The notes under the pieces were generated by a model. It saw only the letters and a list, made by a program, of their open reading frames with translations, was not told the origin of the DNA and did no database searches. DNA of 64,000 nucleotides. Source: Aphrocallistes beatrix (taxonomy: Eukaryota > Porifera > Hexactinellida > Sceptrulophora > Aphrocallistidae). Below, one piece after another: positions 1-64,000 of this stretch (position 1 is the stretch's first letter; each line of letters starts with the position of its first letter). The stretch covers positions 3,100,001 to 3,164,000 of the forward strand of contig OY725503.1 of assembly GCA_963281255.1 (NCBI GenBank), in the 5' to 3' direction. Made by a program: the position numbers and the translations under genes.

Positions 1-666
1 TCATATTTGTGACAAATTTGGTAATTTTCAGAGGCCGTTTAGGGGCACTTCTAACTGTTTTTATTGAAAAATTTTTCGCATAGAACTGAGATGTGAATGG
101 GTTAATCCGAAAAATTTTGTCATGGAATGTTAGTACATTCCAGTGTTGCTATGGAAACGTGTTTTGGTCAGTTGGCAATATACTACTTCCTATTGAGTGA
201 TAATATAATTTCCTCTAAATTCAATAGTTTATGAGATATTCGACAAATTATCAAATGTGACCAATATGGTACATTGTCGAATATCTCATAAACTATTGAA
301 TTTAGAGGTCGAAATTATATTATCACTTAATAGGAAGTAGTATATTCGCTATCAAATGGAATTACATTTGAATGTGTAGCTATTGCAGTTTTCAAGATAT
401 AACGCCAACTGATCAAAACACGTTTCCATAGCAACACTGGAATGTACCAACATTCCATGAAAAAACTCTTGGTGACTAATCAATTTTTTAACAACGGATA
501 TGGGTACTTTGAAACCATATTTATATATGCTGATAATACATTCCTAAGCTCTATTGTGCTTTGTAAATGATTTAAGGCAGCTCATGTATTAGTTCAACGG
601 TCTTCCTCCGCATCCCTAGTCCCAAATCCGCAAGTTACTGTGAGGCCTTATATACAGTAGGCTATG
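1..666. mobile_element. F1 foldback element, left end outside window
   Basis: Two inverted arms meet near position 265, and the right arm ends in the family terminus (tatacagtaggctatg, ending 666). The sequence matches the better-preserved copy at 42760-43827. The right arm lacks the stretch that should lie around 468-480, so it has an internal deletion. The left terminus is outside the window, so no target duplication can be read. No coding potential is seen, so this is a non-autonomous element. Confidence 0.8.
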
Positions 667-1521
667 ACTAATGTTTAATTTAATCATTATTTTTTAATAT
701 TTGATAAATTGAATGATGAGAAATGTAATAAATGCAACAAAAAGTAATAGCTGATCAAAAGTTAGATCAGTTTGCATTGTTATACCTATGATTATTTATA
801 ATGAAGCAAAGATTGTCGAGAGTACTATCGCTTAGGCTAGTTCTGAATCTATTACTCGGAATTTACTCTCCCTACTATCGGCCATGATGTATAATTGATA
901 CCCCAAAGATTCAATATACAAGGAATAATAGAAAGTGATGATGTAGTTTCGCTGTAAATATTGTTTCGTAGGAATATTATAATATGTAATGCTAACTATG
1001 GATACATCTTATTCAAGTAGGAAGTCAAAGTATTGAATACAATAGTTTCTCGCGTGATATCCAACACATATAATTGTTAATTAAATAACAACCCAGAATG
1101 TGTAAATTGAAAATATCATATTCACACATGATGATTCAAAGGATTCATATCAATGACGAGCAAAAAGCATTCATCAATAAGAAATCAATCATAATTTCTG
1201 AATTGTAACCAATCCCGGGATTCAATCCCGGATAAAATGTACCGGGATCCCAGGATTGAAAGCTCTAATGGCGCACTGCAAACGAGGTGAAATCTTGATG
1301 GTAACAATTCGCTAGGTGTCATTTCTAGCCTAAATTAAATGCAAGAATCTCCTAACAAACGCTTAATTTATAATCAAATCTTGCGAATATTCGCCTTAAA
1401 AAAACCGATCAGTTATCTCTAGTTCAGTGCTCCCTCTAAGTTTTTCGGCGGTAAATTGCTGAAAACAGCGGTTCCGGAGGAGTCACGGCCCAATTTTAAA
1501 GGAAGTCTGAAAAAATCAGCG
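667..1521. other. AT-rich stretch without recognised gene
   Basis: No convincing ORF or element ends are seen. The only structure is a small inverted repeat near 1208-1258 built on ATCCCGGGAT/ATCCCGG, which may be a tiny MITE remnant. Confidence 0.5.
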
Positions 1522-1680
1522 GCCGTATTCACTAAGAACTTAAGATCGATCTTAGTGCTTAAGTTTTAAGTTCGATCTTAAGTCGTATTCACTAAGATTG
1601 GTATTCACTAAGATTTAAGTTCGATCTTAAGACCGAACTTAAGACCGAACTTTAAGCAACCTATGGAGGTGTCTTAAGTA
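1522..1680. repeat. AAGATCGATCTT-rich dispersed repeat
   Basis: Short overlapping palindromes (AAGATCGATCTT, TTCGATCTTAAG) are mixed with the phrase GTATTCACTAAGA, repeated three times here. Related blocks occur at 3285-3445, 6314-6366 and 17337-17490. The block near 3.3 kb also shares its flank with the one near 17.4 kb in inverted orientation, so this is a transposed unit and not simple sequence. No gene. Confidence 0.65.
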
Positions 1681-1790
1681 TTGGAATTGATTCGATTTTC
1701 ACTAATTACTCCATAAATGTTATTCAAACTTACTTCTATCGAACATTTAATCTACCTTGATTGATATTAGACTTCAAATAAATTTAAATA

Positions 1791-1978
1791 CAGTCGACTC
1801 CGCTTAATAGGGTCACATCGGTCAGAGGACATTTTGACCCGATTAAGCGGAGGACCCTATTAACCGAAAATATTTTGCATTAGCTTCTATGTGCGGGAGC
1901 TATTCCGGTCCTGCCAAAAGTGGCCCGATTAAGCGGTTGACCCGATTAAACAGTGACCCTATTAAGCGGAGTTGACTG
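1791..1978. mobile_element. pogo-A MITE, complete
   Basis: Terminal inverted repeats CAGTCGACTCCGCTTAATAG and its complement bound a 188-bp element, with TA on both sides (1789-1790, 1979-1980). The inside is also repetitive (CCGATTAAGCGG phrases). The CAGT start plus TA target is typical of pogo/Tigger non-autonomous elements. It encodes nothing. Other copies lie at 5528, 41035, 50284 and 63977. Confidence 0.85.
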
Positions 1979-2169
1979 TATTTAAAAAACATTTCTCTTA
2001 TTGTGTGTAACATCGCAACATGTATCACATGCTATATTCGTGGCAAATTCTTCATAGATTTGTATGAATAAACAAACATACATTCTTTGATCATATAATC
2101 TTACACTCATTCTAATATGCACAATTATAGAGACAGGCTTTATATATTGATTCACATGACTGATAATAA

Positions 2170-2701
2170 TCACTTTGATCCTATTTTCCTATTTACAACG
2201 ATTTTTTCCAGCAGTCTCTGACGTTTCAATCTATAATAGTCCCTCTGCTCTTCTATCAACCTGCTGTAATGGAAGTAAGTCTGCAGCCTTCAAGAGTTCG
2301 ACCGAATCATCTTGCTCATCAACAGTTCGCCTTCTCTTCCGACTTTTCTTTGATGGCTTACGAGTATATATTATCGGGATTTCAACTTCTGGAGACTCTA
2401 AAATTGGAGTACCTTCAAATTCAACGGGACCTGCAGTTGATACTGTTGATGCTATTGGAATTTCATTGTTCTCAGCTGGTGCTTTGAAAAAGATCAACAG
2501 CACCTGTAATTCCGCTAAAAGCAGGGGTGTTTCCAGCAGTGTTCGTACCCCCTCCAGTCTTTCTGGCTTCCTGTTTTTGTCAGCAGAATTTCCTGAGCCT
2601 CTCAAAATCTCACCTGCTGATTCAATTTCATTAATAAGACTGCACTCTTCTTCTCTGGTCCAATTTGCTTTGCGGGATTTGTCCAGTTGGTTTGGTATTG
2701 T
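2170..2701 (-). pseudogene. Myb/SANT-like DNA-binding protein remnant
   Basis: On the minus strand the segment near 2600-2690 reads KANWTREEECSLINEIES followed by ILRGSGNSADKNRK. This is the start of the Myb/SANT-like domain found in FSBP/MSANTD proteins and in the accessory protein of Harbinger transposons. A basic patch KPSKKSRKRRR follows. The typical C-terminal phrase EEQRDYYRLKRQRLLEKI is present near 2175-2235 but in another frame, and a family-typical RKTGGG phrase near 2540 is out of frame too. I infer at least two frame disruptions. The main open frame has no ATG. It could instead be a spliced gene whose introns I cannot place, but the frame changes within conserved parts favour a pseudogene. 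Confidence 0.6.
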
Positions 2702-2861
2702 TAATGCAAGTACTCATCAGCAATTTATATATACGAGAGGACGCCGACTTACCATAACCACTAATGACACCAATTATCTTCGTAACACCAAATGGCGCAG
2801 AAATTTTAACGTCGTTCAATTTATTGTACTTTTCATATCCAGTGTTTATATTTTGTCTTAA

Positions 2862-3284
2862 AGGGTTTTCATGTTACAATATACAAAGACACTTGTTGTT
2901 TATATGTTCTGTTTAATACGTATAATATTATGAATGCATGAGATACAACTTGTGCTCTTTGATAGCGCTTCCTTTGATATTGACTAGTGTAGAATAATTA
3001 TAGATTGCATACATAAAACATTGAATTTTCATCATAGAATTCAAAGTCAAAACAAGATTTCACCACAGATATTGTAAGAGACTCACCAGGCATTCCAGGC
3101 GGTACAACTACATACATAGATAGAAGCTATGTCTTACAGGAGTGGGTTAATCAATCTTCTTTGCTCCTAATATTTTGACATTAATTTCCCCAATTTCGTT
3201 CAAAAAGAAGAAATATTGTTCAGTTTTACTAGATTAATAATAAATGACTACTTACCATTACTAATATTATACTTCAGTTTTGTA
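2862..3284. other. No gene recognised
   Basis: AT-rich sequence with no supported ORF, hairpin or element ends. Confidence 0.5.
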
Positions 3285-3445
3285 TTTGATTAGTATAATG
3301 CTATATTCTAATCATATTAACCCTAACGTTATTTCTAAGTTCGATCTTAACTAAGATCGATCTTAAGTTCGATCTTAATTCTTAGTGAATAGCTCTAAGT
3401 TCGATCTTAAGATCTATCTTAACTAAGATCGATCTTAACCGTTAA
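3285..3445. repeat. AAGATCGATCTT-rich repeat, inverted relative to 17.4 kb
   Basis: It shares the flank aaccctaacgttatttc and the downstream GATCGATC palindromes with 17395-17490 in the opposite orientation. Two dispersed copies of one repeat are therefore present, 14 kb apart. Confidence 0.65.
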
Positions 3446-3580
3446 TTAATTACAACCAATCTGAAATGGTGGCTGCATATTGGATATTAATTGCCACGTT
3501 ATTTTATAATTCTATTAATAATGGACCTCAAGAATCAGGAAAATCGTAAACCAGTGCATTGAAATAATTATAACTACTAA

Positions 3581-3754
3581 CAGTGGCGGCGTTAGAGGGG
3601 GCGCAGCTGCGACCCCTGACTCAATTCCCGGCCCCTAAAGGGGTGCATGGAACATAGCATAATAATTGTTATATTAGATTTTCCTTATGCTGCGACCCCA
3701 AACAGATGATATGCGACCCATACACGACACATAATGATAAAGCTGGCGCCACTG
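3581..3754. mobile_element. hAT-type MITE with 8-bp TSD
   Basis: It begins CAGTGGCGGCGTTAG and ends GCTGGCGCCACTG. The 8-bp ACTACTAA is exactly duplicated on both sides (3573-3580 and 3755-3762). An 8-bp TSD with CAGTG-type ends is the signature of hAT elements. It is 174 bp and non-coding. Confidence 0.85.
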
Positions 3755-3762
3755 ACTACTAA

Positions 3763-4999
3763 TGTAGTAATATGTTCGTAAAACGGCAATTTTTTAGAAT
3801 AAATTATGATAAAAATTATTGGCCTCTCTGAACGACAGTAGATAACAAACCTTTCCTATAGTCTGACCTAACCAAATGTTTCACAGTTGTTTCAAAGAGA
3901 AATAAGTGTCAATGGAAGGGAAATTGGCCGATTAAGTCAGAATATTAACTTGTGATGGGGTCTATCAGGAGAAATAGCTGATCCGAGAGGGAAATCGCAA
4001 AATTTGGGTCGGATGGTGCCATATTATCCATTAATATTGGTTAATGAATCATTTATGAATAAATACGACCGCATAAGATAGATTTCTCTATTCCTTGTCA
4101 TAAATTTACAAGTCTAATGCAACATACGCAAAGTTATAAAGCAAAAAAATTTGAATTTTCTTATGTCATACAGACAAAGGGGTGTGAAAATCAAGATTTT
4201 GCAAGATACTATATTTTTTGGAATTAAGCATATGAATATACACATATAAGAGAAACAAATTACATAGGTTTCACATCTGGGACAAGAGATTCAAAAATTC
4301 ACTAATTTGGCACGCTGTGGCATACTGTTGATAAAATTTGACTAGAATCATTCAATTCAGAACACACATTCCAGATATATTTTCCAATTTTTGGTGAAAT
4401 CCTAAAATAGTATCTAAAATTAGGCAAATTCCCAAAATACAGTTGAATAATTCTACTGAAGACTGCTTAGATTGCTTAGATTCTAGTCAGTTGTCTAAAG
4501 CAATATACCTACTATGGATTAGAACACTAAGAACGGCAATTGATGGGGGAAAAAATTTCTAGGAGTCCGCATAAAATCTCACTTCTACTATTTAAAATAG
4601 ATTTTTATCCCCAATCATACCCATTGAATTGGCACCTACTAAAGGTGACATAACGGTAAAACTACTTTGAATTTCCAAAAGCTGTTTCGTACGAATATTA
4701 AGAATATATATATGAACTTAAAAATACACAAAACTTCAAATATAAAATTCAAAAAAAATAGCGTCAGCTACCAGTACTTGCCTTAACGATGATATTTTTC
4801 TTTCCTTCATTGGGGATGTTAATTTATATATCATTTTGACTTAATTAAACAATGAAATAACAATTTTCTGACATAATTATTGAAGAAATCAGGTTTTATC
4901 TTCACTATTTCGTTACAGATTTAAATAGAAATTCAGAATACAATAAATAAACCACGAGGGTTATCTTAGCAGGGGATTCGCATGTCAGACAACCATTTA
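3763..4999. other. Gene-free AT-rich stretch
   Basis: No ORF of note, no paired ends and no recognised repeat over about 1.2 kb. This is one of the few apparently single-copy intergenic stretches in the window. Confidence 0.5.
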
Positions 5000-5511
5000 T
5001 CTTTACTATTAAAACTCGATGAATGCTTGTATATGCACAAACTTGCTTCGCCGCGAAGCTGGCAGACACTTTGTGTCCGCCGGAGGCGCCCTTTAGACGC
5101 CTGGGGTCACACTGATTAATTATAAGGGCGATGACATTTCTAAATATATCTGTCTTGCTATAATCGATACGTCGTATCGCACGAAAAATCACCAAATTTG
5201 TCAATTTTTAAAATTTTGATACGTAATGATGACGTCATAAAAAAGTGATGAGTCATCATCTTTTGATGATACGTAGTTGCAAAATGTTTAAGGTATATTA
5301 ATATACACATTCTATTAAAATTTCAGCCTTCTATCACGCAAAATGGCTGAGAAATTTCTAATTATAAAAAAGGTAACAATGACGTCATAATTCCATGATG
5401 AGTCTACAATTTCGTCTGAGCTCAGAACTTAGTGGAGCAATAGCCAAAAGACTCCCACATGCCAAAAATCAGCTTTCTGTGCCTGGCAGTTTCTTCAATC
5501 AATTCGTTACA
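5000..5511 (-). mobile_element. Leader (+) followed by inverted core repeat
   Basis: A leader (tctttactattaaaactcg, 5000-5018) on the plus strand is followed by a core copy on the minus strand (about 5037-5511). The core carries the GGCGGACACAAAGTGTC hairpin region near 5070, TGACGTCA near 5230 and 5391, and the conserved start (complement of TGTAACGAATTG) at 5500-5511. Leader and core point in opposite directions here. Confidence 0.75.
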
Positions 5512-5527
5512 GAGATAAATATATATA

Positions 5528-6264
5528 CAGTCGACTCCGCTTAATAGGGCCACCGCTTAATCGGGCCACTTTTGCCAGGACCGGAATAGCTCTCACACTT
5601 AGAAGCTAATACAAAATATTTTCGGTTAATAGGGTTCTCCGCTTAATCGGGGCAAAATGTCCTCTGACCGATGTGGCCCTATTAACAGGGTTACCATACG
5701 TCCTTTTTTAGAAAGGACAGTCCTTCTTTTTTGCTACCTGTCCTTTTTAAAATATGCTGTCCTTTTTGTCCTTTTTTTTCGCTTTTTGTCCTTATTGTCC
5801 TTTTTTTTCACTTTTTGTCCTTTTTGTTCTTATAAACTCATTCTTGTCCTTTTACGTTTTACTTGTAGATTATATACTAGAATGTCTATCATGATGATTT
5901 AGCATATTTTGGAAATCGAAACCCTAGGTGAGAATTTACATATATGTCCGCAGCTTCACAAAAAAATTCAAACCGATATCTCTTAAACTTAGGTCTGTAC
6001 ACCACATACGGCCGGACACCAGCACTCATTTTAGAACTGTGCTACTATAACATTATATTGGATCAGAGATCCAATATAATGATATAGAAGCACACTAAAA
6101 ACATTCAAAACAATTCCTTGGGGTGCTAGCACCCAGACAGCCATTATTGTCGTTCGCTACGCTCTCTTTTTACATCGTTTTTCTAAATCTTCGATCTATC
6201 CCTGAGTGTCCTTTTTTTTATGACTGAGGAGATGGCAACCCTGCCTATTAAGCGGAGTCGACTG
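5528..6264. mobile_element. pogo-A MITE split by a hAT element
   Basis: Both pogo-A ends are present (CAGTCGACTCCG at 5528 and its complement ending 6264), flanked by TA-rich sequence. The element is enlarged by the hAT-type insertion at 5696-6243. Without it the length returns to that of the other pogo-A copies. Confidence 0.85.
5696..6243. mobile_element. hAT-type element nested in pogo-A
   Basis: Its ends are CAGGGTTACCATACGTCC and GGAGATGGCAACCCTG. The duplicated target CCTATTAA lies at 5688-5695 and 6244-6251. Removing one copy restores the uninterrupted pogo-A sequence seen at 1791-1978, which confirms the boundaries. Near the start it is rich in GTCCTTTTT runs. A small inverted repeat (ATTGGATC/GATCCAAT) lies near 6057-6078. 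Non-coding. Confidence 0.85.
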
Positions 6265-6298
6265 TATATATATATATATGTAGTATATAATATATATA

Positions 6299-6366
6299 CA
6301 GTCGACTCCGCTTAAGACTTAAGATCGATCTTAGTGCTTAAGATCTTAGTGAATACGGCTGCAGGA
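6299..6366. repeat. Truncated pogo-A end fused to GATC-rich repeat
   Basis: Fifteen bases of a pogo-A terminus (6299-6313) run directly into an inverted piece of the AAGATCGATCTT repeat that matches 17337-17385. It is a small chimeric scar. The remaining 6367-6676 is the AT-rich 3' flank of the KH gene with nothing else recognised. Confidence 0.55.
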
Positions 6367-6676
6367 TTTTAAGAGAGACCAAGAAAATTCCTAATCATAG
6401 TATGTACTTATAAATAATAAATTATAGACCTCCGAAATGTGGCTCGAGCACCTATTTCCAATAGTCTCGTATCTAGGTGGTTTAGCTGTTTGCATACTTT
6501 AAAATATGTTTAACATTTTAGACTTAGTTGGATTATATGCCAATTTTTAATTAATAATTAAAAGCCATCGCCGATATTTATATAGATATCGAAATTGTAT
6601 AATCAATAGTTAGTTGTAATATATTTATCTATTGAGATTGATATAATAGAAAATAACCGAAAAGAGAGAAAATAAA

Positions 6677-7699
6677 TCATTTTCTGAAATTTATCTCAAT
6701 ATGACTAGACTCTTGTTTGAGTCCACCTCTTTTGACGTTCGGGGGAATTTCCCTCCCGGTGCGACGATGTTGATACCGGTATTCCTCAAATTCGCGGAAA
6801 GTATTGCTTAGCTCCTGATCTGGTGGGACAGCAGAATAATCCACATTCTTAGCAGGGGGGATTTTAGGTCTAGCAGTATTAGTAGTTTGTACTCCCATGC
6901 ATCTTTTAAGATCCTCAAATATTGCATCGCTGACATCTTCATACGTATATCCACCATACTCTCCTGGTATTTCCCATCGTGACTTGCACGGTTCGTAGTA
7001 AATTACTGGAGGGTCATCATGTCCCGGTTCTTCCTCACGTACAGATAAATAATCGACAATAGAATGGACTGCATGCTTAATCTGACCAGATTTGCCTACA
7101 ATAGAGACAGCACGCTCATTGGAATGAGGAAGACAATCACGATATATAGTTATGTTGACATGTGCCTCGCGGCGAATCGATTTAACGCGATCACCTCTTG
7201 TCCCAATGATACAACCTATAAATGCTTGTGGGACTAAAATTTGCAATTCTTTTTCATCAAAATTCATATCATGATATGAAACAAATGGCATCAACACTTC
7301 CAAGATGGCCTCAAAATCATCTTGGCATGCTTTCAACCAAATAATCCGCTCACTATCAAAAACAGAACCTTCAGACAGCTTCACATCACAATGGAAATTC
7401 TTTCGCATTTCGACTAGAGTATTAACACGGTATGGAGTCTCGTAACTATCGCCGGTTAATTTAGCGGCGTCACAGCCTTTCATCAGGATCCTAACGGATG
7501 GAATGCCTTTAAACATTTCGTCTTTAATCATTTTACGATGCCTAAGCTCATAATCCTTTGGTAGAAACAGATAGTCATACCCTGTCTCCAGCTCTGTCGA
7601 TTTGAAAATATCCCTTTCGGCATTTTGTTCCTTCAAGCGGTTAAGCTTCCGCTTTTTAGCAGCATCATCGGGGGTTTCTGTGAACCTTCGGGTAGTCAT
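6677..7699 (-). CDS. hnRNP K-like KH-domain RNA-binding protein
   Basis: A 340-residue open frame begins at the first in-frame ATG (MTTRRFTETPDDAAKKRK). A canonical KH domain spans about residues 151-219, with the GXXG loop GTRG in IIGTRGDRVKSIRR. It aligns by eye with KH2 of hnRNP K, including the phrase CLPHS and a downstream YGGYTYED that recalls YDYGGFT. A preceding domain (about 68-140) has KH1-like spacing but no GXXG. No third KH domain follows; the tail has one KRGG and is basic. hnRNP K proteins bind C-rich RNA or DNA and act in splicing and transcription. The first KH probably does not bind RNA in the usual way (inference). The frame is uninterrupted. The N-terminus is basic and nuclear-signal-like (AKKRKLNRLK). 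It could be a shortened paralogue or a retrocopy. Confidence 0.85.
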   Translation of the reverse strand: MTTRRFTETPDDAAKKRKLNRLKEQNAERDIFKSTELETGYDYLFLPKDYELRHRKMIKDEMFKGIPSVRILMKGCDAAKLTGDSYETPYRVNTLVEMRKNFHCDVKLSEGSVFDSERIIWLKACQDDFEAILEVLMPFVSYHDMNFDEKELQILVPQAFIGCIIGTRGDRVKSIRREAHVNITIYRDCLPHSNERAVSIVGKSGQIKHAVHSIVDYLSVREEEPGHDDPPVIYYEPCKSRWEIPGEYGGYTYEDVSDAIFEDLKRCMGVQTTNTARPKIPPAKNVDYSAVPPDQELSNTFREFEEYRYQHRRTGREIPPNVKRGGLKQESSHIEINFRK

Positions 7700-7704
7700 T
7701 GTAT

Positions 7705-7722
7705 CTGCTAAAACAAGCAATG
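7705..7722 (-). other. 3' splice-site-like sequence just before the KH gene ATG
   Basis: On the minus strand a pyrimidine-rich TTGCTTGTTTTAGCAG lies five bases upstream of the KH start codon. It has the form of an intron or trans-splice acceptor, so the open frame probably starts an exon and the 5' UTR lies further upstream or is added in trans. Confidence 0.45.
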
Positions 7723-7774
7723 TTTGAAATTATGGATTAGAATGCGAGATACTAAGTAGATAGTCTAGTTGACA

Positions 7775-8055
7775 TCCTTACTATTAAAACTCGATTAATA
7801 TATCTATCTATCTATCTATGTATATATACACTACCCGGACAAAAGTATTCACCACCACGAAAACTTCCATACAAATAGTATTAAATTGGAACTATTCAAA
7901 AAAGGAACATGTCCTCAAACAGTAGAAAATACTCTATTTTTTATTTCAGATTCGTAATCTACACATTCTAATTACTCGTAATTCGGAGTCTCAACTCAAA
8001 TACTTATTCTTATGCAGAAAATTATCAACCCCTGCCACTTTGTGTCATTAAAAAT
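7775..8055. mobile_element. Leader plus truncated Tc1-type MITE
   Basis: A leader (7775) and a TATC/TA microsatellite are followed at 7829 by CACTACCCGGACAAAAGTAT, the terminus of the Tc1-like MITE seen complete at 44430-44913 and 51858-52331. It breaks off near 8055, where an inverted-repeat arm begins, so only part of the element is present. Confidence 0.7.
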
Positions 8056-8348
8056 GGAACTGAATCTAACACCTGAAGTCAAACCGGAACTATGTAATAG
8101 CATTCGGGGATATTTTGGGAACCTAAATTTCTGTGATTAAAAATGTTGTTTTGAAGCATATTTCACTATATTGAAAATTCCAGACATTCCCCAAAATTTC
8201 CACATGATCATTGTATAGTATTTCTACAATATGCAAAGGTATTACATACCCTATGACAGCAGAGAAGGGCCTAAATTTAAAATCAATAATTATTGCTATT
8301 TATATTCGATGTAAGAAAAGAAAATTATTATCAATGTATAGTATATCT
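8046..8348. repeat. Left arm of an inverted repeat pairing with 16858-17145
   Basis: The arm shares long near-identical stretches, in inverse orientation, with 16858-17145 (for example the region around gacagcagagaagggcc). The two arms are separated by about 8.5 kb of later insertions. Confidence 0.75.
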
Positions 8349-9286
8349 GTTAGGACAAATTTGCGAAATCAACAATTATGCATAATTTTCGACAATTATG
8401 CATAATTGTTCATTTCGCAACAATTATGCATAATTGTTCATTTAATACGACAATTATGCATAATTGTTCATTTCACAACAATTATGCATAATTGTTCATC
8501 TAATACGACAATTATGCATAATTGTTCATCTAATACGACAATTATGCATAATTGTTCATCTAATGCGACAATTATGCATATTTTACAATTTCGTATATAT
8601 TTACTGCACTTTTCGAGCCATTTTTTAAATTTATTATGCCATCCCTCTCGTTTATTATTAGTTCTAGGACAGTGTGTGTTCGTTGAATACATTCCACAAA
8701 ATGAGTGAAAACTGCCCTACAAACCAAGTCTCTTCAAATTATTTTATAAATCCTTATAGGAAGATTCAGGTCTAAATGCTAGGGTTAAAATTCATTTAGA
8801 CCCAGAACTTCTGGGTGAAGATGTTACCAGTAATATCGAAAATCAACAGAATGTCTATTCTGAGTTTCTCATTGACTATCTAATTAGAATTCTAATTAGA
8901 TATACTACATGTTTAGCTTATCTAATTTTTTGATACAATACATACATCCTCAATTGGAGAAATCGGGTTAACTGTGAAAAAAATGGTCCCCCGGACCAAT
9001 ATTCTATGGAAAATTTGTCTATGCAGGATCAAAACTTTCAGCATAGGACCAATTTTCCATGAAAAAAATTGGTCCCCTGGATCAAAATTTTCGTGACAGC
9101 ACCATTAACAATTTTGGATAATTTTTGCTTTCATTTTAAACAATTATGTAAAACTGTTCATTTCACAACAATTATGCATAATTGTCGTATTAGAAGAACA
9201 ATTTTGCATAATTGTTGTGAAATGAACAATTTTACATATTTGTCGACAATTATGCATAATTGTTGATTTCGCAAATTTGTCCTAAC
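8349..9286. mobile_element. Foldback element with ATGCATAAT satellite ends
   Basis: The ends GTTAGGACAAATTTGCG and CGCAAATTTGTCCTAAC are inverted. They are followed inward on both sides by copies of CAATTATGCATAATTG. The flanks ATATCT and ATATCC, and the uninterrupted ATATCC in the partner arm near 16.86 kb, suggest a 5-6 bp target duplication. Inside, GGTCCCCCGGACC palindromes occur near 8990. No ORF is credible. Confidence 0.65.
8371..8583. repeat. Tandem repeat of about 30 bp, eight copies
   Basis: Eight copies of CAATTATGCATAATTGTTCAT with variable joiners (TTCGCAA, CTAATACGA). Each unit holds the palindrome ATTATGCATAAT. Part of the 8349-9286 element; the same motif recurs inverted at 9165-9265. 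Confidence 0.85.
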
Positions 9287-9316
9287 ATATCCACTCTAAA
9301 TAATCGTTTGACCTAG

Positions 9317-9593
9317 CAGAGTTGCACGCGGGCCGAAATTTGTAACCGCGGCCCGCAAAAGCCCGCATAAATATTTTTGGCCCGCTTTGCAAGTTACTAA
9401 CTATAGAGAAACACCTAGGGAATCCTTTTATGGGAGTGAGTTTCTGCTAACACAAATAAGTGGAAACTAGCAAAGTTCTATTTACGTAAGTATTCCTTAA
9501 TTGGTACCTCGTGACAATTAAAAACATTGTCTCGGTTGTCATCGCGGGGAGTCCTCGGCCCGCAGGTAGCCCGCGGGCCTGCGTGCAACTCTG
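9317..9593. mobile_element. hAT-type MITE with 8-bp TSD
   Basis: Its ends are CAGAGTTGCACGCGGGCC and GGCCTGCGTGCAACTCTG. TGACCTAG is perfectly duplicated at 9309-9316 and 9594-9601. The inside is GCCCGC-rich. Non-coding. Confidence 0.9.
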
Positions 9594-11226
9594 TGACCTA
9601 GTCAGATCAAGTCTATCACTTTTTATGCATTCATTATGACGTCATCACATTCGAATCAGAATATGATAAACAGGTGAAACGGTTATTTATGATTGGGATC
9701 GACGCATCAATTACATGATCATTGTATAGCATTTCTATCATAAACAATCGTTTAACCAAGTCAGATCGCTTCTATCTCTTTTCATTTATTCATTATGATT
9801 TCATAGCACCTGTTATATGTTGTTAGTATTCACTACGTACATATTATGTTTTCGTAAAATACTTATTTTTAGTAAACCGAAGTCGTGGTACCAACTCTAA
9901 TATATTCACTAGTTCGTGTTATTAATTAGACCTACTACATATAAAGCCAAACAGTAACTTGTGGATTTTGGACTAGGGAAGCGGTAGGAGATGGTTGAAC
10001 AAATACATGATCTGACTAAAGTCAGTAACCACTCAGAGTAGAGATTATGAATGTATTACCAGTATATATACAAACGGTATAAAGTATCTCTATCCATTGC
10101 TAAAATTTTGATTAGTCATATATGTGTCGAATTTAGTGATTTTCAGAGGCAGTTTATGGAGGCGAATGCATTAGTTCTATTCCGTATAAAGACATTAGAT
10201 CTATTTTGAATGTAGACGTTAGTTCTACTCCAAAAATTGGCGTTAGTTTTACTTTTTGAGTATGTAAACGCTAGTTCTACTTCCAAAATGGGCGTTGGTT
10301 CTACTTTTTGAATAAGTAGAGTCGTAGGCATTAGTTCTACGCTAAAATTCCGTTCTGAAATGCCTCTTTCACTGTATTTAGGCTAGTATTCTCAACTTAA
10401 AATGCTGCTTTTAGCTATTCTTTACATATCTCATCCAAAATGTTTCATACTTTCCATTGATTCCTTCCCCAAAAAGGTACAATTATTCCTGATTATCCAC
10501 TGTCACTCACTTAAAATGCCACTCAACCACCTCTCCCCATTCAGAAATTCCTCTTTCAGTCTTTGGCTAATATTCTCAACTCAAAATACTGCTTTTGCTT
10601 TCTTCTTGCAGATATCTCATCCGAAATGCTAGACAATTGTGGGACAGAACTAACGCAAATTTTCAAATAATAGAACCAACCCCATTTTGGAAGTAGAACT
10701 AGCGTTTACATACTCAAAAAGTAAACTAACGCCAATTTTTGGAGTAGAACTAACGTCTACATTCAAAATAGATCTAATGTCTATACAGTATATGGAATAG
10801 AACTAATGCATGCGTCTCCATAAACTGCAAAAATTTTAGCAATGGATATAGGTACTTTGATACCGTTTGTATATATACTGGTAATACATTCATAATCTCT
10901 ACTCTGAGTGGTTACTGACTTTAGTCAGATCATGTATTTATTCAACCATCTCCTACCGCAACCCTAGTCCAAAATCCACAAGTTACTGTTTGGCTTTATA
11001 TGTACAGTAGGTCTAATCATTATCACGGACTAGTGAATATATTAGAGTTAGCACCACGACTTCGGTTTACTAAAAATAGGTATTCTACGAAAACATAATA
11101 TGTACGTAGTGAACACTAACATCACATAACAGGTGCTATGACATCATAAGGAATAAATGAAAAGAGATAGAAGCGATCTGACTTGGTTAAACGATTGTAT
11201 ATGGTAGAAATACTATACAATGATCA
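9594..11226. repeat. Large palindrome, arms about 0.6 kb or more
   Basis: The segment 9720-10340 recurs inverted at about 10640-11220, including F1-like sequence (CAGTAACTTGTGGATTTTGG near 9952 and its complement near 10975). Next to the centre are several copies of GTTAGTTCTACTTTTTGA-like units. The centre near 10400-10620 is a spacer. Part of the left arm (about 9605-9720) also matches 13055-13215 inverted. Non-coding. Confidence 0.75.
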
Positions 11227-11787
11227 TCCTTACTATTAAAACTCGATTATTGTTTGTTTATATATACACGTATATATATATATATATATATATATAACGA
11301 ATTGATTGAAGAAACTGCCGGGCGCAGAAGGCTGATTTTTGGCATGTGGGAGTCTTTTGGCTATGGCTCCAGTAAGTTCTGAGTTCAGAACAAATTGTCG
11401 ACTCATCATGGAATTATGACGTCATTGTCACATTTTTAAAAGTTAAGCAACACAGTTATTCGGGCATAACTCAGCCATTATAGGAGATAGAAGGCTGAAA
11501 TTTTAATAGAATCTGTATACTAACATATCTAACATATAGTGCAACTATCATCAAAAGATGATGACTCATCACTTTGTTATGACGTCATCATTACTCATCA
11601 AAAATTTTCAAAATTGACAAATTTGGTGATTTTTCGTGCGATATAGATTATAACAGTAGGATAGACATATTTAGAGATGTTATCTCCTCTATAATTAACC
11701 AATGTGACCCCAGGCGACCGAAGGGAGCCTCCGGCGGACACAAAGTGTCCGCCAGCCCCGCAGCGCAAGCAAGCGAAGCGCGCTTGT
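11227..11787 (+). mobile_element. Leader plus core repeat, full length
   Basis: A leader (TCCTTACTATTAAAACTCG) and a (TA)n microsatellite are followed by the core from about 11295 to GCGCTTGT at 11787. The core contains TGACGTCA twice (near 11408 and 11581), TGACTCA near 11564, and near the end the hairpin GGCGGACAC-AAA-GTGTCCGCC followed by a second GC-rich inverted repeat. There are no terminal inverted repeats. A TC start, a 3' hairpin and an A/T-type insertion point would fit a non-autonomous Helitron, but this is not proven. Confidence 0.8.
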
Positions 11788-11806
11788 ATATATATATATA
11801 TATATA

Positions 11807-12231
11807 CAGTGGAACCTGTATATAACGGCCACCCAAGGGACTGGACAAAATTGGCCATTATATACAGGTGATTGTCTTAATCCCCAAAAGGTATCAACGT
11901 AGTGAAATGAATATCAAGCTTTTAGAAATCTATTACTTGAAGTAATATAATGAAACTTGTTTATCGTTCGTAACAGGTTCTGTCATAAACACATAAAAGG
12001 TGAAAATGGTGATGGTCGTTATAGACAGGTAGTGACCATTATAGACAGATAATGGCCGTTATACACAGTTTTTGGGTCAGTAAGGGACTGCAAATGGGTG
12101 GCCGCTGGCCGCGTTGAGCAGGTGACCGCTATACACAGGGTCAATATTATGGAATTTCGGACGGGACTGTTCAATGGTGGCCGCTATAGACAGGTGACCG
12201 TTATACAGAGTGGCCGTTATAGCAGGTTCGA

Positions 12232-12234
<3 letters not shown>
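11807..12234. mobile_element. pogo-B MITE, complete
   Basis: Its ends are CAGTGGAACCTGTATATAAC and GCAGGTTCGACTG in a (TA)n context. Inside are short tandem phrases GGCCGTTATAGACAGGTA. It is 428 bp and non-coding. Related copies are at 23402 and 31495. The end style (CAGTGGAACCT, TA target) is that of Tigger/pogo MITEs. Confidence 0.85.
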
Positions 12235-12264
<30 letters not shown>

Positions 12265-12267
<3 letters not shown>

Positions 12268-13056
12268 CGAATTGATTGAAGAAACTGCTAGGCACAGAAA
12301 GCTGATTTTTGGCATGTGGGAGTATTTTGGCTATGGCTCCAGTAAGTTCTGAGCTCAGAGTAAAATGTCTACTCTACTCATCATGGAATTATGACGTCAT
12401 TGTCACATTTTTAAAAGTTAAGCAATACAGTTATTCGAGTATAACTCAGCCATTATAGGAGATAGAAGGCTGAAATTTTAATAGAATCTATATACTAACA
12501 TACTTCACATATAATGCAACTATCATCAAAGAATGATGACTCATCACTTTGTTGACGTCATCATTACTCATCAAAATTTTAAAATTTGATAAATTTGGTG
12601 ATTTTTCGTGCGATATCGATTATAACAGTAGGACAGACGTATTTAGGGATGTTATCTCCCTTATAATCATAGGCGTCGTAAACTTTATCTCCTACCCTTG
12701 GATTTTCCTGCCACAATAATCCAGGGCCGTTCAGTCAGTTAATCGGGCCGTATCTTCAGCTGATCCATCGTCACCGTCAGCCAAATGGGCCGTGAACCCT
12801 TGATCTACATGAGGAATTAGTAACAGTCAATTACCAGTACATAATAGCACTAAGCTTTTTACCGGGTAGTACCCGGTCTTTTTACCAGATAGCATCTGGC
12901 ATTAGACCGGGTAGCACCCGGCATTCACTCTGGGCCGCCCGGCCATTGCCGGGTAACCGGGTGGGTTACGACGCCTATGCTTATAATTAATCAATGGTGA
13001 CCACAGGCGCAAAGTGTCCGCCAGCGGCGCAGCGCAAGCAAGCGAAGCGCACTTGT
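12265..13056 (+). mobile_element. Core repeat interrupted by a hAT MITE
   Basis: A core copy runs from TAACGAATTG at 12266 to the CTTGT end at 13056. It carries TGACGTCA near 12392 and 12554 and is split by the hAT-type MITE at 12668-12979. The hairpin arm just before the end is partly deleted. It sits directly against the pogo-B element on its left through a shared (TA)n tract. Confidence 0.8.
12668..12979. mobile_element. hAT-like MITE nested in a core repeat
   Basis: The ends CATAGGCGTCGTAA and TTACGACGCCTATG are a perfect inverted pair. The 8-bp CTTATAAT is duplicated at 12660-12667 and 12980-12987, and removing one copy restores the normal core sequence. Internal GGGTAGCACCCGG-type short palindromes occur. 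Non-coding. Confidence 0.9.
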
Positions 13057-13421
13057 GTAATTGATGGGTCGATCTCAATCATAAATAACCGTTTCACCTG
13101 CTTATCATATTCTGATTATACAGTGATGACGTCATGATGAAAAATCAAAAGGAGATACAAGTAATCTGACCTGGTCAAACGATTGTTTATGGTCGATATA
13201 CTGTACATTGATAATATATTTGATGTGTCTATCCATAGCTTACTACATACAGGCCATTTCACTACTTTAGACCAGGGATAAGATAAAGTCGAGTTTTTAA
13301 TACAACGAAATTTAACACAATATCATTTTGATATATTTAATATCGTGTAATTATACATCCTCTACCCCACAATAATGATATTACTGACTGCTGGCATAAT
13401 TTAGTTGACGGACAAGGAATA

Positions 13422-14693
13422 CAGGCAGCCCTCGCCGTTCGCGGGTTTGCCATTCGCGGTTTCGACTATTCGCGGAAATTTTTTTTGAGTCTTGTTTTGC
13501 TATTTGCGACTCGTTCCCTCGACTATTCGCGGTTTTCGTTCCTCTCTTCAGTAGTTTCATGGGCTACCATAAGTCCATAACCTTATACGTATCTCCATAT
13601 TATCCTGGCAATAGCATTTACTGTTTCTATTGCTCTATACTAATACTAGACTCTATTCTTTCTACGTATACTTATAATTTTCTACTAAATAATTACATCA
13701 TGCATAAAAGGAAGTTGGTTGGTGATTGAAAGGATAAACATTACTATTTAGGTATGGTACTTAGGTTTGCTACTAGGGGATCTATATCTTTCATCTATCA
13801 CTTCATTTATTATTACCATTTCACTTGTGCCAGTGTTTGTATCAGTATTACAGCTTAACTATTGAATCAATACGTATTTAGCAAACTGTATCTAGCGTCG
13901 TTTGTACAGGGTGGCTCATAAGTTCTGTGCCAAGCTTCATTAGGTATAAAATTTCTTATACTCGAACAATCTTAGTTATTATGATCTTTAGAGATCGTAA
14001 TTCGAATATTTTCAATGATTTTAAAAGATTTTTAGAGTCTAAGACCTGGAACTATGTTTTGTATGGTGATTTTTATGAAGAAAAAATGTGTCCTAGCATG
14101 CAGCGAAAATCGAGAATCAGGGCCCACTGCTTTCCAAATGATCATTCTAGAGTATTCAAATTCTAGGAAAAATTGGCTCTCACATTTTCCTCGAACACTC
14201 TAAATTTGTAGAATTAAAGAATGTTTATATCAGTACATATTGAGAACCATTTGGATCAGATTTTTGGTGATGTGGAAAAAAGTGCAATTTTGGGTGATTT
14301 TGCTAAATGTACCTAATTTGATCTAGTGAAATTATAACTTTCTCTCGTTTCTGATAATGAATTCAATGGATTTATGAAATAATTCCATGGTGAATAAAAG
14401 GAATCTGGTGCTAAATCGTCATAGAACATCGATTATGAAGACATTTTTTACACCTTGATTCTCGATTTTCGCTGCGTGCCAGGACACATTTTTTCTCCAT
14501 AAAATTCACCCTACAAAACACAGTTCCAGGTCTTAGACTCGAAAAATCTTTTAAAACCATTGAAAATATTCGAATTACGATCTCTAAACACCATAATAAC
14601 TAAGATTATTTGAGTATAAAAAATTTCATACCTAATGAAGCTTGTATCAGAACTTATGGGAACGTAACCCCCGCGAACGGCGAGGGATACCTG
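13422..14693. mobile_element. pogo/Tigger-type MITE with nested mariner MITE
   Basis: The ends CAGGCAGCCCTCGCCGTTCG and CGAACGGCGAGGGATACCTG are inverted. This GC-rich end followed by repeated TTCGCGG phrases resembles Tigger/pogo termini. TA precedes the left end. The right flank no longer shows TA. It contains the insertion at 13907-14660. Confidence 0.75.
13907..14660. mobile_element. Mariner-type MITE (CAGGGTGGCTCATAAG)
   Basis: The long inverted arms match the copy at 25553-26324. The left end CAGGGTGGCTCATAAG is intact. The right end has lost its outermost nine or so bases where it meets the pogo-type end. It contains no ORF related to a transposase. Confidence 0.75.
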
Positions 14694-14722
14694 AGTACTA
14701 CATAAATATATAGGTGTATATA

Positions 14723-15003
14723 CAGTGGTGTTTTGGGGGGGGGGCACCGCCCCCCCACTTTTTTCGCTTAGGGGGGCGCTCCTCACCTCATGCTGACTAC
14801 CATTTTAATTTTAGCCTTAGAATGTATTACGTAGCATAACAAATTCAAATCAATTGTTGCCATTTTAAACTAACCATATTCTTTTTCTCTTTCTTATTAT
14901 CACCATTTCTATACCATCAGGGGATTAAAGTTTCACGAAAAAACGTAACTTTTTTACGGGAAGGAAGCGCCCCCCCACTTCTATTTTTGGCAAAACACCG
15001 CTG
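14723..15003. mobile_element. hAT-type MITE with 8-bp TSD
   Basis: Its ends are CAGTGGTGTTTTGGG and CAAAACACCGCTG. TGTATATA is duplicated at 14715-14722 and 15004-15011. C/G homopolymer blocks sit just inside both ends. The left half recurs at 30505-30660. Confidence 0.85.
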
Positions 15004-15009
15004 TGTATA

Positions 15010-16615
15010 TATATACACATATATTAATTAGAGGTAAGTTTAAGTATCTTCCTTTGAGTATCTTTGGGACAAGAGGTGGTAGAAGTAATATTCTTGGCCT
15101 TGTTGTTGAGTAAACAGTTACTTGAAGTCATTAAAATACAACGTAGCATATCTTTCCCTTCAATACAGCAATCAGTACACTCAAAAGCCCAATCCTCACA
15201 TTCTTCATCCTCAATTTTTAGAATAGCCAACTGAGCATCATCCAAATGCTCCAGGTGCGTATCGAAACTGGGCGAGTGGACACATGTGTCATCAACAAAT
15301 GCCTGTACATTCGGACACCCTCGTAGAGCCTGGTCTACCGCTCGCTGATAGCCTGTGAGTTTGACAATCCAAAAGGCATGCGGTTGAATTCAAACTGGCC
15401 GCGAATTGAAACAAACGCAGTGAACTCCCTATGCTTTTCCTTCACAGGCACGCTCCAGTATGCGGATGCCCCATCCAGTGTAGAGAATACAGTTGCCCCT
15501 CCCATACGATCGAAAACATCTCGGGGATCCGGCATCGGATAGGCATCTCGCTTCGTCACATCGTTGAGATCCCGGTAATCTACGGAAAATCGATGGGTCC
15601 CGTCCTTTTTCTTCACTAAGATCACTCGAGTCGCCCAAGAGGAAGAAGAGGGACGTATGATCCCATTCTCGAGCATTTCATCTATCTGCTTGGATACCTC
15701 CGCCTCAATTTCCGGAGAAACACGCAACGGCCGGCTTCTGATCGGCCGCTCATCCAGAAGAGTGATAACGTGTTCCGCGGTTCCAATTTCACGCGAGCTC
15801 TTCGGGTTCTCCGCGAAAACGTCTTTCCATCTCGACAGCACCTTGCGTATGGCTGTCTCTTCTCGCGGTGATAGTTTCGCGTTTATATCGAACCTGGCCT
15901 CCAAGCTATCTCCCTCCTTTCCCATCTCAGTCTGCATAATTTCTGCTCTAGTCGCCGCGTATCCCCCGCGTGCCGCAGCTAAAGAGATTTTCCAACAACC
16001 ACCTAGCCTAACTCTCATGTTTTCCCAATCGAAAGTAGTATTCTTGTAGCGCGCGAGGAACCTTCGCCCCAATATAACCACCCTATTGTTAGTATCGAGT
16101 ACTTCGATTTCGTGTTCTAGTGGTCGACCATCCCCCACATCTATCGCCACGCAGGCCGTACCCAGACCGCAAGCGCTGTCCGCCCTAGCCCATACACTTG
16201 ACTGTACTTTGTGCTGTAAGGGATATTCATCTTTTGTACAGTGCCTCTGTCCACCACCGAATGATCTGCCCCCGTGTCCATCATTACATTGATGGGTTTG
16301 CCGTTCCATTTAACTGGTACCACAACCGCCGTCTCATGTACAACACTATGCTGCGTCGTGGCCTGAAATACCCCTCTTTGACTTCGTGTATGTGGGCAAT
16401 AGCGAACCTCGTGTCCTCTTTCGCCACATTTCGCACAGTGCCGTTCCGGGCATTGGGCCATAAAGTGCCTGTCCGAGTCGCAAATAAAGCACCGACCCTT
16501 CTTAGGTAATTGGCTTGCCGGATACTTACTTGTAGGTCCATCCCGCCTCCCCATTGCCCCTTTGCTGCGTGGCGCATCCTTATATGTATAGAAACAGTTG
16601 AGAGCTAACATTCAA
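15010..16615 (-). mobile_element. Gypsy-type LTR-element fossil (gag-pol fragment)
   Basis: In order on the minus strand: a gag end with two CCHC zinc knuckles (near 16420-16510), an aspartic protease with the DTGA active site (near 16280), and the N-terminal half of a reverse transcriptase (near 15360-15680), followed by more degraded pol-like sequence to about 15030. No RNase H, integrase or LTR pair is seen. It is a broken, partial copy with a few disruptions, and looks moderately old. Its GC content is clearly higher than its surroundings. Confidence 0.85.
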
Positions 16616-16857
16616 GAACAAATACAACGTAAAAGTAAAAAGGAACCATATAGCAGAGAAAGAAAATAGCCATAACATTGATATATAATTTATTGGAAAG
16701 TAGACTAGTTTCATATAGTTGCATCAAACAATGATGAATTAGATTAGGAACAAAAATTGTTTATTCATATTATGGGTGCGTAAGAAAATCCACTTTATCT
16801 TATCCCTGGTACCATGGAAAATTGTTCAGTGAAAAGGCCTTATTGTAGTAGGCTATG

Positions 16858-17145
16858 GGTGGATATACTATACATTGATAATACATTTCCTGTCTATACA
16901 TCGATTATAAATAGCAATATTTATTGATTTCAAACTTAGGCCCTTCTCTGCTGTCATAGGGTATGTAATACCTTTGCATAACTCATGGGAAATTTTGGGG
17001 AGTGTCTGGAATTTTCAATATAGTGAAAGATGCTTCAAAACAACATTTTAAATCACTAAATTTAGGTTCCCAAAATATCCCCGAATACTATTACATAGTT
17101 CCGGTTTGACTTCAGGAGTTAGATTCAGTTCCATTTTTGAGAACG
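16858..17145. repeat. Right arm of inverted repeat pairing with 8046-8348
   Basis: It carries the complement of the 8.1-8.3 kb arm, ending near TTCCATTTTTGAGAACG. Between 17146 and 17336 nothing is recognised except a hAT-like start TAGGGTTGCAAAATTCCCG at 17264 that lacks a partner end. Confidence 0.7.
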
Positions 17146-17336
17146 AAAATGCATTCAAATCAAATTGGTACCGCTTTTTGAGCTCTACACATTTTAAACT
17201 ACTGACTTGATTAATTCTGGACCAATCGGACATAAAATGACAGATCTATATTGGTTGGAAGTAGGGTTGCAAAATTCCCGAGAATTTTCAAATGTGGAAA
17301 CTTTCCAGGAATATTCCCGGGAATTTATAAGACCAG

Positions 17337-17490
17337 CAGCCGTATTCACTAAGATCTTAAGCACTAAGATCGATCTTAAGTCTTAAGATCGATCTTAAGA
17401 TCGAACTTAGAGCTATTCACTAAGAATTAAGATCGATCTTAAGATCGAACTTAGAAATAACGTTAGGGTTAATATGATTAGAATATAGCA
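17337..17490. repeat. AAGATCGATCTT-rich repeat
   Basis: Palindromic GATCGATC units with CCGTATTCACTAAGA at the left. This is the inverted partner of 3285-3445, and its left 50 bp recur inverted at 6314-6366. Confidence 0.65.
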
Positions 17491-17493
17491 TTA

Positions 17494-17923
17494 TCCTTAC
17501 TATTAAAACTCGATTATTGTTTGTTTGTTTGTTTGTGTGTTTGTATATATATATATATCACCCCTGTAACGAATTGATTGAAGAAACTGCCATGCATAGA
17601 AAGCTGATTTTTGGCATGTGGGAGTCTATTAGCAATGGCTTCACTAAATTCTGACCTCAGACGAAAAGGTCGAATCAACATGGAATTATGACGTCATTGT
17701 CACCTTTTTTATAATCAGAAATTTCAGCTTTTCGCTCATAACTCAGCCATTTTAGGTGATAGAAAGATAGAATGTATATTTTAATATATCTCACATATTA
17801 TACAACTCTCATCAAAAATTCACCTTATAATTAATCAATGTGAAGCTATGCGCCGAAAGGGCACCTCCGGGGGACACAAAGTGTCTGCCAGTCGCGCAGC
17901 GGAAGCAAGTGAAGCGCGTTTGT
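17494..17923 (+). mobile_element. Leader plus core repeat
   Basis: A leader at 17494 is followed by a GTTT/TA microsatellite and a core ending at TTTGT (17923). An internal deletion removes the second TGACGTCA and TGACTCA region (after about 17820). The 3' hairpin GGGGACACAAAGTGTC is partly mismatched, so this is an older copy. Confidence 0.8.
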
Positions 17924-17937
17924 AACCATCTAATATA

Positions 17938-18167
17938 ATGGGAGTATGAAGGGACAAGTAGCATCAGGTATCGAGGGTAGATATTTGTATACTTGGGAGT
18001 TAGTAATTGTGTTGAGGCTCACAATTATGAGTAATTAGAATGTGAAGTTCACAGATTAGAAATACAAAATAGAGTTTTTCTTACAGTTCGAGTACATATT
18101 CCTTTATGATGGACCCACTTTAATACTATATATATGGAGGTTGTCGTTGTGGCCGAATACTTTTGTA
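17938..18167. mobile_element. Truncated Tc1-type MITE
   Basis: It matches the right half of 44430-44913. The end CGAATACTTTTGT is cut short and fused directly to the inside of a core copy at 18168. Confidence 0.65.
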
Positions 18168-18383
18168 AACTGCGAGGCACAGACAGCTGTTTTTTGGCAT
18201 GTGAGAGTCTTCTGGCTATGGCTCCAATAAGCTCTGAGCTCAGACGAAAATGTCGACTCAGTCATTTTAGATATGTTATCTCCTTTATAATTAATCAATG
18301 TGATCCCAGGCGCCCAAAGGGCGCCTCAGGCAGACACAAAGTGTCTGCCAGCCGCGCAGCACAAGCAAACGAAGTGCGCTTGT
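18168..18383 (+). mobile_element. Core repeat, internally deleted
   Basis: Conserved start-proximal sequence (GGCACAGACAGCTG) jumps from about 18260 to the terminal part with CAGACACAAAGTGTCTG and the CTTGT end. The central third carrying the TGACGTCA sites is missing. Confidence 0.7.
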
Positions 18384-19734
18384 GACAATAAGAAATAGCA
18401 AGTACGAAATTACTATTACTAAGGAAAACTTAATTATTTTTGGAGGGAGGTGTACATTAGTATTTATCAAACTTGAATGCGCCATTCTGAAGTGTTATAG
18501 TTCACAAGTATTCTGTAGGGTCGTTGCTAGACACAGATAACCTGTGCTCGCGTCACATCTTCCCAATCTCACGGTTCATTAATAACCAAACACATCCAGT
18601 ATTTGTGTTTATTTTGTGTGATTTTCAATGTTGAAAACACTTAATTCGTGACAAGAATGGGTTGAAATGGAGGATCGTTACTAGACGAAATTAAACTCAG
18701 GTCAAACTAGTTCCTGTTCTCAGCCCCACCGACTGAAGGGGCTGACAAAAAATATATGAGCCTTAGCCCCATGGGTAGCGCCGCCACTGTCCGTCAATAA
18801 TTGGTCAACAGTACACCCTTCATTAGCAGTTGAGATTTATTAATAAATCTCCAAAACAGCCTTGTAGTGAAGGTGTTAAAAAAATGGATATAAACAAAAG
18901 TGATGTCATTTTGTGAAAAATACAATAAGGGTTCCTACCAGGGATACCAACCCAATCCAATCCACAAGATGCTCGATTATTGATTACTATTTTTTCGATT
19001 GATGGGATTGTCGATTGGATTACTTCAATTTGTATCGATCGGATTGCAATCGATGGATTCATCGATATTTTCAACATTGATTTTGGTTTATTACTCGTGA
19101 TAAATGATTAAGAATCATAAACCAAATCAATTAGAGAAAACCCAAAGTTTATGCAGAACCTTAGTTTGTTTCTACAGAATCACATGTTAATATTTATAAT
19201 TAAATATAAATCATAAGTGAAGCAAAATAAACCAGGAAAATTTAGGAAATAAAGGATGAAAAAATCCTGAAGAATCGATTAAACAATTAAAATAAATCGA
19301 AAATCAATCCAAAATTTCGATAAAATTATCGAATATCGATTTCGATGCGTTTGTAAATAAACATTCGAAATTTAAAAATCGGACAATAGGTTTGGCAGGA
19401 TTGCGTGCACGGACGTACATGCATACATACGGAACGACGTGTTGCATCATGCATGTCATAAAGGCATCTCCCAAGAAGAAAGAGCTTAGAACTATTTTTA
19501 ATACCTATACGGATTTGTTTCGGTAAAGGTTGAAGAAATAAGAGCGCTCCGCCGGATATGTTAGTAAGAAAAACCCAGTGTAAGAAAAAAATGGGTTTGG
19601 TTGTACATCGAAATAAAAATTATGTTAAATAAAATAGCCGAATAAGGTCCACAGATAAAAAGATAGTTTCACTCTCAGAAAATCAGTCACACAATAAAAT
19701 TTTAGTAAATTTGCTGCAAATATATATTCACACT
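18384..19734. other. Gene-free stretch downstream of p40phox
   Basis: No gene is supported. A hAT-like end GCGCCGCCACTG lies at 18779-18790 without a clear partner. The interval 18950-19340 is rich in ATCGAT-type words. The last few hundred bases are presumably the 3' UTR and flank of the p40phox gene. Confidence 0.5.
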
Positions 19735-20835
19735 CTAAATAACTCTCTGATACGGCTCGGTGTTATAACCGCTGTAATCGCCTACTTTAGTGACATAAAC
19801 TGCCCAATTCGTGCAGTTAAATCTTTTCGAACCGCCTGGATAAAAAGATTCTGACAGCATTATGCGCACATCGCAATCGTCGAGAATTGCAATTAAATCA
19901 TCATCTTTGTCTCTGAAATTCAGAACAATATCTGTCACTTTGAGTCTAATACGAATTGCATTCATTAACTCTTGGTAGGTAGGATTTAGTGCCTTTTCAG
20001 AGTCGATTTCAATTTGCCTTGGCACGCCTTTGTAGAAGGCTGTGAAGAATGTTTCTTCTTCTTCATCATCCCACTCATCAGAAAAATCAAATTCGTCCAT
20101 GCATTTCTGCAGCGGCTCAATAATACGGACATAACTGGACGGAAAAATACCATGCTTTCCAAGGTATTCCCCTTCTAACCAATTTGTATCCAATTGCCTA
20201 GTCAAAGTAACTGTTTTTCCAACGATTAGAGTGAGTTCATCTTGATCGCGAGCGAAATACTCGAACAGCACAAGAACTCGTGGTCCTTTCTTCGGTGTGG
20301 CAAGATTCGGATTATTACGAGGAGTCAATTTCAAAATAGGAGAGGACGGCTTCGATTTATCATGAGAACCCTTTCTAGGGGGAAGAGGAGACTTTAAAAT
20401 CGGATTTTGATATTCGTATGGCTTTCCATCACCGATTGATTGGGTGAAGAAATCGCGGAGGCACTCCTTCTTCATTACTTCTGGCATCTGCATGAGTCTC
20501 TTGATGAAATCGTTTAAAAGCGGCATTCGCTCATTCGCGACTTCTCTAACTGCTGAGCGACCGAAATATATCTTAGGCGGAAGCAGTGGGATCTTTTTCG
20601 ATAGTTCTGGAGAACAATTCTCCATTAAGGCAGTGTGCATTTCATGAAACTGCGCATAACGCCTGTAAATGCAATACTTGTGATTTCCTTGTGTAGCCAC
20701 CTCAATAGTATAGACGTAGTATTTTGAAGTGCCTCTACGCTTTTCAACGTCGATGATGGCGGCAGTGATTGGCATATACTCTGCATCTGGATCAATAGTC
20801 TTCCCACTACGTACTGTTAGTAAAGAGTCTGTCAT
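19735..20835 (-). CDS. NCF4: p40phox-like NADPH oxidase cytosolic subunit
   Basis: A 366-residue uninterrupted frame starts at an ATG, against 339 in human p40phox. The domain order is the diagnostic PX-SH3-PB1. The PX domain covers about 20-135, with YRRYAQF at 57-63, LPPKIYFG around Lys88 and NERMP with Arg103. The SH3 domain covers about 186-240 (LFEYF, NWLEGEYLGKHGIFPSSYV). The PB1 domain covers about 265-352 with an acidic OPCA motif (FRDKDDDLIAILDDCDV, 307-323). The C-terminal VGDYSGYNTEP resembles the human ending. In the phagocyte oxidase, p40phox binds PI3P through PX and p67phox through PB1. Arg59 and Arg103 correspond to the key PI3P ligands, but the human Arg60 position appears to be Ala61. 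A proline-rich linker (LPPRKG at 151-156 region) precedes SH3. It is encoded without introns. Confidence 0.93.
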   Translation of the reverse strand: MTDSLLTVRSGKTIDPDAEYMPITAAIIDVEKRRGTSKYYVYTIEVATQGNHKYCIYRRYAQFHEMHTALMENCSPELSKKIPLLPPKIYFGRSAVREVANERMPLLNDFIKRLMQMPEVMKKECLRDFFTQSIGDGKPYEYQNPILKSPLPPRKGSHDKSKPSSPILKLTPRNNPNLATPKKGPRVLVLFEYFARDQDELTLIVGKTVTLTRQLDTNWLEGEYLGKHGIFPSSYVRIIEPLQKCMDEFDFSDEWDDEEEETFFTAFYKGVPRQIEIDSEKALNPTYQELMNAIRIRLKVTDIVLNFRDKDDDLIAILDDCDVRIMLSESFYPGGSKRFNCTNWAVYVTKVGDYSGYNTEPYQRVI

Positions 20836-21017
20836 ATCTAGGTTGTCCTAAATCGTTAATCTAATACAGTTAATACATTTTAACAAAAAATCTTCACTCC
20901 ATCTAGATTAGGGGCTTCCAACCTAGGATACGCGTACCCCTGGGATGAGCAACAATCCCAGATATCATGTTCAAACTAGCAAATTGTTTAGTAGTAATTG
21001 TGGGGATTGGTTATGGG

Positions 21018-21285
21018 ACACTTCGCAGCTGGACACTTCATCGCCAGATATTCCGTCACTGGAGATTTCATCGCAGGGACATTTCGTCACTGGACATTTC
21101 ATCGCACGGACGTTTCGTCTCGAGAATTTAGGGATCATAGCTTGTTCTTTGGACAGACTGATCAACAACTCTCTTCCTCATACGCATAATTATATTTTCT
21201 CACTTCATTCATTAAATTCATAATCAAAGTGCGCTTTATAATTCATAATTTCTTTAAGACGAAATGTCCAGCGACGAGTCGTGTC
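21018..21285. repeat. Imperfect tandem GGACATTTCGTCGC units with inverted end
   Basis: About six degenerate 15-17 bp units (GGACACTTCATCGCC, GGACATTTCGTCACT) run from 21018 to 21122. An inverted unit (AGACGAAATGTCCAGCGACG) sits at 21258-21277. This arrangement suggests a small foldback MITE. Confidence 0.55.
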
Positions 21286-21393
21286 CGGATTATGTGGGAA
21301 TTGATTTGGTCATTTTTTTCTCTTCTTGCGAAAATAATTTACCAATATTTACATTGATACGTCGATAGGGTTTGGTTCAATTATAATTTTCTA

Positions 21394-21895
21394 TCCTTAC
21401 TATTAAAACTCGATTAATGTGTGTGTATGTGTATATATGTATATATATATCTCTCTGTAACGAATTGATTGAAGAAACTGCCGGGCGGAGAAAGCTGATT
21501 TTTGGCATGTGGGAGTCTTTAGGCTATGGCTCCACTAAGTTCTGAGCTCAGACGAAAATGTCGACTCATCATGGAATTATGACGTCATTGTCACATTTTA
21601 AAAGTTAAGCAATACAGCTATTCGAGCATAACTCAGCCATTACAGATAGAATGCTGAAATTTTAATAGAATCTGTATACTAACATACCTCACATATGATG
21701 CAACTATCATCAAAAAATGATGACTCATCAAAATTTTATAAATTGACAAATTTGGTGATTTTTCGTGCGATATCGATTATAACAGTAGGACAGACATATT
21801 TAGAGATGTTATCTCCTACATAATTAATCAATGGTGACCACAGGCGCCCACAGTGTCCGCCAGCTGCGCAGCGCAAGCAAGCGAAGCGCGCTTGT
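21394..21895 (+). mobile_element. Leader plus core repeat
   Basis: A leader TCCTTACTATTAAAACTCG, a TA microsatellite and a core end at GCGCTTGT (21895). One TGACGTCA is retained near 21581; the second is lost in a deletion near 21725. The 3' hairpin GGCGGACAC arm is shortened. Confidence 0.8.
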
Positions 21896-21953
21896 AACAA
21901 TTATAATTGAGTCCAACCCTGACACGCGAATACTTTTTTACATAAATAACTAG

Positions 21954-23178
21954 TTAAGGTTGGTGTTTCCTTCCAGAACTAACTTTAAAAGTTTTCATTA
22001 TTTTCTCCTGAGATTTTTAGTGGAAACTGTTCTCGATGAGTTATCTGCGAAAATACACTTTTCGGGAGCCCAAGAAGTGAGAAGAAAATTTTTTTTTCCC
22101 AAATGACCTAATTTATAGAGGACATTCAAGGAAACTTCAATGCCTTATGCCTCTTTTACTCAATTATTCTTGCACGAAATGGTTGAATAAAGAAAATAAT
22201 AGGAATAGAATTTCCAATTTTAACCCAAATAATTTTTTCTTTCAAATTTCGTTTATACAATATTTAGAGGCAGATTTTCGTCAGGAAAAATATTTTAACT
22301 TTTTTCTAAAGTAGAATATCAAAAATATGTCTCTATCATTTTGTTCTACGTGACGTGATCTTTCTAAAACCGTCGAGTTTTTAACTCTACGACCTTTGTA
22401 ACTAGAGATTCCTCCTTTGTAAAATTGATTTTTTAAAGTGCTAAAAACAGGCTACAAAGCCATTTTCTTCGGAAAGGCTTGTTTTCCATTCGTTTCTACT
22501 GTATTTTGATAATAAATAACATCAAAACATCCTAAATCAACTACTTATAGTAGTACTTAACTTCAAAATATGACATATCAAATATTTTCACATCATGACA
22601 CCTTCAAAAGTGTGAAAAAGTTGACAGTTATCACTGGGGGCCCAAAAATGACCATGTCCGACAGTTTCCGCCGAAATCCCATACCTACAACTTTATTTGA
22701 CTATGCCAGGTCGTTATTTTAATACTGAATTCGTACTCAGCACTAAATTTCCAGCAATTTGATATATATATTGACCATATTTGGAAATATTTTTGGTTGC
22801 CTTTTCCTAGCAACGGTCAGGAATGTTAAAAAATTCCTGGCCGTTGCTAGGCACGGTCAAACAAAAATGTTTCCAAATATGGTCAATATATATATCAAAT
22901 TGCTGGAAATCTAGTGCTGAGCATGAATTCAGCATTAAAAAGATGATCTGGCACTGTTAAAAGTAGTTATAGCTGTGGGACATTTCGCATTTAAAATGTG
23001 TCGTTTTTGGAGCGACACCAGGTGATACAAGTGGCTCAAAGTAGCGAAATATTGGGGCTGGAATTATAAAAATCGGGATTATTGTTTACAACCCCTATAA
23101 GCATCTATAATGATAAAAAAGCAATTTGGGCACATTTTTAACAAAAAACAAGTGTCGCATGGGAAACACCAACCTTAA
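21954..23178. mobile_element. S-family foldback, TTAA-flanked
   Basis: It is bounded by TTAAGGTTGGTGTTTCC and GGAAACACCAACCTTAA. The central hairpin near 22800-22860 pairs ATTCCTGGCCGTTGCTAG-type sequence, and longer arms carry GCACTAAATTTCCAGC and its inverse. The TTAA on both sides could be a target duplication (piggyBac/Kolobok style). No ORF, so non-autonomous. A relative is at 35309-37104. Confidence 0.7.
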
Positions 23179-23401
23179 TACAAGGAAAACAAGTAATGTG
23201 CTTGATTGGTCCAATCACTGCTTTAATTACTAGCAATTACCCAAAAACCATACTTCTACGAGTTTAGGGCATTCAAAAAAGTTCTCATCCTATTTCTGTA
23301 TATCTCAAAGATGGTGAAAGTAGGATATTTTCGATTTATCCATTGTATTCTTTAGGGCAGTGTTTCTCTACCTTTTTCCAATTGCGGCACACTAAAATAT
23401 A

Positions 23402-23779
23402 CAGTGGAACCTGTATATAACGGCCACCCAAGGGACTGGACAAAAATGGCCGTTATACACAGGTGACCGTTATATACAGGTGATTGTCTTAATCCCCCAA
23501 AGGTATCAACGTAGTGCAATAAATATCAAGTTTTTAGAAATCCATTATTTGAAGTAATTACATGAAACTTAACTTGTTCATCGTTCGTATCAGGTCCTGT
23601 AATAAACACATAAAACCTTGAAAAAGGTGATGGCCGTTATAGACAGGTAGTGGCCGTTATAGACAGGTAATGGCCGTTATACACAGTTTTAGGGTCAGTA
23701 AAGGAATACAAACGGGTGGCCGCTGGCCGAGTTGAGCAGGTGACCGTTATATAGGTGACCGTTATAGCAAGTTTGACTG
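23402..23779. mobile_element. pogo-B MITE
   Basis: Its ends are CAGTGGAACCTGTATATAAC and GCAAGTTTGACTG with TA on both sides. Internal GGCCGTTATAGACAGGTA units are present. A hAT-like end GGGCAGTGTTTCTCTACC lies just upstream at 23354. Confidence 0.85.
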
Positions 23780-24290
23780 TACTTACTTTTTCAAGTCACA
23801 CCTGCATATGCTATATTCTACTAACCATTTTAACTTAACGATCCAATGGGTAATGTAGGTATATATCTTATATATTAAGGTTGGCCTTTCCTAGGGGCAT
23901 TTTGTTTTTTATCAAAAATTTGCCAAAAGTCCTTTTTAAAACGCAATGGTTTTTTTTGTTTGTTCAGAATTGATTGAGGAACTGGGAGGTGCTATAAATG
24001 TAAAATATGGCACACTCACTAAATTCGTCATAAATAGAACCTATTGCGCAATCATATGGTGACTAATCTAAATTTTAACAACGGAAATGAGTACTTTGGC
24101 ATCATATTTATATATGCTGGTAATACATTCTTAAACTCTATTCTGTATGGTTAATAATTTAAGGCATCTCATATTTGTTCGATCATCTTCAACAGCATCC
24201 CTAGTCCAAAATCCACAAATTACTGTGAGTGCTGATGTGTAGTAGGCTATGATGAAACGTAGCCTCCTTTAAAGGCATTGTAATGGATGT
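23780..24290. repeat. Fragments of S and F1 elements
   Basis: An S terminus TTAAGGTTGGCCTTTCC at 23875 is followed by about 100 bp of S arm. From about 24045 a right F1 arm runs to its terminus AGTAGGCTATG at 24250. Both are partial. A short unassigned spacer leads to the next F1 element. Confidence 0.6.
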
Positions 24291-25552
24291 CCATAGCCTA
24301 CTGTATATAAGGCCTCACAGTAACTTGCGGATTTGGGACTAGGGATGCGGCAGAAGATGGTTGAACTAATAAATGAGCTGCCTTAAATCATTAACAAAGC
24401 ACAATAGAGCTTAGGAATGTATTACCAGCATATATAAATATGGTGTCAAAGAACTCATATCCGTTGGTAAAATTTAGATTTGTCACCATATGGTTGCGCA
24501 ATAGGCTATATTTGTGACAAATTTAGTGATTTTCAGAGACCGTTTAAGGGTACTTCTAAGTGTTTTTGATATAAACTGTTTCGCATATAACTGAGATGTG
24601 AATGGGTTATTAATACGAAAAATTTGGAATTTTTCATGGAGTGTTGCTATGGAAAAGTGTTTTGGGTAGACTATTTCCTATTAAGTGATAATATAATTTC
24701 AACCTCTAAATTCAATGGTTTACGAGTTATTAGACAATTTATCATATTGGTCACATTTGATAATTTGTCGAATATCTCGTAAACCATTGAATTTAGATCG
24801 AAATTATACTATCGCTTGATAGGAAGTAGTCTATTCGCTATCAAATGGAATTTAATTTTAATGTCTAGCTATCGCTGTTTTCAAGATATAACCCCAACTG
24901 ACCAAAACACGTTTCCATAGCAACACTGGAATGTAGCAACACTCCATGAAAAAATTCCAAATTTTTCGTATTAACCCATTCACATCTCAGTTCTATGCGA
25001 AAAAAATTATAATAAAAACACTTATAAGTGGGGAATTCCATGCCAAAAAAACCAATCATTCCACCACCATCAACCGATTTGTCTGAAATTTGCTGTGCGA
25101 CAAGGCACTGATATGTCTTTACTTTTGTGAAAATTTCAGATCAATCGGTCATGTGGTTTTTGAGTTATGACGTCACAAATTTTTGAATTTTTGCTGTTTG
25201 ACCAAGGATTTTCACAATGGTAAAATCACCATCCCATTTTAAACTCGAATAACTCGAAAAATATTCATCAAATTCTTTCATAAATTGCAATACTTATGTT
25301 TTTACATATGGAGAACTCGAAAAACTTGAGTAAATTAAGTTTTGAGTTCCTTTTCTTTGTGAAAACTGGAACTGAAACTAACTCCCGAAGCAAACCGGAA
25401 CTATGACGAAACAAAAATGTATATTTTGGAAACTGTTTTATTTTTGGGTATTTTACTGTTTATATTCATAATTGTATAGAAAAATTCATTTGGTTTCCAT
25501 ATGTTCTCTTTGAGTTATTCACATTTTTGTACTTGTAAACGCTTTCTATATA

Positions 25553-26324
25553 CAGGGTGGCCCATAAGTTCTGTCCCAAGCTTTATTAGGTATAAAATTT
25601 CTTATGCTCAAACAATATTAGTTATTATTGTCTTTAGAGATTGTAATTCGAATACTTTCAACGATTTAAAAAGATTTTTCGAGTCTGAGACCTAGAACTG
25701 TGTTTTGTACGGTGAGTTTGGTGAATAAAAAATGTGTCCTGGCTCGCAGCGAAAATCGCGAATCAGAGGCCACTGCTTTTCGAATTATCTTTCTAGAGTC
25801 TTCAAATTCTCGGAAAAAATAGCTCTCACATTTTCCTCGAACACTCTAAATTTGTAGAAATATACGATGTGAAGATCAGTGCATTTTGAGGACAAATTGG
25901 ATCATATTTTTTTGTGATGTGGATAAAGTACTATTTTAGGGAATTTTGCAAAATATAACTAATTTGAACTGCGAATGAATAACTTTTTCTTATGTCTGAA
26001 AATGAATTCAGTGGATTCGTGAAATATTTATATGGTGAATGAAAGGTATCTGGTGTTAAATCGTCATGGAACATCAATTATGTAGACAATTTATACAGAA
26101 GCAGCGGGACCTGATTTGCGATTTTCGCTGCGCGCCAGGACACATTTTGTATTCACCAAACTCACCATACAAAACACAGTTCTAGGTTTCAGACTCGAAA
26201 AATCTTTTTAACTCGTTGAAAGTATTCGAATTACAATCTCTAAAGACCATAATAACTAAGACTGTTTGAGTATAAAAAATTTTATATCTAATGAAGCTTG
26301 GGACAGAACTTATGGGCCACCCTG
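25553..26324. mobile_element. Mariner-type MITE, complete
   Basis: Its ends are CAGGGTGGCCCATAAGTTCT and AGAACTTATGGGCCACCCTG, with long internal inverted arms. It is inserted at TA in the G left arm. The sister arm near 28652 (gagttatatatagaaag) is the empty site and shows that exactly TA was duplicated. Confidence 0.9.
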
Positions 26325-26597
26325 TATAACTTAAAATTTTATGCCTTTTGTAAAAATATAAAATTGACCTGACAACTCTCAATTTCTACCATTTTGAAAA
26401 TGCTTTTATATCTTCCTCTATAATATCACTCATTCTTACAACATTCTGCTATTGATAAGTGCATTCGGAATTATATGTCTGTTGTATGTATATTTGACCA
26501 CAGATAGACTAAACATAAACAGTGCAATGCTGTTGTTGCTATGTAATAGGAATGCAATAAATGTCACTAATGAGTTGAAAAGTTAATTTTAGAGGAC

Positions 26598-27710
26598 TGT
26601 TGCGTAGATTCGTGAGATCGTAAATCCGTGAGATTCTTATACTATATAACCATGGATGGTTTTCTAGCGTAGAATTCTGAGATTATCCGTAGAATCGTGA
26701 GGTTTTGTTCTGTTTACTCAAATCACCTTATGGTTCAATCAGTTTCATCGTAACTTGATAACCACCACCACCACCAAATTGTGGCACGCGACACAATTTG
26801 ATGGCGCGCGACACAGTTTACTATGGTGAAACCCCATATGGACCATAAATGCAAAATAAAATTCATCCATAGTCCATATGGGGTTTTACAAAGTAAATTG
26901 TGTCGTGTGCCACTAAATTATGTCGCGCGCCATCAAATTGTGTCGCGTGCCACAATTTGGTGGCGGTGGTTATCAAGTTACGATGAAACTGATTGAACCA
27001 TAAGGTGATTTGAGTAAGCGGAACAAAATCTCACGATTCTACGGATAATCTCGGAATTTTACGCTAAAAAACCATCCATGGTTATATACTTAGGGCGGTC
27101 AGAAAGCTCTAATCAGTGCTATCATATACTCTTATTGTACCTTATTGGATCGATATTGAAGCTTGAATTTACTTCTTAACACATTCACAAGTGATACCAA
27201 TTTACAGAATCAAAATCTAGAGACAACTCTTTGTATACCACGTCCTATATATTGTGTCGCTTGAGCCACCGTGTAAAATTATGGCCACAAATCACCCGTT
27301 CACCACTCGTTCTTCCCTAAAAAGTAGGCTCCATTATCAGATATTTGAATCTGAGAGAGTATCATTCCCATCAACTTCCTAAGATTGATTTGTATTTGAG
27401 CATTCGTATCGCTTAGTAATGCCCTTGTAATGTCGTTACTCTTGAGGGAAGGTCGGGTGGTTTGTGGCCATAATTTTACACGGTGGCTCAAGCGACACAA
27501 TATATAGGAAGTGGTATACAAAGAGTTTTCTCTAGATTTTGATTTTGTAAATTGGTATCACTTGTGAATGTGTTAAGAAGTAAATTCAAGCTTCAATATC
27601 AATCTAATAAGGTACAATAAGAGTGTATGATAACACTGATTAGAACTTTCTGACCGCCCTAAGTAGTATAAGAATCTCACGGATCTACGATCTCACGAAT
27701 CTACACAACA
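26598..27710. mobile_element. B-family palindrome inserted in the G left arm
   Basis: Its ends are TGTTGCGTAG and CTACACAACA. The centre near 26858 has CCATATGGAC pairs. GGAC flanks both sides (26594-26597, 27711-27714). The sister arm near 28390 reads tagtcctctaa without insertion, so the target is present once there. The element is related to the palindrome at 61876-62259. It is enlarged by the insertion at 27089-27663. Confidence 0.8.
27089..27663. mobile_element. Palindromic MITE (CTTAGGGCGGTCAG) nested in B
   Basis: It is a nearly perfect palindrome with ends CTTAGGGCGGTCAGAAAG and CTTTCTGACCGCCCTAAG, and TA on both sides. The other arm of the B palindrome near 26640 (tatactatataacc) is the empty site, confirming a TA duplication. 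575 bp, non-coding. Confidence 0.85.
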
Positions 27711-27754
27711 GGACTAATATTTGCTAAACAATCCGAAATTTAGTCTAAATCATA

Positions 27755-28358
27755 GCACTCTGTATATAAGGCCTTCCATATAAATCTCAAAAATGGACCA
27801 GGGATGCGGTCGAAGAAGGTTGATCAAATACATGATCTGCCAAAAATCATGAACGACGCAGAATAGAGCTTCGAAATGTATTACCAGTATATATAAATAT
27901 GACGCCAAAGTATCTAAATCCGTTGTTAAAATTTCGATTAGTCATCATGTGATTCCGCAATAGGTTATACTTGGGACAAATTTAGTGATTTTCAGAGGCC
28001 GTTTAAGGTCGCTTCTAAGTGTTTTTATTATATTTTTTTCGCATAGAACTGAATGGGCTTGATGCAAAAATTTGGGGGTTTTTTCATTAAAAGTTTCTAC
28101 ATTCCAGCGTTGCTATGGAAACGCATTTTGATCAGTTGAGGTCATATCTTGAAAACCGCAATAACTATACATTCAAATTTGATCTTATTTGATAGACAAT
28201 AGACTACTTCCTATAAAGCAATAACATAATTTCCACGTCTAGATTTAATGGTTTACGAGTTATTAGACAAATTATCACTTTGGTCAGAATTGGTAATTTG
28301 TCTAATAACTCGTGAGATTTAGATGGAAGGCCTTATATACAGAGTGCTATGATTTGAA
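27755..28358. repeat. F1-variant centre of the G palindrome
   Basis: F1-like arms with variant ends CATAGCACTCTG / CAGAGTGCTATG. Their flanks are themselves inverted (CTAAAT / ATTTGAACT), so this is the palindrome centre and not a separate insertion. A similar variant end occurs at 60880. Confidence 0.65.
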
Positions 28359-29652
28359 CTAAATTTCGGATTATTAAGCAAATATTAGTCCTCTAAAATT
28401 AACTTTTCAACTTATTAGTGACATTTATTGCATTCCTATTACATAGCAACAACAGCATTGCACTGTTTATGTTTAGCCTGTCTGTGATCAAATATACAAC
28501 AGACTTATAATTCCGAATGCACTTATCAATTGCAGAATGTTGTAAGAATTAGTGATATTATAGAGGAAGACAAAAAAGCATTTTCAAAATGGTAGAATTG
28601 AGAGTTGTCAGGTCAATTTTATATTTTTACAAAAGGCATAAAATTTTGAGTTATATATAGAAAGCGTTTACAGGTACAAAAATGTGAATAACTCAAAGAG
28701 AACATATGGAAACCAAATGAATTTTTCTATACAATGAATTATGAATATAAACAGTAAAATACCCAAAAATAAAACAGCTTCCAAAATATACATTTTTGTT
28801 TCGTCATAGTTCCGGTTTGCTTCGGGAGTTAGTTTCAGTTCCAGTTTTCACAAAGAAAAGGAACTCAAAACTTAATTTATCAAGTTTTTCGAGTTCTCCA
28901 TATGTAAAAACATAAGTATTGCAATTTATGAAAGAATTTGATGAATATTTTTCGAGTTATTCGAGTTTAAAATGGGATGGTGATTTTACCATTGTGAAAA
29001 TCCTTGGTCAAACAGCAAAAATTCAAAAACTTGTGACGCCATAACTCAAAAACCACATGACCGATTGATCTGAAATTTTCACAAAAGTAAAGACATATCA
29101 GTGCCTTGTCGCACAGCAAATTTCAGACAAATCGGTTGATGGTGGTGGAATGATTGGTTTTTTGACATGGAATTCCCCAAATGCTCTTAAACCGTCTCTG
29201 AAAATCACCAAACTTGTCAAAAATATAACCTATTGCGCAACCATATGGTGACTAATCTAAATTTTAACAACGGATATGAGTACTTTGACACCATATTTAT
29301 ATATGCTGGTAATACATTCCTAAGCTCTATTTGCTTTGTTAATGATATAAGCTGCTCATGTATCAGTTCAACCATCTTCTACCGCAACCCTAGTCCCAAA
29401 TCCGCAAGTTACTGTGAGGCTTTATATACAGTAGGCTATGGGATGTCATATTTATTTCATTGTAACAAATATATACGGTACATTATAATTACATGGCTAA
29501 AGTTACTAGGGCACGCGGAAGGATAAAGCTTTTGAAGGGGTACGGGAATGAAAAAGGTTGAGAACCCCTGATCTAGCTCCAAAATTAGTCGAATTAATCA
29601 TTGCCTTTCAGTAAACCTTCCTGTTAAAACTCGATTAATGTGTATATATATA

Positions 29653-30504
29653 CAGGGTGTCTCATAATTATTGTCCCCTTAATTAAATAAGCAATAATAT
29701 AAAATGAATTGCGTTACTGGTTATAATTATTTTCCTATATAACCTCCTCCCATCTATATGGATTTACGAGTTCTATCTGGCATCCCACTCACTAAACTTT
29801 CCAAAAGATTCGGCTCAATCTCCGACCACACATGTTTAGCTGAATTTTTAGGGTTTCAAGACTATCAGCAGGCTCACTCTCTTCAAGTCTAGATTTCAAG
29901 ATAGATCAAAGGTTTTTGATCGGATTAAGGACAGGCGAGTTCCCTGGCCATTGATTTTTACTCCAGAACGAACTGAGGTTCTCACTACCCCATTTCTGTG
30001 TCCTAATGGCAGTGTGAGCAGGTGCACCGTCCTGCATGAAGACAACTTTCGACAAGTTTTGCGCAAATTTCTTCTCCAAAACTGTTCCAGCATTTGCAGT
30101 TCTTTTAAGCGAAGGTAGACAGGTCTTTGTTAGAATTTCATCGATATAGTAAACAGCATTAATTGTCTGTTTAGGAGGAAGAAAATATAATTCCGAGAGG
30201 GCTTGGGAGCTCATCATCCCCCATACCATCACTTTCGGTGGACCAGCACCTGGTCGATGTTCAAGGCTCTCGCCTTTCTTGTGCTAGAGCCGCGGCCTTT
30301 TTATGGTTCGAATTGATACACAAACATCCTTAGCAACTTTTTTTGCGTCATACCAGCAAGTAACATGCCTACAGCATGATTTCTAATTTCTGAATGGTTA
30401 GATTTGACTTCCATTTTGTCAAAAAAAGGGGTAATTACAGAATCAATGTAAAGGAAAACGTAGAAGAGCTATTAGAAAACAGTTATAGTGAAAACCATTA
30501 ACAG
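29653..30504 (-). mobile_element. Mariner/Tc1 transposon remnant with transposase pieces
   Basis: A leader at about 29622 is followed by (TA)n and the terminus CAGGGTGTCTCATAATTATT (29653). On the minus strand the transposase starts MEVKSNHSEIRNHAVGMLLA near 30412. After a deletion it continues as MVWGMMSSQALSELYF (30190-30232), then VVFMQDGAPAHTA with the second catalytic Asp, and WPGNSPVLNP near 29930. The HTH-to-catalytic segment is largely missing and several frame breaks exist. The right terminus is not found, being cut where the hAT MITE starts at 30505. Inactive. Confidence 0.85.
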
Positions 30505-30719
30505 CAGTGGTGTTTTGGGGGGAGGCGCGCCCCCCCCACTTTTTTCGCTTGGGGAGGCGCTCCTTACCTCATGCTGACTACCATTTTAATCTTAGCCTTA
30601 GAATGTATTACGTAGCATAACAAATTCAAATCAATTGTTGCCATTTTAAACTAACCATACTTTTTTGGGCAAACCAGATCGAAGGGAGGGCAAATGCCCC
30701 CCCCTGGAAGAAACCCTGA
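30505..30719. mobile_element. hAT-type MITE, altered right end
   Basis: The left 150 bases match the MITE at 14723 (CAGTGGTGTTTTGGGG start). The right end AAGAAACCCTG differs, so the copy is rearranged. No clean TSD. Confidence 0.6.
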
Positions 30720-30931
30720 TTAATATACACATTCTATTAAAATTTCAGCCTTCTATCACCTAAAATGGCTGAATTATAGTCGAAAAACTGAAATTTATAA
30801 TTATAAAAAGGTGACAATGACGTCATAATTCCATGCTTAGTCGACATTTTCGTCTGAGGTCAGAACTTAGTGGAGCCATAGCCAAAAATCAGCTCTCTGT
30901 GCCTAGTTTCTTCTTCAATCAATTCGCAACA
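30720..30931 (-). mobile_element. Core repeat, start-proximal half only
   Basis: Inverted core sequence from the region after the hAT MITE to the complement of the core start (CAATTCGCAACA near 30930). It contains one TGACGTCA near 30819. The hairpin-bearing end is missing. Confidence 0.7.
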
Positions 30932-30956
30932 GATATATATATATACGTGGTATATA

Positions 30957-31487
30957 TCCTTACTATTAAAACTCGATTAATGTTTGTGTATGTGTGTATA
31001 TATATATATATATGTAACGAATTGATTGAAGAAACTGTCAGAAAGCTGATTTATGGCATGTGGGAGTCTTTTGACTATGGTTCCAGTAAGTTCTGAGCTC
31101 AGACGAAAATGTCGACTCATCATGGAATTATGACGTCATTGTCACGTTTTTTATAATTAGAAATTTCAGTTTTTCGACCATAACTCAGCTATTTTAAGTG
31201 ATAGAAGGCTGAAATTTTAATAGAATGTATATTAACATTTTTCAAATGTAGTAGAATTATCATCAAAAGATGATGACTCATCACTCTGTTATGACGTCAT
31301 TAATACACATCAAAAATGTTAAAAATTGACATTTTGGTGATTTTTCGTGCGATATCGATTATAATTATCACTGGGACAGACGTATTTAGAGATGTTATCT
31401 CCCTTATAATTAATCAATGTGACCCCATGCGCCCAAAGGGCACCTCCGGCGGACACAAAGTGTACACCAGCCGCGCAGCGCGCTTGT
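30957..31487 (+). mobile_element. Leader plus core repeat
   Basis: A leader at 30957, a TA/TG microsatellite, then the core to CTTGT (31487). Two TGACGTCA sites lie near 31132 and 31291, with TGACTCA near 31275. The last hairpin is shortened. The core faces the inverted half-copy at 30720-30931. Confidence 0.8.
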
Positions 31488-31494
31488 ATATATA

Positions 31495-31926
31495 CAGTGG
31501 AACCTGTATATAACGGCCACCGAAAGGACTGGACAAAATTTCCCGTTATACACAGGTGACCGTTATATACAGGTGATTGTCATCACCAAAATGTATCAAC
31601 GTAGTGCAATAAATATAAGTTTTTAGAAATTCATTACTTGAAGTCAATACATGAAACTTGTTTATCGTTCGTAAAAGGTCCTGTAATAAACACATAAAAA
31701 GGTGATGGTCGTTATAGATAGGTTGTGGCCGTTATAGACAAGTAGTGGCCGTTATAGGCAGGTGATGGCCGTTATAGACAGTTTTAGGGGCAGTAAGGGA
31801 CTACAAACGGGTGGCCGCGTTGAGCAGGTGACCGCTATACACAGGTTCAATACTATGGAACTTCGGACGGGACTATTCATTGGTGACCGCTATAGACAGG
31901 TGACCGTTATAGCAGGTTCGACTCTG
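31495..31926. mobile_element. pogo-B MITE
   Basis: CAGTGGAACCTGTATATAAC begins in the TA tract that follows the core end. The right end GCAGGTTCGACTCTG has one extra dinucleotide. Internal GGCCGTTATAGACA units are present. Confidence 0.8.
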
Positions 31927-32247
31927 TATATATATATACATTAACCTAGTTTTAATAGTAAGGATGACAATACATATATTGTAGCGTCTTACAATGATTT
32001 ATATCGTGAGTGTGAAGTCATGTATATTGTATAGAAAAGGTGTGAAAAATTGTTTTCCATTTTTTTTGAAAGGTGTGAAATTGACAAATTTTGTGATTTT
32101 TGTATGATATCGATAATAACAGAGATGTGTTCAGAGATGTTATCTAACTTATAATTAATCAATGCGAGCATAGGCGTCCAAAGGACGCTTCTGGCGGACA
32201 AAGCGTCCGTTGGTCGCGCGCAGCGCAAGTAAGCGAAGCGCGCTTGT
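31927..32247 (+). repeat. Inverted leader plus terminal part of a core repeat
   Basis: After a TA tract an inverted leader (GTTTTAATAGTAAGGA, ending about 31965) appears, then a dispersed segment (gaaaaattgttttccat) also seen at 57360-57460 inverted. From about 32075 the terminal third of a core follows, to CTTGT at 32247. The leader at 30957 and this inverted leader together look like the two ends of one unit. Confidence 0.6.
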
Positions 32248-32899
32248 ACTTGTATAAAATTCTAAACAAATACTAAATTGAAGTGGCGATTGCCATCGAC
32301 GGTAGGAACAACAAGGACGGTGTCAAAGGAAATTCTGACAATCCACCATAGGAGTAAAGCAGATAGGCACAATTTTGGACGAAAATGAAGCACCTTTTTT
32401 CACGGAATTTCATGCTTCCGATTTAATAATTCAAAATTCTTCAAATATAATATGTAAGGAGCGGAAGTTGAGGCTTTTGGAGTGGAGTTTGTTTGAAAAA
32501 AGGGTGAAAATTAGGGCTTTTAATTGATAAAATAAGTAGGAGAAAAAAGTGACGATAATTCCAGGGACGAAAGTTCCGCTACGCGTTGTCGGGTAACCGG
32601 GGGCATGCCCCCGGAAAAAAAATTACATTTTGGTTTCGGAAATGGCAAATCCGCATTCTGACAGCACAATTGAGCAAGATTAAAAAGTTTAAAACATGTT
32701 TTTAATGCCATATTTTATCATTTTGCAGAAAATTTCCAGGGATGTATGGTAACCCTGGTATCCCTACTGCACACACAAAAAAGAAACAAAGTTGGGAACT
32801 TGGTTCAACGCGTCCAAAAATGTATTTAATAGATGAATTATAACTAGATTAATGTACGTAGTTCTCTGAATAAATATCCAAACAAGTTTCAATCAATGG
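32248..32899. repeat. Dispersed repeat block near the NHL gene 3' end
   Basis: Sequence at about 32452-32590 (TATGTAAGGAGCGGAAGTTG through CAGGGACGAAAGTTCCGC) is shared with 35774-35905. A perfect small palindrome GGGGGCATGCCCCC lies at 32602-32615. The rest is unassigned AT-rich 3' flank of the NHL gene. Confidence 0.55.
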
Positions 32900-34165
32900 T
32901 TAGAACATCTTTAACGAATGTTCTTGTTTCTCATCAGCTACAACAATCCTGTCCATAGAGTCTAACACAATGCCTTGAGGATGAAGTAAAGCACTAGACT
33001 CTTTACCGATCTGGTGAATCATGTATCCCCTATGTGTAAATATGCTAATTAGATTTCTTTTCGAGTCAGATATTATAATGTTCTCTTCATGGTCTAGTGT
33101 GAAGAACCATCCCGAGTCAATTGCTTTATCTGTACCCCTGCTTACGATACTGTGAGAATAGCTGAGATCTCTATTGAAAATATGAATGCAGGGATCTCCC
33201 TCGTCTAAAACAAAAATTTTGTCAAGGATTATTTGGATATCTCTTGGACTGTGTAGATGATCTTTTCCAAAACTAGTTTTATATTGAAGCTTTTCAGAAT
33301 AAATTATGATAACATTCTTATTCCAATCACAAACATAGATATCTCCATTGCTCTGGGATACAACTAGTCCATAACCACTTGAGATCTGTTCAGATTCAGA
33401 TCCTTTCTTTCCAAACTCTCTGAGAAAATCACCATTCAAGTCATAGGAATATACATTTGGTCCTGATTGGCTTACATACACCTTATCGTTTCCGATCGCT
33501 ATGCCATACGGATAGTTCAGTCTGCCAGCTCCTTTATCACTAAACTTGTACAAGTACTGGCCTTGATGATCATAAACTTGAATTCTGCGATTGTTATTGT
33601 CAGCTATGAATATATTCGAAGATTTTGGATCAATCGCTATTCCGCGAGGATACCTCATCTCACCATTTGCACTCCCTCTACCACTAGCAGTGATAATCGG
33701 ATCAATCTTATCCAGGTAGCGAATTTTGGTTCTCATTTCAATTCTTCCTAGATCTCTAACAGAGCTGAGTATATCTTCATTCCATGTTAACGTCACATAT
33801 GATTTGAAAGAATTGAACTGGATCTCGTTTATTTTCAATTCAATGTCAGTAATATGTTGATGCTTTAATGATTTGAATAATTCGCTCTCTCCAAGATCAC
33901 TCTCTGTAATATCACGGAATTGCATTAGGGATTTGATAGCTTCATCTCTCTGGTCTTGTTCGCTCTGAAAATTAGCTTCAAATTCTTCTAATTTAGTTAG
34001 TAACTCACTTTCTTTCTCTCGTAACTGCTGTACTAAAATCTGAAATTTATTAGTTATTTTAGATCTTATTGAGTTGATATTTTCAATGACATCGTTACGT
34101 TCTCTTTCGTCACAAAAAACAAATGAACGCGTCTTCAAAACCCTATTTAAATAAATAGTACTTGA
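32900..34165 (-). CDS. Coiled-coil/NHL-repeat protein (TRIM-NHL-like), 5' incomplete
   Basis: The open frame runs from a stop near 34166 to TAA at 32900. The first 110 or so residues are heptad-like and charged (QQLREKESELLTKLEEFE), a probable coiled coil. From about residue 160 there are six NHL-type beta-propeller blades; the first is YPRGIAIDPKSSNIFIADN with NRRIQVYD. This matches the C-terminal half of TRIM2/3/71-type proteins, which use the propeller to bind RNA or protein. No RING or B-box is present, so it is either a RING-less paralogue or lacks upstream exons. No ATG exists before the Met at about 33925, inside the coiled coil. I infer an upstream exon, or loss of the start. The 34205-34451 element lies immediately upstream. 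Confidence 0.75.
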   Translation of the reverse strand, partial: SSTIYLNRVLKTRSFVFCDERERNDVIENINSIRSKITNKFQILVQQLREKESELLTKLEEFEANFQSEQDQRDEAIKSLMQFRDITESDLGESELFKSLKHQHITDIELKINEIQFNSFKSYVTLTWNEDILSSVRDLGRIEMRTKIRYLDKIDPIITASGRGSANGEMRYPRGIAIDPKSSNIFIADNNNRRIQVYDHQGQYLYKFSDKGAGRLNYPYGIAIGNDKVYVSQSGPNVYSYDLNGDFLREFGKKGSESEQISSGYGLVVSQSNGDIYVCDWNKNVIIIYSEKLQYKTSFGKDHLHSPRDIQIILDKIFVLDEGDPCIHIFNRDLSYSHSIVSRGTDKAIDSGWFFTLDHEENIIISDSKRNLISIFTHRGYMIHQIGKESSALLHPQGIVLDSMDRIVVADEKQEHSLKMF

Positions 34166-34204
34166 TTAGTTGAATTAATCACAATATATAGTGATTATTT
34201 TCTA

Positions 34205-34451
34205 CGAAGTGGCTATTGACCTACTGGTCGGTGTCAATAGACCACATATTGCTTATTGACCAAACGGTCATGTACCAAAAAGTAGGCAATATCTGAGTGG
34301 CAATTACCAAAAGGTTTCAAAAAGTGGAAATGTCCCACTTTTTAGTGTGTAGAACTAATACTATGTCCCGCTTTTTTGCTTGCAGAGGTTGGCATGTATG
34401 GGATATATATTACTTTTTGGTACAAGACCGGTTGGTCTGTCAATAGCTTCA
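34205..34451. mobile_element. Short foldback element upstream of the NHL gene
   Basis: GAAGTGGCTATTGACC...TGTACCAAAAAGTA pairs with TACTTTTTGGTACA...GTCAATAGCTTCAC. A terminus-like GAGGTTGGCATGTATGG near 34386 resembles the ends at 53545-53730, so a second fragment may be nested. Non-coding. Confidence 0.6.
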
Positions 34452-34746
34452 CTCTATTTGCGTACTAAAGTTCTTGTATGCGCAGGAAATTAAAATATTC
34501 GTAGTCAGGGTTGCTTATTATGAACCCGCTTAATTAAGGTGACAGGCCCTCAAATTTTGAAAAAAATTGCCAGATCCAAATATATTGTAATTTAGTTTTT
34601 ATTTCATTCTAAGATGTCTAAATAATCCGATAATGAGATATTTTGTCAATCCAATGATTATTTATGTACTTATAGCCGGTCAAATCTAGTCTTTTTCATT
34701 AATAATCTATTAATTTAAATTTTTAAAATTATCAATTGGCGCACAT

Positions 34747-35256
34747 CAGGGTTGCCGTGGGAATGGGAATCTGTGGGTTTTCCCATATGGGATGGGAATG
34801 GGAATGACTTTAAGCCTATGGGTATCCCCACATGTGGGTTCTGAGGGTTTTTGTGGGTTTTCTGTGGGTTTTCTTGGGGCATGCCTAATTTCCGGGACGG
34901 GACGGAACCATCAGGTACCTAATTTCCGGGACGGGACGAGTCAAAATGCCTAATCTCCGGGACGGGACAGAAAAGGTACCTAATTTCCGGGACGGGACGG
35001 GTTAAGATGCCTAATTTCCGGGACGGGACGGGTTAAGATGCCTAATTTCCAGGACGGGACGGGTGAAGATACCTAATTCCCGGGACGGGATGCCGTCCCG
35101 TCCCGGAAATTGGGCAATCCCGTTTTCTTGTGGGTTTCTGTGGGTTTTTTGTGAGGTTTCTTGTGGGTTCTGTGGGTTTTTGTGGGTATTCCCATAGAAA
35201 TCCTGTGGGAATGGGATGGGGATGGGTATTGAAATTCCATTCCCACGGCAACCCTG
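34747..35256. mobile_element. hAT-type MITE with 8-bp TSD and internal minisatellite
   Basis: Its ends are CAGGGTTGCCGTGGGAATGG and CCATTCCCACGGCAACCCTG. GCGCACAT is duplicated at 34739-34746 and 35257-35264. The middle holds six or more units of CCTAATTTCCGGGACGGGAC separated by TCAAAATG/GTTAAGATG spacers, and both flanks of the minisatellite have TTTTGTGGGTTTT phrases. Non-coding. Confidence 0.9.
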
Positions 35257-35308
35257 GCGCACATCCGTACGATCACCCTAACTCAAAAAATATTCACATT
35301 TTAATCAA

Positions 35309-37104
35309 TTAAGGTTGGCCTTTCCTATAATAGCTAACTTTTGACTTTTTCAACCGATTCATTTAATTTTTTCAGTGCAGATTTGAATCGCAGAGTTATC
35401 TGCAAAACTGCAATAATAATTGAAATTATTGCAATAGATAAAAAATTTTCTTAAAAAATTTGGTTATTTTACAAGGAAGAAATCGGACACAATATGCTTA
35501 CAATCCTTTTGAAACTTTTCAAATTCATTCATAAATCGATGGTCTAACTAATGGAACAGACAGATTTTTGAAAATTTGAAAATTGTTAAAAATTCCTTAT
35601 AATAAAAAGTCGAGAGAGCATGCTCGTTAAGTCGAGAGAGCATGCTCGTTAGGTCGAGAGAGCATGCTCTTTAGGTCGAGAGAGCATGCTCGTTATATAC
35701 TCCATTGGGGTAAGCAGAACTTTCGTCCCTGGAATTTTTGTCTCTTAGAGACCAAAATAAACGGGCACTAATATGTAAGGAACGGAAATTGAGGCTTTTG
35801 GAGTAGAGTATGTTTGAAAAAAAGGGTGAAAATGAGGCATTTTGATTGAGAAATCATTAGGTGCGAAAAGGGAATTTCAGGGGACGAAAGTTCCGCCATT
35901 CCTCCATTGGTTACCAGCATCATACCTACTTATAATAGTAGGAAGTTATTACATAATATATGAAACTTCTCGAACTAATTTAAACCAATTTTACATCAGG
36001 ATTTTTATAGGTGATACTCCGTACGGGAAGTACAGTATCTAGGGCGCATGTAGTATATTCAAATCAGTAAATACTTGTACCTTTTTTGAACATAAAGAAG
36101 GTATAAATGTAAGGAGCATGCTCTCTCGACCTAATGAGCATGCTCTCTGGACTTAACGAGCATGCTCTCTCGACTTTTCAATACCTCAAAAATTCACACC
36201 AAAACAGCCGAGGAAATTTATTTTTAGTAATTTTGACACTATTTTTTTCATAATTCTCTTTTTATTCCAAATATCAAAAATCTCTGTTCATTATGTCCTA
36301 CTCTTCGAGATCTATCAAAAACCGTTGAGTTTTCGCCCCTATGTTGAATTTACAAAAAGTTATCACCTTTATAATTGCTGAAAAAAGTCTCAGAAAATAG
36401 GATTTAAAAAATATTTATATAAGTCCCTCAATTTCCATTAGTTTTAACTGCTTTGGAATAATAAATAACATGCAAATATCCTTATTCGACAACTTATAAC
36501 AGTACTTAACTTCAAAATATGGTATATCAAATTTTTCACAATCAAAATTGTGAAAAACTGGTCATTGATGACTGGTCACCCAAAAATAACCACATTCGAT
36601 AGTATCCGCAGGAATTCCAGATCAATAACTTCTTTGAACAATGTCTGATCATCATTTTAAGCTCAGCACTAAATTTCCAGCAATTTGATATATATATTGA
36701 CCATATTTGGAGATTTTTTTGGATGTCTGTGCACAGCAACGGCCAGGAATTTTTTCACATTCCTGGCCGTTGCTAGGAACCTGCAGCCAAAGAATTTCTC
36801 CAAATGTGTCCAATATATATATCAAATTACTGGAAATCTAGTGCTGAGGACGAATTTAGCATTAAAATGATGATCTGACATGGTTCAAAGAAGTTATGGA
36901 TATGAGACATTTCGGTTGAAAAATGTGTCCTTTTTTGGGCGACACCAGGTGGTACAAGTGGCTCAAGTTGCGAAATATTAGCATTGAAATTCTAAAAATC
37001 GAAATTAATGTTTAGAACCCCTTTAGGGATCTAGAAATGATTAAAAAGGCCTTTGGCAAATTTTTGATAAAAAACAAAATGCCCGTAGGAAAGGCCAACC
37101 TTGA
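35309..37104. mobile_element. S-family foldback with nested element
   Basis: Its ends are TTAAGGTTGGCCTTTCC and GGAAAGGCCAACCTTGA. The central hairpin near 36750 (AGCAACGGCCAGGAATT pairs with ATTCCTGGCCGTTGCT) is shared with 21954-23178. A block at 35609-36174 with tandem repeats at both sides is inserted in the left arm. Non-coding. Confidence 0.75.
35609..36174. mobile_element. Element with inverted 22-bp tandem arrays at its ends
   Basis: The left end has four tandem units GTCGAGAGAGCATGCTCGTTA (35609-35696). The right end has three inverted units (36114-36174). Each unit contains the 10-bp palindrome GAGCATGCTC. The interior shares a 130-bp segment with 32452-32590. There is no ORF. Tandem arrays at inverted ends are a hallmark of FB-type foldback elements. 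Confidence 0.7.
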
Positions 37105-37560
37105 GCACAAACATATTGTAAAAAACACGCAAAATACTCTGATTAAGATTTTCAAATAAAAGGAAAGTTTTAAAACTGAATATTATTTTGCCTCCAAAAT
37201 TCCTGATTAAATGGCTTGACAAAATATTTTTCAACATAAGTTTATTATGAACTAACTTCCTGGTCCCAATTTCTTTTTTAGATAGGATTTCTATTGAACT
37301 AAGTTCGCTTAATATGAAGTATCTCTATTATGAACAGATTTTTAGTCTCTTGGTGGTTCACAATAAGCGACCCAGACTGTATAATGCGTCTGAACGATTT
37401 CACCTTTTTTGGTCTTATTGCATTGATTGGCATTTAAATGTGATTGCTATCCAAGTAGAGAATGGTTTATGATGTCTACTATTGAGATGAGTGCTGGTGA
37501 TCTAGCAGTCCGTGTTTTTCTCATTTAATAAAATGCGATCATCTAATTTATGCGTCTAAA
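37105..37560. other. No gene recognised
   Basis: AT-rich sequence with no supported features. Confidence 0.45.
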
Positions 37561-38255
37561 TTCAAATATTTACGTGTTGGATAATTTGGTATATTAGTCA
37601 CATTTGGTAATTTGCTCAATAACTCGTAAACCATTGAATTTAGACATAGAAATTATATGATCGCTTAATAGGAAGTAGTCTATTGGCTACTATCAAATAA
37701 CAAAATTTGAATGTCCAGTTATTGAGGTTCTCAAGATAAGATCCCAAAAGATCAAAATGCGTTCCCATAGCAACGCTGAATGTTAGTGGCAACATTAGAT
37801 TTAAAAATTCCAAAATTTTCACATCTATGAGAAAAACTTTATATTAAAAGCACTTAGAAGTGTGCATAAACCTGGTCTGGAAATCATTAAATTCGTCATA
37901 ATTTTAACCAATTGCGAACAAGTCTAAATGGAATGGCGGAAAATTCTAGCATAACTTACATACATATATACTTAGGATTCAAATGTTCATGCTAGAAAAG
38001 GCCTATTTCACTTTCAATTTCAAACTATTTCAAACCAAATGCTCACTTCAACGGGGCATTAGTGCGAATTTAGAAAGTTGGCATTAGTTCTACTGAAAAT
38101 TTGGAGAGTTGGCATTAGTTCTACTCGCGTTTTGGAGGGTTAGCAATAGTTTCCCCCTCGATTTTATGAGAGTAGACATTCGTAAACGGAAAGATGGTTT
38201 CGGGGAAAAATAATCGCGGAAAGTGAAAGTAGGCATTTTCAGTTGAAGTAGTGTG
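37561..38255. repeat. F1 right-arm fragment and GCATTAGTTCTAC units
   Basis: 37580-37930 matches part of an F1 arm, without the terminus. 38040-38160 carries degenerate units GTTGGCATTAGTTCTACT, also found around 10140-10340 and 10650-10800. Confidence 0.6.
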
Positions 38256-38606
38256 ATTTCCTTACTATTAAAACTCGAATAATGTGTATATATCTAAGTT
38301 GGCTAATTCATCAAAAAATGGCAAGGAATTGTAAATTATTCGAATAATTCATAATTCAAGGATGAATTAGTCAATCACAAGCTAGGTTGACTAAATCATG
38401 TATTAATGAACAATTCGAATAATTCATAATTCCTGAAATATGAATTATTCGAATAATTCATAATTCAGGAATTATGAATTATTCGAATAATTCAGAATCC
38501 TGAATTATGAAATATTCGAAAAAGGCATTCATATAATTTATGATTTTGAATGATTATTCTCAGGTTTGATTCATTATAAATTAGTCAATTTAATGTTAGT
38601 ATACTT
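38256..38606. repeat. Leader and AATTATGAATTATTCG palindromic array
   Basis: A leader at 38260 (TCCTTACTATTAAAACTCG) with no core after it. From about 38330 to 38530 overlapping palindromes of the form GAATTATTCGAATAATTC follow. Simple foldback sequence, non-coding. Confidence 0.65.
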
Positions 38607-39221
38607 ACCGGTATGCTCTAATTGGGATTCTCTAATTTTCCAGTTCGGACCCCATTACCCACTGGTGGACAATTGGAGAGGACCTATTGTATATGCAACG
38701 AATTGTTTGAAGAAACTGCCAGGCACAGAAAGCTGATTTTTGGCATGTGAGGTGTTTTGGCTATGGCTCCACTAAGTTCTAACCTCAGACGAAAATGTCG
38801 GCTCATCATGGAATTATCCGTCATTGTCAGCTTTTAATAATTAGAAATTTCAGTTTTTTTACTATAACTCAGCCATTTCAAGTGATAGAAGGCTGAAACT
38901 TTAATAGAATGTGTATATTAATTAATATATCACAAATATGACACAACTATCATAAAAAATGATGACCCATCACTATGTTATGACGTAACCATTACGCATC
39001 AAAAATTGAAAATTTACTTATTTTGCACAAGTTACTGCACAGGTGAACAGGTTTCGTCCTCTTTCATTCCAAATATATCATCATAGGACACTAATTAAAC
39101 TAAGGGAAAGTGAATTCTATTTTTGAGCTAATTAAATCATTCCCAATTTTTATCCCAAAGAATGGGGTCATATTCAAAATTCTGAGGACCCGACTGCCCC
39201 GATTAGAGAGGTTCCACTGTA
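38607..39221. mobile_element. pogo-like MITE remnant split by a core repeat
   Basis: The right end reads ATTAGAGAGGTTCCACTG (complement CAGTGGAACCTCTCTAAT), a typical Tigger/pogo terminus. The left part (CTCTAATTGGGATTCTCTAA) is decayed. A core copy lies between about 38694 and 39025 on the plus strand. It has lost its hairpin end and has a mutated first TGACGTCA. Confidence 0.55.
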
Positions 39222-39503
39222 TGTAACAACCTAGGGCTCATTCTCAGCCATAAGTGAGGTGAACCATATCTCTCCAAGGCATGGACGTCGATCCTGGGGG
39301 AGGGCAAGGGGGCCAATCCTTTTGCCAGGTATAAATTGAGACATCCAAGTGCATAAAGTTAAAATGATTATCGTCATTCGCGAAAAGCTCAGGTCAGTTA
39401 ATGCAAAAGTATCAACGATCATAGAATCAATATATAGAGTAAATTTACTTGCGTAATACCTTGGCAATTAATCTCTTCCATTGCCCTTGTATCTTTACTA
39501 AGT
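39222..39503. other. No gene; isolated hAT-like end
   Basis: The phrase CGATCCTGGGGGAGGGC near 39290 recalls hAT GC-rich ends but has no partner. A short leader-like TCTTTACTAAG lies just before the next core at 39492. Confidence 0.4.
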
Positions 39504-39960
39504 ACAAGCGCGCTTCGCTTGCTTGCGCTGCGCGGCTGGCGGACACTTTGTGTCCGCCGGAGGCTCCCTTTGGTCGCCTGGGTTCAAATTGGGTAATTAT
39601 AAGGGAGATAACATCTCTCAATACATCTCTCCTACTGTTAAAATTTATATCGCACGAAAAATCACCAAATTTATCAATTTTTAAAATTTTGATGAGTAAT
39701 AATGACGTCATAACAAAGTGATGAGTCATCATTTTTTATGATAGTTGTGAGGCATGTCAGTATACATATTCTATTAAAATTTCAGCCTTCTATCTCCTAT
39801 AATGGTTGAGTTATGCTCGAATAACTGTATTGCTTAACTTTAAAAAATGTGAAAATGAAGTCATAATTCCATGATGAGTCGACATTTTACAGCCAAAAGA
39901 CTCACACATGCCAAAAATCAGCTTTCTGCGCCCGGCAGTTTCTTCAATCAATTCGTTACA
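39504..39960 (-). mobile_element. Inverted core repeat
   Basis: It starts at the hairpin end (ACAAGCGCGCTTCGC) and finishes at the complement of TGTAACGAATTG (39960). The TGACGTCA near 39708 is intact; the second site, near 39853, is mutated. Two leaders (39971 and 40005) follow in tandem. Confidence 0.8.
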
Positions 39961-39970
39961 GATATATATA

Positions 39971-40521
39971 TCCTTACTATTAAAACTCGATTAATATTTA
40001 TTTATCCTTACTATTAAAACTCGATTATTGTATATTTATATATATACAAGCGTGCTTCGCTTGCATGCGCTGCGCGGCTTGCGGACACTTTCTCTTCGGT
40101 CGCCTGAGGTCACATTGGTTAATTATAAGGGAGATAGCATCTCTAAATATCTGTCCTACTGTGCTAATCGACATCACTCGAAAAATCACCAAATTAGTCA
40201 ATTTTAAAATTTTTGATGTGTAATGATGACGTCATAACAAAGTGATGAGTCATCATTTTTTGATGAAAGTCGCATCATATGTGAGGTATGTTAGTATACA
40301 TATTCCATTAAAATTTCAGCCTTCTATCTCCTATAATAGCTGAGTTATGCCCGAATAACTGTGTTGCTTAACTTTTAAAAATGTGACAATGACGTCATAA
40401 TTCCATGATGTGTCAACATTTTGGTCTGAGCTCAGAACTTACTGGAGCCATAGCCGAAAGACTCCCACATGCCAAAAATTAGCTTTCTGGGCAAACCAGT
40501 TTCTTCAATCAATTCGTTACA
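39971..40521 (-). mobile_element. Two leaders (+) and an inverted core repeat
   Basis: Leaders at 39971 and 40005 on the plus strand precede an inverted core at 40046-40521. The core keeps both TGACGTCA sites (near 40228 and 40391). The hairpin end is shortened (GCGGACACTTTCTCTTCGG). Confidence 0.8.
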
Positions 40522-40543
40522 GATATATATATATATAAATAAA

Positions 40544-41013
40544 TCCTTACTATTAAAACTCGATTATTGTTTATATATATACAATGGCGTTTCGCTTGCT
40601 TGCGCTGCGCGGCTGGCGAACACTTCGTGTCCACCGGAGGTTCCCTTCGGTCGCCTGGAGGTGACATTGGTTAATTATAAGAGAGATATAATCTCTAAAT
40701 AGGTCTGTCTTAGTTTTAAAATCGATATCACTCGAAAAATCACCAAATTTGTCAATTTTAAAAATTTTGATGAGTAATGATGACGTCATAACAAAGTCGT
40801 GAGTCATCATTTTTTGATGATATTTGCATCATATGTGAGGTATGTTAGTATACAGATTCTATTAAAATTTCAGCCTTCTATCTCCTATAATGGCTGAGTT
40901 ATGCTCGAATAACTGTGTTGCTTAACTTTTAAAAATGTAACAATGACGTCATAATTCCGGCGGACACAAAGTGTCCGCCAGCCGCGCAGCGCAAGCAAGC
41001 GAAGCGTGCTTGT
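40544..41013. mobile_element. Leader plus chimeric core repeat
   Basis: A leader at 40544 is followed by an inverted core from 40581, which switches abruptly near 40958 into the hairpin end of a plus-strand core (40958-41013, GGCGGACACAAAGTGTCC to CTTGT). Both ends are therefore hairpin ends. This looks like a template switch or recombination between two copies. Confidence 0.7.
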
Positions 41014-41034
41014 ATATATATATATATATATATA

Positions 41035-41222
41035 CAGTCGACTCCGCTTAATAGGGCCACTGTTTAATCGGGTCAGCCGCTTAATCGGGCCACTTTTGGC
41101 AGGACCGGAATAGCTCTGACACATAGAAGCTAATACAAAATATTTTCGGTTAATAGGGTCCTCCGCTTAATCGGGGCAAAATGTCCTCTGACCGATGTGG
41201 TCCTATTAAGCGGAGTCGACTG
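41035..41222. mobile_element. pogo-A MITE
   Basis: A complete inverted pair CAGTCGACTCCG / CGGAGTCGACTG inside a (TA)n tract between two core copies. 188 bp. Confidence 0.85.
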
Positions 41223-41229
41223 TATATAT

Positions 41230-41721
41230 GTAACGAATTGATTGAAGAAACTGCCGGTCATAGAAAGCTAATTTTTTGCATGTGGGAGTCTTTTGGCTAT
41301 GGCTCCAGTAAGTTCTGAGCCTAGGGCAAAATGTCGACTCATCATGGAATTATGACGCCATTGTCACATTTTTAAAAGTTAAGCAATACAGTTATTCGAG
41401 CATAACCCAACCATTATAGGAGATAGAAGGCTGAATTTTTAATAGAATGTGTATACTAACATGCCTCACATATGATGCAAATATCATCAAAAAATGATAC
41501 TCATCACTGTGTTATGACGTCATCATTATGCATCAAAAATTTTAAAATTGACAAATTTGGTGATTTTTCGAGTGAAATCGATTTTAACATTAAGATGGAT
41601 TTATTTAGAGATGATATCTCCTTTATAATTAACCAATGTGACCCCAGGCGACCGAATGGAGCCTCAGGCGGACACAAAGTGTCCGCCAGCCGCGCTGCGC
41701 AAGCAAGCGAAGCGCGCTTGT
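41230..41721 (+). mobile_element. Core repeat, near full length
   Basis: From GTAACGAATTGATTG (41230) to GCGCTTGT (41721). The 3' hairpin GGCGGACACAAAGTGTCCGCC region is perfect. The second TGACGTCA (41517) is intact; the first is TGACGCCA. A mariner element sits in the following (TA)n tract. Confidence 0.8.
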
Positions 41722-41723
41722 AC

Positions 41724-41755
<32 letters not shown>

Positions 41756-42739
41756 CAGGGTGGTCAAAAAAAAAGTGTACCCGTACATATTTTGGACCAC
41801 CCACACTGCAACTTTTGTCTCAACTTTAATACCGTTTTACCATTTTAAGTACTACTAGCTATGTCCAAGAAAAACTCTCTGTGGACTGTCGAAATGAGAG
41901 CATTCGCAGTTGAGAATTACTTGGAGACGTAAAGCTTCGATGCAGCGATACGTGATTTTGTTACCAAGTTCAACCCCCCTAAACCACCATACAAATCTCT
42001 CATTGTCAAGTGGGTAGCCAAGTTTAGGACAAGGGACAGTCAGGAACCTTAACTCGATAGCCCCTGGTCGAAAAAGTCACTCAGGACGGAAGAGAAAGCG
42101 GAATGAGGAGTTTATTGAGCGCCTGCGAGAATCCGTCCTAGAGTCACCTCATAAATCGACGAGGAGGAGGTGTCAGGAGCTGGCCTCCTCACGCTCTACG
42201 ATGTTGAGAGCTATCAAAGAAGACCTAAACTTGTTTCCCTATCGTATTAGCATTCATCAGAAGCTCACAGAAACGGACAAGAAGAACAGGCTGGTCATGG
42301 CAAAGGCTCTGTCTGTTGTCCAGGATCATCAGTCGCAAGTGTGAGATCCAGTGGCCCCCTTATTCTCCCGACCTGAGCCCTCCAGATTTTTTCTTATGGG
42401 GCTATATCAAAGACAGGATATACCATAACAACCCCAAGACACTGGAGGAGCTAAAAACTAACATCAGAACCGTTATCAGAGGGATTAAACAACCGATTTT
42501 GAAGTCTGTCATGTAGAACTTTACTATGCGCATAAGAAAAGTAATAAATCTGAAAGGAGGACATCTGGAACATCTGCTCTGAACGACCATACCAAAACAG
42601 CTATAATGATTTCGAATTGTTTTCTCAATTCCAATTTGTCTATATTTATAAAAAAATTGTTCAATTGCTTCAAAACCTAAAATAAATGGCAAAAATTGGA
42701 AAAAATATGTAGGGTACACTTTTTTTTTGACCACCCGGT
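41756..42739 (+). mobile_element. Mariner transposon with decayed transposase
   Basis: Its ends are CAGGGTGGTCAAAAAAAAAG and CTTTTTTTTTGACCACCCGG in TA context. The transposase frame starts at ATG 41861 (MSKKNSLWTVEMRAFAVENY) and ends near 42516. An early stop and several frame changes and deletions are visible. The C-terminal part WPPYSPDLSPPDFFLWGYIKD with the PDLSPPD segment of the catalytic triad is readable at 42349-42414. It is inactive as it stands. Confidence 0.85.
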
Positions 42740-42759
42740 ATATATATATATCTGTAACC

Positions 42760-43827
42760 ATAGCCTACTATATATAAGGCCTAAGAGTAACTTAACCAGG
42801 GATGCGGTAGAAGATGGATGAAGAAATACATGAGCTGCATTAAATCATTAACAAAGCACAATAGAGCTTAGGAATGTATTACCAGCATATATAAATATGG
42901 TGTCAAAGCACCCATATCCGTTGTTAAAATTTAGATTAGTCATCAAATGATTGCGCAACAGGTTATATTTGGGTCAAATTTAGTGATTCTCAGAGGCCGT
43001 TTAAGGGCACTTCTAAATGTTTCTATTTAAGGTCTTTCGCATAGAACTGAGAAGTGAATGTGTTAATACGAAAAATTTGGAATTTTTTCATGGAATGTTC
43101 TTACATTCCAGTGTTGCTATGGAAACGTGTTTTGGTCAGTTGGAGCTATATCTTGAAAATAGCGATAGCTAGACATTCAAATATAATCCCATTTCATAGC
43201 AAATAGGCTACTTCCTATTTAGCTATAATACAATTTCTGTGTCTAAATTCAATGGTTTACGAGATATTCGACAAATTACCAAATGTGACCAATATGATAA
43301 ATTGTCTAATAACTCGCAAATTATTGAATTAAGACATAGAAATTGTATTATAGCTTAATAGGAAGTAGCCTATTTGCTATCAAATGGGAATAAATTTGAA
43401 TGTCTAGCTATCGCTGTTTTCAAGATATAGCCCCAACTGACCAAAACACGTTTCCATAGCAACACTGGAATGTAAGAACATTCCATGAAAAAATTCTAAA
43501 TTTTTCGTATTAACACATTCACTTCTCAGTTCTATGCGAAAAACTTTATAATAAAAACACTTAGAAGTGCCCTTAAACGACCTCTGAAAATCACTAAATT
43601 TGACCCAAATATAGCGTGTTGCGCAATCATTTGATGACTAATCTAAATTTTAACAACGGATATGGGTGCTTTGACACCATATTTATATATGCTGGTAATA
43701 CATTCCTAAGCTCTATTGTGCTTTGTTAATGATTTAATGCAGCTCATGTATTTCTTCAACCATCTTCTACTGCATCCCTAGTGCCAAATTCGCAAGTTAC
43801 TCTGAGGCCTTATTATAGTAGGCTATG
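42760..43827. mobile_element. F1 foldback, complete copy
   Basis: A 1,068-bp palindrome centred near 43293, beginning CATAGCCTACT and ending AGTAGGCTATG. CTGTAAC is duplicated at 42753-42759 and 43828-43834 and lies in the conserved start of a core repeat, so the F1 element inserted into that core. Best reference copy of the family. No ORF. Confidence 0.9.
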
Positions 43828-44309
43828 CTGTAACGAATTGATTGAAAAAACTGCCGGGCACAGAAAGCTGATTTTTGGCATGTGGGAGTCTTTTGGCTAT
43901 GGCTCCAGTAAGTTCTGAGCTCAGAGCAAAACGTCGACTCATCATGGAATTAGGACGTCATTGTAACTTTTTTAAAAGTTAAGCAATACAGTTATTCGAG
44001 CATAACTCAGCCATTATAGGGGATATAAGGCTGAAATTTTAATAGAATGTGTATATTAATATACCTCACATATGATGAAATCATCAATCATCAAAAAATG
44101 TTGACTCATCACTTTGTTATGACGTCATCATTACTCATCAAAATTTTGTGATTTTTCGTGCGATATCGATTATACCAGTAGGACAGACGTATTTAGAGAT
44201 GTTATTTCCCTTATAATTAATCATTGTGATTCCAGGTGCCCAAAGGCCGCCTCCGGCGGACACAAAGTGTCCGCCAGCCGCGCAGCGCAAGCAAGCGAAG
44301 CGCGCTTGT
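43828..44309 (+). mobile_element. Core repeat split from its TA tract by an F1 insertion
   Basis: It runs from CTGTAACGAATTG to GCGCTTGT (44309), with its first bases duplicated left of the F1 element. The second TGACGTCA (near 44120) and the perfect 3' hairpin are retained. Confidence 0.85.
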
Positions 44310-44391
44310 ATATATATACAGTATATATGTATGTGATTTTTCCAGCGATATCGATTATAACCGTCGGACAGACGTATTTAGAGTGTTTATG

Positions 44392-44426
<35 letters not shown>

Positions 44427-44429
44427 ATA
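44310..44429 (+). repeat. Core fragment and TA microsatellite
   Basis: About 55 bases of internal core (GATATCGATTATAACCGTCG) between two TA tracts. A duplicated scrap. Confidence 0.55.
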
Positions 44430-44913
44430 CAGTACCTGGACAAAAGTATTCGACCACCACAGAAACCTCCATACAAATACGTAGTATTAAAGTGGGTATA
44501 TTCATAAAGGAATATATATTCAAACCGTTAGGAATACTCTGTTTTTCATTTCAAATTCGTAAACTACACTTTCTAATTACTCATAATTGATAGCCTCAAC
44601 TCAATTACTAACTCCCAAGTTAATAAATATCAATATTTGATACTTGATACTACTTATCCCAAGTTCGCAGCCATTATATCTGATGGCGATTAATGACACA
44701 AAGTGGCAGAGGTTGATAATTTTCTACATAAGAATAAGTATTTGAGTTGAGACTCTGAATTACGAGTAATTAGAATGTGTAGATTACGAATTTGAAATAA
44801 AAAATAGAGTATTTTCTACTGTTTGAGGACATGTTCCTTTTTTGAATAGTTCCAATTTAATACTATTTGTATGGAAGTTTTCGTGGTGGTTGAATACTTT
44901 TGTCCGGGTAGTG
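44430..44913. mobile_element. Tc1-type MITE, complete
   Basis: Its ends are CAGTACCTGGACAAAAGTAT and ATACTTTTGTCCGGGTAGTG, flanked by TA. Inverted arms extend inward (ACCTCCATACAAATA / TATTTGTATGGAAG). Ends of this type belong to Tc1-like transposons. Non-coding. Confidence 0.85.
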
Positions 44914-44925
44914 TATATATGTCTG

Positions 44926-44988
<63 letters not shown>

Positions 44989-45190
44989 ATAAACAATTGA
45001 TTGAAGAAACTCCCTGGCACAGAAGGTTGATTTTTGGCATGTTGGAGTGTTTTGACTAAGGATCCACTAAGTTCTGACCTCAGACAAGAACTATAATTAC
45101 AACCATTTTAGGTGATAGCAGGCTGAAATTTTAATAGACTGTGTATATCAATATTTTAAACATATTATGATACAATTATCATTATTTACT
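44914..45190 (+). mobile_element. TA microsatellite and start-proximal core fragment
   Basis: About 70 bases of (TA)n lead into AACAATTGATTGAAGAAACT (44992), and the core breaks off near 45190 after a deletion that removes its first TGACGTCA. 45191-45690 shows no gene. Confidence 0.65.
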
Positions 45191-47269
45191 TCCACTGGGT
45201 CGGATATTTTTTAGTGGAACATGGGCCACATGAGTTATGAGTCTGCAAAAGTGAACCGTAGTCCATTCTGCTGTGAGGGATATTTCCAAAAATAAAAATA
45301 AAATCTCTTACTTTAGCTTTGTTCTCCTATTTAATAGCCTGAGTTAAATTCCCAAAATGGTGAAATTTGGATTTACTACATGTATGCATTTCGAAACCTA
45401 CGTATGTGATTTTCTAATTAACAAATATGCACAAACCCACCTGGAAATTAATTATCTTCGCATTCTCACAATTGGCTAGCCATGTTTAAGCTATTGTTTT
45501 ACACAAAATTTGGTTGCTTGAGGTGTACAGCTAGTGGCTATTTTGTTTCTGATGTAAATCCATTAAAATCCATTTAAAATTTCGTAGTAGGATGGAAGAA
45601 TGAATAATTTGTATATACACATATAGATTAAATTAATTCAATGCATTCTATACACTAAGGCAGCGGTTTTCAATCTAGAGGTAAGTAATTAGCTATAATA
45701 TATCTTAGGAAGGACATGGCCTACTTAATACACGGCCGTGTATGTCACCGAGAAGGCCTGACTAATAGAAGGTCAGTTTTAACACTTTTCAAAGTGTAAT
45801 TAGACCGATAAATCAAAAACTGTATACGATAGACCTTGGGAAAGTATTATTACCATATTCAAACATCATAGCAAGGTATGCAATTCAGCTGTCAAAAGTT
45901 GATATATCATCATGTGATTGCGGAATAGGCTCTTTCAGAGCGAAAATTCTAACGTTCTAGCTCATTTTAAACATCGTTATCTGCATTTCTAATGCTTTTT
46001 ATTGGACTACAATTAATCAAAAAAATCTGAAAATATTAATTGGAATGTCTATGCATTCTTCAGTTGGCATGGAAACTTAAAATTCAATGTTTAAGCGTTA
46101 ACTCAAAAGTATAGATCGTAGACACTAAGAAATCATATGATTCAAACCACAAGTTAGCACTTAATACATGTTAATAATACTGTTTACGTGTTTATTTTCA
46201 ATATTCTCTGAGCTATCTAGGATTTTATAACGATCTATAGACAAGTAATAAGATGTGACAAAATCCTAGATAACTGAAAGAATACTGGATATAAAAAAGT
46301 TAACAGTATTATTATCATATAAGAAGCACTAGCTTTTTCTTTCCTAGTGTCGACGATCTACCTTTTGAGTTATGGCTTAAACATTCAATTTATTGTTCCG
46401 TTGGTACATATATTGCCTCACAGTAACTTGTGGATTTTGGGCTAGGGCTGCGGTAAAAGATGGTTTCTAATACATAAGAAGCCTTAAATCATTAACCACG
46501 TACAAAAGAGCTTAGAAATGTATTACCAGCATATATAAATATGGTCAAATTATCCATATCCGTTGTTAAAATTTAGATTAGTCATCATATGATTGCGCAA
46601 CAGGGTAAATTTATAACAAATTTAGTGATTTTAGAGGCCTTTTAGGGACACTTCTAAGTGTTTTAAATATAATGTTTTCGTATAAAACTGAGCTGTGAAT
46701 GAGTTGATGCGAAAAATTTGGAATTTTTTAATGGAATGTTGCTAATAACTTTATGAATTTGGTTCCGATTTGAAATCTTAACATACCAACGTGTAGAGGA
46801 GGTCTGGGCGTTTGTGTTGTTAAATTTTTCACTGGTTTGGCTCGAACACGAGTGTTTGTTATCTTAGCGGCGGATCCGAAAAGTATTCGTACTAAATCAA
46901 AGATAATTATACCCGTGGAAGGAAGAGAGTAATGATGTATTTCAATTTTAAGTTTAAATTTTTAAATTTTCACAAAATGAGTCAGTAGTGACAGATCAAA
47001 TTTAGGTCTCAGTTTTGGTTACTATCTCATGAAATATTTAGGATACAAACTTTTCCTTTAAACTATGTTTATTTCAGCTTGGTGTATTTTGTGTTTCAAA
47101 TTTCAAATTAAAATATTAATCTTTGAACGAATTATTAATATTTGAATTTTACATTATATGTAATAATGTGATATCACCGGAGTTGTATATATCAGTAATA
47201 TCTTCTTTTAATCACACCAGATCATATTTTGATTATTCGTGTCCAGCACTAAATTTCCAGCCATTTGAT

Positions 47270-47840
47270 ATATATGTCATGGGGGAACTTCAAATCTGGG
47301 GGAATTTGAAGTTCCTCCAGGGGAAATTCAAATTGGAGTTTCCCCTGGGGGAAATTTCAATTGGAGTTTCCCCAAGTGGAATTTTAAATTCCACTAGTGG
47401 GAACTCCAATTGGAATTTGCCCTGGGGGAATTTAAAATTCTAAAGACTAGATTTTGTCGTACAAAAAATTGGAGTTTCCCCTGGTGGAAATTTAAATTCC
47501 CCTAGTGGGAACTCCAATTTGAATTTGCCCTGGGGGAATTTAAAATTCTCAAATTGGAGTTTCCACTGGGGGGAATTTCAATTGGAGTTTCCCCTAGTGG
47601 AAATTTAAATTCCCCTAGTGGAAACTCCAATTTTTTGTACAACTAAATCTAGTCTTTAGAATTTTAAATTCCCCCAGGGCAAATTCAAATTGGAGTTCCT
47701 ACTAGGGGAATTTAAAATTCCACTAGGGGAAACTCCAATTGAAATTCCCCCCAGTGGAAACTCCAATTTGAATTCCCCCTGGGGGAACTTCTAATTCCCC
47801 CAGATTTGAAGTTCCCCCATGACATATATATTGACCATAT
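47270..47840. repeat. Modular C/G-run foldback, about 550 bp
   Basis: Nearly symmetric about 47550. It consists almost wholly of alternating modules AATTGGAGTTTCCCC, CTGGGGGAATTT and AAATTCCCCTAGTGG in both orientations. The ends are ATGTCATGGGGGAACTTC and GAAGTTCCCCCATGACAT. An ORF across it is an artefact of the repeats. Confidence 0.8.
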
Positions 47841-48558
47841 TTGGAGAAATTTTTAGTTGGCCGTTCCTCGCAACGGCCAGGATTGAAAAATTCCGATCTC
47901 TAAATTTTGGAGAAACCATATCGAGTGACCTCTTGTTCTTCTCGGCTAGGTTCAGCGAGTACGAATATGCTAATTAGAACGCTCTAATATATCATATGTG
48001 GAATACATGAAGGTTTTGTGGTATGCCATAGTGGCAGGTATAGTTGAATGTGGTAAAATGACTGGAAATTTAGTGCTGGACACGAACTAAACAATCAAAA
48101 TATGATCTGGTGTGATTAAGTGAAGATATTAACTCCGGTGATATCACATTATTACATATAATGTAAAATTCAAATATTGATAATTCGTTCAAAGATTAAT
48201 ATTTTAATTTGAAATTTGAAACAGAAAATACACCAAGGCTGAAATAAACATATTTTAAAGGAAAAGTTTGTATCCTAAATATTTCATGAGATAACAACCA
48301 AAAACTGAGACCTAAATTTGATCTGTCACTACTAACTCATTTTGCGAAAATTTAAAAATTTAAACTTAAAAATGAAATACATCATAACTCTCTTCCTTCC
48401 ATGGGTATAATTATCTTTGATTTAGGACGAATACTTTTCGAGTTATAAGCGATTAAGTGTGACTTCGAATCCGCCGCTAAGATAACAAACACTCGTGTTC
48501 GAGCCAAACCAGTGAAAAATTGAACCGACCACAATTTCACCAAATTTTAACTTATTAG

Positions 48559-48880
48559 TAGGGGTGTACCGGATATGAACCACTATCCGGCCGGATAGTG
48601 GTTCCAATTGTGATTGTGTATGAATTAAACATTAACTACAAAAAGGATAGAAACAGAAGCAATTTATTCAATTAACTACAATTTAATTCTAAAGCTATTA
48701 TCAATCCATAAATCTAATCTAATCTATAACCTATTCCAATCTACTATATTAAAACTCTAAATGCTAGCTAATAATTGTATTTCAGTAAGGAAATATTCTT
48801 TTGTATGAATATTAATCTCTCACCATTTTCTGGTAGTAGCCTACGCCGGAGTAGAAAATCTCTAAACCGGTACACCTCTA
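48559..48880. mobile_element. hAT-type MITE with 8-bp TSD
   Basis: Its ends are TAGGGGTGTACCGG and CCGGTACACCTCTA. CTTATTAG is duplicated at 48551-48558 and 48881-48888. The sister arm near 46810 lacks the insertion. Non-coding. Confidence 0.9.
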
Positions 48881-50178
48881 CTTATTAGCTTCAAAATTTA
48901 ACAACACAAACGTCCAGACCTCCTCTACACGTTGGTATGATTAGATTTCAAATCGGATCCAAATTCATAAAGTTATTAGCATTTAAGTGCGATACGGCGA
49001 ATCCGCTGCTAAAGTAACACCCATGTAGCTCTTGCGGTTTATAAAGATATGACCCCAACTGACTCCATAGCAACACTGGAATGTAGCAACATTCCATGAA
49101 AAACATTTATAAGTGCCTTAAACGGCCTCTGAATATCACTAAATTTTCACAATTATAACCTGTTGTGCAATCATATGATGACTATCTAAATTCTAACAAC
49201 GGACATGGATACTTTGACACCATATTTATATATGCTATTAATACATTCCAAAGCCTATTGTGCCCTGTTAATGATTTAAGGCATCTCATGTATTCGTTCA
49301 ATCATCTTCTACCGCATCCCTAGTTCAAAATCTGCAAGTTTCTGTGAGACCTTATATGTAGTTGGCTATGTATTTTCAAATCTTTTGGATTTAGGCCATC
49401 CTATTGTTGTCCAATTAAAAAAATCAAGCATTAGAAATGCAGTTAACGATGTTTAAAATGAACTAGAACAGCAGCATTTTTCGCTCTAAAAAGAGCCCAT
49501 TGCGGAATCACATGATGACATCACCTTTTTGACTGCTGAATTGCATACCTTGCTATGATGTTTGTATATTGTAATAATACATTTCCAAGGACTATCGTAT
49601 ACAGTTTTTGATTTATTGGTCTAATTACACTTGAAATGTGTTAAAACTGCCCTTCTACTTTTCAGGCCTTCTCGGTGACAGACACGACCGTGTAACTGGT
49701 GGTCCAAAAAAAAGGAAACCAATTTTTAAATTCCTATAGCCCAGCTATTTTTTGTCCAACTCAATGAAACTCTGTAATTATAAACTTCTAACAATCTACT
49801 AAAAGTATTCAAAGCATAATCATTCTAATGTAAGGAGATAAGTGGTGATTTATAAGATGTACTCCATATGCTCTCCGTTCACCTCGATACATTTTTTGAT
49901 CCTGAGAGTGAAGTTCTGCATGACAGCTTTCAAAACAGGCCCCTTAATTGCATTTATCTCGTCTTTGATCTTATCTTTCAGCTGGTTTAGGTCTCTCGGC
50001 TTCTCTTCATATACTTCGTTCTTGAGATAACCCCACAGATAGTAATCTGGGGGACTAACGTCTGGAGAATGGGGTGGCCACTCAATTTGACATCGTTTGC
50101 TAACAATTCTCTTCTTGAAGTGCTGCTTCTGCCATTCAATGCTGATATTGGCAGAATGGGGCGTTGCACCATCCTACT

Positions 50179-50566
50179 CAGGCTTTCATCCAGTCGTACT
50201 GGGCGCGCCTAGAGGCGCGTATTTGATCCTATGGATCATAATTAGGCGTATGATTTTTGGGGCTAGGCGCGTGGCATTACATACAGTCGACTCCGCTTAA
50301 TAGGGCCACATCGGTCAGAGGACATTTTGCCCCGATTAAGCGGAGAATCCTATTAACCGAAAATATTTTGTATTAGCTTCTATGTGTGAGAGCTATTCCG
50401 GTCCTGCCAAAAGTGGCCCGATTAAGCGGCTGACCCGATTAAATAGTGGCCCTATTAAGCGGAGTCGACTGTATATAAAAATGCTATATAAAAATGAGTC
50501 TAGGCGCGTAGAAAAATGGTGACGTCCATTTAGGCGTATGACTTTGGAAAGCTGGATGAAACCCTG
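50179..50566. mobile_element. hAT-type MITE nested in mariner
   Basis: Its ends are CAGGCTTTCATCCAG and CTGGATGAAACCCTG. The flanks ATCCTACT and GTCCTACT agree in 7 of 8 bases. The interior has GGCGCG words and a pogo-A insertion. Non-coding. Confidence 0.75.
50284..50471. mobile_element. pogo-A MITE, innermost of the nest
   Basis: Complete CAGTCGACTCCG / CGGAGTCGACTG pair with TA on both sides, inside the hAT MITE. It is 188 bp, the same length as the copies at 1791 and 41035. Confidence 0.9.
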
Positions 50567-50917
50567 GTCCTACTGCAACCATTGTCTGCTGGAAGCACTG
50601 ACTTCTTATTTAAGTTTTTATCAATGCCTGCATTTTGAAACTTCTTCATCATCTTGAATATGGCTTGGTTGGAGGTAGTTCCGTCCCAAAACATGTAAAA
50701 AGTTATGTTGCATTTTCGCAAACGACTTTGTCTCTAAATATTTCTGAACACACCATACTCGCTCTCGAGTTGTCCACTGCCTTGTTTTTGGCATATCAAA
50801 GGTATTGACTAACATATCTTAAAATGTAATTGCGTTATAATTAAAACTGTGACCAAAATGGTCCAAAACAGAAATGGGTTTCCATTTTTTTGAACCACCC
50901 TGTATTAAGTAGGCCAT

Positions 50918-51362
50918 AGGTAGGGCTATAGCGTGGGGATAATTGGGTATATATTCCTAATGTCGGGGAATGGCGTGGGAAAAGGTGCAGCGCCATGTAG
51001 GAATTCCAACTTGTCGCAAAAAAGTTGGAATAATGTCATGAAATATTCTTAATTAGCCCTGTGCCAAGTAAGAATTCCTACTAGGCTCAACAAAATTGGA
51101 ACAATACGTATCACATTCTGAAATATTCCTACTTAGCGCTGCGCAAAGTAAGAATTACACATTAACAAGTATTTATCAGCAATTTATTTAGTGATTACTA
51201 TGAGTATCGGTGTTGTATACATCGATTACCGTACGGGAGTGTATTTATTATAAAGTTCTTCATATAGAGCTTTGAATGAGTTGATGCGAAAAATTTGATT
51301 TTTCATGGAATGTTGCAACATTCCAGCGTTATTATGGATACGCATTAATAATAATAAAAATA
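50918..51362. other. No gene recognised
   Basis: AT-rich. The word AAGTAGGAATTC-like recurs loosely around 50990-51140 (short inverted words around AAAAAGTTGGAATAAT), and an F1-like scrap lies at 51270-51330. Confidence 0.4.
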
Positions 51363-51842
51363 ACAAGCGCGCTTCGCTTGCTTGCGCTGCGCGGCTGGCG
51401 GACACTTTGTGTCCCCGGAGGCACCGAAGCTAACATTGGTTAATTATGGTAGATAACATTTCTAAGTACATTTGTCTTATTGTTATAATCAATATTACTT
51501 GGAAAATCACCGAATTTGTCAATTTTAATTTTTTTTACAAATTTGTAATGATGACATCATAACAGAGTGATGAGTCATCATTTTTAATGAGAGTTGTATC
51601 ATCTTTGTGATATATTAATATACACATTCTATTAAAGTTTCAGCCTTCTATCACCTCAAATGGCTGAGTTATGGTCAAAAACTGAAATTTCTAATTATAA
51701 AAAAGGTGTCAATGACGTCATAATTTCATTATGAGTCGACATTTTCGTCTGAGGTCAGAACTTAGTGGAGTCATAGCCAAAAGACTTCCACATGCCAAAA
51801 ATCAGCTTTCTGTGCCTGGCAGTTTCTCAATCAATTCGTTAT
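51363..51842 (-). mobile_element. Inverted core repeat, full length
   Basis: It starts ACAAGCGCGCTTCGC with the hairpin GGCGGACACTTTGTGTCC and ends at the complement of the core start (51842). The distal site is altered to TGACATCA; one TGACGTCA is at about 51714. No leader is adjacent. Confidence 0.8.
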
Positions 51843-51857
51843 AGAGAAATATATATA

Positions 51858-52331
51858 CAGTACCCAGACGAAAGTATTCAACCACTATATAAACCTCCAT
51901 ACAAATAGTATTAAAGTGGCTCTATTCATAAAGGAATATGTACATAAACTGTAGGGAATATTCTATTTTTTTATCAAATTCGTAAACTACTACTCTAATT
52001 ACTCATAATTGATTGTCTCAACTTAAATACTAACTCCCAAGTTAATAAATATCAATATTTGATACTTGATGCTACTTGTACCAAGTCACAGCCATTATAG
52101 ATGATGGCGATTAGTGACATAAAGTGGTAGGTAGATAATTTTCTACATAAGAATAAGTAATTAAGTTGAGATGCTCAATTATGGGTAATTAGAATGTGTA
52201 GATGACGAATTTAAAATAAAAAATGGAGACATTTCTCCAGTTTGAGTATATGTTCCTTTTTTAATAGATCCAATTTAATACTATTTGTATGAAAGTTTTC
52301 GTGGTGGTCGAATACTTTTGTCCGGGTAGTG
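51858..52331. mobile_element. Tc1-type MITE
   Basis: Its ends are CAGTACCCAGACGAAAGTAT and ATACTTTTGTCCGGGTAGTG. It lies in the TA tract after the core and is a close relative of 44430-44913. Confidence 0.85.
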
Positions 52332-52341
52332 TATATATATA

Positions 52342-52532
52342 CAGTAGAACTCGGTTAGTACGTACTCGGGATACAACGTACTTCGGCTTAGTATGTAGTA
52401 CTCATTTCTCTGAACCAGAATTTATTTATTATATAGATTCCTATGCAATATCAACTATGTTAGTACGTACTTACGGATATTACGTATTTTTTTCCGCTTC
52501 CCGGAGGGGTACGTACTAACCGAGTTCTACTG
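52342..52532. mobile_element. pogo-D MITE
   Basis: Its ends are CAGTAGAACTCGGTTAGTAC and GTACTAACCGAGTTCTACTG with TA flanks. Short internal inverted GTACGTAC words are present. Ends of this form are typical of Tigger/pogo elements. Confidence 0.85.
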
Positions 52533-52559
52533 TATATCTTTTATATTAATACGCTAGGA

Positions 52560-52690
52560 TTTTTTTTTTTGTGTTTGTCCGAATTGATTGAAGAATTGGC
52601 ATGTCATAGAGATATGAAAATTGGCATGTAGTTGTCAAATGATATGACTACGGTTAAGTTCTAAGGGGATACAGACAATTCGTGACATTA
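52560..52690 (+). repeat. Strongly diverged core fragment
   Basis: CCGAATTGATTGAAGAATTGGCATGTCATAGA-type order matches the core start with many changes. It is older than the other copies. 52691-53394 has no recognised feature. Confidence 0.5.
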
Positions 52691-53544
52691 TCATTCTTGA
52701 TACAATAATTTCTCTTTAATTGCTTTCACATTGGTGAATTTGACACATGAAACTTTATAATTTCTCCATAATTGTCTGCTCCTAGTTGTCCATTATATAT
52801 TAAACTTTCGTATTTGTCTATACATACTGATCCTTATTTACAATAATTATATATCCTAAAACATAGTTTGTATATTACAATTCGTATTGTCTAATTTCTT
52901 TAATGAAGTGAACTGAGTTTAGTTAGCATTTCAATTGCCTTGTGGTCAAATATATTGTGCGATTCTTCCGAACTTGTTTGAACGAAGCTAGATTGATGTG
53001 GGAATATAATTGAATCACATTCCAAGTACACTGCGGTTTTGATCACTGTAGAATAGATTTGTGTGGTAATTACTTGTAATGGGAATTCGCATTCCAATTG
53101 CACTTCAATTTGACATCTTGATGCACGTGACTATGCGGTGGTCGAGTTACAAAACCTCAAATTCACATCGTACAGAATAAACCATGATCTAACCAAACAA
53201 ATTTACAGTATTAATCGGAGAATGCAGTCACTTCTGAGTATTTTATTTAGATAGTTATTACGTAGGTAGATAGTAGGTAGGCTAATATACAGATAATTCC
53301 TACTTTATTGAGAGGTATTTGAAGAATTTTAATTAGGTAATAAATTTGTGCATAGTAAATAATTTAATATATATATCTCTATAAACACAGTGGACCTGTC
53401 ACGAAAAAAATGGTCCGGGTTAAATTTTGTGTCATTTAATTACGTACACTGAAGTAGTCCTCTCCTCATAGGATGTAATGACATTACAATCACTCTAGGA
53501 GGTCTCTATTTATAGGGAGTCTATTAAATACATGCCAACTTCCC

Positions 53545-53740
53545 ATTTTTGACGGGACGTCCCGATTTTTGTATTCTTCTGTTGAGCTAATTTTCATGAA
53601 TGTCCGCTTTTATATGAAGTTTTATTCTGTCCACTTTTTTTGATTCTACAAGTATGTAAGTTTTACTATTGTGTCCCGCCATGTCCCGCAAACGCCCCGC
53701 TTTTATCATGGCTCAAGTTGGCATATTCATGTTAAAAAAA
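53545..53740. mobile_element. Short element with ATGCCAACTT ends
   Basis: CATGCCAACTTCCCATTTTTG on the left and TGGCTCAAGTTGGCATATTC on the right form inverted ends. The inside has GTCCCGC/GACGGGACGTCCCG words. A similar end is at 34386. Possibly hAT-like, but no TSD is clear. Confidence 0.5.
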
Positions 53741-53929
53741 ATGTATGTCGGTAGACCGATAGTGCAGCTGACTTGGCATGTGAGATATGAATATTGTAAT
53801 ACATCGGGATTACTAAATTTTTGAAAACTCAAATTTCGCAGCGTACGGAGATACATGCATACTACATATGGACGGATGTGGTACACCGTCCTTGCCATAG
53901 GGGCATCTCTCTGCAGAAACTGCACTAAA

Positions 53930-54065
53930 AAAGGTCCCTCGGACTAGATTTGGCAGCCAAAACTGGTCCCCCCGGACCAATTTTGGCGACCAAATCTGGT
54001 CCCCCGGACCAATTTGGTGACCACAACTGGTCCCCCGGACCAAGTTTGGCCCGGACCGGTTTTGG
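53930..54065. repeat. Tandem GGTCCCCCGGACC units
   Basis: Five or so imperfect units built on TGGTCCCCCGGACCAATTTTG, each with the palindrome GGTCC-CCC-GGACC. The same unit occurs near 8990 in the 8349-9286 element. The long ORF across it is repeat-driven. Confidence 0.6.
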
Positions 54066-54360
54066 CCTGACAGACCACCATTAATTAATCGGTATCTAAA
54101 TGATCTAAAACCCTGACTTTTAGTGCAGCCTCTATAGGGAGATACCCTTATGATATGGACGGTGTTCCAAGATCTCAATGAATATTATAAGTTATTCACC
54201 ATAGAGAATCCAAATTCCGGAATTTTTATCTACGTATAATAAGGATATTTTTCGAGATATCAACATTTGTAAATATGCATACTTTCAGTGAGATATTAAT
54301 CAAGGAACTATCAGGAACGTCCTTTAAGCGTATGATTCTGTGTGAGAATATGTTGAGGAG

Positions 54361-54458
54361 CAGGGGCATAGCCAGTGAATCCGATCCGGGCCTGCAGCAG
54401 CCTAAAATGACAAATATGCCCTGGCCGGTCTACCGGCAGGCATTTGGCTATGCCCTTG
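54361..54458. mobile_element. Very small hAT-type MITE (98 bp)
   Basis: Its ends are CAGGGGCATAGCCA and TGGCTATGCCCTTG. The 8-bp TTGAGGAG is exactly duplicated at 54353-54360 and 54459-54466. Non-coding. Confidence 0.85.
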
Positions 54459-54599
54459 TTGAGGAGCGCAAATATTTGGAATATTCCTCGATTTCCACCA
54501 TACCATAACGATATAATACGGTCTAGGCGTATGGAAATTTAAGGGATTGAAATTAGGTGCGTATCTCTGGAGAGCTGTATAATATCCTGAATCATTAAC

Positions 54600-56221
54600 A
54601 TAATGTATATTGTACATGTTTATCTAAATTTTGGAGGTACTACACTTTAGATCTGTCGGACAGAAATGATCATCATTTCCAAATAAAATTAATCATAATC
54701 TTTCGAACCTGAAAATTTAATAGCTTATATTCTTTGAGTATGCTTCATGCAATAGTTATAAATTTGTTGCATGAAGCATACTCAATGAAGCTCCCAATTA
54801 TTTTAATACAACATTACAAAATTTCAAAATTCTAAAAGTGGAATTTTCAATATCTTCTAAATTATAGATTCGGATATTTATATTTATGTAATGAATGTTA
54901 ATTATATGTACTGTAAAGGCGAACATGGAGATTGGAAATTATGATAGTTAATTAGTAAGTGAGCATCTGGAAATCATTTAAGAGTAATATATACTATATT
55001 GTATCAGTATCGAGATTGGATGTATGTCTGTATAGAGATTATTAAAGATTGATTATTAGTATCTTACATTTAGAAACATATATCGTGAAACATATGTAGT
55101 GCAGTTTCTGTTAGATCGTAAAATAAGCATTAAGGCGCAGTCATATTCATTTTTATAGGCGATCATGAGTCATTAGCTAAGTAGGTGCGAAATTTATGTT
55201 TTAACCTCTGACCAGGAGGACCATCGGTTTTCAAATTGAGATGGTTTCCCCTCTCAATTTTTGATGGTTCTTTTCCTATGAATACAGTTTTTCAATACAC
55301 TTCTATATATTCAATTTTACCAAAAAATTGTTAAAAAGTTGGCAAATATTTACTAGTACTCTAAGAAGTGTATTTATTTGGTTCTATAAAAACTTTACTA
55401 AAATGGGTCACTTTCCTTGTTGTTTTTCAAAAATGTATATCAAATGGTGGCAGAGGAGGTATTTGCCTCCTCACTTTTTTAGTGTGCTACATTAGAACAA
55501 CAGTAAATGTGGCAGCTACCTCCTTGCTCTGAGAATTCCAGTTAACAAGGCGTGATCATAAGACTAGTTGTTGTATATAGTATACAATACATTATCGTAT
55601 TTATGTTGTAACTTTTTGTAAGCTTAATACATGTTTTACCTTCAATATATGATCGTTACCCCAGGTGCACTAAAAGCTATGTCCTGTTTGTATTAGTACA
55701 GATCTGTACATTAGCTTTTTCGAGCTCGTATGTATTACCGAGTATCTAATGTAAACTGCTCGCAAAATTTCTCAAACTTCTCAAAGTTGATAATAAAATA
55801 ACGCAGTAAAAATACTATCTATAATAATTTTAAGTGTCTGCCTATATAAGTAGATTCGAAATAGAGGGCTAAGTCATAAAGATCTGGAGACAAATCCATA
55901 AAAAATTCATTGAAGAGCGCCGGTACTGAATCGTAAATAAGAAAATGTTAACCTTTGTCTGTTATCATGTAGGTATCTGGGATTTCAAGAGAGGTTGAGT
56001 AAACTAGGCTCTGAAGGAACATTTGCTGTTCTTTTACGTTCTCTACGGACGGTTAGTTTCAAGCTTTCAAGCCTGGAAAGTTTGACAGCAGATGCTTCAG
56101 GCAATTAACTTAATTAATGAATTTGTCAGTATTGAATGTGTTCCTTGTATTTCAGTAGCCTTCCGTTTCATGCCAGTTTTCAGCTTGGAACAATGGAAAG
56201 TAGCGGAGTTAGATTCATGAT
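54600..56221. other. Gene-free stretch
   Basis: About 1.6 kb without element ends or convincing ORFs. One inverted word pair (TTGAGTATGCTTCATGCAA and complement) lies near 54735-54786. It may hold 3' sequence of the gene at 56222-57003. Confidence 0.45.
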
Positions 56222-57003
56222 TATGTTCATTGGACCTTGAAACAACTACACCCCACATGTATGAGCATAACCCGCCTAGTTATTTGAAACGCGGATACAC
56301 CTGAAGTATTTATGGAAGAATTTGAAATCTGACCATTATTCTCTTTTGTAAATTGTAGCGTTTGCTGCCCGTCATCAGTGCGAATGGTATTTGAAGCTGA
56401 TTCATTCGAAAATGTTGTACCCTGAGAATAGACAGGGGGATCTTCAAACGATTGGTCTTGTGGATAGCCATCTAATGTGCTAGTTCTTGGTGATTCAGTG
56501 AGTAATTCTATTAAACTCCGATTGACTTCAGCAGCTTGTCTCTCCGGACTGAGTTGAGCATTGTATACCTCTAAAGTCTCATTGATGAATATTGTGATGG
56601 AAACTGTAATGATTTGATCAGTCCAAATTGTTGGAATGCCGTCTATCACAGAAAAGGCGAATAAAGCATGATCATCTTCTGAATTCGAGTCTAGAGTCAC
56701 CCTGAGAATATACAATAATTGCAATTTATATTCATCATTAAGCTAAATACATTTCGCAGAGCTGGATTGGCAAGATTTGGTTGAACATTCCCAAGAGTAG
56801 TGAGAAATTTTTCCTCGGTGAAGGATAGATTACGGTTACGTAATGGTCGAACCAGTGCACGAAAGGTTTGGGCATTCATCTCAGATAAACAAGATATCAG
56901 CTGTGTGCGGACTTGCAGAGTAACGGCATCAAGATTTACGGCATTGGAATTGTTATGGAAAAAGTTAGCTCTTGCAAAAAGGGGCCAAGGAACATACTTA
57001 CGT
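56222..57003 (-). CDS. Unrecognised, probably spliced gene fragment
   Basis: Two open stretches read on the minus strand. The first, around 56752-56960, has MNAQTFRALVRPLRNRNLSF and continues upstream in frame as VRTQLISCLSE. The second, 56227-56697, has VTLDSNSEDDHALFAFSVID and a Ser/Thr/Asn-rich tail that could be extracellular. Between them lies a possible intron of about 50 bp with GTATTT start and a TATTCTCAG acceptor, but the simplest junction does not keep the frame. A strong donor AC|GTAAGTATG sits at 56993-57003, implying an upstream exon. I do not recognise the family; it may be real or a decaying gene. Confidence 0.4.
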
Positions 57004-57339
57004 ATAATCCATTTATCCTTGTACTTGTATTAACAGTTTGTGTGTGTAGGTGTATGCTCAATGTAGTAATTTGGTCTGTAAATTTCAATAAATAATTAAT
57101 TAGCCTGAATACAGTAGTTTGAGATTGAATTGTTGGGGCAAAACGTTATAAATACTTCGTACTTGTAAAGAAGACGTACTTGTAAAGAAGGCGCGCCAAC
57201 AGTCAGCTGTTAGTAGTGAAGATGAGTAAAAATGAAGAGTATAATAGTTATAGTAATAGTTAATGCAATTGTAAAGTTTCAGAATGAATTATCGAAATTG
57301 TATGTCACGAATTGTCTGTATCCCAGTTCTAAGATCTAA

Positions 57340-57690
57340 GCGAAATTTTCACACCAACAAAAAAAATGGAAAACAATTTTTCACACCTTTTCAATACAAT
57401 ATATATGACTACACTATCACAATAGAAATCATTGTACAACACTACAATAGATTGTAAGTTATAAAATACTTCAATGCCACAACTTATGTTTGATATCTTA
57501 AATGTACAAATATTATAGTGTATTGCAATAAAAAAAGATTATGTACATATTTTCACAACTTTATAGACATATTGTCATACCATTTGACGAATTTTGAAAA
57601 ATATGCTAGAGACTAGCTTCCAACGGGTGACATGGGTTCTTTAGACATTTATCGAGTTTTAATAGTAAGGATATATACATTTATATAGCA
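57340..57690. repeat. Dispersed segment shared with 31965-32075, and inverted leader
   Basis: 57355-57460 is the inverse of 31965-32075 (gaaaaattgttttccat). An inverted leader (CGAGTTTTAATAGTAAGGA) ends at about 57670. Association of the same segment with a leader at both loci suggests they belong to one element type. Confidence 0.6.
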
Positions 57691-58582
57691 CATTCCATAT
57701 TAATATGTTCAAGTGCGTTCTACAATAATAATAGATGTATGCATATATATGCATGAACATATGTATATGTATATATACGTATGTACGTATATGCGTTGAA
57801 ATTATTTTAAGATGTACATGTTAAATGTTTAATTGAGTAGTTGTGGGGTGTGCGATGCGGAAAAGTGTGTTTTTAGCAGTTTTTGTAGATGGGGAGTGAA
57901 GGGACATTCGAATGCTCGGAGGGAGAAGATTCCACTCAACATCCGCAGCTAAAGTGAACGCACGATCACCCAGGGTTTTGGAAGATTTGATAGTAGGGTG
58001 TTCAAGTAGGATGACATTGGATGATCGTAGAGTGCGATTGGATGTTTTAACCTGTATGAGCTGGATGATATACTCCGGAGCAAGGGAATGGATAGGTTAT
58101 GGGGAGGATTTTGAAGAGGATGCGATGTTTAACAGGCAGCCAGTTGAGGTTGATAAGAAGAGGAGATGACGAAAAGGTTCAAGAAAATTGTAGATAAGTC
58201 TGGCTGCACTGTTCTGGACTCGCTGGAGTCGAGCTAAGAGGGATGAGGGGGAACCATATCAGAGGCTGTTACAATAATCAAGACGAGATGTGATGAGCAT
58301 TAACGAGAGTTTCACAGAGTTGCCTAGAGAGATACTTTCTAATACACCGGATGTTATAGATATAGTAGAAGCAGGAGGAGGCAATCTTGCTGACCTGAGT
58401 AGATATTGAGAGGGTGTTGTCCAGCCAAGTTCTTAGATTCCATACTTCTTTGGAAGAGGGGATATTCTCGACCCAGCAACAGAGATGCTATCAGTTTGAA
58501 CCTTAGATAGTTGTTGACGAGTTCCTATTATAAGGAACTCAGTCTTGGTGTCATTGATAAGCAACTAGCAACTTACTCTAGG

Positions 58583-59259
58583 CATAGGCGGATCCAGGGG
58601 GGGGGCCCAGGGGGCCTGAGCCCCCCCCCTTCGAGGACTAGCCTAATGCACTCGTTCTCATAGGCGGATCCAGGGGGGCCTAGGGGGCCTGGGCCCCCCT
58701 TCGAGGACTAGCCTAATGCACTCGTTCTCGTAGTAGTATATTCCTTGTTACATATTTGGGGGCCCCATTTTCTTTAGGCCAATCTAGAAAGGCAATCTAG
58801 AAAAACATCGACCTTTTGTTAGTAGCACCAGTGACATCTGCTACTGTTGAGAGGGCCAATTCTGCCCTGACATATGTAAAGACGGAACTCCGTAGCTCAA
58901 TGGGTGAAGAACGATTAAATGATTTAATTCTTCTTTATGTCCACAAAGATATTAATCTCACGTATTCTGAGATTGTAGATCGGTTTGCCATCAAAATACC
59001 ACGCTTGATGAAGTTAAGAAATCTATTAGATAACGCAGGTGATGAGACTGAGTGCTAGCCATCAGCAGCTGCTAGTTTTCAGTCTCTAGTGGTAATACAG
59101 TGGCACAGTATTACATACTAAAAAATATTATGAATCTTAGTATATAGTATATGCAAATGGTCATTCGATATGGGTTTTAATATAATTATTTTTTTTTAAA
59201 AATCGCTCGTTCCACTCGCTTTGGGCCCACCCTTTCGTGAAATCCTGGATCCGCCCCTG
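58583..59259 (+). mobile_element. hAT transposon remnant inside the LINE
   Basis: The left end CATAGGCGGATCCAGGGG and right end CCTGGATCCGCCCCTG are inverted. The left terminal 76 bp is tandemly duplicated (58583-58658 and 58659-58731). Only the last part of the transposase remains. The flanks CTCTAGG and CTAGGGC do not give a clean 8-bp duplication. An inverted pair TTACTCTAGG (58573) / CCTAGAGTAA (59581) surrounds the whole insertion. Confidence 0.75.
58816..59058 (+). pseudogene. hAT transposase C-terminal dimerisation domain
   Basis: The 80-residue frame reads APVTSATVERANSALTYVKT, then LRSSMGEERLNDLILLYVH. This is the hAT-C dimerisation signature with the conserved ERxFSxL-like and MGEERL blocks, as in ZMYM1-like hAT transposases. 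The N-terminal and catalytic regions are missing. Confidence 0.88.
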
Positions 59260-59590
59260 CTAGGGCCCGAATAAACGGGGCCCCCGCTTATTAATTTTTG
59301 AAAAAATTTCCACCCCCCGCCGTTTATTAAATTTATACTAATTGAAACTTGAATTTTTACCAAACCATAGTTTCTGACTTGATGTTCTGAATCAGTTAGA
59401 ATTCTCTACTACAATATTGTACTTTATTCTAATTACGTAGGCGTAAATATATGCTCGAATTTCTTTTTGTTGATTTTAATAATTAAATCCTATTAGCATG
59501 ACCCCCCGCTTATTAATTATTGAAAATTTTCCACACCCCCTGTCTATTCCAACCCCCCCTCACCCCGTCAATTCGGACCCCTAGAGTAAC
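59260..59590. repeat. Paired CCCCGCTTATTAATT blocks
   Basis: Two related blocks (CCCCCGCTTATTAATTTTTG near 59280 and ACCCCCCGCTTATTAATTATT near 59500) separated by AT-rich sequence. They belong to the material inserted between the LINE halves. No ORF. Confidence 0.5.
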
Positions 59591-60075
59591 CGTTGGTGGG
59601 AGCCATGAACGAATCGCAGAGATGCAAGATTGGATAGCGGAGAAGGAAAAATCTTCAGAAGATATGGAATCGGGTTTAAAAGAAAGATAGACTTGAGCAT
59701 CGTCGGCATAGCAATGCATGTCGGGGAGGTGGGACCTAATAAGGTCGAAAATGGACTGGTATAGAGACCAAAGAGAAGCGGACCAAGACAAGAACCCTGA
59801 GGAACTCCGTGTTGGACTGGGACATTGGAGGAGTCAGGATCCTTTATTGAGACGAATTGAGTCCTACCAGAGAGGTTCAAACCAAGACAGAGAAGAGTTA
59901 CAAATGCCGAAATGAGACCGGATTGCGTAAGATGGTATGGTCGACAGTGTCGAAGGCTGAGCGAAGATCAAGAAAAACCAGAAGGGATACGTTTTGGCGA
60001 TTCATGCTAATGAGGATGTCGTTTGTCCTTCAGGAGCGCAGTCTCCGTACTGTGGTGTTTACGATAGGCAGACTT

Positions 60076-60892
60076 CATATTCGAGATGTATTAATGTACA
60101 TATTATATTAAAATTTCAGCCTTTTATAAATTAGCTAAGTTATAGTCGAAAAACTGAAATTTGATGAAATTTGAAGTGAATGCGAAAAATTTAGATTTTT
60201 TTCATGGAATGTTACTACATTCCAGTGTTGCTATGGAAACGTATTTTGGTCAGTAGAGGTCATATCTTGAAAACCGCAATGACTAGGCATTCAAATTTGA
60301 TAGCCAATAGACTATTTCCTATTAAGCAATAATATAATTTTACGTCTAAATTCAATGGTTTACGAGTTATCAGACAATTTATCATATTGGTCACATTTGG
60401 TAATTTGTCTAATAACTCATAAACCATTGAATTTAGACAAAGAAATTATATCGCATAATAGTAGTCTATTGGCTACCAAATAAGAACAAATTTGAATGCC
60501 TCGTCGTTGCGATTTTCAAGATATGACCTCAACTGACCAAAATGCGTTTCTATAGCAACATTCCATTACAAAAATCTAAATTGCCAATTCACAGCTCGGT
60601 TCTATGTGAAAAACTTTGTATCAAAAATACTCAGAAGTGTCCTTATACTGACTTTGAAATCACTAAATTCATCAGAAATATAACCTATTGCGCAATAATA
60701 TGATGACTAATCAACATTTTGGAACGATGTTGGTACTTTGACGCCATATTTATAAATGCTGATAATACATTGCTAATCGTTTGCATGGTTAATGATTTTA
60801 GGTAGATCATGTATTAGTTCAACCATCGACCGCATCCCTAGTCTATTTTTGATATTTAGATGGCAGGCCTTATATACAGAGGGCTGTTTCGT
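60076..60892. mobile_element. Core scrap and F1-variant foldback
   Basis: 60088-60165 is inverted core sequence. From about 60170 inverted F1 arms meet near 60385, and the right end is the variant terminus CCTTATATACAGAGGGCT (60892). The left arm is truncated, so no target duplication can be read. Confidence 0.65.
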
Positions 60893-60997
60893 GCGTTTTT
60901 AACTCACCGTGTGATTCTAACTCACTTGTATTACTGGAACAGTGATATTCTGCATTATTGTATTTTTAGTTGATAATATAAATTGTTGATTCTTTAA

Positions 60998-61234
60998 ATG
61001 TACCAATTACCCAAAACAGACTTTTTCAAAGCAGAATTTTCACAACACGTATCAAGTAGCAGCATTGTAATTCGCGAGATGAACGCAGACGAGTACAGTG
61101 CAATCTCAGACTCTCTTACACACAATGTGTATCCAAAGTACGTTCTCGAGTCGAAGAAGACATGTCACGCCAAGAAGAACTTTCGGGTAAAGGCTTCGCA
61201 ATATCAGATTGGAGAGGACAACAAGATATTCAAG
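60998..61234 (+). CDS. Possible first exon of an integrase-like gene
   Basis: The ATG at 60998 opens MYQLPKTDFFKAEFSQHV and continues to AKKNFRVKASQYQIG and EDNKIFK. The last phrase resembles the sequence before the zinc-binding part of gypsy/Ginger-type integrase proteins such as KRBA2-like ones. The reading could end at AAG|GTTGTT (61234), a weak splice donor. Evidence is motif-level only. Its relation to the segment at 62548-62654 is inferred from order and style; it may equally be an unrelated frame. Confidence 0.4.
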
Positions 61235-61550
61235 GTTGTTTTTTCATTGATAATTTATTCGGAACAAATTTATTGATTGGAAACTTGTTTGCTGCTTCAT
61301 GGGTTCATTGAATAATCACAAAATTGTTAATAAAATGCCGCCCTCCCCCTTAGCGATTTATATAAGAGATTAATTAATTTGGAGCTGAAATAAGGAAATT
61401 CTTAGATTGGGTAATTGTCTGTGAGACCATGCTACCGTAAGATCTTTGTAAACTCCGTGATTCCATGAGAGTTGGCATCTCTGGTTTCTAGGGGTGCGGT
61501 TATACTGATACAGTTTGTATGTATGACAATTGGAAATAATTTTAATTATA

Positions 61551-62500
61551 GCCTACTGTATATAAGGCCTGTTGCGTGGTATTCTGAGGCACCGTGGTAT
61601 TTTGAGGCACAGTCAAATTAACCATGGATATTCAACTTGCGTGGTATTCTGAGGTACCGTGGTATTCTGAGGCAACACCAACCTGTGATCATGATGCGAT
61701 CATTTACATAGTTCTAATTTAGACAATGACTTTCCATTTGAGTAGTGATACTTGTATGTTTTCCCTGCTCTAAATAGTGTATTGTGCTTCATGACCTGAA
61801 TGCTTATTAAATAATATGTTTATTCGTCTCATTATTCAGGACATACAATACAAATAGAAAAAAATATGTGAGTACTGTTGCGTGGTATTTTGAGATATAT
61901 CGTAGTATTCTGAGATTTTGTTTCGCTTACTCAAATGGCCTTGTGGTTCAATCGGTTTCATCGCAACCTGATAACCACCGCCACAAAATTGTGGAACATG
62001 ACACAATTTGATGGCACGCGACACAATTTACTATGGTAGAACCCCATATGGACCATGGATTAAGTATATGTTTCATTCATGGTCCATATGGGGTTCTACC
62101 ATAGTAAATTGTGTCGCGTGCCATCAAATTGTGTCATGTTCCACAATTTTGTGGCGGTGGTTATCAGGTTGCGATGAAACCGATTGAACCACAAGGCCAT
62201 TTGAGTAAGCGAAACAAAATCTCAGAATACTACGATATATCTCAAAATACCACGCAACAGTACTCACATATTTTTTTCTATTTGTATTGTATGTCCTGAA
62301 TAATGAGACGAATAAACATATTATTTAATAAGCATTCAGGTCATGAAGCACAATACACTATTTAGAGCAGGGAAAACATACAAGTATCACTCTCAAATGG
62401 AAAGTCATTGTCTAAATTAGAACTATGTAAATGATCGCATCATGATCACAGGTTGGTGTTGCCTCAGAATACCACGCAAGTTGAATATCCATGGTTAATT
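61551..62500. mobile_element. Nearly perfect palindrome with B-family centre
   Basis: 61615-62500 is an almost exact inverted repeat centred at 62067-62068 with a loop of about 20 bases. Identical 62-residue reading frames arise on opposite strands purely from symmetry. The inner B element is TGTTGCGTGGTATT (61876) to AATACCACGCAACA (62259), with GTAC at both edges. The left arm has a 20-bp duplication of a GTGGTATTCTGAGG-type word. The left flank 61551-61614 is F1-like end plus more B-end words. The high arm identity suggests a recent origin or arm conversion. Confidence 0.85.
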
Positions 62501-62547
62501 TCCCTTTTTATTACCAATTTTCTAAGATTAATTCCTTCCTGAATTAG

Positions 62548-62654
62548 GAATTTCAAGAATTTCACCGAAAATTAGCAGTCGATGATCGTAGGACTGCTGC
62601 CTACCATCCACAGAGCAATGGGCTTGTTGAAGCTCATAACAAAATAATCAAAAC
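62548..62654 (+). CDS. Integrase catalytic-core fragment, exon-like
   Basis: This short frame encodes DDRRTAAYHPQSNGLVEAHN followed by KIIKT. It is the last conserved block of an integrase core, and the Glu after NGLV is the third catalytic acid. It is bordered by an acceptor-like CCTTCCTGAATTAG and a strong donor AAAC|GTAAGT. Such introns fit a Ginger-type or host-adopted integrase better than a plain LTR element, but only one fragment is visible and the gap follows at 62741. I treat it as a fossil or partial gene of gypsy/Ginger-related type. Confidence 0.6.
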
Positions 62655-62740
62655 GTAAGTATAACATGCTACCAGTAAAGAACAACTAGATCTCATTACT
62701 ATTTAGTTCCTCATTCATTAGAAACTACACAGAATGGTTA

Positions 62741-62940
62741 NNNNNNNNNNNNNNNNNNNNNNNNNNNNNNNNNNNNNNNNNNNNNNNNNNNNNNNNNNNN
62801 NNNNNNNNNNNNNNNNNNNNNNNNNNNNNNNNNNNNNNNNNNNNNNNNNNNNNNNNNNNNNNNNNNNNNNNNNNNNNNNNNNNNNNNNNNNNNNNNNNNN
62901 NNNNNNNNNNNNNNNNNNNNNNNNNNNNNNNNNNNNNNNN
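62741..62940. other. Assembly gap (200 N)
   Basis: A run of exactly 200 N. Frames called across it are meaningless. The true length is unknown. Confidence 0.99.
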
Positions 62941-62989
62941 CTTCCTAAAAGAATAAACGTAACGTGCAGTCAATTGACACTTAAAATTC

Positions 62990-63655
62990 ATCCTTACTAT
63001 TAAATTTGGATTAATGTTTGTATATACGTATATATGTATATATATATATATATATAGGGTGTCTCAAAAGTTCTGCAACAACCAATTTTATTTTGTTAAT
63101 TTGACTAAGATCACTTGATTGTATTCCAAATTAGCCTCCATGAATGAAATCTAGCACCCTTCTAGCATAGAAATATGCTCAACTCATTACGCAAAAAACA
63201 TTTCTTATAGAATTTTAAATAATTACATACCAATTACTCCAAAATTTGGAGCTCAAAAGTGTTAAGTTTGAAGATCACTATTTTTCTGATGAAATATCAC
63301 TTTAATAACTTCTATATTCTGTAATTGATTCATAATACTAAAATAATATTATTACTTTTGATTTATGTAACGGAAATCTTCTATAAGAACGCGAGTATTT
63401 TAAGTATAGACGTCAAATGTACCATAGGTATGAGTTTTTTATTGAGATAAAAAATATTCTTTACTAGACAATGATATATATGATCCAGCATTGCAAATAA
63501 ATTGAGAAAAGCAGGCAATTGGAATGCAAACTAATTAAGATAATCCTCCCTATTTTTTGATTAAAAAGAGATACCGGATATTCGATCTATTTATCTATGT
63601 ATAATGCATCAGCAACATTTGTTGCAGAACTTTGAGACACCCTGTATATATATGT
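62990..63655. mobile_element. Leader, TA tract and mariner-type MITE
   Basis: A variant leader (TCCTTACTATTAAATTTGG) and a TA tract precede an element from about 63056 to 63644. Its ends are AGGGTGTCTCAAAAGTTCTG and CAGAACTTTGAGACACCCTG. The inside has no transposase. TA flanks are in a microsatellite, so the exact duplication is ambiguous. Confidence 0.75.
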
Positions 63656-63720
63656 AGTCATCATTACTCATCAAAAGTTGAAAACTCGACAATTGTTTGT
63701 GTATGTGTGTTTGTATATAC

Positions 63721-63860
63721 CAGCGGTGTGCAACCTGGGGCCCCGCGGGCCATTTGGGACCCACGAGACTAAATTTGATGGCCCGCGACTCTTCCAAAAC
63801 ACTCTATTATGGGGCCTGCGTGTTAGCGATTGTAATACAAAATGGGCCCGCCTAATTTTG
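63721..63860. mobile_element. hAT-like left end, partial
   Basis: CAGCGGTGTGCAACCTGGGG and the GGCCCGCGA words that follow are typical of hAT termini. No partner end is seen before the window edge. Confidence 0.5.
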
Positions 63861-63929
63861 GTGTGAAATTGATGCTGAATATCAATATATTTATACTATT
63901 ACTATCAATATATATACGACTATCAATAT

Positions 63930-64000
63930 ATATACTATTAACTCGATTAATGTTTATATATGTGTGTATATATATACAGTCGACTCCGCTTAATAGGGTC
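63930..64000. mobile_element. Leader fragment and pogo-A left end
   Basis: A short leader piece (TATTAACTCGATTAATG) and TA tract are followed by CAGTCGACTCCGCTTAATAG at 63977, which continues beyond the window. Confidence 0.75.

Follow-up and report, generated by a model that had tools for sequence, protein, structure and literature searches.

Galileo of Drosophila, a member of the P superfamily, combines a P-type THAP transposase with foldback-like long inverted repeats and 7-bp duplications, and some of its copies consist solely of two inverted arms; the accounts giving these features (PMC4168063, PMC3573991, PMC10990002) all concern drosophilids. The P-MITEs of Anopheles gambiae are described as non-autonomous, present in many copies and having both ends in common with P elements (PMC1562414). 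Foldback-like arms and 9-bp duplications are reported for Tm1 Mutator/Foldback elements of root-knot nematodes (PMC3169594). For elements lying within one another, TinT, interruption analysis and REANNOTATE, as their descriptions outline them, derive insertion order from who interrupts whom (PMC3014933, PMC2517846, PMC2672092).

Composition of the nest

The window considered here is a stretch of 64,000 nucleotides from the hexactinellid sponge Aphrocallistes beatrix (contig OY725503.1, positions 3,100,001 to 3,164,000). A nest of eight elements occupies its positions 45,715-50,918 (5.2 kb), which are also the limits of the whole outermost element, T (Table 1). This region is very probably a nest of DNA transposons built by successive cut-and-paste insertions. 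The arms, insertions and coordinates of the initial annotation were recovered with small shifts only.

Table 1. Limits of the elements and arms in the nest (positions in the window)
Feature	Positions	Strand	Ends, duplications and support
Possible T target duplication GGAAGGA	45708..45714	.	partner GGTAGGG 50919-50925, 5/7 alike
T left arm	45715..46243	+	CATGGCCTACTTAATACACGG end; arm alignment
T right arm, piece 1, up to F1 insertion (edge approximate)	46248..46399	-	arm alignment
F1 left arm, terminal ~10 bp lost	46405..46744	+	84-87% to other 39 scored F1 copies; other copies' ends CATAGCCTACTGTATATAAGG
Inner palindrome, candidate Mutator-like element without its leftmost ~45 bp	46741..49024	.	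right end ACACCCAT, directly adjoining F1 sequence
C/G-run foldback, separate insertion at (AT)n run of inner palindrome	47268..47831	.	repeated inverted modules
hAT-type MITE 1	48559..48880	+	8-bp duplication CTTATTAG at 48551-48558 and 48881-48888
F1 right arm with terminus GTTGGCTATG	49025..49370	-	
T right arm, piece 2, F1 to mariner insertion; final two bases are the TA duplication	49371..49694	-	
Mariner-type element, internally deleted copy	49695..50902	-	TA 49693-49694 and 50903-50904
hAT-type MITE 2 inside mariner	50179..50566	+	ATCCTACT (50171-50178) / GTCCTACT (50567-50574)
Pogo-like MITE inside hAT MITE 2	50284..50471	+	TA 50282-50283 and 50472-50473
T right arm, terminal piece TTAAGTAGGCCATA	50905..50918	-	matches left end 45715-45728

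Probable affiliation of T and F1

T and F1 share the end CATRGCCTAC, whose CATRG fits what we take to be the P-type tip, CANRG. Exact 7-bp duplications flank 20 of the 27 T and F1 element rows and duplications with at least 6 of 7 bases alike flank 23, while none has an exact 8-bp duplication; shuffled pairing gave a mean of 1.1 and a maximum of 6. In two of these rows the ends are wrongly paired; they lie in L042 and L043, which are almost identical copies of a single neighbourhood. By eye, the duplications have no single motif. Across the genome, the most frequent 21-base end of T type occurs in 119 exact copies, against 0 for the control, and exact F1-type ends number 353.

These ends and 7-bp duplications are also found on elements of 3.6-4.1 kb that carry a P transposase. 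The element at C6:2264022-2267663 has F1-type ends (87.5% over 64 bp), AATTAGC on both sides and matches to THAP (E 2e-13) and TNP-like RNase H (E 1.9e-16), and that at C12:3175007-3179073, flanked by TCTCGAG left and right, encloses a PF21787 match between exact T-type ends. At C4:2156210-2159790, exact T-type ends surround a PF21787 match but the flanks do not match, and the element at C4:3080736 has no left end within 3075000-3080736. PF21787 matches in this analysis number 131. No transposase of their own is carried by copies of T (~1.09 kb) or F1 (~1.08 kb); in these, the arms enclose a centre that is either short or ~230 bp long, and they are thus read as non-autonomous derivatives. T and F1 are very probably palindromic, non-autonomous P-superfamily elements of the foldback type, with hundreds of copies in the genome, and they were most likely mobilised by the THAP-domain P transposases of the elements that have the same ends.

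An origin of T and F1 from another superfamily with 7-bp duplications, P-like at their tips alone through nesting or chance, would agree with the small extent of the shared sequence: T has merely 45-65 bp in common with the C4:2156210 and C12 elements and 282 columns, at one end only, with the C4:3080736 element, the sequence common to F1 and the C6 element is 64 bp long, and one of the three cut-out transposase loci (L093) has no such end in that stretch. This origin is nevertheless improbable, as transposase matches are enclosed by exact 21-base ends in two loci, 7-bp duplications flank both the C6 and the C12 element, and CATRG fits the P-type tip.

Insertion junctions

Both junctions are readable for four insertions, namely the mariner in T, hAT MITE 2 in the mariner, the pogo-like MITE in hAT MITE 2 and hAT MITE 1 in the inner palindrome; the left junctions of F1 with T and of the inner palindrome with F1 are eroded. 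The duplications claimed for the two hAT MITEs were found again, exact (8/8) for the first and 7/8 for the second. Nine hAT relatives were fetched and five of them have both ends, around which the duplications read by eye are 8/8 in L080, L083 and L084 and 7/8 in L079, with none seen in L082. Both MITEs have tips that we take to be hAT-type, the duplication length being the only other feature behind this assignment. hAT MITE 1 is without 68-97 bp that five fetched siblings have; its site is uninterrupted in two of three relatives of the inner palindrome, and that of hAT MITE 2 in six of seven mariner siblings (3-4 mismatches).

The mariner site is empty in the left arm of T, where a single TA stands, as had been proposed. 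The element contains DGATPHSAN and SPDVSPPDYYLWGYLK, presumably mariner motifs, and a piece of 107 residues matched nothing in Pfam at E<=0.01. The pogo-like MITE, whose tip CAGTCGACTCC we assume to be pogo-type, lies at a site that is uninterrupted in two of four relatives of hAT MITE 2, and TA is seen by eye on both sides of all six of its own fetched relatives.

The arms of the inner palindrome are 96.1% alike (490/510). Duplications of 9 bp were read by eye in two of its three fetched relatives, ATAGAAAAT in L069 and GAATACTTG in L071, and no family right end was found in the fetched stretch of L070. By these duplications (8-11 bp, mostly 9 bp, being the mark looked for), the inner palindrome looks like a Mutator-like candidate. 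End-like repeats also occur inside L069, so the ends of this family vary. The initial annotation had centred the inner palindrome on the C/G-run foldback. This proved wrong: the foldback is a separate, off-centre layer at an (AT)n run, through which all three relatives (L069-L071) read by eye. The tips of the foldback merge into (AT)n, and neither the five copies fetched nor L065 showed a clear duplication belonging to the foldback itself.

A stack arising from an assembly that joined separate repeats is worth considering in a repeat-dense region, palindromes being difficult to assemble. It is very improbable here, as four insertions have exact or 7/8 duplications, the site is single-copy in relatives for three insertions and in the T left arm for the mariner, and the single run of Ns in the window (62741-62940) lies outside the nest.

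Palindromic arms of T and F1

Once the insertions are removed, as the initial annotation had suggested, the T arms align over 465 columns with 410 identities (88.2%), or 418/481 with other gap costs and ends; another alignment gave 85.6%. Their global score of 515 compares with 37.5 for the neighbouring stretch without interruptions and with a mean of -114 and a maximum of 159 among 200 stretches drawn at random from the window, part of them possibly overlapping the arms. T copies elsewhere have ~540-bp arms around a ~10-bp centre, the ten with both ends found measure 1019-1465 bp, and 14 arm pairs of other T copies are 87-99% alike. The 530 bp to the left of T match the genome once, at their own position.

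The F1 remnant (~46405-49370) lacks its left end. Its arms are 85.3% alike (82.4-84.7% in another alignment), less than those of T, so that only the interruption dates F1 after T; in nine other F1 copies the arms are 90-97% alike. Arm-to-arm identity was therefore dropped as a clock, since the F1 arms are less alike though younger by interruption and the arms of other copies span the ranges given. F1 was ruled out as the centre of T, which has its own centre at ~46243-46250, left of F1. T and F1 belong to related families (~58-69% over T 95-234 or longer; 70.5% over 122 columns) and the F1 halves are inverted, but it is scarcely credible that the T and F1 arms were one larger original palindrome with F1 as its never-inserted middle, given the position of the T centre, the structure of T copies elsewhere and the occurrence of T and F1 apart, with F1 copies standing alone between 7-bp duplications.

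Order of insertion and divergence

From who interrupts whom, the order is T, F1, inner palindrome and hAT MITE 1 in one series and T, mariner, hAT MITE 2 and pogo-like MITE in the other. Both orders had been claimed, and the interruptions and uninterrupted relatives bear them out.

An inward fall of divergence from family consensus was predicted as well. With the best-scoring relatives compared, a choice that favours low divergence in large families, T differs from its consensus at 112 of 1009 positions (11.1%) for the T subset like its own copy (9 arm copies from 7 loci, picked by CACGGCCGTG-type ends) and at 161 of 1005 (16.0%) for all 36 T arm copies, F1 at 68/600 (11.3%), the inner palindrome at 37/751 (4.9%) and hAT MITE 1 at 4/277 (1.4%). 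In the other series, the values are 44/774 (5.7%) for the mariner, 7/194 (3.6%) for hAT MITE 2 and 3/188 (1.6%) for the pogo-like MITE. The prediction thus holds for the main steps, whereas T (own-like subset) and F1 tie (p 0.59), the steps from mariner to hAT MITE 2 (p 0.16) and on to the pogo-like MITE (p 0.18) are each non-significant alone, and the C/G foldback, 11.7% from a poor 4-locus consensus, exceeds its host layer and misfits.

The build-up of the nest very probably ran as follows. A ~1.09-kb palindromic P-type element, T, inserted first and received the related palindromic P-type element F1 in its right arm. A putatively Mutator-like palindrome then entered the right arm of F1 and in turn received the C/G-run foldback and a hAT MITE. 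Independently, a mariner inserted ~14 bp from the right end of T, followed by a hAT MITE in its former transposase sequence and by a pogo-like MITE in that hAT MITE. F1 and the Mutator-like palindrome each lost their left end to small deletions, presumably later than the insertions.

Comparison with known elements

The nest itself is ordinary, being one internally dated example of a well-known practice; TinT, interruption analysis and REANNOTATE, as described, draw on many nests, whereas this is a single nest of eight elements. A useful by-product is the identification of its outer palindromes as probable foldback-form P-type elements with 7-bp duplications. A foldback P lineage independent of, or far from, Galileo may have made the two large families of ~1.1-kb near-perfect palindromes, T and F1, a reading that is somewhat less likely than not; if it is true, full palindromy would have arisen repeatedly within the P superfamily. 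Since the genome also contains transposase-bearing elements with the ends of T and F1, it permits testing how P transposons become palindromes.

Present in the ~100-Mb genome as well are P-type elements that have both ends, are flanked by 7-bp duplications and contain long transposase frames. The literature consulted on foldback, palindromic or P elements in sponges or Ciona held nothing on point, which is no proof that Galileo-like elements are absent outside drosophilids.

The inner palindrome resembles Tm1 in its arms and duplication length; it differs in that no transposase is linked to it here, and its duplications were read in two copies only. T and F1 are like the Anopheles gambiae P-MITEs in the three respects named at the outset and differ from them in being palindromes with 7-bp duplications, the mosquito account giving 27-31-bp repeats for the P elements and 8-bp duplications for the MITEs (PMC1562414). 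From Galileo, as its accounts present it, they differ in two ways: Galileo arms are internally repetitive, whereas no direct repeat of at least 20 bp is listed within the T or F1 arms (window copies), and Galileo targets resemble GTANTAC, in contrast to the duplications of T and F1, in which no single motif is seen by eye. Compared by element features, Galileo is still the closest known kind to T and F1, through the P-type THAP transposase, the foldback-like long inverted repeats, the 7-bp duplications and the copies made solely of two inverted arms.

Structure of the nested stack

Self-comparison and arm alignment identify T as a palindromic element whose left arm is intact and whose right arm is interrupted twice, by F1 and by a mariner. 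The initial annotation had named arm alignment after removal of the insertions as a check; with both insertions removed the arms do align, matching at 410/465 columns (418/481 in another run). This alignment scores 515, versus 37.5 for the adjoining uninterrupted stretch, and 200 random window stretches, some of which may overlap the arms, score at most 159 (mean -114). In the genome searched (100.5 Mb, 28 contigs; window at C17:3100001-3164000), the 530 bp directly left of T match only themselves.

Layers of the stack and neighbouring features, with divergence from the majority consensus of fetched relatives
Feature	Coordinates	Divergence	Relatives
T	45715-50918	112/1009 (11.1%)	9 arm copies, 7 loci
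F1 left arm	end ~46744	68/600 (11.3%), F1	
F1 right arm	49025-49370		
Inner palindrome	46741-49024	37/751 (4.9%)	4 copies, 3 loci
C/G-run foldback	47268-47831	11.7%	4 loci
hAT 1 MITE	48559-48880	4/277 (1.4%)	5
Mariner	49695-50902	44/774 (5.7%)	7 and 5
hAT 2 MITE	50179-50566	7/194 (3.6%)	4
Pogo-like MITE	50284-50471	3/188 (1.6%)	7
F1-type arm-like fragment	51238-51346		
~505-bp repeat	51348-51857; roughly twelve further matches, among them 11279-11805, 40032-40535 and 41231-41744		
Open frames	15335-16611, minus strand		

F1 copies elsewhere are palindromes of ~1.08 kb. In the window copy, the inner palindrome, a Mutator-like candidate, sits between the two arms. Its right end, ACACCCAT, is the same as the outer end of its relative L069 and is directly followed by F1 sequence; the right terminus of F1 (GGCTATG) is present. 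By eye, the inner palindrome lacks the left ~45 bp found in L069 and L070, and the left ~10 bp of F1 and roughly 30-40 bp of the T arm are absent relative to the T consensus. Because GCTA is common to the inner palindrome and F1 at their left junction (by eye), we infer a later deletion there that would also have removed the middle of F1. L069 also holds end-like repeats internally, and the ends of this family therefore vary.

The inner palindrome contains hAT 1 with the exact 8-bp duplication annotated for it. The C/G-run foldback, initially placed at its centre, in fact lies off centre at an (AT)n run, and its site is read through in all three inner-palindrome relatives (by eye). This foldback is composed of repeated inverted modules and has 63 first-look candidates genome-wide, 40 of them scored.

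The mariner is an internally deleted copy: 207, 579 and 574 bases separate its two matched pieces in three siblings (L002, L003 and L004, respectively). It has TA at both flanks and a single TA is visible in the T left arm, as reported for its empty site. The flanks of hAT 2, annotated as a near-exact duplication, are ATCCTACT/GTCCTACT, and its uninterrupted site occurs in 6/7 mariner siblings with 3-4 mismatches. The pogo-like MITE is flanked by TA/TA, with an uninterrupted site in two of four relatives of hAT 2.

Directly right of the stack lies the F1-type arm-like fragment. Many copies of the ~505-bp repeat occur in the window, in both orientations and on both sides of the stack. The minus-strand open frames have a gypsy-type retrotransposon look (motifs by eye).

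Divergence and insertion order

Divergence was predicted to fall from outer to inner layers. One-sided Fisher tests, which take sites as independent, bear this out for F1 over the inner palindrome (p 1e-5), the inner palindrome over hAT 1 (p 0.006), T over mariner (p 3e-5) and mariner over the pogo-like MITE (p 0.01), but not for T over F1 (p 0.59), mariner over hAT 2 (p 0.16) or hAT 2 over the pogo-like MITE (p 0.18). Relatives are few for the inner palindrome, the mariner, both hAT MITEs and the pogo-like MITE, and were drawn from best-scoring matches, which biases large families to low divergence. The value for T refers to a hand-chosen, own-like subset, and rises to 161/1005 (16.0%) against all 36 arm copies; the C/G-run foldback, whose consensus is poor, is off the trend. 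Taken as a whole, the nested stack is real and the proposed insertion order sound.

T and F1 as probable members of the P superfamily

Both families share CATRGCCTAC ends and a palindromic form. Exact 7-bp duplications flank 20 of 27 element rows (at least 6/7 in 23); two of the 27 rows join ends that are not partners, and the loci L042 and L043 are near-identical. When the pairing is shuffled, 1.1 rows on average, and at most 6, reach 6/7 or better. An exact 8-bp duplication was found in 0/27. The F1 neighbourhoods of L042 (C3:3148321) and L043 (C3:3139547), 8.8 kb apart, are probably a segmental duplication.

Exact ends number 51+68 (T-type) and 177+176 (F1-type), with 0 for both in the reversed-pattern control. 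The P-transposase domain PF21787 has at least 131 matches (150/177 candidates scored). Three PF21787 loci were cut out: L092 carries an F1-type end, and L093 carries neither type within its stretch. At L094 the end is T-type (281 bp), and a THAP frame follows ~100 bp further in. L092 belongs to the 3642-bp C6 element, which encodes THAP and RNase H domains; its 200-bp inverted ends are 96.5% alike, and it has AATTAGC at both flanks. A C12 element (4067 bp, TCTCGAG at both flanks) and a second C4 element (G000:C4:2156210-2159790, 3581 bp, differing flanks) each have exact T-type ends around a PF21787 match. Because of these duplications and of ends common to PF21787-bearing elements, T and F1 are read as non-autonomous P-superfamily palindromes.

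The locus G000:C14:2976127-2980013 may be a further nest, holding a longer hAT element: its exact T-type ends, separated by 3.9 kb, surround matches to both hAT 1 family ends.

Nesting of transposons is commonplace, and what this case adds is the naming of the outer layers as probable foldback P elements.

Comparison with known elements

With its 9-bp duplications, read in two copies only, the inner palindrome family is similar to Mutator/Foldback elements such as Tm1 (PMC3169594). Anopheles P-MITEs are described with 8-bp duplications in PMC1562414. Galileo, as portrayed in PMC4168063 and PMC3573991, unites a P transposase with a foldback structure, copies made of two arms, and 7-bp duplications, and T and F1 share with it the 7-bp duplications and the palindromic two-arm form. 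The non-matching flanks of the second C4 element recall chimeric Galileo copies. Since Galileo long arms bear several THAP sites, according to PMC3688188, the analogy suggests how the long T and F1 arms could serve the transposase.
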